Made by a program: the position numbers and the translations under genes
Part shown: positions 1 to 64,000 of the stretch, in pieces
Layout of the letters: every line of letters starts with the position of its first letter
Numbering within the stretch: position 1 is the stretch's first letter
Assembly: GCA_021325435.1 (NCBI GenBank)
Contig: JAJPHE010000031.1
Location: 1-64,000 of the forward strand
Direction of reading: 5' to 3'
From: Actinomycetota bacterium
GTDB taxonomy: Bacteria > Actinomycetota > Acidimicrobiia > Acidimicrobiales > JAJPHE01
Length of the DNA: 64,000 nt
Notes under the pieces: model-generated
Database searches by the model: none
What the model saw: only the letters and a program-made list of their open reading frames with translations
What the model was told of the DNA's origin: nothing

Positions 1-2
1 AC

Positions 3-200
3 CTCGTCGAAGCCCTCCGAGACGCCCTCCTCCACCACGACGAACTCATCGGCGACCAAATCCTCGACACCCTCAAAACCGCCCAAACACCCGTCCTCGA
101 CGTCCGCTCCCACGCCCTGGATGAAGACACGATCTGCCTGGACGACCTGGGCGCTCTGCCCACCACCCACCCGAGCGCCCCCGAGGCGGCGACCGACTAG
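3..200 (+). CDS. 3' end of a truncated CDS (C-terminus resembles AAA protease/FtsH-like tail; family uncertain)
   Basis: Open frame from the window edge to TAG at 198-200: LVEALRDALLHHDELIGDQILDTLKTAQTPVLDVRSHALDEDTICLDDLGALPTTHPSAPEAATD. Confidence 0.5.
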   Translation, partial: LVEALRDALLHHDELIGDQILDTLKTAQTPVLDVRSHALDEDTICLDDLGALPTTHPSAPEAATD

Positions 201-209
201 CTCAGCACC

Positions 210-1631
210 TTGAGGGCGGCCGCCGATAATCGTTCGGTGGCCCCCCTCACGACCTTGGTCCATGACGCCCCTCCGGCGGCCGATTCGTCCGAATTGGCGG
301 AGTCGGACCTCCCCGCTGCGGACCGGCCGTCGCCCAGGCGAGGCCGAGCGCGCCTCGTCGTGGGGCTGCTGCTCGTTCTGCTGGCCGCCGGTCTTAGGCT
401 GTGGTCGCTGGGGCAGCCGAGCACCCTGGTGTGGGACGAGCACTACTACGTCTTCGACGGGTCAAACCTGCTCGGGGGGGCAACCGGCCAGCCAGAGGCT
501 CACCCCCGCTACATCATCAACGGGGAAGGGACCTGGCAGCACCCCCCACTCGGGAAGATCTTGATCGGGCTGGGCGAGGGCCCCCTTCCAGAGTCACCCT
601 GGGGTTGGAGATTGCCGTCGGTCCTGTTCGGGACCGCCGCGGTCGGACTGACCTACCTCCTTGGACTGGAGCTACTCGGGTCGGTGAGCCTCGCCGGGCT
701 GGCCGGTCTGGCGGTGGCCCTGGACGGGCTAGAGATCGTCCAGAGCCGGGTGGCCATGCTGGACATGTTCCTTGCCACCTTCGCCCTGGCCGGCATCTAC
801 CTGGTGGTCCGCGAGCGGACCCACCCGACGCCGGACCGACCACCCGGCCGTGTGTCCAGCCTGGCCGGCGGGCGTCGCCGGCTGTGGGCCGGAGCTGCCT
901 TCGGGGCGGCCGTCGCCTGCAAGTGGGACGGTGTGTTCCTCCTGGCTCTCGGGGCCGGCCTGACATTGGTCTGGGACCGCCAGTCGGGGCGGTCGAGCCG
1001 GGCCGACCTGAGCCGATGGGCCTTCGCGTTCTTGGCCGTGCCGGTGGCGGTCTACGTCGCGTCCTACGCCTGGTTCTGGGCTGAGCACGGCCCCCAGATC
1101 CCCGGGTGGTTCACCCTGCAGTTCGACATGCTCAAGCACCAGTTGAAGTACAAGACGACCCAGCCCCAGACCTCGCGGCCCTGGTTGTGGCCGATCCTGG
1201 TCCACCCCATCCGATACTGGTCGACCGCGGGCGCCGGTCGGCCTGGTCAGGCCGGGGCCGAGATCGTCTCGGTTGGGAACCCGGCCCTGTGGTGGGGATA
1301 CCTGCTGGCGGCGCCGGTCCTGCTGTGGGCCGCCCGCCGCCGTGGTTGGGTGACGCGTCTAATCCTTGGCGGGTTCCTCATTTCGTGGCTTCCGTGGATG
1401 GCGGTGTGGCGCCCGCAGTACTGCTTCTACCTGCTGCCCGCCGTGCCGTTCATGGCCCTCGGCGTCACTGCCGCCATCAGGACCCTGCCGGGGAAGTGGC
1501 GGGCGGCGGCGGCGGTTGGATTCGGCTGCGCCGTGGCCTTCTGGGCAGTGGCACTCATGCCGGTGTGGCTGGGCCTTCATGGCGGGCCGGGCTGGGCACG
1601 CCACTTTGCCCTCCTAAGCTCCTGGACCTGA
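210..1631 (+). CDS. Protein O-mannosyltransferase / dolichyl-phosphate-mannose-protein mannosyltransferase-like (GT39) membrane protein; true start may be internal
   Basis: Motifs VWDEHYYVFDG, WQHPPLGK, RLPSVLFGT, RVAMLDMFL with many TM segments. Confidence 0.8.
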   Translation: MRAAADNRSVAPLTTLVHDAPPAADSSELAESDLPAADRPSPRRGRARLVVGLLLVLLAAGLRLWSLGQPSTLVWDEHYYVFDGSNLLGGATGQPEAHPRYIINGEGTWQHPPLGKILIGLGEGPLPESPWGWRLPSVLFGTAAVGLTYLLGLELLGSVSLAGLAGLAVALDGLEIVQSRVAMLDMFLATFALAGIYLVVRERTHPTPDRPPGRVSSLAGGRRRLWAGAAFGAAVACKWDGVFLLALGAGLTLVWDRQSGRSSRADLSRWAFAFLAVPVAVYVASYAWFWAEHGPQIPGWFTLQFDMLKHQLKYKTTQPQTSRPWLWPILVHPIRYWSTAGAGRPGQAGAEIVSVGNPALWWGYLLAAPVLLWAARRRGWVTRLILGGFLISWLPWMAVWRPQYCFYLLPAVPFMALGVTAAIRTLPGKWRAAAAVGFGCAVAFWAVALMPVWLGLHGGPGWARHFALLSSWT

Positions 1632-2188
1632 TGAGCGAGGGTGCAGAGAACCCAGCCTGGATACACCGGTCAGCTGCCATCAGCACGACGGTTCCCAGCC
1701 GTGGGGTGGTGCAGGTGGACATCGACGCCGGCCCGACACAGCACGTCCAGGTCCGGTGGGTTGGGCCCGTCGAGGTTCGGGTTGAGGCCGCCGGCCAACC
1801 CGTCGCCGCCAAGTTCACTGTCCGAGACGGTGAGGTTCCCCCCACCGTCGAGGCGGCCTTCGGCCCGATGGTCAGCCAGGCGATCCGGACTATGGCTTCG
1901 CCGGCCGGGTTCGGTCCCTGGCGGCGGGCCCGCCCCAGATACCGGGCCGGCGTGCCACTCGGCGCCCCCGAGCCTCCGTTCCTGCCGCGGGCGGTTATTC
2001 GGGTGGACTACGACTCGGAGGTCATCGAACTGGGACCCGTCCGGTCCGGGCCTTGGTGGGCCGTGAGGTGGCAGCGCGAAGGAGAAAGCCTCAGCCACCC
2101 CTCGGCTACCCCGCTCGGCGACGCCGAGGCCGTGAAGGCCTGGCTGTCCGAACAGGGCCTAAGTGACTACATCGGCTCTGTGACCTGA
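1631..2188 (+). CDS. Hypothetical protein
   Basis: ATG at 1631 overlapping the upstream stop; in-frame part of ORF 1106..2188. Confidence 0.6.
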   Translation: MSEGAENPAWIHRSAAISTTVPSRGVVQVDIDAGPTQHVQVRWVGPVEVRVEAAGQPVAAKFTVRDGEVPPTVEAAFGPMVSQAIRTMASPAGFGPWRRARPRYRAGVPLGAPEPPFLPRAVIRVDYDSEVIELGPVRSGPWWAVRWQREGESLSHPSATPLGDAEAVKAWLSEQGLSDYIGSVT

Positions 2189-2442
2189 GCCCGGGTCCTC
2201 ATCCTGAGCCCGCTGCCTGCCGATTGACTACCTGACAGTTGGCAGGAGGTCACGATGAGCATCCGTCGGACGCTGATGGCAACAGGCGTCACAGCCCTCG
2301 GAATCGCGGCCGGACTCGCTCACATGAGTGGCGGCCGCAGGCACGGAACGGGGGGCGCCGACGACCGTCAGCTGTGCACAACCCATCATTTGCCGATAGG
2401 GGCCCATCCGCAGTCAGTCTGCCGCTGGCGGGCGTAACGGCC

Positions 2443-2766
2443 TCAGGGTCCGGGCGTCGACGTAGTGGTGGCGCACGAGGGCGCCCCACCCAGCGCCTGG
2501 CGCAGAGCGTTCGAGCCCCCAGGTACCCCAGCCGAACTGCCCACCCCCGCTAAGAGCTGCTGGGCTGAACCGCCGCCGCCACCGTTGTCGTCCACGGCCT
2601 GCTGATTGGCGCACAAGCCGGCCACGCCGTTGCGGGCGAGGTTCGAGGGCTGGGCCGGAGACGACGCCGGCTCGCCCGTGCAGGACCTCGCCCCGAGAGC
2701 CATGCCGATCGTCAGCACGACCATGCCGATCAGTGAGCCGATGCCTCGCGCCTTCATCAACCCGTG
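2443..2766 (-). CDS. Small putative membrane/lipoprotein-like hypothetical (start approximate)
   Basis: MKARGIGSLIGMVVLTIGMALGARSCTGEP..., one hydrophobic segment followed by Cys. Confidence 0.4.
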   Translation of the reverse strand, partial: HGLMKARGIGSLIGMVVLTIGMALGARSCTGEPASSPAQPSNLARNGVAGLCANQQAVDDNGGGGGSAQQLLAGVGSSAGVPGGSNALRQALGGAPSCATTTSTPGP

Positions 2767-2879
2767 CATCGACCCCCAGTCGGGCCTCCTTGACGCTCTC
2801 CGCGCGAATTCGGAGTCAAGAACCGCCCGTCCAGTGACGACATCGCTTGCAAGCAACGCGGGGAAGGAGCCATCCGCCG

Positions 2880-3104
2880 ATGACTAAGCCAGGTACCGTG
2901 AGATCCAGCGCCCATGAGGCCGTGCGGTCCCTCCTGGCCCGGTCGGGGCGTCCGCTGAAGGTGGGGGAGCTCGTCCGGTCCCTCCGCCAGCAGGGCTTCA
3001 CCGACAATCCGGGCGGGCTGCTGCTGCGGATGGTCGCCGAGGGCGACCTGATGATGGACGACGATCGGCGCCTGCTGCTGGCCGACGCGCTGATGGTCGC
3101 CTGA
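2880..3104 (+). CDS. Small hypothetical, winged-HTH-like domain
   Basis: MTKPGTVRSSAHEAVRSLLARSGRPLKVGELVRSLRQQGFTDNPGGLLLRMVAEGDLMMDDDRRLLLADALMVA. Confidence 0.5.
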   Translation: MTKPGTVRSSAHEAVRSLLARSGRPLKVGELVRSLRQQGFTDNPGGLLLRMVAEGDLMMDDDRRLLLADALMVA

Positions 3105-3212
3105 AGCAGACAACTGCTGCCATTTTCTCCGAAGAGTTTTCCCGCGTTCGCTCTACTCCTGGGTCCTAACAGCCGACATAGTCACAAGTCGGCAGTCCGA
3201 TGGAGGCGTTCG

Positions 3213-4766
3213 ATGGGTTTGTTGCGTAGGCGAGGGAACCAGTTGCGCCTGGAGCGGACCACTCTGCTCGCAGGCGGCGACGAAGCCGTGCCCGTGCCCG
3301 GGCTCACACTCCTGCTTGACCGGGAGGGTGCCTCGGTTCTCAAGCCCAACGGGGATCGCGCCGCCACCCTTCCTTGGGAAGTGATGGTCCGCTTTGCGAC
3401 CTCGCCTTCCGATGAGGGATGGAGCGAGTTCGACATGGAGACGGTGCGCCGCTCACACCGGTTCCTGGTGCCGGAGCGTGACGCCACCCGGCTGGGCACC
3501 CGCCTCGAGAAGGTGGCTGCGGTCCACCGCGGAGACCTCGATGTTGCCGTATACACCCCACCGGCCCCCGTGGCGGTCCTGGACTCGCCGGAGGTAGCCG
3601 AGGACGTGTTGGAGGGCTTCGACCTGCCCGAGACGGTTGAGGCGCCCTTCGGGGACCTCGACCACGACCAGCAGACCGGAGCCGAGCCCGTCGACGACGA
3701 GTCCGCCGAAGGGGCTGAGCTGGAGGATGAAGCGGCGCCTGCCAAGGCCGCCCGCCGTGGGTTCTTCGCCCGCCTTCTGGGCCGGGCCCCGGCAGCTGAC
3801 CCCGTGTTCGGCGACCAGGTGGAGATGCTCGACTCCGATCACGCCGAGGCTGCCTCCGCCGAGGCGTTCTTCGACGCCCTGACCGACGTCCCTGCAGCCG
3901 TCGCTGACGTGCCCCAAGCCCTCCCTGAGACGGCTCCCTCGATCCCGTCGTCGCTCGAGTCGTACCCCCCGGGTGACAGCATCTTCGAAGACTCGGCCGA
4001 CGCCCCCGTCGTGGAGAAGCCCGCTCGGCGTCGTCGCCGCAGCAAGGCGGAGCCGGTAGTCGACGAGTCGGCTGATCAGCCGGTTACGGGGGGGCCCGAG
4101 TCGGTGGCCTACCCGGAGTCCGCCCTGCGGGTGATCGAGAACGACGGTCCGGTCACCGAGGACGGCCTGGTCTACGAGATCCCGTCCAAGCGAGGCCCGA
4201 CGGCTTCCATGGTGGCGCTGCTCGTTGTGCTGGCCATGGTGATCGTCGCCGGCGGCCTGTACCTCGCCCAGCGCCAGGGGCTGGTGCACGTGTATCCCAA
4301 TAGCCTGGTCAAGGCGGCGCAACCAGCGCCCGCGCCGGCCAAGAAGGTTTCGGCCCCCGTCACCCACACCGCCACGCCGGCGACAACGCCAGCCGTCGTC
4401 GCGCCGGTCCTCACCGTCTCGGCGGTGGAGAGCACGGCAGCGTCGCTCGGGTTCTCCTGCGCCGTGGGCGAGCCTTCCCAGGTGAATTGCTCACGGTCAG
4501 CCGAGGATGCGTTCATCGCCATCAACACCGAGGGGGCGGCCGCCAAGCTGGTGGCCCTCGCCTTCCAGGGTCGGCCGACGATCAGCTCCTCGATCAACCT
4601 GTTCACGACACTGGCGGGCATCCAGTACTCGGGCGCCAGCCCGTCGCAGGCCTCGCAGTGGGTGCGCCAGCATCTGACCGGCGGTAGCACCGACTTCGGC
4701 CCGGTCCACTTCGCCGTCCTCGCCGGGCCCCAGAGCACCGTCCTCCAGATCACCCCGACATCCTGA
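3213..4766 (+). CDS. Hypothetical single-pass membrane protein
   Basis: 517-aa ORF with one TM segment (ASMVALLVVLAMVIVAGGLYLA) after an acidic, low-complexity region. Confidence 0.6.
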   Translation: MGLLRRRGNQLRLERTTLLAGGDEAVPVPGLTLLLDREGASVLKPNGDRAATLPWEVMVRFATSPSDEGWSEFDMETVRRSHRFLVPERDATRLGTRLEKVAAVHRGDLDVAVYTPPAPVAVLDSPEVAEDVLEGFDLPETVEAPFGDLDHDQQTGAEPVDDESAEGAELEDEAAPAKAARRGFFARLLGRAPAADPVFGDQVEMLDSDHAEAASAEAFFDALTDVPAAVADVPQALPETAPSIPSSLESYPPGDSIFEDSADAPVVEKPARRRRRSKAEPVVDESADQPVTGGPESVAYPESALRVIENDGPVTEDGLVYEIPSKRGPTASMVALLVVLAMVIVAGGLYLAQRQGLVHVYPNSLVKAAQPAPAPAKKVSAPVTHTATPATTPAVVAPVLTVSAVESTAASLGFSCAVGEPSQVNCSRSAEDAFIAINTEGAAAKLVALAFQGRPTISSSINLFTTLAGIQYSGASPSQASQWVRQHLTGGSTDFGPVHFAVLAGPQSTVLQITPTS

Positions 4767-4774
4767 TCGTGCCG

Positions 4775-4838
4775 GCCTGGCCTGGGACACCCGGCCAGGC
4801 AGAGAACCAGTAGCTACCGCGCTGGCCCGGCGGGCCAG
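4775..4838. terminator. Two hairpins between convergent genes (candidate bidirectional terminator)
   Basis: GCCTGGCC(4775-4782)/GGCCAGGC(4793-4800) and CTGGCCC/GGGCCAG (about 4822-4838); no clear T-tract. Confidence 0.45.
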
Positions 4839-4879
4839 TCTCGCGTGGGCCCCGACGTTCACCCGTATGGAGGGCGGCG

Positions 4880-6397
4880 TCAACCGGCTGGAAGGGTCGT
4901 GGTGGTCGTCGTGGTGCCCGGCAGGGTGGTCGACGTCGAGGTGGTGGAGGTGGTCGAGTCGGTGGTCGACGTCGGGCCACCCGGCGGCGCCGACGTGGTG
5001 GTCGTGGCGCCGGGGTCGGTCCCGTCCGCCGCCGGTGGCGGAGGCGGGGTGGTCGACGCCGGTGGCAGGGTGGTCCCGGTGGTCCCCTGTGGCCCCGTCG
5101 GCGGGGCGGGCGGCGGCGGAGGGGCCGGGGGGAGGGTGATGGGAGCGCCGTAGTAGACGGCGTTGTTCAGCGCCTCCCACACGTACTGCGGGTCGTGGTT
5201 GTAGCTGAAGAAGGCCTGGCTGAGCTCCGACGTGGTGGCCAGGCTGGCGGTGCCCGCCGCCTTGCACAGGTAGATGCCGGCGCCCAGAGCGGAGTCGTAG
5301 ATGTTGTTGGGATCGGCCACCCCGTCGCCGTTGCCGTCGGCGGTGACCACCGCCCACGTCGTCGGCAGGAACTGCATGGGCCCGACCGCCCGCTCCCAAG
5401 GTCCCGGCCCGTCATAGGTCACCCCCGTCGGCTGCGGCAGGGCGGCAAACCCGTTGGTGCCGTCGAGAGCGGGCCCCAGGATCGGGGGGTAGGTGTCGCC
5501 GTTCGCCGCCAGCTGGGTGTCGGCGTGCTGGGCGTGGCCGGACTCGATCCGACCGATGGCCGCCAGGTCCTGCCAGATGAGACCGCACCGCTTGGTCTTC
5601 GGGTCGGTGGACAGGACGTTGGCGGCGTGCTGGTAGGCGGCTAGAACGATCTGGGGGACATCGGTCCCGGTCTGAGGAGCGGCCGACACGGCGAGGTCGT
5701 AGGAGGCCTTGGCCTGGTCGTGGGCAGTCTGGGCAGCGACCAGCTCGGCTTGGGCCTGGACGAGCTGGTCCCGGGCCGCCCAGAGGGCGCGGTCGGACTC
5801 GTCGAGATCTGTGCCGGCCCGGAGGGCCGCACCCTTGGTCTGGCTCTGGGCCTTGCGGAGTGCCACTGCGTGCTGCACGACGACCTGGGCGGCGATGTTC
5901 GCCAGCGCCTCCCGGCGGGCGAAGTCAGAGGGAGTGCGGGAGTCGAGCACGTAGACCAGCTCGGGCATCGACGGCCCGCCGGCCTCGTAGGAGTCGGCGG
6001 CCACCTCGGCCAGCCCGGTGCGGGCCCGGCTCAGCTCCAAGGCCTGCACAGTCTGCTCGCCGCCCAGAGCGTCCACCTCGGCAACGGCGGTGGATTCGGC
6101 AGAGAGGGCGGAGTCCAGAGCTTGCTGGGCCCCGGCCATAAGCGACTGCGCCTCGGCCAGCCGGGCCGCCGCGCTCTGCTCCGCCTTCTTCAGCAGCGGC
6201 ACCCACTTGGCCGGATGGGGCGGGGCGAACACAACCCCGGCCGGTGGCGGCGGCAGCGGGGGGGAGGCCGGAACGCGGGCTGCCGGGGTAGTCGATGACG
6301 GGCTCGTCGGCGCGTCAGCAGCCGCCGCCGCGGCCGGCAGGGCCGCGACGAGGCAGCTGAGGCAAACGCTGCTAGTGAGTACCCGCCGCCGACGCAC
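4880..6397 (-). CDS. Secreted lytic transglycosylase (SLT/MltB-like) with N-terminal coiled coil and Pro/Thr-rich tail
   Basis: Signal-like N-terminus; RIESGHAQ, AVGPMQFLPTTWAVV, GDGVADPNNIYDSALGAGIYLC; tail STTDSTTSTTSTSTTLPGTTTTTTTLPAG. Confidence 0.8.
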   Translation of the reverse strand: MRRRRVLTSSVCLSCLVAALPAAAAAADAPTSPSSTTPAARVPASPPLPPPPAGVVFAPPHPAKWVPLLKKAEQSAAARLAEAQSLMAGAQQALDSALSAESTAVAEVDALGGEQTVQALELSRARTGLAEVAADSYEAGGPSMPELVYVLDSRTPSDFARREALANIAAQVVVQHAVALRKAQSQTKGAALRAGTDLDESDRALWAARDQLVQAQAELVAAQTAHDQAKASYDLAVSAAPQTGTDVPQIVLAAYQHAANVLSTDPKTKRCGLIWQDLAAIGRIESGHAQHADTQLAANGDTYPPILGPALDGTNGFAALPQPTGVTYDGPGPWERAVGPMQFLPTTWAVVTADGNGDGVADPNNIYDSALGAGIYLCKAAGTASLATTSELSQAFFSYNHDPQYVWEALNNAVYYGAPITLPPAPPPPPAPPTGPQGTTGTTLPPASTTPPPPPAADGTDPGATTTTSAPPGGPTSTTDSTTSTTSTSTTLPGTTTTTTTLPAG

Positions 6398-6496
6398 GAT
6401 TGCTCATATCGGCCAATTGACGGCCGATCTTCGCGTCCGGCGCCTGGCCATGTCCGGATGCCCCCTTCGTCCCTTCTCGGACCTCGCGGAAATGGC

Positions 6497-6994
6497 TCAA
6501 TGAGTCGCCTGCCGGCCGGCTCCGTCCAGGAGCTTGGTGGCGAACTCGAGAGCGTCGGCGGTGGCCGGACCGGAGAGCGAGAAGCTGACGTGGGGGAGCG
6601 GGGCCCGTAGCTCCCCGTCGATCTCCTCAGGACCGCTCGTCGCCAGGACCATGCGCCCTTGCTCAGCGACCACCCGGAACAGGTCACGGTCGCGGGGCAG
6701 CTTGAACTCGAGCTCGAAGGCGCCGCTCGCCTCCTCGCCCTCGACGACAGCCGTCAGCCGGGCGCTCACCTGGGTGACGAACTGGTCCAGCTGGAGCGAC
6801 CAGTAACAGACGATCTTGGACCGTGAGGTCGAGCGCAGCAGCCGTTCGACGACCGGGTTGGGGGAGGGATCGACCAGCACAAGCGCCAGGACGTGCGTCT
6901 GGAGGTCGGCGTCCTCGTATGACAGCAGGTGGTAGCCACGAACTGGCACCTGAAGCCAGGCGGGATCGCGCCGGCGCCTCCGCGACCAGGTCAC
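6497..6994 (-). CDS. Hypothetical protein
   Basis: 165-aa ORF with ordinary coding composition. Confidence 0.5.
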   Translation of the reverse strand: MTWSRRRRRDPAWLQVPVRGYHLLSYEDADLQTHVLALVLVDPSPNPVVERLLRSTSRSKIVCYWSLQLDQFVTQVSARLTAVVEGEEASGAFELEFKLPRDRDLFRVVAEQGRMVLATSGPEEIDGELRAPLPHVSFSLSGPATADALEFATKLLDGAGRQATH

Positions 6995-7102
6995 CGACGG
7001 CCGATCGGAAGAACGAACGAGATTTCATCTCTTTCCGCTAATACGACTGCGTTTAGTGGCGATATGACCACCGACAGCGTCCCAAACACTCAGGAGGTTC
7101 CC

Positions 7103-7699
7103 ATGCTGTCTTCACTACGCCGGCGCATCGAGCGCCGGGAGGATGAGGGCTTCACCCTCATCGAACTCATGGTCGTGATCCTCATCATTGCCATTCTCTT
7201 GGCCATCGCGATCCCGACCTTCCTCGGTGCCCGAAGCCGTGCCCAGGACCGGGCGGCTCAGTCGAGCCTCCGCAACGCCCTGACCAGTGCGGACACCTCG
7301 TACGCCAACACCAATGACTACTCCCGGGCCAACGCCGGAACGTCTAGCACATCGGTTGTCGGGGATCTTGCCTCGATTGAACCCGCGCTGACCTTCTGCG
7401 ACACGGCCAACACGAACTGCACTGGCACCAAGCAGTACTCGGGCGGTCCGAACGAGATCAGTGTGGCCACTGCTCAGGCGGGCGGAAGCACCAGCTCTAC
7501 TCCGCAGGAGTTCACGGCCGTCGCCAAGTCGAAGTCTGGCGAGTGCTTTGCCCTTACCACCATCAAGCTGGCCAGCTCCACGGCCTCTGCTCCGCTGAAC
7601 AATGCTGGAACCTTCTATACACAGTGGGCTTCGTCGGCGCACAACTGCGATGCATCGGCGGTCCCCAGCACGGCGACCTGGACCACGTCCTGGACGTAA
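7103..7699 (+). CDS. Type IV pilin-like prepilin (copy 1)
   Basis: MLSSLRRRIERREDEG^FTLIELMVVILIIAILLAIAIPTFLGAR; RBS CAGGAGG at 7091-7097. Confidence 0.92.
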   Translation: MLSSLRRRIERREDEGFTLIELMVVILIIAILLAIAIPTFLGARSRAQDRAAQSSLRNALTSADTSYANTNDYSRANAGTSSTSVVGDLASIEPALTFCDTANTNCTGTKQYSGGPNEISVATAQAGGSTSSTPQEFTAVAKSKSGECFALTTIKLASSTASAPLNNAGTFYTQWASSAHNCDASAVPSTATWTTSWT

Positions 7700-7724
7700 T
7701 CGTCGCAGATTGAAGGAATGACCC

Positions 7725-7754
7725 GGAGGGGCCGGCCACCTGGCCGGCCCCTCC
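7725..7754 (+). terminator. Perfect hairpin after pilin 1
   Basis: GGAGGGGCCGGCCA-CC-TGGCCGGCCCCTCC; no T-tract. Confidence 0.5.
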
Positions 7755-7874
7755 AGCCATTTGCCGTCGGAACGTTGGAGCTCTAGGTCTATTTTTCCCG
7801 AATCCTGATAATCCTCATATCTCTCTCCAAACTGCCGAGACTTCCCGACAGCGTCCAACTATCAGGAGGTCCAA

Positions 7875-8528
7875 ATGCTGTCTTCACTACGTCGGCGCGT
7901 CGAGCGCCGGGAGGATGATGGCTTCACCCTCATCGAGCTCATGGTCGTGATCCTCATCATTGCCATTCTCTTGGCCATCGCGATCCCGACCTTCCTCGGT
8001 GCCCGCAGCCGTGCCCAGGACCGGGCGGCTCAGTCGAGCCTCCGCAACGCCCTGACCGCCGCGGACACCTCGTACGCCAACGTCAACAGCTACCTGAAGG
8101 CCACTGACGCCACTGCCGGAACGGCGGGCGACCTGGCATCTGTTGAGCCGGCCCTTACTTTCTGTGGCGTGACCGCCAATTGCGGTCCCACCAGCGGCAA
8201 GGTGTCGAGCTCTACTGGCCCGAATGAGATCAGCATTGCTTTGGCGGCTGGTGGCGGCACCTACGGGTCGGCCACACTCGCCCAGACGGACCCCGCTTCG
8301 ACTGACTCGCCGCAAATTTGGGCGGCGGCAGCCAAGTCGAAGTCCAACCAGTGCTTCGCGGTCGTTACCGTCAAGGTGCCGGACTCATCTGGGACCGGCT
8401 CCGGGTCGACCAGCCTTCCTAGCGGCGTAGCGGGGACTTACTACACCCAGTGGCAGCCCGCCTCCGGCAGCGGATGCAGCCCGGCTTCGGTGGGATCGTC
8501 CGCTAAGTGGCTCTCGTCCTGGACCTAG
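7875..8528 (+). CDS. Type IV pilin-like prepilin (copy 2)
   Basis: MLSSLRRRVERREDDG^FTLIELMVV...; near-identical first ~70 aa to copies 1 and 3. Confidence 0.92.
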   Translation: MLSSLRRRVERREDDGFTLIELMVVILIIAILLAIAIPTFLGARSRAQDRAAQSSLRNALTAADTSYANVNSYLKATDATAGTAGDLASVEPALTFCGVTANCGPTSGKVSSSTGPNEISIALAAGGGTYGSATLAQTDPASTDSPQIWAAAAKSKSNQCFAVVTVKVPDSSGTGSGSTSLPSGVAGTYYTQWQPASGSGCSPASVGSSAKWLSSWT

Positions 8529-8553
8529 CTCTAGCAACGCAGCAGCGGTAGTC

Positions 8554-8587
8554 GAAGAAGGCCGGTCCATCTGGGCCGGCCTTCTTC
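8554..8587 (+). terminator. Hairpin terminator candidate after pilin 2
   Basis: GAAGAAGGCCGG(8554-8565)/CCGGCCTTCTTC(8576-8587). Confidence 0.55.
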
Positions 8588-8677
8588 CGTCTCCCTAGCC
8601 GATTTCTATTGGAGCTAATACCGCCACTCTCTGTGCCGATGCGACGCCTGACAGCGTCCAACTATCAGGGAGGTCCC

Positions 8678-9292
8678 ATGCTGTCTTCACTACGCCGGCG
8701 CATCGAGCGCCGGGAGGATGAGGGCTTCACCCTCATCGAGCTCATGGTCGTGATCCTCATCATTGCCATCCTTCTGGCCATCGCGATCCCGACCTTCCTC
8801 GGTGCCCGCAGCCGTGCCCAGGACCGGGCGGCTCAGTCGAGCCTGCGCAACGCCCTGACCGCGGCGGACACCTCGTACGCCAACACGGACAACTACGTGA
8901 AGGCTATCGACGGGGCCAATGGCGACATCGCGTCCGTGGAGCCGGCGCTCACCTTCTGCGGAGTCGGGGCAAGCAACCTCTGCACCAGCGGTGGCAACGT
9001 CTCGCTCGGACCGAACGAGATCAGCGTCGCCGTGGCGGCCGGCGGCGGGACGGGTCCGTCGACGTTCGGTGCACCTGTGACGACAGACTCACCGCAGGTC
9101 TGGGCAGCGGCGGCCGAGTCAAAGTCAGGCAAGTGCTACGCGGTCATGACCGTCAAGGAGGCCGGTACCACCGCCCCGTTTGACAAGGCCGGAACCTTCT
9201 ACACCCAGTGGAGCCCCGCGAGCAGCACGGCGGGTTGTAAGCCGTCCGACTACTCGGGCGCCGGCGCCACCTGGACGTCCTCCTGGACCTAG
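8678..9292 (+). CDS. Type IV pilin-like prepilin (copy 3)
   Basis: ATG at 8678; MLSSLRRRIERREDEG^FTLIELMVV...; RBS CAGGGAGG. Confidence 0.92.
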   Translation: MLSSLRRRIERREDEGFTLIELMVVILIIAILLAIAIPTFLGARSRAQDRAAQSSLRNALTAADTSYANTDNYVKAIDGANGDIASVEPALTFCGVGASNLCTSGGNVSLGPNEISVAVAAGGGTGPSTFGAPVTTDSPQVWAAAAESKSGKCYAVMTVKEAGTTAPFDKAGTFYTQWSPASSTAGCKPSDYSGAGATWTSSWT

Positions 9293-9315
9293 TCCAGTCC
9301 GTTAGGAACAAGCTC

Positions 9316-9343
9316 AAGGGCCGGCCCTCCGGGGCCGGCCCTT
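9316..9343 (+). terminator. Hairpin terminator candidate after pilin 3
   Basis: AAGGGCCGGCCC(9316-9327)/GGGCCGGCCCTT(9332-9343). Confidence 0.55.
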
Positions 9344-9427
9344 GGCATTTCATGCTGCGGTCTGAGGGCACGGCAATATGGGAGCTCGCCCCAAGACCTG
9401 CCACCGCCGCTCAAAGGGGGGCCCTCC

Positions 9428-10795
9428 TTGCCGATAAAGAGGGGCGTGAAGCGGCCAGCCCCCCTCAGCCTCATTGCCTTGAGGTCGGGCCGGGGCCCGC
9501 TGTACCTCCTGACGGCAGGCCTCATCGTCCTCCTCGGGTGGGTCCACGCCCATTTCATCGGGCATTACGGCTTCGCCTCAACCACCCGGTTCAGCTGGGA
9601 GCTCGCCTACGTGGCCATGCTGGGCGTGGCGGCCTACGCCGCAGGCCTGCCGGAGTCCACACCCGGTCTGACCAGCGCCTTTACGGCGGCGGTAGGAGCC
9701 ACCGCCAGCGCCGCCGTCGGCATCTCGATCGTGCAGTTGCTGCTGGGCTCGCAGCTGATGCCCCGATTCGTGGTTTTTGCCGGAGCCATCGCCCTGGTGC
9801 CCGGATACGTCGTCTGCGCAGCGGTGGCGACGCGGTCGGGGGAGCTGCGCCGGAACCTCGACCGCGTCGTGGTGGTCGCCCCGGACGGGGACGTCAGCGT
9901 CCTCCGCGACGATCTGGCGATCGAGCCCGAGGCCACCGCTGTCCTCGTCGGGGCCCTATCGCCGTCCCAGGCCCGCCCAACAGGGGAGGGGAGCCGCCCA
10001 CTCGAGGATCTGGCCCGCTCGAGCGGGGCCGGCGTGGTGGTCCTCGGTCGCGAGGCACAAGGCGACGACTCGATCATCGCTCAGGCGGCACGACTGCACG
10101 CCTCCGGTGTCCGGGTGCGGACGCTGTCCCTCTTCTATGACGAGTGGCTGGGCAAGCTTCCGGTGCCCGAGCTCGAGCGACTGGCGCTGATGTTCGACAT
10201 CGGAGAAGTCCACCGCCTCCGCTACACCCGGGTGAAGCGGGTCGCTGACATCGTCGTCGCCGTCCCCGCCGTCCTGATCCTCGGGCTGCTGACGCCCCTG
10301 GTGGCGGTCGGCAACCTCCTGGGCAATCGCGGTCCCCTGTTCTTCCGCCAGACCCGGGTGGGGAGGTCGGGGAAGACCTTCGAGATCCTGAAGTTCCGGA
10401 CCATGTCGCCCGGAGCGCCGGAGGGGGACTGGACCTGCCACGGCGATCCGCGGGTCACGCCCTTCGGCCGCTGGATGAGGCGCAGCCACCTCGACGAGCT
10501 ACCGCAGGCGCTCAACGTCCTGCGCGGCGAGCTGTCGACCGTTGGGCCTCGTCCCGAGCAGGAGCGCTACGTGGCCGAGCTCACCGAGAAGATCCCCTTC
10601 TACGAGCTGCGACACCTCGTCCGGCCCGGGGTGACCGGCTGGGCCCAGGTCAAGTACCCGTACGGTTCATCCACCGCCGACGCGCTGGAGAAGCTCCAGT
10701 ACGAGTTCTTCTACCTGCGCCACCAGAATCTGACCCTCGACCTCCGCATCATCGTGCGGACGATCCGTTCGGTCGTGGGCCGGGCCGGTCGCTGA
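9428..10795 (+). CDS. Exopolysaccharide biosynthesis polyprenyl glycosylphosphotransferase (bacterial sugar transferase)
   Basis: N-terminal TM segments; KRVADIVVAVPAVLILGLLTPLVAV, GPLFFRQTRVGRSGKTFEILKFRTM, RSHLDELPQALNVLRGELSTVGPRPEQ. Confidence 0.92.
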   Translation: MPIKRGVKRPAPLSLIALRSGRGPLYLLTAGLIVLLGWVHAHFIGHYGFASTTRFSWELAYVAMLGVAAYAAGLPESTPGLTSAFTAAVGATASAAVGISIVQLLLGSQLMPRFVVFAGAIALVPGYVVCAAVATRSGELRRNLDRVVVVAPDGDVSVLRDDLAIEPEATAVLVGALSPSQARPTGEGSRPLEDLARSSGAGVVVLGREAQGDDSIIAQAARLHASGVRVRTLSLFYDEWLGKLPVPELERLALMFDIGEVHRLRYTRVKRVADIVVAVPAVLILGLLTPLVAVGNLLGNRGPLFFRQTRVGRSGKTFEILKFRTMSPGAPEGDWTCHGDPRVTPFGRWMRRSHLDELPQALNVLRGELSTVGPRPEQERYVAELTEKIPFYELRHLVRPGVTGWAQVKYPYGSSTADALEKLQYEFFYLRHQNLTLDLRIIVRTIRSVVGRAGR

Positions 10796-10807
10796 GCTTG
10801 GGCTGAA

Positions 10808-11986
10808 TCAGCTCGAGGGGGTCGACTTCGCCGCCCGCTCGGCGTGGTGATCCTGGACCGCCTTCATCACCGCCGTGGTGGCGGCGTTCATGAACTCCGG
10901 CCGGTTTGCCGCAGCCCAGTCGCGCGAAGCCACTGTCTGGGCGGCGGAGCCCTGGAAGCGAGGCATCACCTCGCGGGCGAACAGCTCGTAAGACGCCAGC
11001 GTCGCCTTGCGGTCGGCCCACTCGTGGGCCATGAACAGGTAGGTGCCGAACCCCCCGGACTGGTCGATGAGCCGCTGTATCTGAGCGGCGGCCATATCGG
11101 GGGTGCCGATGACCGACAGGCCCGACGCGTTCAGCGCGTCCACCAGCTCGTTGGGGTCGTCGGTGGCGGGCGCCAACGGCAGGGCGGCCACCCGGGCGAA
11201 GTAGTCGACCCACTGCGGCAGTCCGTAGGCCACCTCCACCCTCGCTTGCTCCTCGGTGGGGGCGATGTGCATGGGCCCGACCAGCCGCCAGCGGCGACGG
11301 TCGACCGTCGTGCCGAACTCCGCCGCCCGCTCCTCCATGACGTCCCAGTGGGCCCCGAGAACGTCGAAACCTCCGGCTGTGGTGGCGCCTAGCGAAAGGA
11401 GGCTGAGGCCGAAGCGGCCGGCGGCTCGGGGCCCAGCGGGGGAGACCTGGGCGGCGACCGCCACCTCGAACCGGGGGTGCGTGTACGGGCGCAGCTGCAG
11501 TCGGGCGTCGCGGAGGGTGAACCAGTCGGTCTTGCGGCTGACCAGCTCCTCACCGGCGAGGAGGGCGAGGATGGCCTCCAGCGACTCTTCCATCATCTCC
11601 CGTTGGCGTACCGGGTCGATGCCCATCATGAAGGCGTCGGAAGGCAGCGCCCCCGGACCGACGCCGAACATGACCCGGCCCCTGGTGAGGTGGTCCAGGA
11701 GGACCATGCGGTCAGCCAGTATCAGAGGGTGGTGGTAGGGGAGCGAGCTCACCCCGGTTCCGAGCTTGATGTGCCGGGTCCGTTGCGCGGCGGCGGCGAT
11801 GAACACCTCGGGCGAGGCGATGATCTCGTAGCCAGCCGAGTGGTGCTCGCCGACCCACGCCTCGTCATATCCCAGCTCGTCGAGGCGGACGATCAGCTCC
11901 ATGTCTCGTTCCAGAGCCAGGGTGGGGTTCTGCCCGACGGGGTGGAAGGGCGCCATGAAGATCCCGAACCGCAGCGGCCAATTCAT
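10808..11986 (-). CDS. LLM class flavin-dependent oxidoreductase
   Basis: FGIFMAPFHPVGQNP, WVGEHHSAGYEIIASPEVFIAAAAQRT, luciferase-like fold. Confidence 0.88.
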   Translation of the reverse strand: MNWPLRFGIFMAPFHPVGQNPTLALERDMELIVRLDELGYDEAWVGEHHSAGYEIIASPEVFIAAAAQRTRHIKLGTGVSSLPYHHPLILADRMVLLDHLTRGRVMFGVGPGALPSDAFMMGIDPVRQREMMEESLEAILALLAGEELVSRKTDWFTLRDARLQLRPYTHPRFEVAVAAQVSPAGPRAAGRFGLSLLSLGATTAGGFDVLGAHWDVMEERAAEFGTTVDRRRWRLVGPMHIAPTEEQARVEVAYGLPQWVDYFARVAALPLAPATDDPNELVDALNASGLSVIGTPDMAAAQIQRLIDQSGGFGTYLFMAHEWADRKATLASYELFAREVMPRFQGSAAQTVASRDWAAANRPEFMNAATTAVMKAVQDHHAERAAKSTPSS

Positions 11987-12044
11987 GGCGCGTGCTTAGA
12001 CCTCACTTGACCGGTCGGTCAAGTTTCTCGGCGGCCGGGAGTAG

Positions 12045-12806
<762 letters not shown>

Positions 12807-12906
12807 GGGACCTCCTAGCTGGGAGACGGCCCATTTTAGGGCCGGGGCCAATCCGCCCCCGCGGGCCTGGGCTCAGGCCGGGCGACCCGTCGGCCGATCA
12901 GTAATC

Positions 12907-14193
12907 GTGGCCGTCATCACGCCGCTTCGACCAACGCGCCCCGAAGAGCCGCCCCCGGCGGGGGCCCCGGCGTTCGAGCGTGCTCGGTCGAGATTGTTCG
13001 GAGCGGTCCGAAGGCGAAGGTGGCCGCTCGGGCTGACCGTCGTCATGACCCTCGTAGGCATGGCCACGTCGTTGCTCTACCTGCCCATCCACCGCCACGT
13101 GTCCGCCTGGCTGACGCCGGGTGATCTCTGGGCCACCGTTCAGGCGGCCCACTTCATCGCCTGGGGTGACCTCGGCGGCGTCTACAGCTCGTCAGCCCAC
13201 CTGGTCAGCCTGCCCGGCTTCCCCCTTCTCATGGCCCCGTTCGCCTTCGTCGCCTGGCACTTCAACCTCAGCGAGAGCTGGCCGATCGCGCTCCAGCATC
13301 CGACGGCCTGGCTGCTGTTCGGCCCCTTCGCGTTCCTGGCCGCGGGGGCGACCCTCTTCGGGGCCGATGCCTTGGCGGAGTCGCTCGGAGCCTCGCGACG
13401 GGCACGCTGGTGGTTGGGGCTGGGCGCCGCGGCCGTCGTCTTCCCGGGAGTCCTGATCTCCGGGCACCCCGAGGATCCCCTGGCCCTCGGATTGGCCCTG
13501 TACGGGCTGCGGGCGGCGAGCACCAGACGCTGGACGGCCACGGCCTGGCTGATGGGGGCAGCCCTGGCCGTGCAGCCGTTCACCGTGCTGCTTGTGCCCG
13601 CCGTACTCGGTGCGGCCGGCGCCGGCCGCCTCTTGCCCCTGCTCCTGAGGGCCGCGCTCCTCCCCGGCTTTCTGACCATCGTCGTCTTGGCCGCCGATCG
13701 CCGGGCCGCCTTCGATGCCCTGTTCCGCCAGCCCAACTACCCGGGGCCAGACCACCCGACGCCCTGGGTCGCTCTGGCTCCTCGGCTGTCGGCTACCAGC
13801 GTGGCGGCCGGTCCCGGCCGCATGATCGCCCTCCTCGTCGCCCTGGCCCTCGGCTTCTGGGTGGCGAAGAGCCGGCGCCCGCAGCTGGCGATGGTCGCCG
13901 CAGCCTTCCTTGCCCTGGCGGGGCGGTGTGCCTTCGAGTCGGTCCTCAACCCGTATTACATGACCCCCGCCTTGGTGGTGGCCATGATCCTGGCGGCTCG
14001 CCGGGGTCCGGCATGCCTCGCCCCGTGCAGTCTGCTGGCGCTCGGCCTCACCGTCCTCGGTTACTTCCACATGGGCCAATGGGAGTACTGGGCGATGGTC
14101 GTGAGCGTCCTGGCCGCCGTGGGCTGTATCGGCCTGGCCAGAAGCGGGGCGGCGAGCACTAGGCCGGTCCTGGCGCTGGTCGGCAGGACCTGA
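12907..14193 (+). CDS. Polytopic membrane protein, probable glycosyltransferase (GT87/mannosyltransferase-like)
   Basis: Multiple TM segments; probable GTG start within ORF 12517..14193. Confidence 0.6.
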   Translation: MAVITPLRPTRPEEPPPAGAPAFERARSRLFGAVRRRRWPLGLTVVMTLVGMATSLLYLPIHRHVSAWLTPGDLWATVQAAHFIAWGDLGGVYSSSAHLVSLPGFPLLMAPFAFVAWHFNLSESWPIALQHPTAWLLFGPFAFLAAGATLFGADALAESLGASRRARWWLGLGAAAVVFPGVLISGHPEDPLALGLALYGLRAASTRRWTATAWLMGAALAVQPFTVLLVPAVLGAAGAGRLLPLLLRAALLPGFLTIVVLAADRRAAFDALFRQPNYPGPDHPTPWVALAPRLSATSVAAGPGRMIALLVALALGFWVAKSRRPQLAMVAAAFLALAGRCAFESVLNPYYMTPALVVAMILAARRGPACLAPCSLLALGLTVLGYFHMGQWEYWAMVVSVLAAVGCIGLARSGAASTRPVLALVGRT

Positions 14194-14380
14194 CCGGCTG
14201 ACCCACATTCACTTTACATAACGAGGATGCTCGGGACGTTGCCTCGTGTCGCTTCCTGCGACGGTAAGCAGCTTGCCGGCACGCAGCGGAGCAGTACATA
14301 GCTCGAGGATCCGCAACAGCGAGCAGCCCACACTGCGGACACACCCGGCGCTCCGACACCCGCCAGTAGCGCCTCAACAC
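14159..14380 (-). CDS. Small zinc-ribbon protein (CxxC...CSxxCRQAAYRRR) running through the left dif-like site
   Basis: RRVCPQCGLLAVADPRAMYCSAACRQAAYRRRKRHEATSRASSLCKVN... Confidence 0.5.
   Translation of the reverse strand: MLRRYWRVSERRVCPQCGLLAVADPRAMYCSAACRQAAYRRRKRHEATSRASSLCKVNVGQPVRSCRPAPGPA
14211..14238. other. Degenerate dif-like site (left boundary of putative IMEX): intact XerD-type arm and central region, divergent XerC arm
   Basis: ACTTTACATAA-CGAGGA-TGCTCGGGACG; XerD arm on minus strand is TTATGTAAAGT, fitting TTATGTNAANT. Confidence 0.65.
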
Positions 14381-14390
14381 AACCCGATCC

Positions 14391-14594
14391 GTGACAGGTG
14401 ACGTGACGGGTCCGTAACGTGTGACGTAACACGTGAGGTGCGGTGTCGGATCCGGCCACCCGTTGCGTAGGCTCCAGGGTCCGACACCGCCAGGGCCCGG
14501 GCGGTGTGTCCTGCACCGTCCGACCCACGAGCGGGACGCGGTGAAAGCGCACCCTCGCTCGGATCAAAGCCAGGTGGGGGGCTAACCGCCCCCC
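14391..14594. promoter_or_regulatory. Hairpin/iteron-like non-coding region inside the island
   Basis: Iterated GTGAC/GTAAC motifs 14391-14434; palindrome ACGTGT-GACGTA-ACACGT 14417-14434; 11-bp IR GCGGTGTCGGA(14440-14450)/TCCGACACCGC(14480-14490); GGGGGGC(14576-14582)/GCCCCCC(14588-14594). Confidence 0.45.
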
Positions 14595-14698
14595 ATTCCC
14601 CCCGGGCCTTCGGCTCTCGACCAGGGGGCCGACACGGCGCCCGTTCGGGCGCAGTCCCGTTGCGCTGCCGGGCTTGCTTGTGAGGGGATAGGGGGCCG

Positions 14699-14971
14699 TC
14701 ACGCCGAGCCCTCCACCGGGAACCGGCGATAGAGCGTGGACCGATGCACACCCAGTAGCTCCGCCACGGTCGTTCGATCGACGCCGGCCCGCTGACACTG
14801 AGCGACCGCATCAGCTACGGCTCCCTCTACCAACGCCAGGGCCAGCACCAGCGCCCTCAACGTCTCTACCGGGTCCGAACCGGCGTTGCGCTGCCTGGCG
14901 GGTAGTGCCCAGGGCGTCCCCGAGTTCGGCCCAGGTCGCCCCGTCACCCCTCGCCCGCTCGACGGCCTCAC
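14699..14971 (-). CDS. Small HTH protein (resolvase/Fis-type HTH), possibly a frameshifted continuation of 14811..15269
   Basis: AVADAVAQCQRAGVDRTTVAELLGVHRSTLYRRFPVEGSA. Confidence 0.5.
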   Translation of the reverse strand: MRPSSGRGVTGRPGPNSGTPWALPARQRNAGSDPVETLRALVLALALVEGAVADAVAQCQRAGVDRTTVAELLGVHRSTLYRRFPVEGSA

Positions 14972-15269
14972 GCAGCATCACCTGCGCCGCAGCCAGATAG
15001 CCCGAGATCCGCTCGACCTCCCGCAGAGACCGATGCCGAGGCAACACCCCCCGAGGGGCCGGGGGAGGCTCCACCCGATCCAGCACACCCGCATGACGAG
15101 CCGCAGCCGTCACCGCACCAGGGCTCGGCTCCCGTGAGACCGGAGCGGCCTGACGGGCCCGCACGGACGCCGGCGGAGCTGCTCGGATGGCCCGTGCCAG
15201 ATGCCGGCCGGGGGATTCGCTGCCCTTCGGAGTTGCTCTGCCGCCGCCGGTACGGCGCTTCTTCGGCAC
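14811..15269 (-). CDS. Small HTH protein
   Basis: REVERISGYLAAAQVMLREAVERARGDGATWAELGDALGTTRQAAQRRFG. Confidence 0.5.
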   Translation of the reverse strand: MPKKRRTGGGRATPKGSESPGRHLARAIRAAPPASVRARQAAPVSREPSPGAVTAAARHAGVLDRVEPPPAPRGVLPRHRSLREVERISGYLAAAQVMLREAVERARGDGATWAELGDALGTTRQAAQRRFGPGRDVEGAGAGPGVGRGSRS

Positions 15270-15705
15270 CGGGGGAGAAATACCAGGTCAGAGGCGGTGG
15301 CGTCAAGGGGTTGCGACACGATAGGGCCCCTGACCAGGTGAACGAAGCCTCCCCACACTCAGGATATCCAACGACCCGCCACCTAGCCCGAGACAGTTTC
15401 GTTGCACTATCAAGTCGAGTAGGCGTCGGCTTCGCCGCCGCCTCCCGGGTCCTCCGCCACGTCATCCGGCACGACCGAACGACATGACCCCACCCGCCAC
15501 ACACCGGGCAGCACCGGAACGGGCAAGCCGCTGCACGATGGCCCCGTGACCCGCAGTACCGGCATGCCGGAGGCCTGGGGGCCCGCTTCGGCTTCGGCCG
15601 GCGGTCGTCCACGCTCCCGCTCTGGACGGCCTCCGGCCGCTCCCGAGGCTGCCACCGGGCCCGGGCGTTCCGGTTCCGCCGACTCACCGGCCGTCCCGCT
15701 GCCAC
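14968..15705 (-). CDS. Putative nucleic-acid-binding protein with two tandem CCHC zinc knuckles (real C-terminus uncertain; distal part overlaps another ORF)
   Basis: CRYCGSRGHRAAAC PFRC CPVCGGWGHVVRSC (15469-15564); both fit CX2CGXXGHX4C; GTG start overlaps the upstream ORF stop by 22 bp. Confidence 0.5.
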   Translation of the reverse strand: MAAGRPVSRRNRNARARWQPRERPEAVQSGSVDDRRPKPKRAPRPPACRYCGSRGHRAAACPFRCCPVCGGWGHVVRSCRMTWRRTREAAAKPTPTRLDSATKLSRARWRVVGYPECGEASFTWSGALSCRNPLTPPPLTWYFSPGAEEAPYRRRQSNSEGQRIPRPASGTGHPSSSAGVRAGPSGRSGLTGAEPWCGDGCGSSCGCAGSGGASPGPSGGVASASVSAGGRADLGLSGCGAGDAA

Positions 15706-16109
15706 CTGAGCGCATCACGCTCAGCTTTCGTCAACCGGGGGAGCGGTAACCGGTCGGCCTCGATCAATCCGAACTCACGGGCCACCCGCCGAGCTACCTG
15801 GGCGGCACCTACGGCCGTACCGCCTTGCTGCGCATGCTCTGACAGCGCAGCTATGAGTGCCCGGTAAAAGTCACCGACCAACTGGCGGTAGTGCGTGGCA
15901 ACGTCGAACGCTGCGGGGGGAACCTGCGACGACACTTCAGCCTCCGGGGGACCGACGACAGGAACCGCCCCCCGGGGTTCCTTGTCCAGGTCCGCCCGCC
16001 CCTCGGGCTTCGATGGCCGGCCGGCTCGGCTCTCACATTCACCCGCTGCGCTGGCGGGTCCGGCTGGGGCTTCGTCGCAGTGTGCGCCCAACGGGGGGCG
16101 TTCGCTCAC
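15684..16109 (-). CDS. Hypothetical island protein (first ORF of the minus-strand set)
   Basis: FDVATHYRQLVGDFYRALIAALSEHAQQGGTAVGAAQVARRVAREFGLIEADRLPLPRLTKAERDALRWQRDGR. Confidence 0.5.
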   Translation of the reverse strand: MSERPPLGAHCDEAPAGPASAAGECESRAGRPSKPEGRADLDKEPRGAVPVVGPPEAEVSSQVPPAAFDVATHYRQLVGDFYRALIAALSEHAQQGGTAVGAAQVARRVAREFGLIEADRLPLPRLTKAERDALRWQRDGR

Positions 16110-16170
16110 GGTACCAGCGGCACCCCTGCTCGGTGGTGGAGTGTCGGTGCCTGGGACGACATAACTATCG

Positions 16171-16198
16171 ACTTGACATAACGAGGATTATGGGCGAT
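16171..16198. other. Canonical-looking dif site (XerCD recombination site)
   Basis: Minus strand: ATCGCCCATAA-TCCTCG-TTATGTCAAGT; 11-6-11 architecture with CATAA/TTATG inner arms as in E. coli dif and XerD arm TTATGTNAANT. Confidence 0.72.
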
Positions 16199-16304
16199 AG
16201 CTGCCCTCGGCAGGGAACCTGCGAAAGATGCCCGTCTCCCGAACGCGGGGGCTCCGCAACTCCACTCGGAGCGTGCGACGGGACAGCGGTAGCTTGGTCG
16301 GAAC

Positions 16305-18059
16305 ATGTCCCGCCGCATCGACGTCGAGCTGACCAGCGCCCGTGATGACGGCTCCTGGACCTGGCGGGCCGCCGGCGCCCGTCAACCCAAGGGCGTGCTC
16401 GACGGCTCCGTCCTGTACGAGGGCGCCAAGGTCGGCGACGTGGTCCGAGCCGAGGCCGAGTTCGAACTCGAGGGCATCGTCATCACTACCGTCTTCCCGC
16501 CTCGGGCCAAGGAGGCCGAAGCGGAGCGGCTGGAGGTCATCGGTCCCCCCCGCGAGCCCCGGCCGGCGGTGACCACCACATTCGTTCCCCGCACCGAGCG
16601 GCCCCGCAGGGGAGACCGGGGCGCCCCGGGCGACGAGCGCCGCCGCCCGGAACGGCCCCGGGGGGAGAGGCCAGCCCGGGGTCGGACCGATGACGCCGCC
16701 GCTCGTTCAGGCCGGCGCCCGGATCAGGCGACTCGCCGCCCGGAGCGGCGTCCGGCGCGGCCCGGGGACGAGGCGGCCGCCGGGGGAACACCCACCGACC
16801 GGCGGGCTCGCCCTCCGCGCCCCCCGGCTGAGCCGACCCGCCCAGCCCCGAAGCGCCTCACCCCCGGCAACACCCATCGCAACCGCGAGCTCGAAGCGCT
16901 GTCGCCGGAACAGAGGCCGATCGCCGAGCAACTGCTGCGAGGCGGATTGCCGGCGGTCCGCCAGGCCATCGCCACCGAGAACGAGAAGGCGAAGGCCGAA
17001 GGAAGGCCTGCGATCAACCCCGACCAGCTCGTCGCCATGGCCGAGGACCTTCTGCCCCGGCTCAAGACGGCCGCCTGGAGGGACCGGGCCGAGGCGGCCG
17101 CCGCCATCGTCGACGAAATCGGGCTTCGCGATCTGCGGTCCGTGGTTGCCAGCGCCGACGCGTCGGCCCGCGACGATGAGACCCGGATGCTGGCGAGCAC
17201 TTTGCGCCAGGCTCTCGAGCGCCGCTTGGACGAGCAGGGCAAGAGTTGGATCCAGGAGATCGGATCGAATCTGGATGAGGGCCGGGTGGTGCGGGCCCTG
17301 CGCATGTCCGCCCGGCCGCCGGACCCGTCGATCCGGTTCCCGGCCGACCTCGCCTTGCGACTGGCCGAGTCGGCCGCGGCCGCCATGTCGTCCGAAACCC
17401 CCTCCGAGCGGTGGCTCACTCTCCTCGACGCCGTGGCCGCGTCGCCGGTGCGTCGCAACGTGAAGCCGGCTGGCCTGCCCGACAGCCCGAACGAGGACTT
17501 CCTGAACACCGCCCGCCTGGCGTCTGGTCGGGTGCCCGCGGTCGCCACCCTGCTCGGACTGCCGATGCCCCCGCCGCCCGGACCCGCCCACGGTCCGGCT
17601 CGGCATCCCGGCCGTCCCCCTCGCCCCCCTCGCCCGCCCCGACCGGCGCCCCGACGCCCGGAGGAGTCGAGCAGGCGACCCGGTCCCCCAGCCGCGGCCG
17701 ATGGGACCGAGGCGCCCGTCCCTGAACCAGCAGCGACGCGGGAGACGTCGACCCAGGTGGAGCCCACCTCCGGCCAGGTGCCCGTCATGCCGGTCGTTGA
17801 ACCTGCCGCTGAGGTGGCCGTTGCCCCCGCGGTCGAGACGGCGGAGCCGGTCGCCGAGCAGCCGGTTGTCGAGGCGCCGGTCCCCGAGCAGCCGCCGCTG
17901 GAACAGCCCGAGCAAACCGAGGAGCCGGTCGCCGAGCATCCGGTCCCCCAGCAGCCGGTCGCCGAGCAGCCGGTCCCCCAGCAGCCCGAGCAAACCGAGC
18001 AGCCCGTCGCCGAGCAGCCGGCCGTCGAGCTGGCGGCTGAACCGGCGGACCACGAATAG
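16305..18059 (+). CDS. Large low-complexity (Pro/Arg/Glu-rich) hypothetical protein
   Basis: 584-aa ORF; N-terminal domain [32 protein letters not shown]..., helical middle, repetitive C-terminus. Confidence 0.65.
17900..18040 (+). repeat. Coding repeat encoding [16 protein letters not shown]-type units
   Basis: Repeated ccggtcgccgagcagccggtcccccagcagcc units in the 3' end of 16305..18059. Confidence 0.7.
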
Positions 18060-18112
18060 CCCCGGCCGCCCGGCCGGGACGGCGGCAGCCGAGGATCGGT
18101 AACGTCCCGGCC

Positions 18113-18874
18113 ATGGTCGAATACGAACAGCGTGGCCGCGTCGCGGTCCTAACCATCAACCGCCCGGAGGCCCGCAACGCAGTGAACGGCGAGGTCGCCT
18201 CCGGCATGGAGGCGGCCCTCGACCGCCTCGAATCCGAAGACGACGTCTGGGTCGGCATCGTCACCGGCGCCGGTCCGGTGTTCTCGGCCGGCGCCGACCT
18301 GAAGGCGATCGCCTCCGGGCAGGCTGCTGCCCTCAACACGGAACGGGGCGGGTTCGCGGGCATCGCCCGGCGCTCGCGCACCAAGCCGGTCATCGCCGCC
18401 GTTGACGGTCCGGCCCTGGCGGGTGGATGTGAGATCGCCTTGTCGTGCGACATGATCGTCGCCTCCACCTCGGCGGCCTTCGGGCTGCCCGAGGTCAAGC
18501 GCTCGCTGGTGGCCGCCGCCGGCGGCCTGTTCCGTCTCCCCCGCGCCCTTCCCACCAACATCGCCATGGAGCTCGCCCTCACCGGTGATCCGATTCCTGC
18601 CGAGCGGGCTCACTCCCTCGGGCTGGTCAACGAGCTGGTCGAGCCCGGCAAGGCGGTGGAGGCGGCCGTCGCTCTGGCCGAGCGGATCTGCGCCAACGCT
18701 CCCGTCGCAGTCCGCGAGAGCCGCAAGATCGTCCTGGCCGCGTTGACATCAGACGATGACGCCCTGTGGCGAATGACCGGCGAGGCGTTCGGTCGCGTCG
18801 TCCAGACCGAGGACTTCTCCGAGGGTCCGAAGGCGTTCATCGAGAAGCGCCCGCCGGAGTGGAAGGGGCGGTAG
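18113..18874 (+). CDS. Enoyl-CoA hydratase/crotonase family protein
   Basis: [55 protein letters not shown]. Confidence 0.92.
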
Positions 18875-18879
18875 CGCCG

Positions 18880-19302
18880 TCAGGCGATCACTTCGAGCAC
18901 GCCGTGCTGGTGGAGGAACTCAGCTAGTCCCTCCACCAGCCGTAGCTCGGTGACCTCGTGGAGGGGGACCCAGGCCGCTTCGGCGGCGTCGTCGCCGGCC
19001 ACCGGTTCGGTCGGGTCCATCACCTGGGCCCGGAAGTCGAAGATGACGAAGTGGTGGTCATCGTCGATGCGCTCGACCCAACCCACCAGCTCCTCGCACA
19101 CCGCTTCGAGCCCTGTCTCCTCCCGCAGCTCGCGCACGACGGCTTCGGCCATCGTCTCGCCCCGTTCGACGCGACCACCGGGCACCGACCACTCCCCCGC
19201 CGCCGGGCCCCTCCCCCGCCTCACCAGCAGCAGGCGGTCGTCGTCGACGACCACGACCCCAACGCACAACTGGGGGCCGCCGACGTCGGGGGGACCGATC
19301 AT
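18880..19302 (-). CDS. NUDIX hydrolase
   Basis: Nudix box [26 protein letters not shown]. Confidence 0.93.
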
Positions 19303-19808
19303 GGGAGCTTCCGGTGCATGACGATGAGCCGGGCGACCAGGCCGGCCTCCTCGAAGAACTGCTTGGCCTCCCTAACCCCGGGAAGAGCCACGGCGTCGAC
19401 GGCGGAGCAGCCCTGCTCGGAGAACCACCCGACCAGGGCGTCCAACATCGCCTCTCCCAGGCCCACTCCTCTGGCCTCGGGTTCGACATAGATCAGCTCG
19501 ACCCGCCCGACGGGTGCCGACCCGATGGGGGCGCCGGTCTCTTGGGGCCGGGGCTCTGGACCCCCACCGACGACCGCCCCGATGCGTCCGACGGCCACCC
19601 CCAGAATGACGTCGTCGACGCAGCCGGCCCACACCGACGCCGTCGGGTCGTCCAGGGCGGCGCCGAGCGCGCCGGTCAGGTCGGCGTCGGCCCAGGCGCC
19701 AATCAGCTGGGGGGCACCCCGGTGGCGGCCGAGCTCGGCGACGGCCATGGCCGCCAGGGCGCCCAGGCGGGGCAGGTCCTCGACCCCGGCCGACCTGACC
19801 TGCTCCAT
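19299..19808 (-). CDS. GNAT family N-acetyltransferase
   Basis: [57 protein letters not shown]. Confidence 0.88.
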
Positions 19809-19812
19809 CCGG

Positions 19813-20433
19813 TCACTTCTCCGCCAGCAACTGCTCGGCCTTGCTGAGGATCGTCTTGCGTCCCCGGTGGGCCGCTTCGTAGGAGCGGACCGCCTCGAGT
19901 TCCTGGGGATCTAGCCCGGCCAGGCGCTGCACGACCTGCATGGCCGACAGGGCGTCGTAGCCGGGGATCGACAGGTGGGCGGCCGCCGCGCCGGCAGGAG
20001 GCGCCGGTGGCCGGGCCGGGGCAGCGTCGGCGCCGGCCGAGAGCCGGACCGGGTCCGCTCCCGGACCGGTCCCAGCGGCAGACGGGGCGGCGTCGGTGGG
20101 AGCTGGAGCCGGCCGGCTCGAGGCGCCCGCTGGAGAGCCGGACGGCGGGGGCGGGGAGGCGTCCGCCGACGGACGGGGGGCCTGCCGGCGGGGCGGCCCC
20201 ACCGGCGGGGCGAACCGGTCGACCAGGCCCTTCACCATCTTCTCCGCTTCGGCTTGGAGCTGCGGGGCGGCCATCTCCCCCATCATGCGGGCCATGGTCA
20301 GCTGAGAGGTGAGACGCTGGCGTCCCTTATCCACCAGCTTCGGCATCTCCTCGGTGACCGTGATGAACAGTCCGAACGGTGCGTAGACCAACAGGTCGAG
20401 GGCCTGCTCCAGGGGCGTCTTCTCGTCACTCAC
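19813..20433 (-). CDS. Hypothetical protein (lipid-droplet-associated-like)
   Basis: LSIPGYDALSAMQVVQRLAGLDPQELEAVRSYEAAHRGRKTILSKAEQLL C-terminal motif. Confidence 0.6.
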   Translation of the reverse strand: MSDEKTPLEQALDLLVYAPFGLFITVTEEMPKLVDKGRQRLTSQLTMARMMGEMAAPQLQAEAEKMVKGLVDRFAPPVGPPRRQAPRPSADASPPPPSGSPAGASSRPAPAPTDAAPSAAGTGPGADPVRLSAGADAAPARPPAPPAGAAAAHLSIPGYDALSAMQVVQRLAGLDPQELEAVRSYEAAHRGRKTILSKAEQLLAEK

Positions 20434-20477
20434 CTACCTGACCGTAGCGGGCGGCCCGCCCGCCGCTCGACCCCGGG

Positions 20478-20921
20478 TCAGTCGGTGCGGACGATCAGCA
20501 CGTCGCGGTCGGCATGGTGCGACACGTTGTTGGGCACGCTGCCCAGGAGGAAACGGCTGGGCGAGGACATGCCCTTGGACCCGACGACGACCAGGCCGGC
20601 GCCGCAGTCCTCGGCGACCGACAGCAGGACGGTGGTCGGCTCGCCGGCCTCGGCCCGCACGTGAACATCTGATGCTCCCTGCTGGCGGGCCAGCTGGGAG
20701 GAGCGGCGGGCGACCTCCTCGGCGGCGACCCGAGGAGTCGTGGCCCATTTGACGTCCTCGGGCACCCGGTCGGCGCCGGGCTCGGAGCTGTCGTGGTCGG
20801 AGTAGGCGATCACCACCACCAGCCGGTCGGCGCCGGCCGCCGCCAGTTGGGCGGCGTGGGCCACGGCCCGGTCGGCCCGCTCGGAGCCGTCGGTGCCCAC
20901 GACGATCGTTCCCCAAGGCAC
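20478..20921 (-). CDS. Universal stress protein (UspA family)
   Basis: TIVVGTDGSERADRAVAHAAQLA...LVVVGSKGMSSPSRFLLGSVPNNVSHHADRDVLIVRT. Confidence 0.92.
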   Translation of the reverse strand: MPWGTIVVGTDGSERADRAVAHAAQLAAAGADRLVVVIAYSDHDSSEPGADRVPEDVKWATTPRVAAEEVARRSSQLARQQGASDVHVRAEAGEPTTVLLSVAEDCGAGLVVVGSKGMSSPSRFLLGSVPNNVSHHADRDVLIVRTD

Positions 20922-20936
20922 TGGGCTACGCCGCCG

Positions 20937-21392
20937 TCAGACGCAGTCGCGGCACAGCATCCGTTTCGGATCGGCCAGCTGACTGGGGTGCTTCACCAGG
21001 AAGCAGGACTGGCAGACGAACTCGTCGGGCTGCCGGGGCTGAACCTTGGTGCCTGGCTCGCCCCGCTCTTCGGTGTCCGGGACGTCGGGCTCTTCGTCCT
21101 CGTCCTCGACGACGACGAGACGCTCCTTGAGGATCACGTCCAGGCTGGCCTCGACGTCCTCGTCGTCTAGCTCCTCGTCCTCTTCCTCTTCTTCGTCGTC
21201 GGCCTCGGCGGTGCGGACCGTGCCTTCTTCCTCGTCCTCCTCGTCCTCGTCGGCGAGCTCGTCGTCCTCGGACTCGTCGATCAGATCGTCGTCGGCGAAG
21301 TCCTCCAGCTCCTCGTCATCGAGGTCCTCGGGCTCCTCGAGGTCCTCTGGCTCTTCCTCCTCGTCGATCTCGTCGTCGAGGTCGTCCGCCAT
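20937..21392 (-). CDS. DUF4193-like acidic protein with C-terminal zinc-ribbon-like motif
   Basis: Long Glu/Asp stretch then DEFVCQSCFLVKHPSQLADPKRMLCRDCV. Confidence 0.75.
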   Translation of the reverse strand: MADDLDDEIDEEEEPEDLEEPEDLDDEELEDFADDDLIDESEDDELADEDEEDEEEGTVRTAEADDEEEEEDEELDDEDVEASLDVILKERLVVVEDEDEEPDVPDTEERGEPGTKVQPRQPDEFVCQSCFLVKHPSQLADPKRMLCRDCV

Positions 21393-21539
21393 CGTTCCGT
21401 CCTTGGGGGGGTGGTCGAATGCCGGCGGAGCATACAGGCCGCCCGGAGCGATTCAGAACGGAGTCAAGAGGGAAACAGAGGGGGGACAATCGGCCCAGGA
21501 AGCCTTTGGTGCCATCCGGTAGCCCGCACTGGTCTCGGC

Positions 21540-21739
21540 CGACCTGAGGGGTTATTGGGACGTTCTCTACTTGGCTCCCTGGACCGACGGTTCCCTCCTC
21601 AAGGCCCCTCCCGCCGGGCGGGTCCCCTCCCAGAGACGCCGGGCCGTGTACGGCCGAGACCGAGGCTCGGGGCTTCTCGGGACCCGCCGATTTTGCGGGT
21701 CTGGTCGCCGGCCGTCAATAGAGAAAGCCCCGATTTTTT
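21540..21739 (+). ncRNA. Candidate structured RNA with intrinsic terminator (5' end unknown)
   Basis: CGGGGCTTCTC(21668-21678) pairs with GAGAAAGCCCCG(21721-21732), followed by ATTTTTT; nested GACCCGC/GCGGGTC; upstream GGCCG-tgta-CGGCC hairpin; no plus-strand CDS upstream. Confidence 0.4.
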
Positions 21740-21798
21740 ACGGAGTTTTCGCGCTGGTGACCTTGCCCGGCCGGAGCCCCTCGGCTATGGGCAACCCG

Positions 21799-23403
21799 TC
21801 AACTGCCGAGGCGGCGGCTTTCGGCCCGGCGCTCGGCGTCCAGCCGCTCGAGGCCGACCGCGCCGTGATCGACGAAGCTCATGGCGGCGGCCAGCGCCCG
21901 ATGACCGGCCTGCTCGGCGATGAGCCGGTGCATCTGCTGGGCGACGGCCCGGTATTCCGGGTGGCCCTGCGGACCGGACCGCAGCTCGAGAAGGTGCATC
22001 GCCTCACGGGCGTTCATCTGCATGACGTAGCGGACCCGGTAGCCGAGGGCCACGGCGTAGGCGGCCTGGTCGGGGAACAGCTCGCGCAGGTCGTGATACA
22101 GGTCGGCCGAACGCTCCATCGACTCGGCGTACTCCTCGCCGGCACCGATGGCGGCCACGCTGTCGGGCACGGCGTAGCCGTGCTGCGGAGATAGCGACTG
22201 CCACTCGATCGTCAGCAGGCGGTGACGCTGCAGGTCTCGGAAGGCGCCGTAGTCGGACAGCACGTCGAAGCGGTAGTAGGCGCGCTCGAGCGCCCGGCCC
22301 GGCCGATGCCGGCGGTTCGACCGCTCCCCGGCGTAGGTCCGGATCACCGACAACCGGTCCTCGGCTGACATGGCCGCCACCCGGCGCGCCAGCTGGTCCT
22401 CGGGCAGCGAGGTGTAGGGGTACAGCATGGCCGCCACCACCTTCTCCTCGCCCTCGGGGTCGAAGTCGACGAGGGTGACGAGCGGGCTGTCCTCGGGCTC
22501 CTCGCCCTTCAGCATGCGCAGGGCCAGATCCTCCATGGCCTCTCGGTTGGCCCGGAGGTAGTCGGTCCAGGCCCCGCCCCTCTCGGGGACGTCGACCCGG
22601 CGCAGGAAGGAGGGGATCACCTTGCGCAGCTCTTCCAGCATCAGGTCGGCGTACAGCCGGGCCTCGGGGAGGGGGTGGGCCCTCATGCGCAGCAGGAGTT
22701 GCTCGTAGGCCTGGCCGGTGCCGTAGATGCCGACGTTCGACAGCGCCGCCGCCGGGAGCAGGCCGCGGGCCGAGTCCAGCGCCTTGGCCTTCAGCGACTG
22801 GCGGTGCACGAAATCGGAGTCGCCGGGCTGCTTGGGGTACAGCTCGGCGAAATGGGCCTGGAGCCGGGGCAGCAGGCCGGCGTATGTGTCGAACATCCGG
22901 TCCACGTCGCCGACGTAACGGGCCCCGAGGGGGGAGGCGCCCACGGCCGGGTCGCGGAAGTAGCGGTACCGCCCGTTGTCGAGGCGGGCGGCGTAGGCGA
23001 TGTAGCGGGTGGACTGCTCGAGGTAGGACATGAGCCGGCCCCACTCGAGCACCTTGGTGAGCAGGTTGGAGGCCTGCTCACAGGCCAGATGCACCCCGCC
23101 GAGCTGGGCGACCGAGTCGTCGCCGTACTCGTAGAAGACCCGGGAGTACAGGTCCTCGGCCCGGGCCATGCCCACGGTGGCGTCCACGCTCTGGTCGCCG
23201 GTGACGTCGAGGTCGCCGACGAACTCGTCGAGGAAGAGCCGGCGGAGGCTCTTGGCCGAGCGCGAGTAGCGGGCGAACAACGCCCCCTTCACCACCTCGG
23301 GCAGGTTGACCAGGGCGAAGACGGGCTGGTCCAGGTTGGTGAAGTACCGCCGGAGGATGTCCGCCTCACCGGGCGAGAACTCCTCGGCGACGTAGGGATG
23401 CAT
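21799..23403 (-). CDS. thyX: Flavin-dependent thymidylate synthase-like (ThyX family, long form)
   Basis: ALFARYSRSAKSLRRLFLDEF, MNAREAMHLLELRSGPQGHPEYRAVAQQMHRLI; ATG at 23403. Confidence 0.8.
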   Translation of the reverse strand: MHPYVAEEFSPGEADILRRYFTNLDQPVFALVNLPEVVKGALFARYSRSAKSLRRLFLDEFVGDLDVTGDQSVDATVGMARAEDLYSRVFYEYGDDSVAQLGGVHLACEQASNLLTKVLEWGRLMSYLEQSTRYIAYAARLDNGRYRYFRDPAVGASPLGARYVGDVDRMFDTYAGLLPRLQAHFAELYPKQPGDSDFVHRQSLKAKALDSARGLLPAAALSNVGIYGTGQAYEQLLLRMRAHPLPEARLYADLMLEELRKVIPSFLRRVDVPERGGAWTDYLRANREAMEDLALRMLKGEEPEDSPLVTLVDFDPEGEEKVVAAMLYPYTSLPEDQLARRVAAMSAEDRLSVIRTYAGERSNRRHRPGRALERAYYRFDVLSDYGAFRDLQRHRLLTIEWQSLSPQHGYAVPDSVAAIGAGEEYAESMERSADLYHDLRELFPDQAAYAVALGYRVRYVMQMNAREAMHLLELRSGPQGHPEYRAVAQQMHRLIAEQAGHRALAAAMSFVDHGAVGLERLDAERRAESRRLGS

Positions 23404-23450
23404 GCCCGTCGAAGAGTACGACGGGCCGCCCCCCGGCATGCGGACTCCCG

Positions 23451-24443
23451 TCAGTGTCGGATGACGATCTTGCCCAGCTGAGCGCCGGCCTGCAGCCGCT
23501 CGAGGGCTTCCGGGAAGGACCCCAGGCCGTCGACCACCTCGTCCACGACTACGGGCAGGCCCTGGGCCACCAGCGCGGTGACCTGGTCGAACTCGGCGTA
23601 GGAGCCCATGGTCGAGCCGATGATCTCGTGCTGCTTGAAGAACAGGCGGGGCAGGGAGATCTCCACTTTCGAGCCGGCGGTGCCCCCGCAGGTCACCAAC
23701 CGGCCGCCGGGGGCGAGCGCCCGCAGCGACCGGTCCCACGTCGCCGCCCCGACGTTCTCGAACACGACGTCGGCCCGGACCCCGAAATCCTGGTTGGAGT
23801 CGAGAGCCTCGTCGGCGCCGAGCTCCAGCGCCCGGGCTCGCTTGGCCTCGTCGCGAGACGTCGCCACCACCCGTGCCCCCATGGCGGCGCCGAGCACCAG
23901 GCCGGCCGAGGAGACCCCGCCCCCGACCCCCACGACCAGCAAGGTCTCGCCGGCCCGCAGGCGGGCCCGGCGCAGCATGCGCCAGGCGGTCAGGTAGGCG
24001 AGCGGGTAGGCGGCGCACTCCTCCCAGCTGCGCCCCGGCGGGCGGGGCCGGACGTTGGCCGCCGGCACCACCACCGACTCGGCGTGGGCGCCCCAGCGAT
24101 GCTCCCCGAGAATGCCGAAGTCGGCGCACAGCGGCGATTCTCCCGACAGGCAGACCGGGCAGCTCCGGCAGGACACCGCCGGGTTGACGACGACCTCGTC
24201 ACCGACCGAAACGTCCTCGACGGCCTCCCCTACCGCCTCGACCACCCCGGCGGCGTCCGCCCCCGGCACGTGGGGCACGTGCGGTCGGGGCATCCCCCTG
24301 GTCACCCACAGGTCCATGTGGTTGAGGGCGCTGGCCACCACCCGCACGGCGACCTGGCCGGGGTCGGGGTCGGGGAGGTCGATGGTGCCGAAGCGGTAGT
24401 CCCCGGGGGACTCGTCGAGGATCCAGGACTTCACGCCGGCCAA
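23451..24443 (-). CDS. Zinc-binding dehydrogenase (MDR/quinone oxidoreductase-like)
   Basis: VPHVPGADAAGVVEAVGEAVEDVSVGDEVVVNP, CRSCPVCLSGESPLC, LLVVGVGGGVSSAGLVLGAAMGARVVATS. Confidence 0.92.
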   Translation of the reverse strand: MAGVKSWILDESPGDYRFGTIDLPDPDPGQVAVRVVASALNHMDLWVTRGMPRPHVPHVPGADAAGVVEAVGEAVEDVSVGDEVVVNPAVSCRSCPVCLSGESPLCADFGILGEHRWGAHAESVVVPAANVRPRPPGRSWEECAAYPLAYLTAWRMLRRARLRAGETLLVVGVGGGVSSAGLVLGAAMGARVVATSRDEAKRARALELGADEALDSNQDFGVRADVVFENVGAATWDRSLRALAPGGRLVTCGGTAGSKVEISLPRLFFKQHEIIGSTMGSYAEFDQVTALVAQGLPVVVDEVVDGLGSFPEALERLQAGAQLGKIVIRH

Positions 24444-24491
24444 GCTACCGGCGACGCTCCCCTCCCCGGCCGGGTGGGCGACCAGCCGCGG

Positions 24492-27152
24492 TCAGGCCGA
24501 CACCGGCCCGTCCTCGGCCGACTCCTCGGTGGCGGCCTCCACCACCGACGAGGCGGACACCACCCCGCGAAAGAGGGCCTCGGCGGCCGCCGAGGCCGCC
24601 CGGGCCGTGGCCCGCTGGCTGGCCGTCTGGGAGATCTGGCGCAGCAGGTCGATGAGCTGCTTCACGTTGCGGACGAAGTCGCCGCCGGACATACCCTCGT
24701 CGGAGACGACTTCGTGCAGGGGGCGCCCCGACGCCCAGGCGAAGGCCAGGGCGGCGAAGCCGGGGTCGGGCGGCCTGGTCACCGGCAGGCCGGCCTCCTC
24801 CTCGGCCCGGTTCAGCTCGCGGGCCAGCGCCTCCACCCGCTGACACCGGTCGCGCAGGCCGGGGCGGGGCACGGCCGGGCCCTGATACCCCGCCGGACCT
24901 CGGGTCTCGAAGGTGAACAACGACGCCACCGCCGCCACTCCGGGGGCGTCCAGCTCGTCGAACAGTCCCTCGCGCAGGGACTCGGCGACCAGCAGGTCGG
25001 CCTCGTGATAGATGCGGGCCAGCTGCTCCCCCGCCGGGGTGAGCCCCCACGACTCGACGTAGCCCCACTCCTCGAGGATCCGCAGCACCCGGTCGAACTG
25101 GCGGGCCAACGACTCGGTGCGGCTCCGGATCCGCCGTTCCAGCCGCTCGACGTCGGCCCTCACCCGGTCGGCCCGCTCGGCCGCCCGGAGATGGGTGGCG
25201 AGGTCCGGACACGAGCTCACCTCGTGCTCGATCGGCGGGGGCCCCTCGCCCCGCCGGGGCCGGCGCCGGCCGTCGGGCGGGGGAACCTCGGGGAGGTCGA
25301 GCTGACGGAGGGCGGCGGCGGCCTCGCGCAGGAAGCGGTTGCTCGACGGGTCGTAGGGCAGGGGCAGGGCGATCCGCCCCACCGTCCGGGGCGGGGCGTC
25401 GAGCTCGCGGGCGGACAGCACCACCCGCCGGGTGTCGACGTTGACCCCGGCGATGCGGACCTCTCCCCCGCGGCGCCGACTGGTGGAGACCACGGCCAGC
25501 CGCCCACCCGAGGCGACCCCCGGCACCAGGAGCACGTCGCCGGGGCGCACCCGCTCGAGCGACCTGCTCACCTCCTCGCGGGTGCTCTCCCCTTCGTGCC
25601 GGCCCCGCCGCCTGGCGCTGGCCAGGAGGCGGCGGTACTCGTCGACGTCGCCGAGCTCGCAGGTGGCGGCCCGCCGGGCCTCATCCAGGGAGCGCTGGGC
25701 CCGCTCGAGCTGGGACTCCAGCCGGACCACGTCCCCGTCCGCCCGGTACTGGGCGAAGGACAGGTTCAGCAGGTGGCGGGCGTGGTCGGGCCGGTAGCGC
25801 CGGACCAGGTTGGCCGCCATGTTGTAGGTGGGGCGGAACGACGACGTGAGGGCGTAGGCCCGGGTGGAGGCCAGGCTGGCCACCTGCTCGAAGGGCACGA
25901 ACGGCGACCACAGCACGACGGCATGGCCTTCGTCGTCGATGCCTCGGCGACCGGCCCGCCCGGTGAGCTGGGTGTATTCACCTGGGGTGAGGAACTCGTG
26001 GCGCTCACCGGTGAACTTGGACAGCTTCTCGATCACCACCGAGCGGGCCGGCATGTTGATGCCCAGCGAGAGGGTCTCGGTGGCGAAGACCACCTTGACC
26101 AGAGCACCGGCGAAGCAGGCCTCCACCGCCTCCTTGAACGGGGGCACCATGCCGGCGTGGTGGGCGGCCAGGCCGGCTTCCAGCCCGGTGAGCCAACGGC
26201 CGTAGTCGAGAACCCGCAGGTCGTCGTCGGACAGGGCGGCGACCTTGGCCTCGGCCACGGCGCGGATCTGCTGTCGCTCCTCGGGGCTGGTGAGCCGCAC
26301 GCCTTCCTCGAGGCACTGGCGCACGGCGTCGTCGCAGGCGGCCCGGCTGAAGATGAAGTAGATGGCCGGCAGGATGTCGGCGTCGGAGAGCTCCTCGACC
26401 ACCTCGGTCCGGCGGGGGGTGTAGAGCCGGCCCCGGCGTCGGCCTCGGGGCGCCGGCTGGCGGTGGGAGCGACCGTCGAGGGCGACCGCCTCGGCGTTGG
26501 GCCGCCCGTCAACGAAGGTGGGCAGCAGGTGGATGGCGTCCGACGAGCGGTCCCCCACCATGTAGTGGTTCACCAGGTCGACAGGCCGACGCTCCTCGAT
26601 GATGGCGGCGGTGGAGCCCCGCACCGTCTCGATCCACGAGGCGAACTCCTCGGCGTTCGACACCGTCGCCGACAGGCAGACCAGGCGGACGGACGGGTCG
26701 AGGTGGATGATCACCTCCTCCCAGACCGCCCCCCGGTAGGGGTTCTGGAGGTAGTGCACCTCGTCGAGAACGACGTAGCGCAGGCCGGCGAGAGCCCCCG
26801 ACCCGGCGTAGATCATGTTGCGGAGCACCTCGGTGGTCATGACCACCACCCGGGCGTCCCCGTTGATGGCGTTGTCGCCGGTCAGCAGCCCGACCTCGCC
26901 CGGTCCGTGACGACGGGTGAGGTCTCCGTACTTCTGGTTGCTGAGCGCCTTGAGGGGCGTGGTGTAGAAGGCCTTCCCCCCCTCGGCCAGCGCCTTGGCC
27001 ACCGCGTACTCAGCAACCACCGTCTTGCCCGATCCGGTCGGTGCCGCGACCAGGACCGACCGGCCGGCGTCGAGGGCCTCCACCGCCCGTTCCTGGAACG
27101 GATCCAGGCGGAAGGCGAGCGAGGAGACGAACTGCTCGCGGAACCCAGTCAT
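24492..27152 (-). CDS. helY: DEAD/DEAH-box RNA helicase (HelY/Mtr4-like)
   Basis: LVAAPTGSGKTVVAEYAV, VVLDEVHYLQN, CLSATVSNAEEFASWI, QLTGRAGRRGID. Confidence 0.92.
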   Translation of the reverse strand: MTGFREQFVSSLAFRLDPFQERAVEALDAGRSVLVAAPTGSGKTVVAEYAVAKALAEGGKAFYTTPLKALSNQKYGDLTRRHGPGEVGLLTGDNAINGDARVVVMTTEVLRNMIYAGSGALAGLRYVVLDEVHYLQNPYRGAVWEEVIIHLDPSVRLVCLSATVSNAEEFASWIETVRGSTAAIIEERRPVDLVNHYMVGDRSSDAIHLLPTFVDGRPNAEAVALDGRSHRQPAPRGRRRGRLYTPRRTEVVEELSDADILPAIYFIFSRAACDDAVRQCLEEGVRLTSPEERQQIRAVAEAKVAALSDDDLRVLDYGRWLTGLEAGLAAHHAGMVPPFKEAVEACFAGALVKVVFATETLSLGINMPARSVVIEKLSKFTGERHEFLTPGEYTQLTGRAGRRGIDDEGHAVVLWSPFVPFEQVASLASTRAYALTSSFRPTYNMAANLVRRYRPDHARHLLNLSFAQYRADGDVVRLESQLERAQRSLDEARRAATCELGDVDEYRRLLASARRRGRHEGESTREEVSRSLERVRPGDVLLVPGVASGGRLAVVSTSRRRGGEVRIAGVNVDTRRVVLSARELDAPPRTVGRIALPLPYDPSSNRFLREAAAALRQLDLPEVPPPDGRRRPRRGEGPPPIEHEVSSCPDLATHLRAAERADRVRADVERLERRIRSRTESLARQFDRVLRILEEWGYVESWGLTPAGEQLARIYHEADLLVAESLREGLFDELDAPGVAAVASLFTFETRGPAGYQGPAVPRPGLRDRCQRVEALARELNRAEEEAGLPVTRPPDPGFAALAFAWASGRPLHEVVSDEGMSGGDFVRNVKQLIDLLRQISQTASQRATARAASAAAEALFRGVVSASSVVEAATEESAEDGPVSA

Positions 27153-27174
27153 CGCTCCCCCCGTCGCGGGGGCC

Positions 27175-27933
27175 TCACCGCTTGAGCAGCTTCCCGACCA
27201 GAATGGCGGCCTCGTAGAACAGGACCATCGGAATCGCCATGGCCAGCATAGAGAACGGGTCGGAGCTGGGAGTCACCACGGCGGCGAAGGCGAAGATGAT
27301 GACGATGGCCCATCGGCGCCACCGCACCAGGACCGACGGGTGCACCACGCCGGCCACCTCGAGGAACACGAGGACCACGGGGAACTCGAAGGCGACCCCG
27401 AACACCAGCATCAGAAGGACGATGAGCCGCAGGTAGTTGACCGGCGAGTAGATGGCCGACAGCGTCGGGCCGCCGATGGAGGACAGGAAGCGAAGGGCGT
27501 GGGGGAAGGTGAGCCACGCCACCAGACCCCCGAGGCCGAAGAAGACGAGGGACGACAGCACGAACGGGACCGAGTAGCGCTTCTCCTTGGGGTTGAGCCC
27601 GGGGGTGATGAACCGCCACAGCTCCCAGAGCACCACCGGCAGGGCCAGGACCAGCCCGCCGTAGGCGGCGATCTTCAGACGAATCGACAGCGGGTCGAGC
27701 GGGCCGGTCACGTACAGGCGGCAGGCGTGGGGCCGGATGGTCTGGCAGTAGGGGTGCTCGAAGAAGGTGAGGATCGACTCGTAGAAGACGAAGGCGATCA
27801 CCCCGCCGGCCGCCACGGCCAGGATCGAGATGATGAGGCGTCGGCGCAGCTCGGCCAGGTGCTCGGCGAGGGACATCATGCCCTCGGGGTCGGCGGGCGG
27901 GCGCCGGCGCAGGATCCGGATGCGCGTGGCCAT
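27175..27933 (-). CDS. tatC: Sec-independent translocase TatC
   Basis: MSLAEHLAELRRRLIISILAV, GLNPKEKRY, TPSSDPFSMLAMAIPMVLFYE. Confidence 0.96.
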   Translation of the reverse strand: MATRIRILRRRPPADPEGMMSLAEHLAELRRRLIISILAVAAGGVIAFVFYESILTFFEHPYCQTIRPHACRLYVTGPLDPLSIRLKIAAYGGLVLALPVVLWELWRFITPGLNPKEKRYSVPFVLSSLVFFGLGGLVAWLTFPHALRFLSSIGGPTLSAIYSPVNYLRLIVLLMLVFGVAFEFPVVLVFLEVAGVVHPSVLVRWRRWAIVIIFAFAAVVTPSSDPFSMLAMAIPMVLFYEAAILVGKLLKR

Positions 27934-27948
27934 GTCAGGAGGCGGCGA

Positions 27949-28323
27949 TCAGTTCAGGCTGGGATCCCCCGGCGGCGGAATCCCCAGGTCGCCGTCGGGG
28001 ATGAGGGGGCGGCTGGGCGGAGCCGGACCGCCGAGGGTGGTGGTGGAGGTGGATCCAGGGGTGGTGGCCGCCGCGCCACCGACGGCCCCGAGGGTGGCTC
28101 CCCGCCACGAGTCGGCCGTGGCCCGCAGCTCCTGGATGGGGCTGGCCAGGTCGCTGCCCTCGAAGGCCTGGCGGACCTCGTCCTGCAGACCCGAGGTGAC
28201 CCGGCGGAACTCGGCGATCATCCGGCCGGCGGCGCGGGCCGCCCCGGGAAGCTTCTCCGGACCCAGCACGATGAGAGCGATCGCCAGGAGCATCAAAAAC
28301 TTCGGCGATATGAGGCCGCCCAC
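27949..28323 (-). CDS. Twin-arginine translocase TatA/TatB family subunit
   Basis: [42 protein letters not shown]. Confidence 0.93.
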   Translation of the reverse strand: MGGLISPKFLMLLAIALIVLGPEKLPGAARAAGRMIAEFRRVTSGLQDEVRQAFEGSDLASPIQELRATADSWRGATLGAVGGAAATTPGSTSTTTLGGPAPPSRPLIPDGDLGIPPPGDPSLN

Positions 28324-28378
28324 GAATCTTCAGTCTACCGACGGCCGGGTGCGGGTCGACGCCCGCGGGGAGGCGGTT

Positions 28379-28723
28379 CTAGGTGAACTCGCCGGGGCGC
28401 ACGTCCGCCGTGGCCCGCTCCAACCAGCCCTCCTGGCTGAGAAGGAAATGGAACTCGAGCAGGTCGTCCCAGGTCAGGCTGGGACCCAGGTGCACCTCGT
28501 CGAGCTCGGCCGGCAGCTGCCAGACCCGCAGGGCGACGCCGGAGCTGACGAGGACGTCGACGACCCGGCTCTCGGTGGGCTTGGCGACCATGAGGCGGCA
28601 GACCGGGCACCGGAACGTGTACGACGCCTGGGTGGTGGTCGCGCACATCATCACCTGAACCTGCGATGGTGTGAGCTCCACATCCCCGCAGTCTGGGCAG
28701 CTCGCCCGGATCGTCGCAGCCAC
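28379..28723 (-). CDS. Hypothetical zinc-binding protein
   Basis: GTG at 28723 after AGGAGG; CPDCGDVELTPSQVQVMM...FRCPVCRLMV. Confidence 0.6.
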   Translation of the reverse strand: MAATIRASCPDCGDVELTPSQVQVMMCATTTQASYTFRCPVCRLMVAKPTESRVVDVLVSSGVALRVWQLPAELDEVHLGPSLTWDDLLEFHFLLSQEGWLERATADVRPGEFT

Positions 28724-28879
28724 GGAATCCTCCTTCACCTGCCTGCACCCAATGCATCGGCTGTTGGACGCCCGCGGTTGAGGGGTCAGCGAGGAGAAAT
28801 GACCGACTCCGACGGGGTGTTTGCCTGGCCGGCCTGTCATGACTAGACCGTCCACCTCGGCCCCGGAGGCCGGGCTCAG

Positions 28880-29506
28880 CTACAACAAGCCGAGGCGCGA
28901 CAGGGGCCACACCCGCACAAAGGCCCGTCCTACCAGGAGCTTCTCGTCTATGGCGCCGAAGAACCGGCTGTCCTTGGAGTCGGTGCGGTTGTCCCCCAGC
29001 AGGAAGTAGCGGCCTTTCGGCACGACTTGCTTGGGCAGCAGGGTGGTCACCGTTCCCCGGGGCAGGTAGGGCTCGTTGAGCACCTTGCCGTTTATGTAGA
29101 CCCGGCCACCGATGGCCTCGATGGTGTCGCCGGGCAGGCCGATCACCCGTTTGATCAGATCGTCGATGTTGGGTCCGGCCGACTCACCGGGCGGCAGGGT
29201 GAAGACCACGATGTCGCCTCGGTGCACCGGGTGGAAGTTGTAGGCCAGCTTGTTGACGAACACCCGGTCACCGATCATCAGCGTCGGCTCCATCGACGCC
29301 GAGGGGATGAAGAACGTCTGGAGGACGAAGGTCTTGACCAGGAAGGCGGCGGCCAGGGCGGCGACGATGACCAAGACCCACTCGGCCGGGCCTCTCCACC
29401 ACGACCTCGGGGGGGCCTCGCCTGCGGGCGACACGGCCGGCGCCGGCGCCCCGGGGTCGGGCAACGCGGCAGCCGGACCGTGACGGTAGTCGTCGGGCTC
29501 GGACAC
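28880..29506 (-). CDS. lepB: Signal peptidase I
   Basis: IPSASMEPTLMIGDRVFVNKLAY, GDIVVFTLPP, RVIGLPGDTIE, YFLLGDNRTDSKDSRFFG. Confidence 0.97.
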   Translation of the reverse strand: MSEPDDYRHGPAAALPDPGAPAPAVSPAGEAPPRSWWRGPAEWVLVIVAALAAAFLVKTFVLQTFFIPSASMEPTLMIGDRVFVNKLAYNFHPVHRGDIVVFTLPPGESAGPNIDDLIKRVIGLPGDTIEAIGGRVYINGKVLNEPYLPRGTVTTLLPKQVVPKGRYFLLGDNRTDSKDSRFFGAIDEKLLVGRAFVRVWPLSRLGLL

Positions 29507-29549
29507 GATCGGGGGAGGCTAGTTGCCCGGTGCCGTCCGGGGGGGACCG

Positions 29550-30908
29550 CTAGAGGCTGGCGATCAGCTTCTCGACCCGCTCGTCATGGGCTTTGAAGGG
29601 GTCCTTGCACAACACCGTGCGTTGGGCCTGGTCGTTGAGCTTGAGGTGAACCCAGTCGACGGTGAAGTCGCGCCGGCGCTCCTTGGCCCGCTTGATGAAC
29701 TCGCCCCGCAGGCGGGCCCGGGTGGTCTGGGGGGGCGAGTCGACGGCGGTCTGGATGGCCTCGTCCGTGCACATCCGATCCACCAGGCCACGGTCCTGCA
29801 ACCGGTAGAACAGGCCGCGGTCGCGGCTCACGTCGTGGTACTGCAGGTCCATCAGTGCCACCCGGGGATGGGTCAGGGGCAGGCTGTTGCGCTCGCGGTA
29901 GGCCTCGATGAGGCGGTGCTTGATGACCCAGTCGCACTCGCGCTCGAGACTGGTCGGGTCCTTCTCGATGCCCTTGAGGCAGTGTTCCCACATGTCGAGG
30001 GCCTGCTCCTCGAGGGGTGACAGGCCCCGCTGGTCGCGGTAGCGGATGGCCCGGCCCAGGTACTCCGACTGGATGTCGAGGGCGCTGGCCTCGCGGCCGT
30101 TGGCCAGACGGACCTTGCGCTTGCAGGTGGGATCGTGGCTGATCTCGCGGATGGCCCGGATGGGGTTCTCGAGGGTCATGTCGCGCAGCACGACACCGGG
30201 GTCCTCGAGCATGCGCAGCAAGATGCTGGTGGCGCCGATCTTCAGGAAGGTGGCGTACTCGCTCATGTTGGAGTCGCCGACGATCACGTGCAGGCGGCGG
30301 AACCTCTCGGCGTCGGCGTGGGGCTCGTCTCGGGTGTTGATGATCGGTCGACTCCGGGTGGTGGCCGAGGAGACGCCCTCCCAGATGTGCTCGGCCCGCT
30401 GGCTGATGCAGTAGACCGCCCCTCGAGCGGTCTGGAGGACCTTGCCGGCCCCGGCGTAGATCTGCCGGCTCACGAAGAACGGGATCAGGACCTCGGCGTA
30501 ATGCCCGAAATCGTCCCGTCGGCTGGTCAGGTAGTTCTCGTGGCACCCGTAGGAGTTCCCAGCCGAGTCGGTGTTGTTCTTGAACAGGTGGATGACTCCC
30601 CGGATCCCCTCCTCGCGCAAGCGCTGCTCGGCCGACAACAGGAGGTTCTCGAGGATCCTCTCCCCCGCCTTGTCGTGGGCCACCAGGTCGGCGATCGAGT
30701 CACATTCGGGCGTGGCGTACTCGGGGTGGCTGCCCACGTCGAGGTAGAGCCGGGCGCCGTTCTCGAGGAAGACGTTGCTGGACCGGCCCCAGCTCACCAC
30801 CCTTCGGAACAGGTAGCGGGCGACCTCGTCGGGGCTGAGCCGGCGCTGGCCCCGGAGCGTGCAGGTGACGCCATACTCGTTCTCGAGGCCGAATATGCGC
30901 CGATCCAT
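29550..30908 (-). CDS. pafA: Pup--protein ligase PafA
   Basis: [73 protein letters not shown] at 30908. Confidence 0.96.
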
Positions 30909-30933
30909 TTGCAGCAACGGTACCGTTCCGGTG

Positions 30934-31290
30934 GTGAAGCCGATGCGAATGGTGCATCTGACCACCGCGTCGAGCATGTTCCATGCCCGGGTGGTGGCCG
31001 CCCGCCTGGGGGCCGACGGCATCCTGACCGAGCTGCGCGGTCCGGGCTCGACCTATCCGGTGGGCGGGGTGGTCGAGGTCCTGGTGGCCTCGGACGACGA
31101 GGACGCCGCCCGCCAGCTGCTGTCGGCCGACGAGACCGAGGCGGCTCTGGCCGACCAGGTCGACTCGGCCATGGGGGCGGCGCCCTTCGAGTTGGCGGCG
31201 GTGGCCAGGCAACGGTGGGTGGCGCTGCTCACCCTGGCTCTGGCGCTGGCCCTGGTGTGGGCCGGCCTCGCCGCCCACGCCTTTTCCTAG
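30934..31290 (+). CDS. Small DUF2007-like membrane-anchored protein
   Basis: [58 protein letters not shown] + C-terminal TM. Confidence 0.6.
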
Positions 31291-31308
31291 GCGGCTGGCC
31301 GGGGGCGG

Positions 31309-31992
31309 CTACGAGGCGCCCAGGAGCTCGGCCAGCTCGGCGTCCTCGATACGACGGAACGCCCGCCGGCCGTTGGCCCGTGACAGCTCGGCCACCTCGA
31401 GCTCCTCCGGAACGAGGGTGCGCTCGGAGCCGGCCAGCCCCGCCACCGCCCGACCGAGGGCGTCGCCCCGGGAGAGCCCCGGCTGCCAGCTGGCCCCCAA
31501 GCGCTCGGAGATGGCCTCCGCCTCCCCGCCGAGCACGGTGAAGCGCTCCTCGTCGACCACGCTCCCGTCGTAGAGGATGTGGTAGAGCCGGTCGTCGGCG
31601 GCGTCGCTGCCCACCTCGGCGACGAGGATCTCCACCTCGAGCGGCTTCATCTCGTGGGTGAAGACCTGACCGAGGAACTGGGCATACACGTTGGCGAGCG
31701 ACCGGGCGTCCACGTCCTCGCGGCTGTAGGCGTACCCCTTGGTGTCGGCATGACGGACGCCGGCCACCCGCAGCTGGTCGAACTCGTTGTAGCGGCCGAC
31801 GCCGGCGAACGCGATGCGGTCGTAGATCTCGCTGACCTTGTGCAGGGTGCGGGAGGTGTTCTCGGCGACGATCAGGATGCCCTGGTCGTAGACGATGCCT
31901 ACCAGCGACCGTCCCCGGGCGATGCCCTTGCGGGCGTAGTCGGCCCGGTCCTTCATCACCTGCTCGGGTGCCACGTAGAAGGGCATGCTCAC
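31309..31992 (-). CDS. prcA: 20S proteasome alpha subunit
   Basis: [72 protein letters not shown]. Confidence 0.97.
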
Positions 31993-32786
31993 CGGGGCTG
32001 ACCTCCAGCGGTGCGGCGCTCGATCAGCTCACGGAACCTCTCGGCGACCTCCTCGTCGGGCACCCGCTCGAATCCCTCGGCCGTGATCGTCGCCACGGTC
32101 GGGTAGATGCCCCGCACCACGTCGGGGCCGCCGGTGGCGGCGTCCTCCTCAGCCGCTTCGTACAGCGCCTGGATGGCCACCTCGATGGCCTCGCTGCGGC
32201 TAAGCCCGTCGCGGAAGAACAACTTGATGGCGGTGCGGGCGTCGCGGCCGCCGGAACCGGTGGCGTGGAAATCGGCTTCCTCGTAACGGCCGCCGGTGAC
32301 GTCGTAGGTGAAGATGCGGCCGGCCTGGCGGCGCACGTCGTAACCGGCGAAGAGGGGAACGACGGCGAGGCCTTGCATGGCCATCGGCAGGTTCGAGCGG
32401 ATCATCTGGCTCAGCTGGTTGGCCTCGCCTTCGAGGGACAGGGCCAGGCCCTCCACCTTCTCGTAGTGCTCGAGCTGGGTCTGGAACAGCTTCACCATCT
32501 CGATGGCCGGCCCGGCCGCCCCGGCTATCGAGACTCCGGAATGGCGGTCGGCCGGGAAGACCTTCTCGATCGAGCGGTGGGCGATCGAATAGCCCTCGGT
32601 CGCCCGGCGGTCACCCGCCATGACGACCCCGTCGACGTAGCGGAGGGCGACGACAGTCGTGCCGTGGCGCACGTCGCCCAGGGGACCCGGCGTGGCCGGG
32701 GCGGCGGACGATTGACCCAACCGGGTCAGGAGCTCGGTGAAGCTGGGTCCGGGGTCTTCGGCGCTCCCGAACATGGGGAGCGTCAT
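31989..32786 (-). CDS. prcB: 20S proteasome beta subunit (Thr-nucleophile after propeptide)
   Basis: RHG^[38 protein letters not shown]. Confidence 0.97.
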
Positions 32787-32805
32787 AGGGCCTCGCCGAC
32801 CGCCA

Positions 32806-33006
32806 CTACTCGCCGCCCTTCTGGACGTAGTTGCGCACGAACTCCTCGGCGTTGTCCTCCAGGACCTCGTCGATCTCGTCCAGCAGGTCGTCCAGCTCGG
32901 CCTTGAGCTTCTCGCCCTTGTCGGTGGACGGGGGTGCCTCCTCGACGACCTCCTCGGTCCTCGCCGGCGCCTGCTTCTTCTTCAGCTCTCTCTCGGCCAT
33001 CTCCAC
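32806..33006 (-). CDS. pup: Prokaryotic ubiquitin-like protein Pup (ends GGE)
   Basis: [28 protein letters not shown]; 66 aa between dop and prcB. Confidence 0.97.
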
Positions 33007-33012
33007 GCTCTC

Positions 33013-34500
33013 CTATGAGCCCAGTCGCTCCAACAACTCGGCGGGGCTCGAACATCCCTCGAGCAGACTATCGACGTGAGCAGCGGTTCCTCTGAGCGGC
33101 TCCATCATGGGGACGCGGCGCAGCGGGTCCGAGCCCAGGTCGAAGACCAGCGAGTCCCAGTTGGCGGCGGCGATCGACGACGCCCACCGCTGAAGGCAGC
33201 GCCCACGGAAGTAGGCCCGGGTGTCGGGCGGCGGCTCGGTGACGGCGGTCACCACCTCTTCGTCGGTGGTGAGCCGCTCCATGCTCAGCCGACCGAAAAG
33301 CGACTTGTCCGGGCGCACGTCGTGGTACTGAAGGTCCATGGCCGCCATCCGGGGATCGTCCCAGCCGATCCCGTGGCGCTCGCGGTAGGCGTCCAGTAGC
33401 TGGTACTTGGCCACCCAGTCGAGCTGATCGGCCAGCGACATGGGGTCCGACTCGAGGGCGGTCAGGACCGTGTCCCATCGCCGGAGGACCTCCATTCCGG
33501 CCTCGTGGCCGCCGAGCACCTCGAGGCCCCGATCCTCGGCGTACTTGCGGGCCAGGTCGTGCAGCTCCCATTGAATGCCAAGGGCGGTGATGGTGGACCC
33601 CGACGCCAGCTCGAGGGGCTGGCGCAGGGTCATGTCGTAGGACACCCGCCGCATGGCCTGGACCGGGGCCGCCAGGGTGAAGTCGTGCTCGGCCAGCCAG
33701 TCGTCCTCGATCATGGCCAACAGCAGGGCGGTGGACCCGACCTTCAGGAAGGTGGCGACCTCGGCGAGGTTGGCGTCACCCACGATGACGTGCAGGCGGC
33801 GGTACTTCTGGGCGTCGGCATGGGGCTCGTCACGAGTGTTGACGATGGGCCGCTTCAGCGTGGTCTCGAGTCCGACCTCCTCCTCGAAGAAGTCGGCCCG
33901 CTGGCCGAGCTGGTAGGGCACGGGCGGGGCCCCGGCCGCCTCCGTTCCCACCTTGCCGGCGCCGGTGAAGATCTGGCGGGTGACGAAGAACGGGATCACG
34001 TGCTGGACGATCCGGGCAAAAGGAACCGACCGGTCAACCAGGTAGTTCTCGTGGGTGCCGTACGAGTTGCCCTTGCGGTCCGAGTTGTTCTTGTACACCA
34101 CGATGGCCTGAGGCGGGGGCAGGATCTGGGCCGCCGCTCGCATCGAGCGGGCCAGGATCAGCTCCCCGGCCTTGTCGTAGAGGACCACCTGGCGGGCGGT
34201 GGCGCACTCGGGGGTGGAGTACTCGGGGTGGGCGTGGTCGACGTAGTAACGGGCCCCGTTGGTGAGCACCGTGTTGACCAGGTTGGTCTCCACCTCGGGC
34301 GGGGCCGAGCCTTCACGGGCGAAACCCCGGGCGTCGTTGCCGGGCGCCTCGTCCTCGAAGTCCCACCCCACCTTGCGCTGGACCTCGGCGACGTAAGCGT
34401 TGATCAGGGCCGAAGAAGCGGCGATGGGGTTGGACTCCCCTCCCCCGCGCAGCATGATCCCGTACTCGGTCTCGATTCCGCAGACCTTCGGGATGGCCAT
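33013..34500 (-). CDS. dop: Pup deamidase/depupylase Dop
   Basis: PKVCGIETEYGIMLRGG, YVDHAHPEYSTPECATARQVVLYDKAGE, NNSDRKGNSYGTHENYLVDR. Confidence 0.96.
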   Translation of the reverse strand: MAIPKVCGIETEYGIMLRGGGESNPIAASSALINAYVAEVQRKVGWDFEDEAPGNDARGFAREGSAPPEVETNLVNTVLTNGARYYVDHAHPEYSTPECATARQVVLYDKAGELILARSMRAAAQILPPPQAIVVYKNNSDRKGNSYGTHENYLVDRSVPFARIVQHVIPFFVTRQIFTGAGKVGTEAAGAPPVPYQLGQRADFFEEEVGLETTLKRPIVNTRDEPHADAQKYRRLHVIVGDANLAEVATFLKVGSTALLLAMIEDDWLAEHDFTLAAPVQAMRRVSYDMTLRQPLELASGSTITALGIQWELHDLARKYAEDRGLEVLGGHEAGMEVLRRWDTVLTALESDPMSLADQLDWVAKYQLLDAYRERHGIGWDDPRMAAMDLQYHDVRPDKSLFGRLSMERLTTDEEVVTAVTEPPPDTRAYFRGRCLQRWASSIAAANWDSLVFDLGSDPLRRVPMMEPLRGTAAHVDSLLEGCSSPAELLERLGS

Positions 34501-34538
34501 GGGCGACCCTACCCCCCGCCCATCGTGGTCGTAGCCGC

Positions 34539-36308
34539 TTAGAGGTACTGCCCGGTCGCGACCCGCTCGATGGCACGGCCGCCGGCTGTCTCATCGCCCC
34601 TGGACATGAGGGTGCGGACGTACACGATCCGCTCGCCCTTCTTCCCCGAGATCTTGGCCCAGTCATCGGGGTTCGTCGTGTTGGGCAGGTCCTCGTGCTC
34701 CTTGTACTCCTGCTTGATCGAGGCCAGCATGTCGGCGGTGCGGATCCCCCTGCCCTCCTCGGCGATGGCCCGTTTGATCGCCAGCTTCTTGGCCCGGCGC
34801 ACGATGTTCTCGATCATGGCCCCCGAGGCGAAGTCCTTGAAGTAGAGGATCTCCTTGTCGCCGTTCTGGTAGGTCACCTCGAGGAACCGGTTCTCGTCGT
34901 CGTCGCGGTACATCTCGGCGACTGTCCGCTCGATCATGGCCCGGACCGCCTTCTCGCGGTCCCCGCCTCCGAGGGACTGCACCTCCTCCTCGTCGAGAGG
35001 AAGGTCGGCGGTCAGGTAGCGGGAGAAGATCTGGGCGGCGGCGTCGACCCCCGGCCGCTCGATCTTGATCTTCACGTCGAGCCGGCCCGGGCGCAGGATG
35101 GCGGGGTCGATCAGGTCCTCGCGGTTGGACGCGCCGATGACGATGACGTTGCGGAGCGCCTCTACCCCGTCTATCTCGGCGAGGAGCTGGGGGACGATGG
35201 TCGACTCCATGTCGGAGCTGATTCCGGTGCCCCGGGTGCGGAACAGCGAGTCCATCTCGTCGAAGAAGACGATGACCGGTACGCCCTCCTCCGACTTCTC
35301 GCGGGCACGTTGGAACACCAGCCGGATCTGACGCTCGGTCTCCCCGACGTACTTGTTGAGTAGCTCCGGCCCCTTGATGTTGAGGAAATAGCTGCGTGCA
35401 CTCTGGTCGCCGGTCTGCTCGGCGACCTTCTTGGCCAGCGAGTTGGCCACGGCCTTGGCGATGAGCGTCTTGCCGCACCCGGGCGGCCCGTAGAGGAGGA
35501 TCCCCTTGGGCGCCGGCAGCTTGTGCTCCACGAACAGGTCGCGGTGGAGGAAGGGCAGCTCGACGGCGTCGGTGATGGCCTCGATCTGGTTGTCCAGGCC
35601 GCCGACGTCGGCGTAGGAGACGTCGGGCACCTCCTCGAGGACCAGCTCCTCGACCTCGGGCCGGGGGAGCCGCTCGAGCAGCAGGCCGCTACGGGGATCC
35701 ATGAGCACGCTGTCGCCGGCCCGCAGCTTCTCGCCCAGCAGGTCGTCGGCCAGCTCGACCACCCGCTCCTCGTCGGCTCGACCGATGATCAGGGCCCGGC
35801 CGTCTTCCATCTTCTCCTTGAGGGTGACGACCTCCCCGGCGATCTCGGTGCCCCGGGCCAGCACGACGTTGAGGGAGTCGTTGAGGACCACCTCCTGGCC
35901 CCGACGCAGGGTGGCCACGTCGATTTCCGGGTGGAGGGAGACCCGCATCTTGCGGCCGCCGGAGAAGACGTCGACCGTGCTGTCGTCGTTGGCGCCCAGG
36001 TAGGTGCCGTAGGCGGCGGGGGGCTGGGTCAGCTTGTCGACCTCTTCGCGCAGGGCGGTGATGTGCTCGCGCGCCTCACGGAGGGTGAAGGTCAGCTTCT
36101 CGTTCTGGGACAGCGCCTGAGACAGCTGGCCCTTCGTTTCGAGAAGCTTCTCCTCGAGGGTGCGCACCCGCTTGGGCGCGTCCTGGAGCCTGCGGCGGAG
36201 GGTGATCACCTCCTCCTCCAACGACTTGGCCTGCTGCTGGAGCTCGGCCACCTCGCGCTCGTAGGCGGAGAGCCGACGCTGATACTCGTCGTCAGCCGTG
36301 CGGACCAC
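34539..36308 (-). CDS. arc: Proteasomal AAA+ ATPase ARC/Mpa
   Basis: Coiled-coil N-terminus, [43 protein letters not shown]-terminal QYL. Confidence 0.96.
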
Positions 36309-36402
36309 CTCCCCTCTTGTTGGGAATGTACACCGGCCTACCTGATATGTCCCTCATAGCGGTGCTGCTGGTGACCTATTTCACCTGTCGTCGCCGGGGA
36401 AA

Positions 36403-36432
36403 TTGACACTGGGTCGCGGGTATAGATAGGTT
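36403..36432 (+). promoter_or_regulatory. Candidate sigma-70-type promoter for the ferredoxin gene
   Basis: TTGACA (36403-36408), 18-nt spacer, TAGGTT. Confidence 0.45.
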
Positions 36433-36459
36433 CGTCCGGAAGCACATCGAGAGGACGTC

Positions 36460-36696
36460 ATGAAGGTCTGGATCGACCAGGATCTGTGCACGGGAGACGG
36501 TCTGTGCGAGGAGATCGCGCCGGCCGTGTTCACCCTGCTCGACGACGGGCTCGCCTATGTGAAGGAAGGCGACAAGGTCATGAGCGATCCGGGCGGTCCC
36601 CAGGGCATGGCGGCGGTCCCCGAGGGCATGGAGGACGCGGTGGTGGAGGCGTCCGAGGAGTGCCCGGGGGAGTGCATCTTCATCGAGCGCGAGTAG
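36460..36696 (+). CDS. Ferredoxin (3Fe-4S/4Fe-4S type)
   Basis: MKVWIDQDLCTGDGLCEEIAPAVF...EASEECPGECIFIE. Confidence 0.9.
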   Translation: MKVWIDQDLCTGDGLCEEIAPAVFTLLDDGLAYVKEGDKVMSDPGGPQGMAAVPEGMEDAVVEASEECPGECIFIERE

Positions 36697-36699
36697 GTC

Positions 36700-37470
36700 T
36701 CAGCCGACCAGCCGGGCGTGGGTCAGGAACCCGGTGTGGGCCACCATGCGGTGGTCGGGACGGACCGAGCGACCATCCACGTGCCAGCTGCGCACCAGCA
36801 CCTCCACCGTCTCGGCCATGGCGAACGACGACTCGTCGAGGGCCTGGCGGAGCTGTGACACCTGGTTGATGGTCGGCAGATAGGACAGGAGGATCCCCCC
36901 GGGACGGAGGGCCTTCTCGGCGTGGGGCACGACCCTCCAGGGCTCGGGCAGGTCTAGGACCACCCGGTCGAGGTCGGCCCGGGGGATCCCTTCGTAGACG
37001 TCGTGCTCCTCCACATGGAAGCGCTCGAGGGCCTCGGGTCCGAGGAACGACGCCACGTTGGCCCGGGCCCGGGCGGCGAAGTCGGAGCGCAGCTCGAAGC
37101 CCCACACCTCGGCGCCCGCCCGGAGCAGGGTCATGGACAACGCCCCCGACCCCACCCCGGCCTCCATGACGGACAGCCCGTCGTGGATGTCGGCCAGGAC
37201 CAGGATCTGGGCCAGGTCCTTGGGGTAGATGACCTGGGCGCCCCGGGGCATCTTGAGCACGAAGTCCGACAGGGTGGGCCGAACGGCCGTGTAGCGGGCA
37301 CCCGAGCCGGTCCGCACCACCGTCCCCTCCTCGCGCCCCAGCAGTTCGTCGTGGAGGACGAACCCGGCGTGGGTGTGGAACTCGGCCCCCGCCGTCAGGG
37401 TCACGAGGTAGCGCCGGCCCTTGCTGTCGAGCAGGAGCGCCCTCTCCCCCGCCCCGAACGGCCGGCTCAC
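36700..37470 (-). CDS. trmI: tRNA (adenine-58-N1)-methyltransferase TrmI
   Basis: PRGAQVIYPKDLAQILVLADIHDGLSVMEAGVGSGALSMTLLRA, DRVVLDLPEPWRVV; GTG overlaps upstream TGA. Confidence 0.92.
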   Translation of the reverse strand: MSRPFGAGERALLLDSKGRRYLVTLTAGAEFHTHAGFVLHDELLGREEGTVVRTGSGARYTAVRPTLSDFVLKMPRGAQVIYPKDLAQILVLADIHDGLSVMEAGVGSGALSMTLLRAGAEVWGFELRSDFAARARANVASFLGPEALERFHVEEHDVYEGIPRADLDRVVLDLPEPWRVVPHAEKALRPGGILLSYLPTINQVSQLRQALDESSFAMAETVEVLVRSWHVDGRSVRPDHRMVAHTGFLTHARLVG

Positions 37471-38420
37471 CGGGGCGGAGCCGTCCTCCGCCGGGGCGCG
37501 GGCTTGGCGCCTTGGGGGGGGCGGGTAGCGGCCTCCGTCAGGCGGCAGAAGGCGCAAACGTCGCCCGTGGTGGGCGAGCCGCACGAGGCGCACGGCGACA
37601 GCGACTGGCGGTCGGCGGCCGCCTCCGGCGCGAAGTGGGCCAGCCCCCGTTGGAGGAACCCGAGGTAGAAGGCGGCCTTCGAACCCGGTGAGGCGTCCTC
37701 GATGGCGTTCAGCGCCGCCTTGTAGCCCAGGTGCTTGTTGCCCACCGCCATCGGGCACTCCTCGACCACGTAGTCGATGCCCGTCAGCACGCAGTAGGCC
37801 GCCGTCTCCCGTTCGCCCAGCCGGATGAGGGGCTTGATCTTGCGGGCGAACCCGTCACCACCGGGAAGGACGGGCGTCTGGCGCCCGAGGTAGTCGGTCG
37901 ACCACCGCAGCACGTTTCCGAGCAGGACGGCGGCCTCGTCGTCGAGGTTGTGGCCGGTGGCCACCACCGGGTAGCCCCCCTCCACGGCAGCCCGATTGAA
38001 CAGGTGACGTTTCGACAGCCCGCAAGCGGAGCACGGCACCCGCCGGGCCGCCGCCGCTCCGCCGGGGATGTCGAAGCCGACGTCCGTCGGCAGGTCGACC
38101 TCCACCAGGCGAGCGCCCCGGCTGCTGGCGTAGTCGCGGGCGTAGCGGCCCGATTCGTCGCTGTAGTCGCCGATACCCAGCCCGAGGTACAGACCGTCGG
38201 CCGGGTAACCGAGGTCCAACAGGATGTCCCACAGGGCCAGAGAGTCCTTGCCACCGGAGACGGCCACCAGCACCCGCTCGCCCGGCTCGACCATGTGGTG
38301 CTCCTCGATGGTCCGGGCGACCTGGTCGCGGCAGTGAATGAGGAAGCACGGGCGGCAGAAGGCGGCGTTGTGGCGTCGCAGCTCGATGACCGACGGTGCC
38401 CGGCAGCGGCGGCACCTCAC
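37467..38420 (-). CDS. TtuA/TIGR00269-like tRNA 2-thiolation enzyme (PP-loop ATPase with zinc fingers)
   Basis: MRCRRCRAPS...CRPCFL, VAVSGGKDSLALWDIL, PCSACGLSKRHLFN, ATGHNLDDEA, CASCGSPTTGDVCAFC. Confidence 0.9.
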   Translation of the reverse strand: MRCRRCRAPSVIELRRHNAAFCRPCFLIHCRDQVARTIEEHHMVEPGERVLVAVSGGKDSLALWDILLDLGYPADGLYLGLGIGDYSDESGRYARDYASSRGARLVEVDLPTDVGFDIPGGAAAARRVPCSACGLSKRHLFNRAAVEGGYPVVATGHNLDDEAAVLLGNVLRWSTDYLGRQTPVLPGGDGFARKIKPLIRLGERETAAYCVLTGIDYVVEECPMAVGNKHLGYKAALNAIEDASPGSKAAFYLGFLQRGLAHFAPEAAADRQSLSPCASCGSPTTGDVCAFCRLTEAATRPPQGAKPAPRRRTAPPR

Positions 38421-38629
38421 GCCCCGCAGCCCCCAGAGATGACCGGCCGGACCTCGATCTCGTCGGTGTCGCCCAACAGAGCGTCTTCGGTCACCAGGGT
38501 GTCCCCCCTGATCACCAGGACCGACTCGCGGTTGAGCTCGAGCTTGTCCAGCAGCGCCTTGACCCGCAGGGGCCCGGCGACCTCCAGCTCGCGGCGGGGG
38601 TTCCGCAGCACCACCTTCACACCCCCCAT
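38417..38629 (-). CDS. MoaD/ThiS-like (TtuB-like) sulfur carrier protein
   Basis: 71 codons: MGGVKVVLRNPRRELEVAGPLRVKALLDKLELNRESVLVIRGDTLVTEDALLGDTDEIEVRPVISGGCGA. Confidence 0.85.
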   Translation of the reverse strand: MGGVKVVLRNPRRELEVAGPLRVKALLDKLELNRESVLVIRGDTLVTEDALLGDTDEIEVRPVISGGCGA

Positions 38630-38661
38630 CTTGGCGGCTGCCGCCGCCGGGGGGAACGTCC

Positions 38662-38865
38662 TCAGTCGCCCGGCGGTGCGAAGTGGGTGATGGTGACGGC
38701 CTGCCCGGGCTCGAGCTCCTCGACGAAAACCGGGTGGGGCTCGCGGCCCCGCCGGACCCGGCGCATCATCCACGCCGCCGCCCCCACCACCAGCCAGACC
38801 TGATTGCCCCGCAGGACTCCACGCCGCCATCCGTTGCGCACCGCCGCGCTCAACAGGGGCTCCAA
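38662..38865 (-). CDS. Small hypothetical membrane-associated protein (TTG start tentative)
   Basis: LEPLLSAAVRNGWRRGVLRGNQVWLVVGAAAWMMRRVRRGREPHPVFVEELEPGQAVTITHFAPPGD. Confidence 0.5.
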   Translation of the reverse strand: MEPLLSAAVRNGWRRGVLRGNQVWLVVGAAAWMMRRVRRGREPHPVFVEELEPGQAVTITHFAPPGD

Positions 38866-38866
38866 C

Positions 38867-39067
38867 TCAGACCCGCCTGACCTCGACGACGGTGCGGGCG
38901 TTCTTCCCCCTCCGCCGGCCGGCGAGATAGGCGAGAGCGACCGCCGCCACCAGCACGACCCCCGCCACCGCCATGGCCACCGGCTTGGCCGCCTCAGCAC
39001 CGCGGTCGACCTCGCCCCGGATCTGGCGGAGCTTGTCCTCGATGTCGGATCGCTGAATGGGGCTCAC
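38867..39067 (-). CDS. Small membrane protein
   Basis: SPIQRSDIEDKLRQIRGEVDRGAEAAKPVAMAVAGVVLVAAVALAYLAGRRRGKNARTVVEVRRV; stop-start overlaps. Confidence 0.65.
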   Translation of the reverse strand: MSPIQRSDIEDKLRQIRGEVDRGAEAAKPVAMAVAGVVLVAAVALAYLAGRRRGKNARTVVEVRRV

Positions 39068-39408
39068 GCCCGTGCTCCCCGTGAGGAGCGGCGGCTCCGT
39101 CCTGACACGATGGCCAGCACGGCGGCAAAGGCGACGGCGATGCCCGCCGCCGCGGTGATGAAGTAAGGGATCCACGTCCACGTGCCAGTGAAGAGGGTGC
39201 CGGTCTCCGTCTGCAGCACCCGCAGCGAAGCCAACAGCAACAGAGCCACCCCCACGGCCAGCACCATGGAGCCGGCCATGCCGAACGCGACGTACTTGCC
39301 GATGCCCTTGAGCGGCTGCAACGTCTCTTGTTTGGCGTAGGCGACGACCAGGTCCCAGAGCTCGGACACCAGCTTGGGCAGGCTCTCGTCGCGTCGGTTC
39401 TGGCTCAC
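39064..39408 (-). CDS. Phage-holin-3_6/DUF1469-like two-TM membrane protein
   Basis: SLPKLVSELWDLVVAYAKQETLQPLKGIGKYVAFGMAGSMVLAVGVALLLLASLRVLQT. Confidence 0.7.
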   Translation of the reverse strand: MSQNRRDESLPKLVSELWDLVVAYAKQETLQPLKGIGKYVAFGMAGSMVLAVGVALLLLASLRVLQTETGTLFTGTWTWIPYFITAAAGIAVAFAAVLAIVSGRSRRSSRGARA

Positions 39409-39445
39409 GGGCTCCCCGGATTCGGCCGAATACGGACCGCGGGTT

Positions 39446-40078
39446 CTATCGCCCCGAAAGCCGGTACGCAAACAGCTCGGCCGCGGCCTGCGTCGACTCG
39501 ACCAGCAGCTCGAGGCGGGCGGCGGGGGTCGGGGCCTCCAGAAGAGCCTGATGGTCGACCGGCCCCAGCGGCGCCACCGAGCACAGCTGGTAGACGGCGA
39601 CGGCAGGGTCCGGGTCGAAACGGGCGGTGGCCGCCGCCCTCACCAGCCCCAGCTCCGACGCCAGGGCAAGGGCCCGGCGGACCTGGCGCTCGGCCTCGCC
39701 CAACAGCTCGATGGCGTCCGGGCCGACGGGCGGGTCGGACAGGTCCTCGGCCAGGGCCACCGGGTAGGGATCATCGGGAAGCCAGGTCGTGACCCGAATC
39801 CGCCTGGTCCCCCTCGTCTGCAGAGCCCACCGGCCTCCCCCGAGCTCTGCCTCGGCGACGATGCGGGCCACCGTGCCCACCGAGAAGCGACTGTCGCCCC
39901 CGCCCACCTCGTGGCCCCGTTCGATGAGGACGACCCCGAACTGGCGGCCGGAGCGCAGGCAGTCGTGGACCAGAGCCTGATAGCGCGGCTCGAACACGTG
40001 CAGGGAAAGATCAGCGTGCGGGAAGAGGACCGCCCCCAAGGGGAACATGGGAAGTGGCAGGGCTGGCGGGGCCGTCAC
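39446..40078 (-). CDS. LON substrate-binding-domain protein
   Basis: LPMFPLGAVLFPHADLSLHVFEPRYQALVHDCLRSGRQFGVVLIERGHEVGGGD. Confidence 0.9.
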   Translation of the reverse strand: MTAPPALPLPMFPLGAVLFPHADLSLHVFEPRYQALVHDCLRSGRQFGVVLIERGHEVGGGDSRFSVGTVARIVAEAELGGGRWALQTRGTRRIRVTTWLPDDPYPVALAEDLSDPPVGPDAIELLGEAERQVRRALALASELGLVRAAATARFDPDPAVAVYQLCSVAPLGPVDHQALLEAPTPAARLELLVESTQAAAELFAYRLSGR

Positions 40079-40099
40079 GCCCGAGACATACCATCTGGC

Positions 40100-40741
40100 G
40101 TGCCCACGTTGTCGGAGGCGGAGTCCAAGCAGAAGCTGGCCGCCCGGGGCGTGCCGGTGCCCGCCGAGGCGTTGGTCTCCACCCCGGAGGAAGCGGCGGC
40201 GGCCGCCGCCCGCCTCGGCTTCCCGGTCGTGGCCAAGCTGTGCGGGCCGACCATCGCCCACAAGACCGAGCGGGGCCTGGTCCGCCTGGGCCTGACCGAC
40301 GAGGGGGCGGTCGAGGCGGCGGCCGCCGACTTGCTGGCCGCGGCCCGCCCCGATGACGGGGAGGTGGGGGTGCTCGTCGGCCAGATGGTGAGAGGCGGCC
40401 GCGAGCTCATCGCCGGCATGGGCCGCGATCCGCAGTTCGGGCCCTACGTGATGCTCGGCCTGGGCGGGATCCTGGCCGAGGCGGTCGCCGAAGTGGTCTT
40501 TCGGCTGGTGCCGCTGGCGAGGGTCGACGCCGAGGAGATGATCGAGCAACTCCCGGCTCAGCGTCTGCTCGCCGCCTTTCGGGGCGAGCCGGAGGTCGAC
40601 CGCTCGGCGCTCGCCGATGTGCTCGTCGCCCTCTCGGACCTGGCCGCCGCCGAGCCCCGGCTCATGTCGGCGGACCTGAACCCCCTCATCATCTCGGACG
40701 GTCGGCCCGTGGCGGTCGACGCTCTGCTGGAGATGGCATGA
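40100..40741 (+). CDS. ATP-grasp acetyl/acyl-CoA synthetase beta-subunit-like
   Basis: GFPVVAKLCGPTIAHKTERGLVRLGL, VMLGLGGILAEAVAEVVFRLVPL; overlaps next CDS (ATGA). Confidence 0.85.
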   Translation: MPTLSEAESKQKLAARGVPVPAEALVSTPEEAAAAAARLGFPVVAKLCGPTIAHKTERGLVRLGLTDEGAVEAAAADLLAAARPDDGEVGVLVGQMVRGGRELIAGMGRDPQFGPYVMLGLGGILAEAVAEVVFRLVPLARVDAEEMIEQLPAQRLLAAFRGEPEVDRSALADVLVALSDLAAAEPRLMSADLNPLIISDGRPVAVDALLEMA

Positions 40742-42210
40742 AGCCCACAGACGAGCAGTTCCGCGCCCTGTTCGAGCCCCAGGGGGTGATCGTGGCCGGG
40801 GCGTCCAGCCATCCGGGGAAGTTCGGCTTCGCCGCCCTCCACAACGTGCTCGCCGCCGGCTACAAGGGCCGGGTCTTCGCCCTCAACCGCGACGGCGAAG
40901 AAATCCTCGGGCTGGAGGCGGCGACGGAAGTGTCCGAGCTCCCCGACGGGGCCGCCGACCTCGTGGTCGTGTGCACCCCGGCCGCCGCCAACCCGGACCT
41001 GCTGCGGGCCTGCGCGGCCAAAGGGGTGAGGGCGGCCTTCGTCGCCTCGGCCGGCTACCGCGAGGCAGGCGACGAGGGCGCCCGGGCCGAGGCGGAGCTG
41101 GCGGCCCTGGCCGACGAGTTGGGGATCCTCCTCGCCGGGCCCAACGGCCAGGGCCTCGTGTCGACGCCGGCGGAGTTGTGCGCCCAGATCGTGGCCCCGT
41201 ACCCGCCGGCCGGCTCCATATCTATAGCGAGCCAATCGGGGAACTTCGTCTCGTCACTCATGAACTACTCGGTGCAGACGGGGGTGGGAGTAGCCCGGGC
41301 GGTGAGCGTCGGGAACGGGGCCGCCCTGACCGTGCCCGACTACGTCGAGTGGTTCGGATCCGATCCGGCCACGGACGTCGTCATCGCCTACATGGAAAGC
41401 GTGTCCGACGGCCGATCCGCCTACGAGCAGCTCCGGGCGGTATCCGAACGCAAACCGGTCGTCATGGTGAAAGGCGGGGTGACTGCGGGCGGCCAGCGGG
41501 CGGCGTCGTCCCACACCGGGGCCCTGGCCACCGAGGACCGGGTCTTCGACGGCATGCTCCGCCAAGCCGGCGTCCTGCGCACCGGCAACATCGAGGACGC
41601 CTTCGAGCTGGCGGCCACCTTCGCCACTCAACCTCTGCCCAAGGGACCCAACACGGTCGTGGTGACCACCGTCGGTGGCTGGGGCGTGGTGACCGCCGAC
41701 GCCATCGGCGCCTCCTCGCTCGAGCTGATGGCCCTGCCCGACGACCTGCGGGCGGCCATCGACTCGCGGCTGCCGCCCAGGTGGAGCCGTAACAACCCGA
41801 TCGACATGGCGGGCGGCGAGACCCGAGACACGGTGCCCGAGGTCCTCGAGCTGGTGGCCCGCCACCCCCAGGTCGACGCCGTGCTCTACCTGGGTCTCGG
41901 AATCCAGTCCAACACGGCGAAGTTCCTGCGCCAGGGCCCCTTCTTCCCCGACCACGGCCTCGACCGGATCGTCTCGTTCCACGAGCGTCAGGACCGTCGC
42001 TTCGCCGACACCGCGGCGGAGATCTCCGACGCCACCGGCAAGCCGGTGCTGACCTCCACCGAGCTGGCCGTGGCCGACCCGGACAACCCCGGGCCGGCCC
42101 AGGTGAGGGCGACGGGGCGGCTGTGCTACAGCGCCGCCCATCGGGCCGTCGGCGCACTGGACCGGATGTGGCGTTACTCCCTCTGGCGCCGCCGACGGGG
42201 CCTCGCCTAG
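40738..42210 (+). CDS. Acetate--CoA ligase (ADP-forming)-like alpha subunit, CoA-binding
   Basis: LFEPQGVIVAGASSHPGKFGFAALHNVLAAGYKGRVFALNRDGEEILG, SQSGNFVSSLMNY, SSHTGALATEDRVFDGML. Confidence 0.9.
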   Translation: MKPTDEQFRALFEPQGVIVAGASSHPGKFGFAALHNVLAAGYKGRVFALNRDGEEILGLEAATEVSELPDGAADLVVVCTPAAANPDLLRACAAKGVRAAFVASAGYREAGDEGARAEAELAALADELGILLAGPNGQGLVSTPAELCAQIVAPYPPAGSISIASQSGNFVSSLMNYSVQTGVGVARAVSVGNGAALTVPDYVEWFGSDPATDVVIAYMESVSDGRSAYEQLRAVSERKPVVMVKGGVTAGGQRAASSHTGALATEDRVFDGMLRQAGVLRTGNIEDAFELAATFATQPLPKGPNTVVVTTVGGWGVVTADAIGASSLELMALPDDLRAAIDSRLPPRWSRNNPIDMAGGETRDTVPEVLELVARHPQVDAVLYLGLGIQSNTAKFLRQGPFFPDHGLDRIVSFHERQDRRFADTAAEISDATGKPVLTSTELAVADPDNPGPAQVRATGRLCYSAAHRAVGALDRMWRYSLWRRRRGLA

Positions 42211-42256
42211 CCGGGGGACGGGTTCGGAGCAACCCAGGCTGGGCTACTGTCTGACG

Positions 42257-42997
42257 ATGCCCCCCGTGCTGCTTGCCGTGCTGATCGGCCTGGTCGTGGC
42301 CCAGTTCGCCAATCTCATCACGACCGTCTACCTCCACCGGACCCTTTCCCATCGGGCCATGACGGTCGTCCCGGCGGTGGGCTTCGTGTTCCGTTTGATC
42401 ACTTGGATCACCACTGGCATCCGGCCCCGTCAGTGGGTGGCGGTGCACCGTCGCCACCACGCCTTCACCGACGTGCCCGGCGACCCCCACTCCCCCGTAC
42501 TCGAGGGCTATTGGCGGGTGCAGCTGGGCAACGTGGCCATGTACCGGCGGGCCGCTCGTGACTCCGAGACGCTGGCCCGCTACGCCCGCGACCTGCCGGC
42601 GGACCGTTGGGACCGGGTGCTGTTCGACCACGCCCTGCTCGGACTGGGGCTGGGAGTGGCCTTTCTCGCCATCTTCCTGGGCTGGCCGCTGGCCCTGATC
42701 GCGGGGGGTGTCCACGCCGTCACCTACCTGACCCTCAGCGCTGCGGTGAACGCGGTAGGCCACACGTGGGGCCGGCGCCGCTATGACAACCCCGCCCGCA
42801 ACAACCAGTGGCTGGCGTGGCTGACCGCCGGCGAGGGGCTGCACAACAACCACCACGCCGCCCCCACGTCGGCGCGCCTCGCCCACCAACGGGGCGAGAT
42901 CGACCCCGGCTGGTGGCTGGTCCGCCTGCTGGTGCGGCGCGGTTGGGGCACGGTCCGCCACAGCGACGCCAAGCTGAGAACGCCCGCCGCCGCCTGA
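42257..42997 (+). CDS. Membrane fatty acid desaturase
   Basis: HRTLSHRA, HRRHHAFTD, HNNHHAAP histidine boxes. Confidence 0.92.
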   Translation: MPPVLLAVLIGLVVAQFANLITTVYLHRTLSHRAMTVVPAVGFVFRLITWITTGIRPRQWVAVHRRHHAFTDVPGDPHSPVLEGYWRVQLGNVAMYRRAARDSETLARYARDLPADRWDRVLFDHALLGLGLGVAFLAIFLGWPLALIAGGVHAVTYLTLSAAVNAVGHTWGRRRYDNPARNNQWLAWLTAGEGLHNNHHAAPTSARLAHQRGEIDPGWWLVRLLVRRGWGTVRHSDAKLRTPAAA

Positions 42998-42999
42998 CG

Positions 43000-44097
43000 G
43001 TGGCGACCCTGGCCGCCAGGGCGGTCGTCACGCCCGAGGGGATCCTCTCCCCGGCGGTCGTGGAGACCGACGGCGAGCTGATCGCGTCGGTCGGCCCCAC
43101 CACCGGGCCCGTCCCCGACCGGATGATCGCGCCGGGCTACATCGACCTACAGGTCAACGGCCACGACGATGTCGACGTGTCGGCTGCCGAGGGCGGCGAC
43201 TGGGACCGACTCGACGATCTGCTCCTCGCCCAGGGCGTCACCACTTGGTGCCCGACTCTGGTCACCTCCCCCCTCGAGTCCTACCGCCCCCGCCTGGAGC
43301 AGATCGCCGCCGCCGCCGCCCGGGGCGGTCGCCGGCCCCACATCGCCGGAGCCCATCTCGAGGGTCCCTTCCTCGGAGGTCTTCCAGGAGCCCACGACCG
43401 TCGCTTCCTGGCCCCCCTCGACCTCGACTGGATCGACCAGCTGCCACCGGTCGTGCGGGTGGTGACCGTGGCCCCGGAGCTCGAACGGTCGCCGGCGGCG
43501 ATCCGCGCCCTCGCCGAACGAGGGGTCGTCGTCTCCCTCGGGCACTCCACTGCCACCTACGAGGAGACCCTCGCCGCCGCCGACAGCGGCGCTCGACTGG
43601 TTACCCACCTGTTCAACGCCATGTCACCCGTCCACCACCGCCAGCCCGGAATGGTCGGCGCCGCCCTCACCGACCACCGGCTCACCCCCACCCTCATCGC
43701 CGACCTCGTCCACGTGCACCCGGCGGTGATCGCCGTGGCCTTCCGGGCCCGGGGAGGCGCCGGCGTCGCCCTCGTCACCGACGCGGTGGCGTGGCGGTCG
43801 GGTCGGGTCGGGTCGTCGGGGATCAGCCGAGTCGACGAAGACGCCCCCCGCCGTCCGGACGGGACCATCGCCGGCAGCGCCCTCACCATGGACCGCGCCG
43901 TGCGCAACGTCGTGTCCGCCGCCGGGGTGCCCTTCGAGGCGGCCGTCGCCGCCGCCTCCACCGTGCCGGCCCGGGTGCTCGGCGACCGGACCCGGGGCGA
44001 GGTCGCCCCCGGCCGGCGGGCCGATCTCGTCGTCCTCGACTCCGAGATGAGGGTGGGCCAGACCTGGGTGGGAGGCGAACCGGCGTGGGAGGGCTGA
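43000..44097 (+). CDS. nagA: N-acetylglucosamine-6-phosphate deacetylase
   Basis: APGYIDLQVNG, GAHLEGPFLGGLPGAHD, SLGHSTATYEETLAAADSGARLVTHLFNAMSPVHHRQPG. Confidence 0.93.
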   Translation: MATLAARAVVTPEGILSPAVVETDGELIASVGPTTGPVPDRMIAPGYIDLQVNGHDDVDVSAAEGGDWDRLDDLLLAQGVTTWCPTLVTSPLESYRPRLEQIAAAAARGGRRPHIAGAHLEGPFLGGLPGAHDRRFLAPLDLDWIDQLPPVVRVVTVAPELERSPAAIRALAERGVVVSLGHSTATYEETLAAADSGARLVTHLFNAMSPVHHRQPGMVGAALTDHRLTPTLIADLVHVHPAVIAVAFRARGGAGVALVTDAVAWRSGRVGSSGISRVDEDAPRRPDGTIAGSALTMDRAVRNVVSAAGVPFEAAVAAASTVPARVLGDRTRGEVAPGRRADLVVLDSEMRVGQTWVGGEPAWEG

Positions 44098-45296
44098 GCG
44101 AGGGTCGCCGGCCGCCCGCCTTCGCCGCCGCCCTCTCCGAGCATCCCGTCACCGCCCACGCCACGGGCGAGGTGGTGGGCCAGGTGCTCGAGACGATGGG
44201 CGACCGTCCCGACCTGGCCCTGCTGTTTGTCACGCCTCCCCACGCCGGAGCCCTAGAAGACGCCGCCGCCGCCGTGCGGGCGACCCTCGCTCCCACCGTG
44301 CTGGTGGGCTGTGCCGCCGAGTCGGTCGCCGGGCCCCGCCGTGAGGTCGAACAGGCCGCGGCCGTCTCCTTGTGGGCAGCCCGGTTGGGTCGGGTCCGCG
44401 CCGTCGAGCTCACCTGCCCACCGGTGGGAGACGATCCGGACCCGATCGGCGGATGGCCCACCGACCTCGATTTCGTGCCGGGGGCCCTGATCCTTCTCGC
44501 CGACCCCTACAGCTTCGACGCCGACCGCTTTTTTGCGTGGCTCCTCGACCGCCATCCGGGGCTGCCGGTCATCGGTGGCATGGCTTCGGCCGCCCGCGGC
44601 CCAGGAGGCAACCGACTGACCGTGGACGGTCGCATGAGGACCGCCGGCGCCGTGGGGGCGCTGCTGCCGGCCGCGGTGCCCGTCGCCACGGTCGTGTCGC
44701 AGGGGTGCCGGCCCATCGGCCAGCCGTGGGCGGTCACCCGCGCAGAACGCAACGTGGTCTACGAGCTGGCGGGACGACCGGCGATGGAGCGGCTCCTCGA
44801 AGTGGCCGAGCACGACCTCGGCCCCGAAGAGGTGTCGGTCATCAACCAGGGCGGCCTCCACCTCGGACGGGTGATCGACGAGCACAAGGCCGACTTCTCG
44901 CGGGGTGACTTCCTCGTGCGCAACGTCCTCGGGGCCGACCGGGAGGTAGGAGCCATCGCCGTCAACGACATGGTCGACGTCGGCACCACGGTGCAGTTCC
45001 ACCTGCGTGACGCCTCCACCGCCGACGAGGACCTGCGTGCGCTCCTGGCCTCCCGCCGGGCCCAGGCGGCTCTGCTGTTCACGTGCAACGGGCGGGGCAC
45101 CCGGCTGTTCCGTCGTCCTGACCACGATGCCGACGTCCTCGCTGATGCGCTCGACGAAGCTCCGGTCGCCGGTTTCTTCGCTGCCGGGGAATTCGGACCG
45201 GTCGGGGGACACAACTTCGTCCACGGCTTCACCGCCTCCATCGCCCTGTTCGGCGACGGTCACGGGGTGGGCACCCTGGGTAGGGTTTCCCCATGA
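44085..45296 (+). CDS. FIST N/C domain signal-transduction protein
   Basis: DLALLFVTPPHAGALEDAAAAVRATLAPTVLVGCAAESVAG... ALLFTCNGRGTRLF, FFAAGEFGPVGGHNFVHGFTASIALF. Confidence 0.9.
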   Translation: MGGLSEGRRPPAFAAALSEHPVTAHATGEVVGQVLETMGDRPDLALLFVTPPHAGALEDAAAAVRATLAPTVLVGCAAESVAGPRREVEQAAAVSLWAARLGRVRAVELTCPPVGDDPDPIGGWPTDLDFVPGALILLADPYSFDADRFFAWLLDRHPGLPVIGGMASAARGPGGNRLTVDGRMRTAGAVGALLPAAVPVATVVSQGCRPIGQPWAVTRAERNVVYELAGRPAMERLLEVAEHDLGPEEVSVINQGGLHLGRVIDEHKADFSRGDFLVRNVLGADREVGAIAVNDMVDVGTTVQFHLRDASTADEDLRALLASRRAQAALLFTCNGRGTRLFRRPDHDADVLADALDEAPVAGFFAAGEFGPVGGHNFVHGFTASIALFGDGHGVGTLGRVSP

Positions 45297-46411
45297 CCAG
45301 GCTGACCAGGCTTTACGAGGAGCAGGGCCAGAGCGCCTGGCTCGACAACCTCACCCGCCACCACCTCTCGTCCGGACATCTAGCCGAACTGGTCGGTGCT
45401 GGCATCCGAGGAGTCACGTCGAACCCGACCATCTTCCAGAAGGCCATCTCCGCCGGCGACGAATATGACCAGCAGTTCGCCGACGCACTGCGCCGGAGCT
45501 CGGTGGAGGACGCCTATTGGGAGCTGGTGATCCGCGACATCGAAGGCGCCCTCGACGTGTTCGCCCCGCTCTACAAGTCAACCGGCGGAGGTGACGGATT
45601 CGTGTCGATCGAAGTGTCTCCGGCCCTGGCCGGCGACACCGAGGCGACCATCCGGTCCGCACGGCAGCTGCACGAGCGGATCTCCCGTCCCAACCTGTTC
45701 GTCAAGATCCCCGCCACCCCGGAGGGGGTGCCGGCCATCAACGCCATGTTCGCCGAGGGGCGAAGCATCAACATCACCCTGATTTTCAGCCTGAGCCGGT
45801 ATGCCCAGGTGATCGAGGCCTACCTGTCGGGGCTCGAGGAGCTCGTGGGCAAGGGCGGCGACCCGTCGAAGGTCCACAGCGTCGCCTCCTTCTTCGTCAG
45901 CCGGGTCGACACCGAGGCCGACCGACGACTCGACGCCATCGCCTCCTCGGCGGATCCCGGCACGGCCCAGGTGGCCACCAGCCTGAAGGGGAAGCTGGCC
46001 GTCGCTCAGGCCAAGCTGGCCTACCAGCTGTTCCAGCAACGGTTCTCCGGGTCGCGGTGGGAGGCCCTGGCGGCCAAGGGCGCCCGGCTGCAGCGCCCGT
46101 TGTGGGCGTCGACGAGCACCAAGAACCCCGACTACCCGGACCTGCTCTACGTCGACAGCCTCATCGGCCCCCACACGGTGAACACCATGCCGGACGCCAC
46201 CATCGACGCCTTCCTCGACCACGGCACCCTGGCCCGGACCATCGACCACGGCGCTGACGAAGCCAAGCGCCAGATGGAACAGGCCGCAGAGATCGGCGTC
46301 GACATGGAAGACGTCGCCCGCACCCTGGAGGAAGAAGGGGTGGCGGCGTTCTCCAAGTCCTTCGACGAGCTCATGCAGCTGCTGACCGACAAGGCCAACG
46401 CCCTGCGGTGA
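45293..46411 (+). CDS. tal: Transaldolase
   Basis: QSAWLDNLTR, GIRGVTSNPTIFQKAIS, FVSIEVSPALAGDTEATI, NLFVKIPATPEGVPAINAM. Confidence 0.96.
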   Translation: MTRLTRLYEEQGQSAWLDNLTRHHLSSGHLAELVGAGIRGVTSNPTIFQKAISAGDEYDQQFADALRRSSVEDAYWELVIRDIEGALDVFAPLYKSTGGGDGFVSIEVSPALAGDTEATIRSARQLHERISRPNLFVKIPATPEGVPAINAMFAEGRSINITLIFSLSRYAQVIEAYLSGLEELVGKGGDPSKVHSVASFFVSRVDTEADRRLDAIASSADPGTAQVATSLKGKLAVAQAKLAYQLFQQRFSGSRWEALAAKGARLQRPLWASTSTKNPDYPDLLYVDSLIGPHTVNTMPDATIDAFLDHGTLARTIDHGADEAKRQMEQAAEIGVDMEDVARTLEEEGVAAFSKSFDELMQLLTDKANALR

Positions 46412-47769
46412 CCAAGCTCGCCAAGCGGCTGCTCGAACGCGACCCGTCCCTTTGGCCCGTCCCCAACGTGGCGCCCGAGCGGCTGGGTTGGCTCGACGTC
46501 CCCCGCAGAATGCTGGGCGAGGCGAGGGAGCTGAGCCAGTGGGCGGCCGCCGTCCCGCACGGGCGGGTCGTGCTGCTGGGGATGGGGGGATCCTCCCTCG
46601 GCCCTGAGGTTTTGCGGGCCACCCGAGACACCCTCGGGGGCGGCGGCCGCGAGCTGATCGTCCTCGACACGACCGACCCGGCGACCATCCAGTCGACCTC
46701 GGTCGAGGACGCCTTCTTCCTCGTCTCCTCGAAGTCGGGCACGACCCTCGAGGTCGAGGCGCTGCTGGCGCGGATGTGGAGCATGGTGCCGGACCCGTCG
46801 CGCTACGCGGCCATCACCGATCCCGGCACTCCCCTGGCGACCCTGGCCGAGCGCCGCGGGTTCCTGCGTACCTTCGTGAACCCGGCCGACATCGGGGGCC
46901 GGTACTCGGTCCTCTCCTACTTCGGACTGGTCCCCGCTGCCCTGGCCGGCCTCGAGATCGACGGGCTGTGCGAGATGGCGCTCGACACCGACATCGAGGA
47001 GGCCGTGGAGCTCGGGGCTCACCTCGGCAACGAGGCCCGGGCCGGACGCGACAAGGTGACCCTGATCGTGCCGGAGCCGTTCGCGTCCTTCGGGCTGTGG
47101 GTGGAGCAGCTCATCGCCGAGTCCACCGGCAAGCACGGAACCGGCTGCGTTCCGGTTCCGACCACCCAGCCGGAGGAGGGCCCGGACCGCAACCCGGTCA
47201 CGGTGGAGGCCGCCAAGCTGCTCGACCTGGGCACCCTCTTCTACCGGTGGGAGGTGGCCACTGCCGTCGCCGGTCACTTCCTCGCCATCGATCCCTTCGA
47301 CGAACCCAACGTCTCCGAGTCGAAGGCCAACACCAAGGCCGTGCTCGAGTCACTACCCCTGCCGGAGGTAGACCGGGCCGAGCCGGGCGAACTGGCTGAC
47401 TGGCTGACCGAGTCCTTCCGGCCCGGGGACTACGTATCGCTGCAGGCCTACCTTCCCTACGGCCAGGACGACCGGCTGGAGGGCGCCCGGCGCCGGGTGC
47501 GCGACCGGCTCGGTGGCGCACCGGTGACCGCCGGTTACGGGCCCCGCTTCCTCCACTCCACCGGCCAGCTCCACAAGGGAGGACCGAACAGCGTCCTGGC
47601 CGTCCAGCTCCTGCGGGCCGGCGACCAACCCTTCGTCGAAATACCCGATCATCCCTACGACTTCGGTACTCTCCTCGCCGCCCAGGCCCTCGGTGACCAC
47701 CAGAGCCTCAAGAAGCACGGGCGGCGGGTGATAAGGGTCGCAGTCGACGACCTCGGCTCGGTGGGCTGA
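46408..47769 (+). CDS. pgi: Glucose-6-phosphate isomerase
   Basis: VVLLGMGGSSLGPEVLRAT, LVSSKSGTTLEVEA, FSVLS-like GGRYSVLSYFGLVPAAL. Confidence 0.92.
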   Translation: MTKLAKRLLERDPSLWPVPNVAPERLGWLDVPRRMLGEARELSQWAAAVPHGRVVLLGMGGSSLGPEVLRATRDTLGGGGRELIVLDTTDPATIQSTSVEDAFFLVSSKSGTTLEVEALLARMWSMVPDPSRYAAITDPGTPLATLAERRGFLRTFVNPADIGGRYSVLSYFGLVPAALAGLEIDGLCEMALDTDIEEAVELGAHLGNEARAGRDKVTLIVPEPFASFGLWVEQLIAESTGKHGTGCVPVPTTQPEEGPDRNPVTVEAAKLLDLGTLFYRWEVATAVAGHFLAIDPFDEPNVSESKANTKAVLESLPLPEVDRAEPGELADWLTESFRPGDYVSLQAYLPYGQDDRLEGARRRVRDRLGGAPVTAGYGPRFLHSTGQLHKGGPNSVLAVQLLRAGDQPFVEIPDHPYDFGTLLAAQALGDHQSLKKHGRRVIRVAVDDLGSVG

Positions 47770-47790
47770 GCGGAAAGGGAGGGACCCGGC

Positions 47791-48699
47791 ATGAAGATCG
47801 GGATGGTGGGTCTGGGCCGCATGGGGGGCAACATGACCCTCCGGCTGATCAGGGGAGGCCACCAGGTGGTCGCCTACGACCTCTCCGAGGCCGCCCGCGA
47901 CTCGGCGGCCGGCCAGGGAGCGGAGACGGCTGCCACCCTCGAGGAGCTGGTGGCCAAGCTGGAGTCACCCCGCACCGCCTGGGTGATGGTGCCCGCCGGC
48001 GCCCCCACCGACGAGACCATCGACGCCCTGGCCCGGTTGCTGTCGTCCGGCGACCTCATCGTCGACGGCGGCAACTCCTTCTACCGCGACGGCATCGCCG
48101 CGGCCGAGCGTCTGTCCGCCTCCGGCATCCACTTCGTGGACGCGGGCGTGTCCGGCGGGATATGGGGCCTCGACAACGGCTACTGCCTGATGGTGGGCGG
48201 CAGCAAGGAGGCGGTGGCGATCGTCGAGCCCGCCCTCCTCACCTTGGCCCCCGAGGGCGGATACGCCCACGTCGGGCCGGTGGGGGCCGGCCACTTCGTC
48301 AAGATGGTCCACAACGGCATCGAGTACGGCCTCATGCAGGCCTACGGGGAAGGGTTCGAGCTCATGCACGCGGCGAGCGAGTTCGACCTGGACCTCCATC
48401 AGATCGCGTCGATCTGGAGATACGGGTCGGTGGTGCGCTCCTGGCTGCTCGAGCTGCTCGAGCTGGCGCTGGCCGACGACGCCCAGTTCGAGCAGATCCG
48501 CGGGGTGGTGGCCGACTCCGGTGAGGGAAGGTGGACGATCAACGAGGCGGTGGACCGGGCGGTGCCGTCCCCGGTGATCACCGCCGCTTTGTACGCCCGC
48601 TTCGCGTCCAGGCAGGACGAGTCGTTCGCCGCCCGGGTGTCGGCCGCGCTGCGCAACCAGTTCGGCGGACACGCCGTCGTCACCGGCGAAGGCGGATGA
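47791..48699 (+). CDS. gnd: 6-phosphogluconate dehydrogenase (decarboxylating, GndA-like short form)
   Basis: MKIGMVGLGRMGGNMTLRLIRGGHQVVAYD, DGGNSFYRD, FVDAGVSGGIWGLDNGYCLMVGG. Confidence 0.96.
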   Translation: MKIGMVGLGRMGGNMTLRLIRGGHQVVAYDLSEAARDSAAGQGAETAATLEELVAKLESPRTAWVMVPAGAPTDETIDALARLLSSGDLIVDGGNSFYRDGIAAAERLSASGIHFVDAGVSGGIWGLDNGYCLMVGGSKEAVAIVEPALLTLAPEGGYAHVGPVGAGHFVKMVHNGIEYGLMQAYGEGFELMHAASEFDLDLHQIASIWRYGSVVRSWLLELLELALADDAQFEQIRGVVADSGEGRWTINEAVDRAVPSPVITAALYARFASRQDESFAARVSAALRNQFGGHAVVTGEGG

Positions 48700-50216
48700 C
48701 CACCGGCGAGCCGCCGCCGAACCCGTTCGCCATCGGACTGGAGATGGCCCGGCGGGCCCCTCCGGTCGTCCTGGTCGTCTTCGGGGCCTCCGGTGACCTG
48801 ACCAGCCGCAAGCTGCTGCCGTCGCTGGCGGCGGTGGCCCGTCGCCAGCAGCTCACCGATTCCTTCGCCGTGGTGGGGGTCGCCCGCTCGGAGCTCTCCG
48901 ACGAGGACTTCCGCAAGCTGGCGGCCGACGCCGTGCCCGACGCCGGGCCCGAGTGGGAGCGGGCCGTGTCGGGCTTCCGGTACGTGCAGGGGGAGTACGG
49001 CGAGCCGGCGACCTTCGACCGGTTGCGACAGGTCCTGGAGGAGGTCGACCACGACCGCGGAACCCAGGGCAACCGGGTGTACTACCTCGCCACCGTCCCC
49101 GACCAGTTCGCCACTGTCGCCTGCGCCCTCGGCGAGCACGGCCTCAGCCGTCCGCGGAAGGGGTGCTTCGTACGCCTCGTCGTCGAGAAGCCCTACGGAC
49201 GCGACCCGCAGAGCGCCGCCGCTCTCGACCGGGCGGTGCACACCAGCTTCGACGAGGACCAGGTCTACCGGATCGACCACTACCTCGGTAAGGAAACGGT
49301 CCAGAACGTCCTGGCCCTCCGCTTCGCCAACGCCATCTTCGAGCCGGTGTGGAACCGGCGCTACGTCGACCACGTGCAGCTGACGGTGGCCGAGTCGATC
49401 GGCGTGGGCCACCGGGGCGGGTTCTACGAGACCGCCGGGGCGCTGCGTGACATCGTCCAGAACCACGTCATGCAAGTGCTGGGCCTCACCCTGCTGGAGC
49501 CGCCGGCGACCGTGGACGCTCAGGGCATTCGCGACGAGAAGGTCAAGGCCCTGCGGGCCGTCGAGGTGCTGAGCCCCGACGAGGTGTCCACGTCCGTCGT
49601 GCGGGGCCAGTACGACCGGGGCTGGGTCGAGGGTCAGGAGGTGGCCGGCTACCGGCAGGAGGAAGGGGTGGCGCCCGACTCCCACACCGAGACCTTCGTG
49701 GCCATGCGGTTGGCGGTGGACAACTGGCGCTGGGCGGGGGTCCCCATCTACGTGCGGACGGGCAAGCGGCTCCCCAAGCGGGTCACCGAGGTGGCCATGG
49801 CGTTCCACCGGGTGCCGCACCTGCCGTTCGCCTCGTCGCTCGCCCGCGACCTCGACGCCAACTCGATCGTCGTGCGAGTCCAGCCCGACGAGGGGATCAC
49901 CATGTGCTTCGGGGCCAAGGTGCCCGGCCCGGAGTTCCGCGTCAGGACGGTGTCGATGGACTTCTCCTACGGAGCGTCGTTCATGGAAGAGACCCCCGAC
50001 GCCTACGAGCGGCTCCTTCTCGACGCCATGGTCGGCGACCCCACCCTGTTCATCCGGGCCGACGAGGTCGAACAGTCGTGGCGCATCGTGGCCCCGATCC
50101 TCGAGGCGTGGGAGGAGGGGGCCGCCCCCCTGGCCCGCTACGAGTCCGGCACCTGGGGGCCGCGTGAGGCCAACCGGCTCATCGAGTCGACGGGTCGCCG
50201 CTGGCGGCGGCCCTAG
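48696..50216 (+). CDS. zwf: Glucose-6-phosphate 1-dehydrogenase
   Basis: VVFGASGDLTSRKLLPSLAA, VVEKPYGRD, YRIDHYLGKETVQNVLALRFAN. Confidence 0.97.
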   Translation: MTTGEPPPNPFAIGLEMARRAPPVVLVVFGASGDLTSRKLLPSLAAVARRQQLTDSFAVVGVARSELSDEDFRKLAADAVPDAGPEWERAVSGFRYVQGEYGEPATFDRLRQVLEEVDHDRGTQGNRVYYLATVPDQFATVACALGEHGLSRPRKGCFVRLVVEKPYGRDPQSAAALDRAVHTSFDEDQVYRIDHYLGKETVQNVLALRFANAIFEPVWNRRYVDHVQLTVAESIGVGHRGGFYETAGALRDIVQNHVMQVLGLTLLEPPATVDAQGIRDEKVKALRAVEVLSPDEVSTSVVRGQYDRGWVEGQEVAGYRQEEGVAPDSHTETFVAMRLAVDNWRWAGVPIYVRTGKRLPKRVTEVAMAFHRVPHLPFASSLARDLDANSIVVRVQPDEGITMCFGAKVPGPEFRVRTVSMDFSYGASFMEETPDAYERLLLDAMVGDPTLFIRADEVEQSWRIVAPILEAWEEGAAPLARYESGTWGPREANRLIESTGRRWRRP

Positions 50217-50219
50217 GAC

Positions 50220-51173
50220 ATGGCCCCGGGCGTCGTGTGCCGCTGGAGCGCCGAGAACGTCGACCTCGGCGAAGTGATCGCCCAGGCCGAGCGCATGCGG
50301 TCAGGCGAGTCACGCACCGCCACCCGGGCCGCGGTGGTCAACCTGGTGGTGGTGACCGCCGAGCCCGAGACGGCCCAACGGGCCCGCTCGGCCGTGGGCG
50401 GGCTGGGCGCCCACCATCCGGGGCGGATCATCATCGTCCTGGCCGACCCGGACGGGCCCGACCGGATCGACGCCACCATCGAGCTGCAAGAGACCGACCT
50501 GCCCGAACGGCACCTGTGGTGGGAGGTCATCGACCTGCGGGTCGGCGGCGGCGCCGCTCGTCACCTCTCGTCGGTGGTCGAGCCGCTACTGGTTCACGAT
50601 CTGCCGGTGGCCGCCTGGCACATGGGCGAGATCCCCTCGGCGTCCGGTCTGGTCGCCACCGGAGCCCACGTGATCCTGGGTGGGGACCGACCGTCCGACC
50701 CGGATCAGTCCAGCCTCGAGGCGACGGCGGCGTTGACGCGGCTCCGCCACGTGACCGACCTCGAGTGGCTGGCGACGGAGCCGTGGCGCCGGGCGCTGGC
50801 CCTGCTCTTCGATCCCCCCTCCGCCCGCAGGATCCTGCCCCGCATCGCCGGGGCGCGGGTGGCCGGCCCCCCGTGGAGGGCCTGCCTGCTCGGCGGCTGG
50901 TTGACGGACCGCCTGGGCCTGGCGCCGGGCTCAGTGCAGCTCGAGGCCGTCAGCTCCGAAACCATCGTCGAGCTGGCCGCCGATGACGTACTGGTGCGGG
51001 CGGCTTCCGCCCCGCTCGGGCGGGTGGAGGCTCGCATCGACGACGAGCGCGCCGTGACGGTGGGTGGAGCGGAGCGAGGCACGGCCGCCTTGCTCGCCGC
51101 CGCCCTGGGGCGGGGCGGCACCGACCCGGCCTTCGTCGGGGCCCTCGGGGCGGCAGCGAGGGTGGAACGGTGA
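50220..51173 (+). CDS. opcA: Glucose-6-phosphate dehydrogenase assembly protein OpcA
   Basis: Follows zwf; TRAAVVNLVVV..., HLSSVVEPLLVHDLPVAAWHMGEIP. Confidence 0.92.
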   Translation: MAPGVVCRWSAENVDLGEVIAQAERMRSGESRTATRAAVVNLVVVTAEPETAQRARSAVGGLGAHHPGRIIIVLADPDGPDRIDATIELQETDLPERHLWWEVIDLRVGGGAARHLSSVVEPLLVHDLPVAAWHMGEIPSASGLVATGAHVILGGDRPSDPDQSSLEATAALTRLRHVTDLEWLATEPWRRALALLFDPPSARRILPRIAGARVAGPPWRACLLGGWLTDRLGLAPGSVQLEAVSSETIVELAADDVLVRAASAPLGRVEARIDDERAVTVGGAERGTAALLAAALGRGGTDPAFVGALGAAARVER

Positions 51174-51832
51174 ACGGCGACGTCCTCATCAGCCCCGATG
51201 TGCCGGGCGCCTTCAGCGAGTGCGTGGTGGAGGCGTGGAGGGCCCGGCCTCGCGAGCGGTTCGCCATCGCCCTGTCCGGCGGCGACACCGCCCGCCAGTG
51301 CTACGAGCGGCTCGCCGAGGAGGCGTCCGAGGCGATCGACTGGTGGACCGTCGACTTCTACTGGGGCGACGAGCGCTGCGTGCCGGCCGACCACCCCGAC
51401 TCCAACCAGCTCCTCGGTCGGCGGTCTCTGCTCGAAAGGGTCGGGGCGGCCAACTCGGTGCGGCCCATGCGCTGCGAGGACGGCCCGGAGGCCTACCAGC
51501 TCCTCGTGGGCGAGCTCGGCTACTTCGACGTCGTCCACCTGGGCCTCGGGCCCGATGGCCACACCGCGTCGCTCTTCCCGCAGTCACCGGCCCTGGACGC
51601 CGACCCCGGCCAGCTGGTCGCCCTGAGCGAGGACCCGAGCGGGCGCAACCCGCACCGCCGAATGACCCTCACCCTGGCCGGCATCGCCCGCAGCCGGCTG
51701 GTGGTCTTCACCGTCGCCGGCGCCCAGAAGGCCGACGCCTTCCGCGCCGTCCGGGCCGGCGCCGACCTGCCCGCCGGCCGGGTGGAGGCGGAGCGCATCG
51801 TGTGGTTCGTGGACCCCGACGCCGCCGGCTGA
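51170..51832 (+). CDS. pgl: 6-phosphogluconolactonase
   Basis: FAIALSGGDTARQCYERLAEE, VDFYWGDERCVPADHPDSN, VHLGLGPDGHTASLFPQSPAL. Confidence 0.96.
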   Translation: MNGDVLISPDVPGAFSECVVEAWRARPRERFAIALSGGDTARQCYERLAEEASEAIDWWTVDFYWGDERCVPADHPDSNQLLGRRSLLERVGAANSVRPMRCEDGPEAYQLLVGELGYFDVVHLGLGPDGHTASLFPQSPALDADPGQLVALSEDPSGRNPHRRMTLTLAGIARSRLVVFTVAGAQKADAFRAVRAGADLPAGRVEAERIVWFVDPDAAG

Positions 51833-51875
51833 TCGAGCGCCAGGCCCGCCCGGCCCCGGCATAAGGTGGGTCGTC

Positions 51876-54164
51876 ATGCCCATCGATCCGGCCGCTCTGA
51901 TCGACGCCTCGCCCGAGGAAGTGATGGCGGAGGCCCGCCGGGTCCGTGACGCTGGTCACGGCGCCCGGATCACCTTCTCGCCCAAGGTCTTCATTCCCCT
52001 GACCCAGCTGTGCCGCGACCGCTGCGGGTACTGCACCTTCGCCAAGGCGCCGGCCCGGCTGGACGCTCCTTACATGGCCCTCGAGGAGGTGCTGGCCGTG
52101 GCCCGGGCCGGGGCCGAGGCCGGTTGCCATGAGGCCCTGTTCACCCTGGGCGAGGGCCCCGAGGACCGTTACCCGGCCGCCCGCCGTTGGCTCGACGAAC
52201 ACGGATACGGGTCGACCATCGAGTACCTGGCCGCCGCGGCGGAGGCCGTGCTGCAGGAGACCGGCCTGTTGCCCCACGCCAACGCCGGCGCCCTGTCCCC
52301 CACCGACCTGGCCATCCTGCGGGCGGTGTCCGCCTCCCAGGGGATGATGCTCGAGAGCCTCAACCCGGATCTCGACTGCCACCGCGGTTGCCCGGACAAG
52401 ACCCCGGAGCGCCGCCTGGCCACCCTCGACGGCGCCGGGGTCCTCTCCATCCCCTTCACCACCGGCATCCTGGTCGGTATCGGCGAGGACCGGGGCGACC
52501 GGTTGTCGGCCCTGGCCGCGGTGGCTGCGGCCCACGCCCGGCACGGCCACGTGCAGGAGGTGATCGTCCAGAACTTCCTGCCCAAGCCGGGCACGGCCAT
52601 GCGCGCCGCCCCCCCGTGCCCGACCGAGGAGTACCTGTGGACGGTGGCGGCCGCCCGCCTGGTGCTGCCGGCCGAGATCCATCTCCAGGCCCCCCCGAAC
52701 CTCTCCGAGGACTTCGGCACCCTGCTCGACGCCGGCATCGACGACTGGGGCGGGGTGTCGCCGGTCACCCCCGACCACGTGAACCCGGAGCGGGCCTGGC
52801 CCGCCCTCGACCGCCTCCGCGAGGTGACCGAAGGGCGCGGTTACACCCTGGCGCCGCGCCTGACGGTCTATCCCCGCTACGTGGCGGAGCCCGACCGGTG
52901 GCTGGACGCCAGACTGCGCTTCCCGGTGATGGACCGGGCCGACGCCGAGGGACTCGCCCGCGACCATCCGTGGTCCTCCGGTGGGCAGATAGCCGCCCCC
53001 CGACTGGTGCCGGGGCCGCCCGCCCCCGCCATGTCGGAGCGGCGCCGGCCCGGTCTCACCCCCGTCGGCGAGGTCCTGGCCGGGGTCCTCGCCGGCCAGG
53101 AGCCCGGCGAGGACGAGATAGTCACCCTCTTCACCGCCCGGGGGCCGGAGGTGGGCGTGGTGTGCGAGGTCGCCGACGAGCTTCGTCGGTCGATCGTCGG
53201 TGACGCCGTCACCTGGGTCGCCAACCGCAACATCAACTACACCAACGTGTGCACGTTCAAGTGCCGCTTCTGCGCCTTCTCCAAGGGCCCGCTGTCGTTG
53301 AACCTGCGGGGGGCGCCCTATCTGCTGACCCTCGACGAGATCACCGACCGGGTGGCCGAGGCCGTCGCCGGCGGGGCCACCGAGGTGTGCCTTCAGGGTG
53401 GGATCCATCCCGACTTCGACGGGGAGTACTACCTCGAGGTCCTCAAGGCGGTGCGGAAGGCGTCGGAGTCGGTGCACATCCATGGCTTCACCGCCCTGGA
53501 GGTGACCGAAGGGGCCCGCCGGCTCGCAGAGCCGCTGGACGCCTACCTGCGCCGCCTCATGGACGCCGGACTGCGCAGCCTGCCCGGCACCGCGGCCGAG
53601 ATCCTCGACGACGAGATCCGCCAGGTGATCTGCCCCGACAAGATCGACACCCAGGAGTGGCTGGACACCCACCGGGTGGCTCATGCGGTGGGTCTGCGGT
53701 CCAACATCACCATCATGTTCGGCGCCATCGAGCAGCCCCGGCACTGGGCCCGCCACCTGGTCCGCACCCGTGAGCTGCAGAAGGAGACGGGGGGGTTCAC
53801 CGAGTTCGTACCCCTTCCCTTCGTGCACATGGCCGCGCCTCTCTACCTCCAGCGCCGCAGCCGGCGGGGCCCCACCTTCCGAGAGGCCCTCCTCATGCAC
53901 GCCGTGGCCCGCATCACCTACGGCGAGCTGGTGCCGAGCGTCCAGGTCAGCTGGGTGAAGATGGGCCTGTCCGGAGCGGCCCAGTGCCTGCAGGCGGGCG
54001 CCAACGACCTCGGGGGCACGCTCATGGACGAGAACATCTCGCGCGCCGCCGGAGCCAGCCACGGCCAAGCCATGGACGAGGCGTCGTTCCGCGCCGTAGT
54101 CGAGCCGCTCGGGCGCCGCCTCGAGCAGCGCACCACGCTCTACGGGCGAGTCGCGCCCGCCTAG
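51876..54164 (+). CDS. fbiC: FO synthase, bifunctional FbiC (F420 biosynthesis)
   Basis: Two radical SAM modules: CRDRCGYCTF and CTFKCRFCAFSKG. Confidence 0.97.
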   Translation: MPIDPAALIDASPEEVMAEARRVRDAGHGARITFSPKVFIPLTQLCRDRCGYCTFAKAPARLDAPYMALEEVLAVARAGAEAGCHEALFTLGEGPEDRYPAARRWLDEHGYGSTIEYLAAAAEAVLQETGLLPHANAGALSPTDLAILRAVSASQGMMLESLNPDLDCHRGCPDKTPERRLATLDGAGVLSIPFTTGILVGIGEDRGDRLSALAAVAAAHARHGHVQEVIVQNFLPKPGTAMRAAPPCPTEEYLWTVAAARLVLPAEIHLQAPPNLSEDFGTLLDAGIDDWGGVSPVTPDHVNPERAWPALDRLREVTEGRGYTLAPRLTVYPRYVAEPDRWLDARLRFPVMDRADAEGLARDHPWSSGGQIAAPRLVPGPPAPAMSERRRPGLTPVGEVLAGVLAGQEPGEDEIVTLFTARGPEVGVVCEVADELRRSIVGDAVTWVANRNINYTNVCTFKCRFCAFSKGPLSLNLRGAPYLLTLDEITDRVAEAVAGGATEVCLQGGIHPDFDGEYYLEVLKAVRKASESVHIHGFTALEVTEGARRLAEPLDAYLRRLMDAGLRSLPGTAAEILDDEIRQVICPDKIDTQEWLDTHRVAHAVGLRSNITIMFGAIEQPRHWARHLVRTRELQKETGGFTEFVPLPFVHMAAPLYLQRRSRRGPTFREALLMHAVARITYGELVPSVQVSWVKMGLSGAAQCLQAGANDLGGTLMDENISRAAGASHGQAMDEASFRAVVEPLGRRLEQRTTLYGRVAPA

Positions 54165-54172
54165 CGCCGGCG

Positions 54173-55240
54173 ATGGCCGCCCCCGCCTCGCGCACCGGCG
54201 ACCCGGCCCTCGACCAGTTGGTCGAGGAGCTCCTCGACCGCGCCGGCGCCACTTCGAACCGCGACCTGCTGACCGAGATCCTCACCACCTCGGTGCGGCT
54301 GGCGACGGGATCGGCTGACCGGCTCGACCTCAAGATCACCAGCGCTGCCCTGCGCGAGATGGCCGGCGCCTTCGAGGTCTTCGCCCCCTACCGCCACGTG
54401 CCCAAGGTGACGGTGTTCGGTTCGGCCCGCACCCTGCCAGACGCACCCCTGTACGCCCAGGCGCGGGAGGCGGCCCGGGCCCTGGCCGACGCCGGCTGGA
54501 TGGTGGTCACCGGGGCCGGGCCCGGCATCATGGCCGCCGGGCAGGAGGGCGCCGGGCCGGGCCGCTCCTTCGGGGTCAACATCCGGCTCCCCTTCGAGGA
54601 AGGGGTGAACGACTTCATCGCCTCGGACCCCAAGCTGGTGGAGATGAAGTACTTCTTCACCCGCAAGCTGATGCTCATGAAGGAGTCCGACGGGTTCATC
54701 GTGCTGCCCGGCGGATTCGGCACCCTCGACGAGGCCTTCGAGCTGCTGACCCTGCTCCAGACGGGCAAGGCCGAGCCGGCGCCCATCGTCATGCTCGACG
54801 TGCCGGACGACTCCTACTGGACGGCGTGGGACCGGTTCGTGCGCGAGGACGTCGGCGGCCGGGCCCTGATCTCGCCCGAGGACCGGGCCCTCTACCGGAT
54901 CACCGACAACCCCCGGGTGGCGGCCGACGAGGTCCTCGGCTTCTACCGCAACTACCACTCCGCCCGGTGGGTCGGCGACACCCTGGTGCTGCGGGTCCGT
55001 CGGGTGCCCGACCCGGACCACCTGGCCGAGCTGTCACGCCGCTTCGCCGACATATGCGTGTCAGGGGGCATCACCGCCCGCGACCCGCTGCCGGCCGAGG
55101 TCCGCAGCGACGACCACCTGGACCTGGCCCGTCTGACCCTCCGGTTCAACCATCGCAGCTACGGACGGCTGCGCCGCCTCATCGATGCCATCAACCAGGT
55201 CCCCGAGGCGCCGGCGGACGCCCACCCTCCTGCGCGCTAA
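54173..55240 (+). CDS. LOG family / TIGR00730 Rossmann-fold protein
   Basis: VTVFGSARTLPDAPLYAQAREAARALADAGWMVVTGAGPGIMAAGQEGA, LPGGFGTLDEAFELLTLLQTGK. Confidence 0.92.
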   Translation: MAAPASRTGDPALDQLVEELLDRAGATSNRDLLTEILTTSVRLATGSADRLDLKITSAALREMAGAFEVFAPYRHVPKVTVFGSARTLPDAPLYAQAREAARALADAGWMVVTGAGPGIMAAGQEGAGPGRSFGVNIRLPFEEGVNDFIASDPKLVEMKYFFTRKLMLMKESDGFIVLPGGFGTLDEAFELLTLLQTGKAEPAPIVMLDVPDDSYWTAWDRFVREDVGGRALISPEDRALYRITDNPRVAADEVLGFYRNYHSARWVGDTLVLRVRRVPDPDHLAELSRRFADICVSGGITARDPLPAEVRSDDHLDLARLTLRFNHRSYGRLRRLIDAINQVPEAPADAHPPAR

Positions 55241-55246
55241 CGACCC

Positions 55247-55444
55247 TCAGTCGAGGTCCTGGTCGCCCTGGCGTCCCAGGATGGCCGAGGCCCGCTCCAC
55301 CGCCCGCCGGGCCCGGGTGAGCCGGCGCTCGAGCTCGGCGCCCTCCCCGCCGGCTGCCGCCTCGCGCAGGCAATCGAGGGCGGCGTCGGCCAGGTCCTCG
55401 GCCAGCTGATCGAGGCGGGCGCGCAGGCTCTCGACGTCAGCCAC
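55247..55444 (-). CDS. Small hypothetical coiled protein
   Basis: 65 aa; stop overlaps next gene arrangement in glc cluster. Confidence 0.45.
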   Translation of the reverse strand: MADVESLRARLDQLAEDLADAALDCLREAAAGGEGAELERRLTRARRAVERASAILGRQGDQDLD

Positions 55445-56585
55445 CGAGGGCCTCCGGCCCGCCCAGCGCCTCGGCGATGATCTCCACCGGGTGGCGGACG
55501 ACCACCCCGGCGGCGGCCAGGTGCATGGCGCAGCCCGGATTGGAGCTGGCGACCACGTCGGGGCGGGCCCCGGCTATCGCCTCCAGCTTCAGAGCCCGGA
55601 TCCGCGCCGCCATGTCGGGATGCACGGTGGCGTAGGCGCCCCCCGCCCCGCAACACAGGCCGTCGTCGTCGAGCTCCACCACCTCCTCCACATAGGGGGT
55701 GAGCACGGTGCGCACGTGGGCATGGGCGCGCTGGACGTGGCGCAAGTGACAGGGATCCTGCACCGCGACGCGAAGCGGCAGCCGGCGGCCGGTGGGCAGG
55801 GGCCGAGTCGCCAGCCACTCCGACACGTCCATGACCCGGCCGGCGAACGCCTGGGCGCCGGGGGTGCCGAGCAGTCGGCCGTAGTCCTTCATCACCGCGC
55901 CACAGCCGGCCGAGTCCACCACCACCGGGGCGGTGCCGGTCATCGACGCCACCACCCGGGCCGCCTGACCGCCCGCCACCTCGGCCAGCCCGGCGTGCTC
56001 CGCCAACGCACCGCAGCACCCCGCCCCCACCGGGGTCACCCCCGCCCCGGTCGCCTCCATGGCGCGGAGGGCCGCGGCGTGGGTCGGGCGCATCCACGCG
56101 TCCATTACGCACCCGGTGAACAGCCACGCGTCGGTGCCGCTGGCGTCGAGCCGGGGCCGGCGCACGGGCAGCCGGGGTAGGCCGAGCCGGGCGGGCACCA
56201 GGCCGGCCCGCTGAGCGAGGGCGGCTGCCGAGGACGCGGCCAGCAGCAGGCGGTGGTGGCCGAGGAGGCGGTAGCCGGCCCGGCGCCACCACGGCTGATA
56301 GCGGCGCTCGGCCACCAGGGTCCGGCGGGCGCCCTCCATCAGCCGGCCGAACGGCACGCCCGACGGGCAGGCCGCCTCGCACCCCCGACACTGCACGCAC
56401 AGGTCCATGAACGAGGTGAAGGCGGGGCCGGCCTCCGCTCCGGCGTGGACGGCCCGCATGGCGGCGATCCGGCCCCGGGGCGAGGCCGACTCCTCGCCCG
56501 TCACCCGGTAGGTCGGACAGTGGGGCAGGCACAGCCCACACGACACGCAGGCGGCGAGCTCGTCGTCGTCGACCTCGAGCCTCAC
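55437..56585 (-). CDS. glcF: Glycolate oxidase iron-sulfur subunit (GlcF-like)
   Basis: CVSCGLCLPHCPTYRVTGEESASPRGRI, CVQCRGCEAACPSGVPFG, CCG motifs. Confidence 0.94.
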   Translation of the reverse strand: MRLEVDDDELAACVSCGLCLPHCPTYRVTGEESASPRGRIAAMRAVHAGAEAGPAFTSFMDLCVQCRGCEAACPSGVPFGRLMEGARRTLVAERRYQPWWRRAGYRLLGHHRLLLAASSAAALAQRAGLVPARLGLPRLPVRRPRLDASGTDAWLFTGCVMDAWMRPTHAAALRAMEATGAGVTPVGAGCCGALAEHAGLAEVAGGQAARVVASMTGTAPVVVDSAGCGAVMKDYGRLLGTPGAQAFAGRVMDVSEWLATRPLPTGRRLPLRVAVQDPCHLRHVQRAHAHVRTVLTPYVEEVVELDDDGLCCGAGGAYATVHPDMAARIRALKLEAIAGARPDVVASSNPGCAMHLAAAGVVVRHPVEIIAEALGGPEALGG

Positions 56586-57493
56586 GCCACCCTCCGGCCC
56601 GGGTTGAACCTGTGGTCAGGGTCGAAGGCGGCCCTGACCCTGTGGTTGAGGTCCAGGACGGACGGTTCGGGCGACGGAGGTGTCACCTTGTCGTGCAGGT
56701 GCACAGTTCCTACGCCCACCTCGGCGAGGAACGTGCCCGCCTGCCGCTCGTTTCCGAAGCGGTTGAGGTCGGTGGGCGCCACCGACAGCCGCCCGCCCGC
56801 CGGTAACGGGGGTGGCCCATCGACCTCGGCGAAGCCGGCGAGTCGGCCGGCCAGCTCGGCCACGTCGGCGGGGTGGCCCTCGACCAGGACCCAGACGGAG
56901 TCGCCGTCCCACAGCACCGACGACGGCCGGTACAGCCGGGCCAGGACGACGTCAGGGTCGGCCCGGCCGCGGAGCCAGCGGCGGGCCGCGGGCACGGGCT
57001 GGACCCGCAGGACCACCTCGGCCAACAAGCCCAGCGTTCCGAGGGCGCCGACCAAAAGTCGGCACAGGTCGAAGCCGCTCACGTTCTTCACCACGGGGCC
57101 GCCGGCCTTCACCAGCCGGCCCGCCGCCGACACGTAGCGGGCCTCGAGCAGGGTGTCGCGGACCGGTCCGTAGCGCAGCCGGCGCAGCCCGCTGTGGCCG
57201 ACGGAGAGCACCCCCCCTACCGTCGCCCGGCCGGGCTGGGCCGGGTCGAGGGGCACGAACTGCCCGGCGGCGGCTAGGGCCTCGGTCAGCTCGGCGACGG
57301 TCGTGCCCGCCCCCACCCGCACGGTCATGTCGGCCGGTTGGTGGTCGACCACGCCGGCCGGGGCCGACACCAGACGAGCGTCGGGCGCCACCGGGCCGCC
57401 GACGTCCCACTGGGTGCGACCGCCCACCACAGCTACGGGCCCCTCCGCTCCCACCTCGGCGGCGAAGTCGGCCAGCGGCCGGCTCAGACCCAC
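56582..57493 (-). CDS. glcE: Glycolate oxidase FAD-binding subunit (GlcE-like)
   Basis: TVRVGAGTTVAELTEALAAAGQFVPLDPAQPGRATVGGVLSVGHSGLRRLRYGPVRDTLL; GTG 57493 overlaps glcD stop. Confidence 0.9.
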   Translation of the reverse strand: MGLSRPLADFAAEVGAEGPVAVVGGRTQWDVGGPVAPDARLVSAPAGVVDHQPADMTVRVGAGTTVAELTEALAAAGQFVPLDPAQPGRATVGGVLSVGHSGLRRLRYGPVRDTLLEARYVSAAGRLVKAGGPVVKNVSGFDLCRLLVGALGTLGLLAEVVLRVQPVPAARRWLRGRADPDVVLARLYRPSSVLWDGDSVWVLVEGHPADVAELAGRLAGFAEVDGPPPLPAGGRLSVAPTDLNRFGNERQAGTFLAEVGVGTVHLHDKVTPPSPEPSVLDLNHRVRAAFDPDHRFNPGRRVA

Positions 57494-58947
57494 ACGCCCT
57501 CCGGCAGCGAGCGGATGTCGCCGCAGCGCGAGCCCGACGGGAGCACCTTGTCGGGGTTGAACAATCGCTCCGGGTCGAACGCCCGCCGCAGGGCGTCCTG
57601 GGCGGCCAGGTCGTCCTCGGAGAACAGCAGCGGCATGTAGTCGCGCTTCTCCAGCCCGATGCCGTGCTCCCCGGAGAGCACCCCGCCGGCATCGAGGCAG
57701 ATCCGCAGCACCTCGCCGGCCGCCTCGTGGACCCGCTCGAGGGCGCCGGGCACCCGGCGGTCGAACAGGAAGAGCGGGTGCAGGTTGCCGTCGCCGGCGT
57801 GGAAGACGTTCATCACCCCGACGTGGTTGGCGTCGGCGATCTCGTACACCCGCTGCAGGACCTCCGACAGCCGGGTGCGGGGCACCACCGCATCGTGCAG
57901 GTAGTAGTCGGGGGCAATGCGGGCCACGGCGCCAAACGCCGACTTGCGTCCCTTCCACAAAAGCGCCCTCTCTGCCTCGTCGGCCGCCACCCGCACCTGC
58001 CGGGCGCCGTGGCGGCGGGCCAGCTCCACGACGGTCGCCACCGCGGCATCCACCCCCCCGGGCAGGCCGTCGATCTCGGCGAGGAGGACGGCGGCGGCGT
58101 CGGTCGGGAACCCGGCGTGGACGAAGTCCTCGACGGCCACGGTGATCCTCTGGTCCATCATCTCGAGGGCGGCGGGGACCACGCCGGCCGCGATCACCGC
58201 GCTGACCGTCTCAGCGGCCGACTCGGCCGACGGGAAGTCGGCCAGCAGGGTGCGCACCGCGGGCGGCAACGGCGTCAGGCGAACGAGTACGGCGGTGGCG
58301 AGCCCCATGGTGCCCTCGCTGCCGACGAAGGCGCCGCGCAGGTCGTATCCGGTCGGGTCGGGGTCGGTGCCACCGAGACGGGCGACGCTCCCGTCGGACA
58401 GGACGACCTCGACGGCCAGGACGTGGGCGGTCGTGACCCCGTAAGCGAGGCAGTGAGGGCCGCCCGAGTTGTTGGCCACGTTGCCGCCCACCGAGCAGGC
58501 CTGTTGGCTCGACGGGTCGGGGGCGAAGTGGAGTCCGAGATGGGCGACGGCGCGCGACAGGTCGAGGTTGAGCACACCGGGCTCCACCCAGGCCGTCCGG
58601 GCGGCGGCGTCGACGGAGAGGATGCGGTTCATGCGGGTGGTCACCACCACCACGGGCTCGGCTCCGGGCTTGCCGATCGGCACCGCGCCCCCGGCCAGTC
58701 CCGTCCCCGAGCCGCGGGGCACCACCGAGCGTCCGTGGGCCCGGGCCACGCCCACCACCGCCTGGACCTGGGCCGCGTCGGTGGGGAAGCAGACACAGCC
58801 GGCGCTGCCTTCCATGACCGAGGCGTCCCGGGCGTACAAGGCCAGCTCGAGAGGGTCGCCCTTGACCGCGCCGGCGCCGAGCGCCGCCGTCAGGTCCTCG
58901 AGGAGGGTCCGCACAACGCCAGTCTGCCTGGTAACTGGTGCGGCCAC
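57484..58947 (-). CDS. glcD: FAD-linked glycolate oxidase subunit GlcD
   Basis: VVPRGSGTGLAGGAVP, VGGNVANNSGGPHCLAYGVT, GNLHPLFLFD, GEHGIGLEKRDYMP. Confidence 0.95.
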   Translation of the reverse strand: MAAPVTRQTGVVRTLLEDLTAALGAGAVKGDPLELALYARDASVMEGSAGCVCFPTDAAQVQAVVGVARAHGRSVVPRGSGTGLAGGAVPIGKPGAEPVVVVTTRMNRILSVDAAARTAWVEPGVLNLDLSRAVAHLGLHFAPDPSSQQACSVGGNVANNSGGPHCLAYGVTTAHVLAVEVVLSDGSVARLGGTDPDPTGYDLRGAFVGSEGTMGLATAVLVRLTPLPPAVRTLLADFPSAESAAETVSAVIAAGVVPAALEMMDQRITVAVEDFVHAGFPTDAAAVLLAEIDGLPGGVDAAVATVVELARRHGARQVRVAADEAERALLWKGRKSAFGAVARIAPDYYLHDAVVPRTRLSEVLQRVYEIADANHVGVMNVFHAGDGNLHPLFLFDRRVPGALERVHEAAGEVLRICLDAGGVLSGEHGIGLEKRDYMPLLFSEDDLAAQDALRRAFDPERLFNPDKVLPSGSRCGDIRSLPEGVWV

Positions 58948-58967
58948 GGGGCCGGTACCCTGCCCCC

Positions 58968-59702
58968 GTGCCCCACGCCCCCGAGTCCGCCCACGAGTGG
59001 GTCAGCTTCGCCGACCCCGAAGAGGACCGCACGTGGATGTTCGACGTCACCTTCCTGTTGAGCCAGTGGACGTGCATCTTCGGGCGCGGCTGCCAGGGCG
59101 TGCTCACCGAGCCGGCGCCCGAGATGGTGCAGGGCTGCTGCTCCTACGGTGCTCACTTCACCAACGACGAGGACCTCGAGCGGGTGGAGAAGGCGGCGGC
59201 GAACCTGACCGCCGACCAGTGGCAGTTCGCCAAGCGCGGGCGCAAGGGGATCTCGCGCCGCGACCGTCACGGGAACCTGGTCACCCGGCAGGCCGATGAC
59301 GCCTGCATCTTCCTCAACCGCCCGGGGTTCCCAGCTGGCCCCGGCTGCGCTCTGCACCGGGCCGCCCTCGACACGGGGCAGCGACCGATGGACCTCAAGC
59401 CCGACGTCTGCTGGCAGCTACCGCTGCGGCGCGAGGACCACGTCGCCGACGGCGGCCACGTGATCTCCACCCTCGGGCAGTGGGACCGCCGGCACTGGGG
59501 CGACGGCGGAGCGGAGTTCGCCTGGTGGTGCACCGAGGAGCCGGACGCGTTCGTCGGGGACCGACCCGTCTACCGCGAGATGGCCGACGAGATCGAAGCG
59601 TTAACCGGGCCCGAGGTGTTCGCCATGCTGCGCGAGTTCCTCAAGAAGCGCGAGCGGCGGGCCACCCCGCTGCCCCACCCGGCGGTGCGGGTCCGCGCCT
59701 GA
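58968..59702 (+). CDS. Hypothetical Cys-rich protein (DUF3109-like)
   Basis: CIFGRGCQGVLTEPAPEMVQGCCSYGAHFTNDEDLERVEKAAANL, CIFLNRPGFPAGPGCALH. Confidence 0.65.
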   Translation: MPHAPESAHEWVSFADPEEDRTWMFDVTFLLSQWTCIFGRGCQGVLTEPAPEMVQGCCSYGAHFTNDEDLERVEKAAANLTADQWQFAKRGRKGISRRDRHGNLVTRQADDACIFLNRPGFPAGPGCALHRAALDTGQRPMDLKPDVCWQLPLRREDHVADGGHVISTLGQWDRRHWGDGGAEFAWWCTEEPDAFVGDRPVYREMADEIEALTGPEVFAMLREFLKKRERRATPLPHPAVRVRA

Positions 59703-59710
59703 CGCCGGGC

Positions 59711-59875
59711 TCAGACCTCGAGCTCAGCCTCGTCCTCCTCCTCTCCGGCCAGACACCAAGAGGCGTGCTCGTCCTCTGGGTCGGCGCCGCACTCGGGGCA
59801 CGGCTCGACCGCGGCCTCGTTGGACCGCTTGAGCGCACGCGCCTCCTCGAAGCGCCGATGGCGTCCCTTCTTCAC
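59711..59875 (-). CDS. Small zinc-ribbon hypothetical
   Basis: VKKGRHRRFEEARALKRSNEAAVEPCPECGADPEDEHASWCLAGEEEDEAELEV. Confidence 0.55.
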   Translation of the reverse strand: MKKGRHRRFEEARALKRSNEAAVEPCPECGADPEDEHASWCLAGEEEDEAELEV

Positions 59876-59961
59876 AGGCGGCTCCCGGAGAGAGGGCTTC
59901 AGGAACCCGGCCAGTGTAGCCCTGGCGGGGTGACGTACCGACCGGCGGATACGGTGGCGGA

Positions 59962-60198
59962 ATGCCGGAGGAGCTCGACGTCGACGCCATGATCGAGCGC
60001 TTTCGCCAGCGGGCCCGGGCGGTGCGAGACCGCGGTATCCCACCGATCGAGGGCCCCGAGCGGAGGCGATTCATCGAGCAGGCCCAGCTCGACTTTCAGG
60101 ACTTCGCCATGATCGGCGACGCCGAGGGCTCCCTCGCCGACGGCATCCTCACCCTGCGGGTGGACCTGCGGCCCCCCGAGGACAGGGCCGGCGCTTGA
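59962..60198 (+). CDS. Small hypothetical
   Basis: 78-aa ORF, stop overlapping next gene. Confidence 0.6.
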   Translation: MPEELDVDAMIERFRQRARAVRDRGIPPIEGPERRRFIEQAQLDFQDFAMIGDAEGSLADGILTLRVDLRPPEDRAGA

Positions 60199-61769
60199 GC
60201 CAGTTGCCGGCCTGGCAACGGGCGGTGTGTTACGAGGTCTACGTTCCGTCGTTCTGCCGGGCCCGAGGGGCCGGCGCCGGTCCGGGTCTGGCGGCGGCCG
60301 GGGGGCGGCTACCCGGAGACCTCGAGGGCGTCCGATCCCGCCTGGACCACCTGGCCTGGCTCGGCGTGGACGTCATCTGGCTGACACCGTTCTATCCCTC
60401 TCCCATGGCCGACTTCGGCTACGACGTCGCCGACTACTGCGACGTGAACCCGGCCTTCGGCACCCTCGAGGACTTCGACCGGCTCCTCGATGACGCCCAC
60501 CGGCGGGGCATGAGGGTCATCGCCGACTGGGTGCCGAACCACACCAGCGACCAGCACCCCTGGTTCCTCGAAGCCCGCTCGTCGCGGGCCGCCCCCAAGC
60601 GCGACTGGTACGTCTGGCGCGACGGCAGCCCCGAGCGCCCCCCGAACAACTGGACGGCGGCGTTCACGGGCGGCCCGGCGTGGACGTGGGACGAGGCCAC
60701 CGGTCAGTGGTACCTGCACTTGTTCCTGCCCGAGCAGCCCGACCTCAACTGGGCGAACCCCGAGGTCGAAGAGGCGATGTTCGACGTGGTCCGCTTCTGG
60801 CTGGACCGGGGGCTCGACGGGTTCCGGCTCGACGTAATCCACGGCATAGGCAAGGACCCGGCCCTGCCGGACGCCCCGGAGGACCTGGCGCGGATTCCGT
60901 GGTCGAGCCAGAACGACTACCAGGGCACCCACGACATCCTCCGCCGCCTCAGACGCCTGGTCGACTCCTACCCCGACGAGCGGTTCCTCGTCGGCGAGGT
61001 GTACCTGCTGTCGACGGCCAAGGTGGCCCGCTACTACGGCCGGGGCGACGAGCTGCACCTCGCCTTCAACTTCCCCCCGCTGTACGCGCCGTGGGAGGCA
61101 GCCGCCTGGCGGCGGCGGATACAGCGGGTGGAGGAGGAGATGGGGCCGATCGACGCCTGGCCCACCTGGGTGCTGTCCAACCACGACAACCCCCGGCACC
61201 GCACCCGCTACGGGGGCTCGGAGGCGCGGGCCCGGGCGGCCGCCGTGCTGCTGCTCACCCTGCGGGGCACGCCGTTCCTCTACCAGGGCGAAGAGCTCGG
61301 CCTGCTCGACGCTGTCATACCCGACGACCGGGTGGTGGACCCCGGTGGGCGCGACGGGTGCCGGGCGCCGGTGCCGTGGGAGGCGTCGGCGGGTCACGGT
61401 TGGGCGGGGGTCGACCAGGTCGAGCCGTGGCTGCCGTGGCCCCCCGAGAGCGACACCCGCAACGCCAGCGTGCTCCGCGCCGACGCGAGCTCCATCCTCC
61501 ACCTGTACCAGCGCCTCATCGACTTGCGCCGCTCGTCGCCCGCCCTGCGTTCGGGTCGGTGGGAGGAGCTGGACGCTCCTCCGGACGTGCTCGCCTACCA
61601 ACGGGTGAGCGGGGACGACCGGCGGGTGGTCATCGTCAACTTCGGCGACGAGCGGGCCGAGGTGGCGCTGGCCGGGGGCCTGACCGTCCAGGTGGCCTCC
61701 GACGGCCAGGGCGAGGGGGCCCCCTACGCCGGGTCGGTGGGGCCGTCGGCGGCGGCCGTCCTCGGGTAG
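60195..61769 (+). CDS. GH13 alpha-glucosidase/alpha-amylase family
   Basis: GVDVIWLTPFYPSPMADFGYDVADYCDVNPAFGTLEDFDRL, GLDGFRLDVIHGI, LVGEVYLL, LSNHDNPRH. Confidence 0.95.
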   Translation: MSQLPAWQRAVCYEVYVPSFCRARGAGAGPGLAAAGGRLPGDLEGVRSRLDHLAWLGVDVIWLTPFYPSPMADFGYDVADYCDVNPAFGTLEDFDRLLDDAHRRGMRVIADWVPNHTSDQHPWFLEARSSRAAPKRDWYVWRDGSPERPPNNWTAAFTGGPAWTWDEATGQWYLHLFLPEQPDLNWANPEVEEAMFDVVRFWLDRGLDGFRLDVIHGIGKDPALPDAPEDLARIPWSSQNDYQGTHDILRRLRRLVDSYPDERFLVGEVYLLSTAKVARYYGRGDELHLAFNFPPLYAPWEAAAWRRRIQRVEEEMGPIDAWPTWVLSNHDNPRHRTRYGGSEARARAAAVLLLTLRGTPFLYQGEELGLLDAVIPDDRVVDPGGRDGCRAPVPWEASAGHGWAGVDQVEPWLPWPPESDTRNASVLRADASSILHLYQRLIDLRRSSPALRSGRWEELDAPPDVLAYQRVSGDDRRVVIVNFGDERAEVALAGGLTVQVASDGQGEGAPYAGSVGPSAAAVLG

Positions 61770-62956
61770 CCGGGCGACTCGGCCCCGTCGCCGGAAAGGT
61801 CGGCCGGCACCCGCGACCGGATCTCGAGGAGCAGACCGCCCTTGCCGTCGAAGGCCAAGGCGGCCTCCCCCGCCGCCAAGCGCAGAACCGGCTCGCCCAC
61901 GAGACGGCGTCGCCACCCCGAGTCGAGCCTCGAGGGCTGCCCGCTGAGCAGCAGGCCCAGGTCGGTCCGGGTGGCCAGCAGCCCGGCGTCGATCTCCAGG
62001 TCCTCGGCCAGTTGGCCGACCCACGCCGCGGCCAACGCCACCGCCGGGCGACGGGTCCGGTCGAGGGAGGGCTCGGTAGGCAGCCGCAGCTCGGCCGGCC
62101 CGAGCGACTGGCCCTCCTCGACAGCGGCCAGGATCTGCTCGGCCACGCCCCCGCCGAGGTGACGCCCCTCGATCCCCCGGACGGCCGACAGCTCCTCGCG
62201 ATCGCGGGGCGGGCGATGGGCGATCGAGGACAGGGCCATGTCGGGCAGGACGAAGCGGGGCGGGATGTCGAGCTGTGACGCCCTCCGCTCCCGCCAGGCG
62301 GCCACGGCCTGGGCGACGCCCCGAGAGCGGCCCCGAAGCTGACGGGCGTCGCGCAGCTTCCACCACGCCTCCTCCGCCGGCATCGGCTGGCGGCGGCGGG
62401 CGAGCATCTCGGAACACTCCTGCTCCGCCCACTCGAGTCGGCCCAGGTCGGCCAGCCGGGCGACGAGGGCGTCGTGCAGGTCGAGCAGGTGGGCGACGTC
62501 AGCGGCGGCGTAGTCGCGCTGGGCCGCGGTCAGCGGGCGCCGGGTCCAGTCGGTCAGCCGGTCGCTCTTCGGCAGCGACAGGCCCAGAAGAGTGTGGGCG
62601 AGGCGCGACAGCGCCGGGGAGGAGAAGCCGAGGAAGCCCGCCACCACCTGGGTGTCGAACAGGGTGCGGGGTCCCCGCCCACACGCCAGGTCGAGCACCT
62701 CGAGGTCCTGGTCGCCGGCATGGGCGATGGCCACCCCGTCACCGGCGAGCACCCGGGCCAGGGGGGCCACGTCGACCTCGAACGGGTCGACGACCGCCAC
62801 CTGGTCGCGCCAGGCCAGCTGCAGCAGGGCGAGGCGGGGACGGTAGGTGCGTTCGCGGTGGAACTCGGTGTCGAAGCCGTAGCGGGGCTCGGAGGCCAGC
62901 TCCTCGCACAGCTCGTCGAAGCGGCTCTGGTCGTCGACCCATTCGAAGCCGCTCAT
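61724..62956 (-). CDS. rnd: Ribonuclease D
   Basis: YGFDTEFHRERTYRPRLALLQLAWRDQVAVVDPFE, DTQVVAGFLGFSSPALSRLAHTLLGLSLPKSDRLTDWTRRPLTAAQRDYAAADVAHLLDLH. Confidence 0.94.
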   Translation of the reverse strand: MSGFEWVDDQSRFDELCEELASEPRYGFDTEFHRERTYRPRLALLQLAWRDQVAVVDPFEVDVAPLARVLAGDGVAIAHAGDQDLEVLDLACGRGPRTLFDTQVVAGFLGFSSPALSRLAHTLLGLSLPKSDRLTDWTRRPLTAAQRDYAAADVAHLLDLHDALVARLADLGRLEWAEQECSEMLARRRQPMPAEEAWWKLRDARQLRGRSRGVAQAVAAWRERRASQLDIPPRFVLPDMALSSIAHRPPRDREELSAVRGIEGRHLGGGVAEQILAAVEEGQSLGPAELRLPTEPSLDRTRRPAVALAAAWVGQLAEDLEIDAGLLATRTDLGLLLSGQPSRLDSGWRRRLVGEPVLRLAAGEAALAFDGKGGLLLEIRSRVPADLSGDGAESPGYPRTAAADGPTDPA

Positions 62957-63786
62957 GGCACGCCCGACAGGGTCTCCCACAGCAGCTCCACCGACCGCAA
63001 CCAGGCCGCCTCCTCCCCCTGGGACGGGGACACCACCAGGTGCTGGACCCCGGCTCCGGCGAAGGCCTCCGCCTCCTCGCGCATCTTCTGACGGTCCCCG
63101 GACACACCGTCCCAGGCGACCCGCAGGGAGATGGTGAACTCGGGCTCAGGGCGGGCGGAGCGCAGCTCGGCGATGACCGGGCCGACCTGTTCGGGGTTCA
63201 TGAACGTCCCGTGCCAACCGTCGCCTCTGGTGGTGGCCCGCCGGAGGGCGGGCGGTGAGGCGCCTCCGACCCAGATCGGTATCCGGCCGACCGGGCGGGG
63301 CTGCACCTTCATCTTCCTCAGCGTGACGGTGCGCCCCGCGAAGTCGACGGGGTCGTCGCCCTCCCAACAGGCCCGCAGCACGTCGATGGCCTCGTCAGTG
63401 CGGCGGCCCCGTTCGCCGAAAGGGGCGCCGAGAGCCTGGAATTCACCTTCGAGCCAGCCGGCCGCCGCCCCGACCGTCACCCGACCGCCGGACAGCCGGT
63501 CCAGTGAAGCCAGCTCCTTGGCCAGGTGGAGCGGGTGCCGGTACGGCAGGACCAGCACGGACGTCCCCAGCCGGACCGTGGTGGTGGCGGCCGCCGCCCA
63601 GGTCAGGGTGACGATGGGCTCGTAGAGAAAGGCCGGCGGGTAGGCGGCGTCGGCGGGTATGGCGAGATGGTCGCTGACCCAGACGTCGGCGAAGCCGAGC
63701 TGTTCGGCCTGAATGGCCGCCCGCCGGATGGTGTCGGGCCCGGCCGCCCTGCCGTACTGCGGCAGGTGGACTCCCAGGCGCATCAC
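62953..63786 (-). CDS. LLM class F420-dependent oxidoreductase
   Basis: RLGVHLPQYGRAAGPDTIRRAAIQAEQLGFADVWVSDHLAIP. Confidence 0.93.
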   Translation of the reverse strand: MMRLGVHLPQYGRAAGPDTIRRAAIQAEQLGFADVWVSDHLAIPADAAYPPAFLYEPIVTLTWAAAATTTVRLGTSVLVLPYRHPLHLAKELASLDRLSGGRVTVGAAAGWLEGEFQALGAPFGERGRRTDEAIDVLRACWEGDDPVDFAGRTVTLRKMKVQPRPVGRIPIWVGGASPPALRRATTRGDGWHGTFMNPEQVGPVIAELRSARPEPEFTISLRVAWDGVSGDRQKMREEAEAFAGAGVQHLVVSPSQGEEAAWLRSVELLWETLSGVP

Positions 63787-63803
63787 TCGAGGCTACCGGG
63801 GCT

Positions 63804-64000
63804 CTACCCCCCGTAGCTCATGCGGGTGTCCTCCATGCGCAGCACGGGGGTGTCCTCAGCGCGCAGGAAGCCGGCGTCGAGCACCTCGCCCACGAACAGG
63901 GTGTGGGCGCCGAGGTCCACCGCCCGCTCGAGGCGGCAGTCGAGGTAGGCGACGGCCCGGTCGAGGACCGGGCAGCCGGTGGCCCGCTCGTGAACCGCTT
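63804..64000 (-). CDS. Flavin reductase-like domain protein, truncated at window edge
   Basis: AVHERATGCPVLDRAVAYLDCRLERAVDLGAHTLFVGEVLDAGFLRAEDTPVLRMEDTRMSYGG*. Confidence 0.75.
   Translation of the reverse strand, partial: AVHERATGCPVLDRAVAYLDCRLERAVDLGAHTLFVGEVLDAGFLRAEDTPVLRMEDTRMSYGG

Follow-up and report, generated by a model that had tools for sequence, protein, structure and literature searches.

The intergenic region between a ThyX-like gene (right) and a DUF4193 gene (left) in the analysed window (the whole 64-kb stretch of DNA) contains a plus-strand hairpin with a T-run directly after it, and raises the question of whether an RNA is encoded here, on which strand it lies and to which kind it belongs. 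The original prediction had interpreted hairpin and T-run as the intrinsic terminator of an unrecognised plus-strand small RNA situated between two minus-strand genes. Its observations on the letters were correct: both flanking genes are minus-strand genes, CGGGGCTTCTC (21668-21678) pairs with GAGAAAGCCCCG (21721-21732) around the nested GACCCGC (21681-21687)/GCGGGTC (21695-21701), and TTTTTT is then present at 21734-21739. Such a T-run is indeed rare, the plus strand of the window containing two T6 (the other at 44529) and no A6. The 83-nt hairpin was moderately more stable than shuffled sequences (z = -2.14; 4 of 200 shuffles equally stable), and the whole plus strand of 21530-21745 (216 nt) was no more stable than its shuffles (z = -0.83; 40/200). 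The site was unlisted in a simple terminator scan, its loop exceeding what the scan allows, and a search for tRNA and tmRNA found none.

Table 1. Features of the locus, with positions in the 64-kb window and the basis of each assignment.
Feature	Position	Strand	Basis or remark
ThyX-like gene, upstream, co-directional (start putative)	21799-23460	-	Thy1, Pfam PF02511, E 8e-39
Hairpin and T-run of the original prediction	21668-21739	+	spans minus-strand promoter and first bases of the RNA
-35 box TTGACG	21713-21718	-	TTGACA/TTGACG at equivalent place in most homologs
-10 box CAAAAT	21690-21695	-	17 nt from -35 box; weak
Predicted small RNA transcript, ~200 nt	21485-21683	-	promoter placement and conserved core; ends inferred
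Helix P1 5' arm, GGUCCAGGGAGCC	21573-21585	-	covariation
Internal loop 5' side, AAGUAGAGAAC	21562-21572	-	near-invariant columns in alignments A2 and A3
Helix P2 5' arm, GUCC	21558-21561	-	covariation; variable apical hairpin follows
Helix P2 3' arm, GGAU	21514-21517	-	covariation; last pair G.U on minus strand
Internal loop 3' side, GGCACCAAA	21505-21513	-	near-invariant columns in alignments A2 and A3
Helix P1 3' arm, GGCUUCCUGGGCC	21492-21504	-	covariation
Possible -10 box TATGCT of DUF4193 gene, downstream of RNA	21429-21434	-	by eye, unscored
DUF4193 gene, downstream, co-directional	20937-21392	-	Pfam PF13834, E 1e-9

Covariation and strand assignment

A DNA search with positions 21400-21760 yielded matches in 11 of 59 genomes (the own genome included, i.e. 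10 others), which fell in 21480-21614 and mostly to the left of the quoted hairpin. When aligned, these matches revealed a helix with compensatory changes that encloses both a near-invariant loop and a second helix. The covariance check proposed for the plus-strand structure did identify covarying helices; they are, however, located further left, at 21492-21585, and belong to the minus strand (see Table 1). In alignment A2, 97.4% of the cells were paired and 15 of the 17 pairs had both-sided changes; the covariation score was reached by no shuffle, and sliding the partner by one base halved the pairing. With more distant lineages added (alignment A3), 94.0% of the cells were paired and 14 of 17 pairs displayed compensatory changes, both these values and the strand counts given below being derived from sequences related by descent and not from independent events. 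Helix P1 comprises 13 pairs, 11 of which exhibited both-sided changes, helix P2 is short (4-nt arms), and the region 5' of P1 varies among lineages. Judged by these alignments, the locus holds a structured RNA on the minus strand with its core at 21492-21585.

A G.U pair tolerated in a helix on one strand generally reads as an A.C mismatch on the other strand. Read as minus strand, P1 and P2 contained G.U in 110 versus A.C in 11 cells (58 sequences), and the broader A3 set (22 rows) 33 versus 9. This count and the placement of the promoter described below are two kinds of evidence that agree, and on this comparative basis the minus strand is the strand of the RNA.

Promoter and extent of the RNA

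The sequence TAGTTA-N17-GTCAAG, shared by the homologs to the right of the core, is the reverse complement of a sigma-A promoter. The candidate boxes of the window (TTGACG-N17-CAAAAT, 21718-21690, minus strand) were also listed by a simple promoter scan; homologs of other classes contain TTGACA-N17/18-TACAGT, or TTGACA with TATTAT, at the same place, and most loci exhibit a full TTGACA with the -10 box 16-18 nt further on. Near-consensus promoters (score >=9.5) were found upstream of the minus-strand RNA in 40 of 78 loci, in comparison with 1 of 78 on the antisense strand and 3 in shuffled sequence; the best minus-strand promoter score averaged 9.3 points over the 78 loci.

The predicted 5' end would be positioned 6-7 nt past the -10 box, near 21683, and the predicted 3' end just beyond helix P1, at ~21485, where the window has no good U-run. 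Several lineages do possess U-runs after the core (e.g. L041, L067 and L122), which are not clearly present in the window; core hairpin and U-run would resemble an intrinsic terminator of the RNA in these lineages. About 28 nt separate the end of the promoter from the loop in L121 and L122, so that the predicted transcript there, ~85 nt, would be little more than the core hairpin. A variant of the RNA in L050, L114-L117 and L124 carries GGTTGCTTGGGAC or a similar sequence shortly upstream of P1 and no clear TTGACA promoter; in the genomes of handle f131, the variant of this type is the second copy per genome.

Loci of several classes (L134-L141, L143, L144, L146, L147 and L152-L159) share a palindrome similar to TGACCTGC-N16-GCAGGTCA, situated directly before the -35 box. 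Of nine genomes searched for its exact form, four contained it (a single time each, but twice in G554), and it is degenerate in the window, near 21755-21790. By its sequence and position, the palindrome looks like a regulator site.

The hairpin and T-run reconsidered

The hairpin together with the T-run straddles the minus-strand promoter, one arm lying upstream of the -35 box and the other just past the predicted minus-strand start, and a role as plus-strand terminator could not be upheld. Among the relatives in the class, read in the sense of the minus-strand RNA, 11 had only an A run, 6 only a T run and none had both: the orientation is not kept, and an A/T tract occurring in either orientation is not a conserved plus-strand terminator. 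An inverted repeat with different letters was recognised by eye at the matching place in L003 (CGGGGCTAC/GTAGCCCCG), the sole other homolog of the same family found in the family search, and was not seen in relatives more distant than L003. Close to the promoter, the hairpin may have a role as a DNA element.

A plus-strand small RNA ending at the T-run of 21734-21739 thus retains the hairpin, the rare T-run itself and the inverted repeat at the same place in L003 in its favour, but these are set against the A/T tract in both orientations, the restriction of the repeat to the family, the strand preference of the conserved helices (110:11 for the minus strand) and plus-side near-consensus promoters at background level (1/78); this reading is hardly credible. 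A further plus-strand reading, a multi-domain RNA with a conserved GACCTGC hairpin at its end, was also considered and rejected, since TAGTTA-N17-GTCAAG is a promoter in reversed orientation and the G.U/A.C count favours the minus strand. Taken together, the original prediction is partly supported: the intuition of an unrecognised structured small RNA at the locus was right, with covariation and no Rfam family, while its strand assignment and the role given to the quoted hairpin were in error. A clear, fully visible hairpin with a T-run can suggest the wrong strand, and counts of G.U versus A.C settle such cases.

Distribution among Actinobacteria

Of 395 genomes of the class searched with the covariance model R1, 51 had a match, as did 43 of the 297 genomes sampled from the phylum. 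Improved models raised the former number to 69 of 397 genomes, and model R3 matched 79 of the 297 sampled genomes of the phylum; the model of the RNA has 83 positions. The RNA is usually present in one copy per genome, with two copies in some genomes of f131 and others. All eight tested genomes of handle f108 (Streptomyces-like, 7-10 Mb) had one R3 match each, located between an amidohydrolase gene and a ppm1-like gene; at L164, the gene order is sRNA, ppm1-like, fxsA-like and convergent rbpA. In S. coelicolor, ppm1 is SCO1423, with SCO1422 in its neighbourhood (PMC5882110, PMC10433416). In consequence of the matching ppm1 (SCO1423)/SCO1422 neighbourhood, we take the f108 genomes to be Streptomyces, and the S. 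coelicolor homolog should adjoin SCO1423, not SCO1434. Several lineages had no detectable copy, e.g. 0 of 8 f113 genomes, which appear to be Mycobacterium-like.

A pattern scan of named genomes matched only MAGs labelled Actinomycetota, Actinobacteria, Acidimicrobiales and Acidimicrobiaceae, and one Dormibacter contig; the latter match reads as coding sequence and was rejected as chance. As far as sequence comparison can tell, this is probably one RNA family across many lineages of Actinobacteria, overlooked and widely shared, and the RNA is far more widespread than the window alone indicated. A structured RNA shared by several classes within one phylum, Streptomyces-like genomes among them, yet missing from Rfam, is rare. 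It is also a defined target in tractable organisms: with the 83-position model, the promoter and the near-invariant loop at hand, the partner is directly searchable.

Stand-alone RNA or leader

The downstream gene differs by lineage, encoding DUF4193, an MlaF-like ABC ATPase, a CrtI-like protein, lnt or ppm1, and at L057, L061, L111-L113, L119 and L129 the gene 3' of the RNA is convergent. The acidic DUF4193 protein, which carries a C-terminal CxxC pair, is encoded next to the RNA in the window and in L166, i.e. in at least one other class. Alternatively, the RNA could be an attenuator or riboswitch in the 5' leader of the DUF4193 gene, in which P1 and the conserved loop would form a ligand-controlled terminator. 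In favour of this, DUF4193 or lnt follows in the same direction in the window and in many relatives, some lineages have a core that is at once a terminator-like hairpin, and both loop strands are nearly invariant in the manner of an aptamer. A leader would, however, need a constant co-directional gene, and the RNA was not found as the 5' UTR of a consistently co-transcribed gene; the downstream gene changes between lineages, and where it is convergent, nothing would be regulated in cis. In addition, separate boxes resembling a -10 element (TATACT/TACAAT, by eye) precede the downstream gene in several homologs, similar to the possible box in the window. The leader explanation is therefore highly doubtful, and a stand-alone sRNA fits better, its own promoter and the covarying structure being located on the same strand. 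We consider it very likely, on the evidence of the alignments and promoter sequences, that the locus represents a family of stand-alone minus-strand sRNAs.

Possible function

The stand-alone sRNA would be transcribed from its own sigma-A-type promoter on the minus strand, the two covarying helices would hold the near-invariant internal loop rigid, and, in the manner of 6S, Ms1 or CsrB-type RNAs, this loop would be offered in trans to a protein. The near-invariant loop between covarying helices, in combination with the housekeeping-type promoter and the usually single copy, suggests an RNA that binds a constant partner. We tentatively propose that this partner, most likely a protein, is bound via the conserved loop; it could instead be a small molecule or another RNA. 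Most stand-alone bacterial sRNAs act by base-pairing, and the 3' loop side is C-rich, often GGCCCCAAMGG, as might be expected of an antisense sRNA that binds target mRNAs through its loop strands. Seeds are, however, usually located on one exposed strand, whereas both loop sides are almost invariant across classes, and the antisense explanation appears somewhat unlikely.

More specifically, the RNA might replace 6S or Ms1 by binding RNA polymerase and regulating transcription. Its helix, an internal bubble of roughly symmetric shape and a further helix form a succession reminiscent of an open promoter, neither the window nor 60 genomes of the class gave a match to 6S RNA (RF00013), which was detected in controls such as E. 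coli and B. subtilis, and two actinomycete loci adjoin the lnt/ppm1/fxsA/rbpA cluster: in L167, the sRNA is followed by lnt/ppm1/fxsA with convergent rbpA, the gene of an RNA-polymerase-binding protein, adjoining. This linkage to rbpA is, on the other hand, confined to these two loci (L164 and L167), and the bubble sequence is near-invariant. Known 6S RNAs have 150-210 nt (PMC4191392), in comparison with predicted lengths, from inferred ends, of ~200 nt in the window and only ~85 nt in L121/L122, and Streptomyces already has an Ms1, scr3559 (PMC9130861). Moreover, an RNA polymerase RIP-seq study of S. coelicolor highlights in its main text scr3559 and scr0792, and this main text is without SCO142 or scr142 terms (PMC11077062); the locus being unnamed there, RNA polymerase as partner is weakened to that extent. 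Overall, a function as substitute of 6S/Ms1 is distinctly unlikely. The most far-reaching reading would combine several of these elements: a core RNA of Actinobacteria, missed by the catalogues because it is short and GC-rich, would bind one conserved partner (protein or metabolite) with its invariant loop, would be controlled by a dedicated regulator at the promoter palindrome and may substitute for a general regulator, for instance 6S. As a whole, this combination is unlikely.

Comparison with known RNA families

The Rfam search recommended by the original prediction bore out its statement that the class was unrecognised: with Rfam 15 at the gathering threshold and on both strands, there was no match in the window or in 36 homologous loci, and scans with permissive E-values (window core and 10 loci) gave implausible weak hits only. 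6S RNA resembles the new RNA in its order of helix, central bubble and helix and as a single-copy stand-alone gene; the new RNA differs by a core predicted to be shorter and by its conserved loop sequence. Ms1 (MTS2823, scr3559), the RNA-polymerase-binding sRNA of Actinobacteria, is likewise structured and stand-alone, has a promoter of its own and contains a hairpin with internal bubble. It has ~300 nt in M. smegmatis, is located beside a HAD hydrolase gene, and lies in Streptomyces between SCO3558 and SCO3559 (PMC9130861, PMC4191392). In contrast, the new RNA has neither this synteny nor an Rfam match and is a separate RNA in Streptomyces: its neighbours are ThyX, amidohydrolase, DUF4193, lnt, ppm1 and dapA-like genes, and no HAD-IB hydrolase gene was among them.

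6C RNA (RF01066) is a short actinobacterial sRNA as well, but an identity was rejected: RF01066 had no match in the window and matched elsewhere, largely in other genomes, and G554 carries both RNAs at separate places. The CoRP RNA of Corynebacterium, also a recently found structured RNA of Actinobacteria, differs by its length of 516 nt, the tRNA genes on either side and its restriction to one genus (PMC11077062). The Streptomyces sRNAs of the scr1434 type are stable stem-loop sRNAs known from RNA-seq, and scr1434 has a C-rich loop (PMC3765725); the Streptomyces homolog of the new RNA, in contrast, adjoins ppm1. The texts consulted describe no named sRNA at SCO1422-1424, and descriptions of the loop sequence or of DUF4193 in connection with an sRNA were not found. 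Transcripts of homologs may have been observed earlier but not identified as members of a single family. The RNA is new as a family, whereas its general kind, the structured actinobacterial sRNA, is already known.
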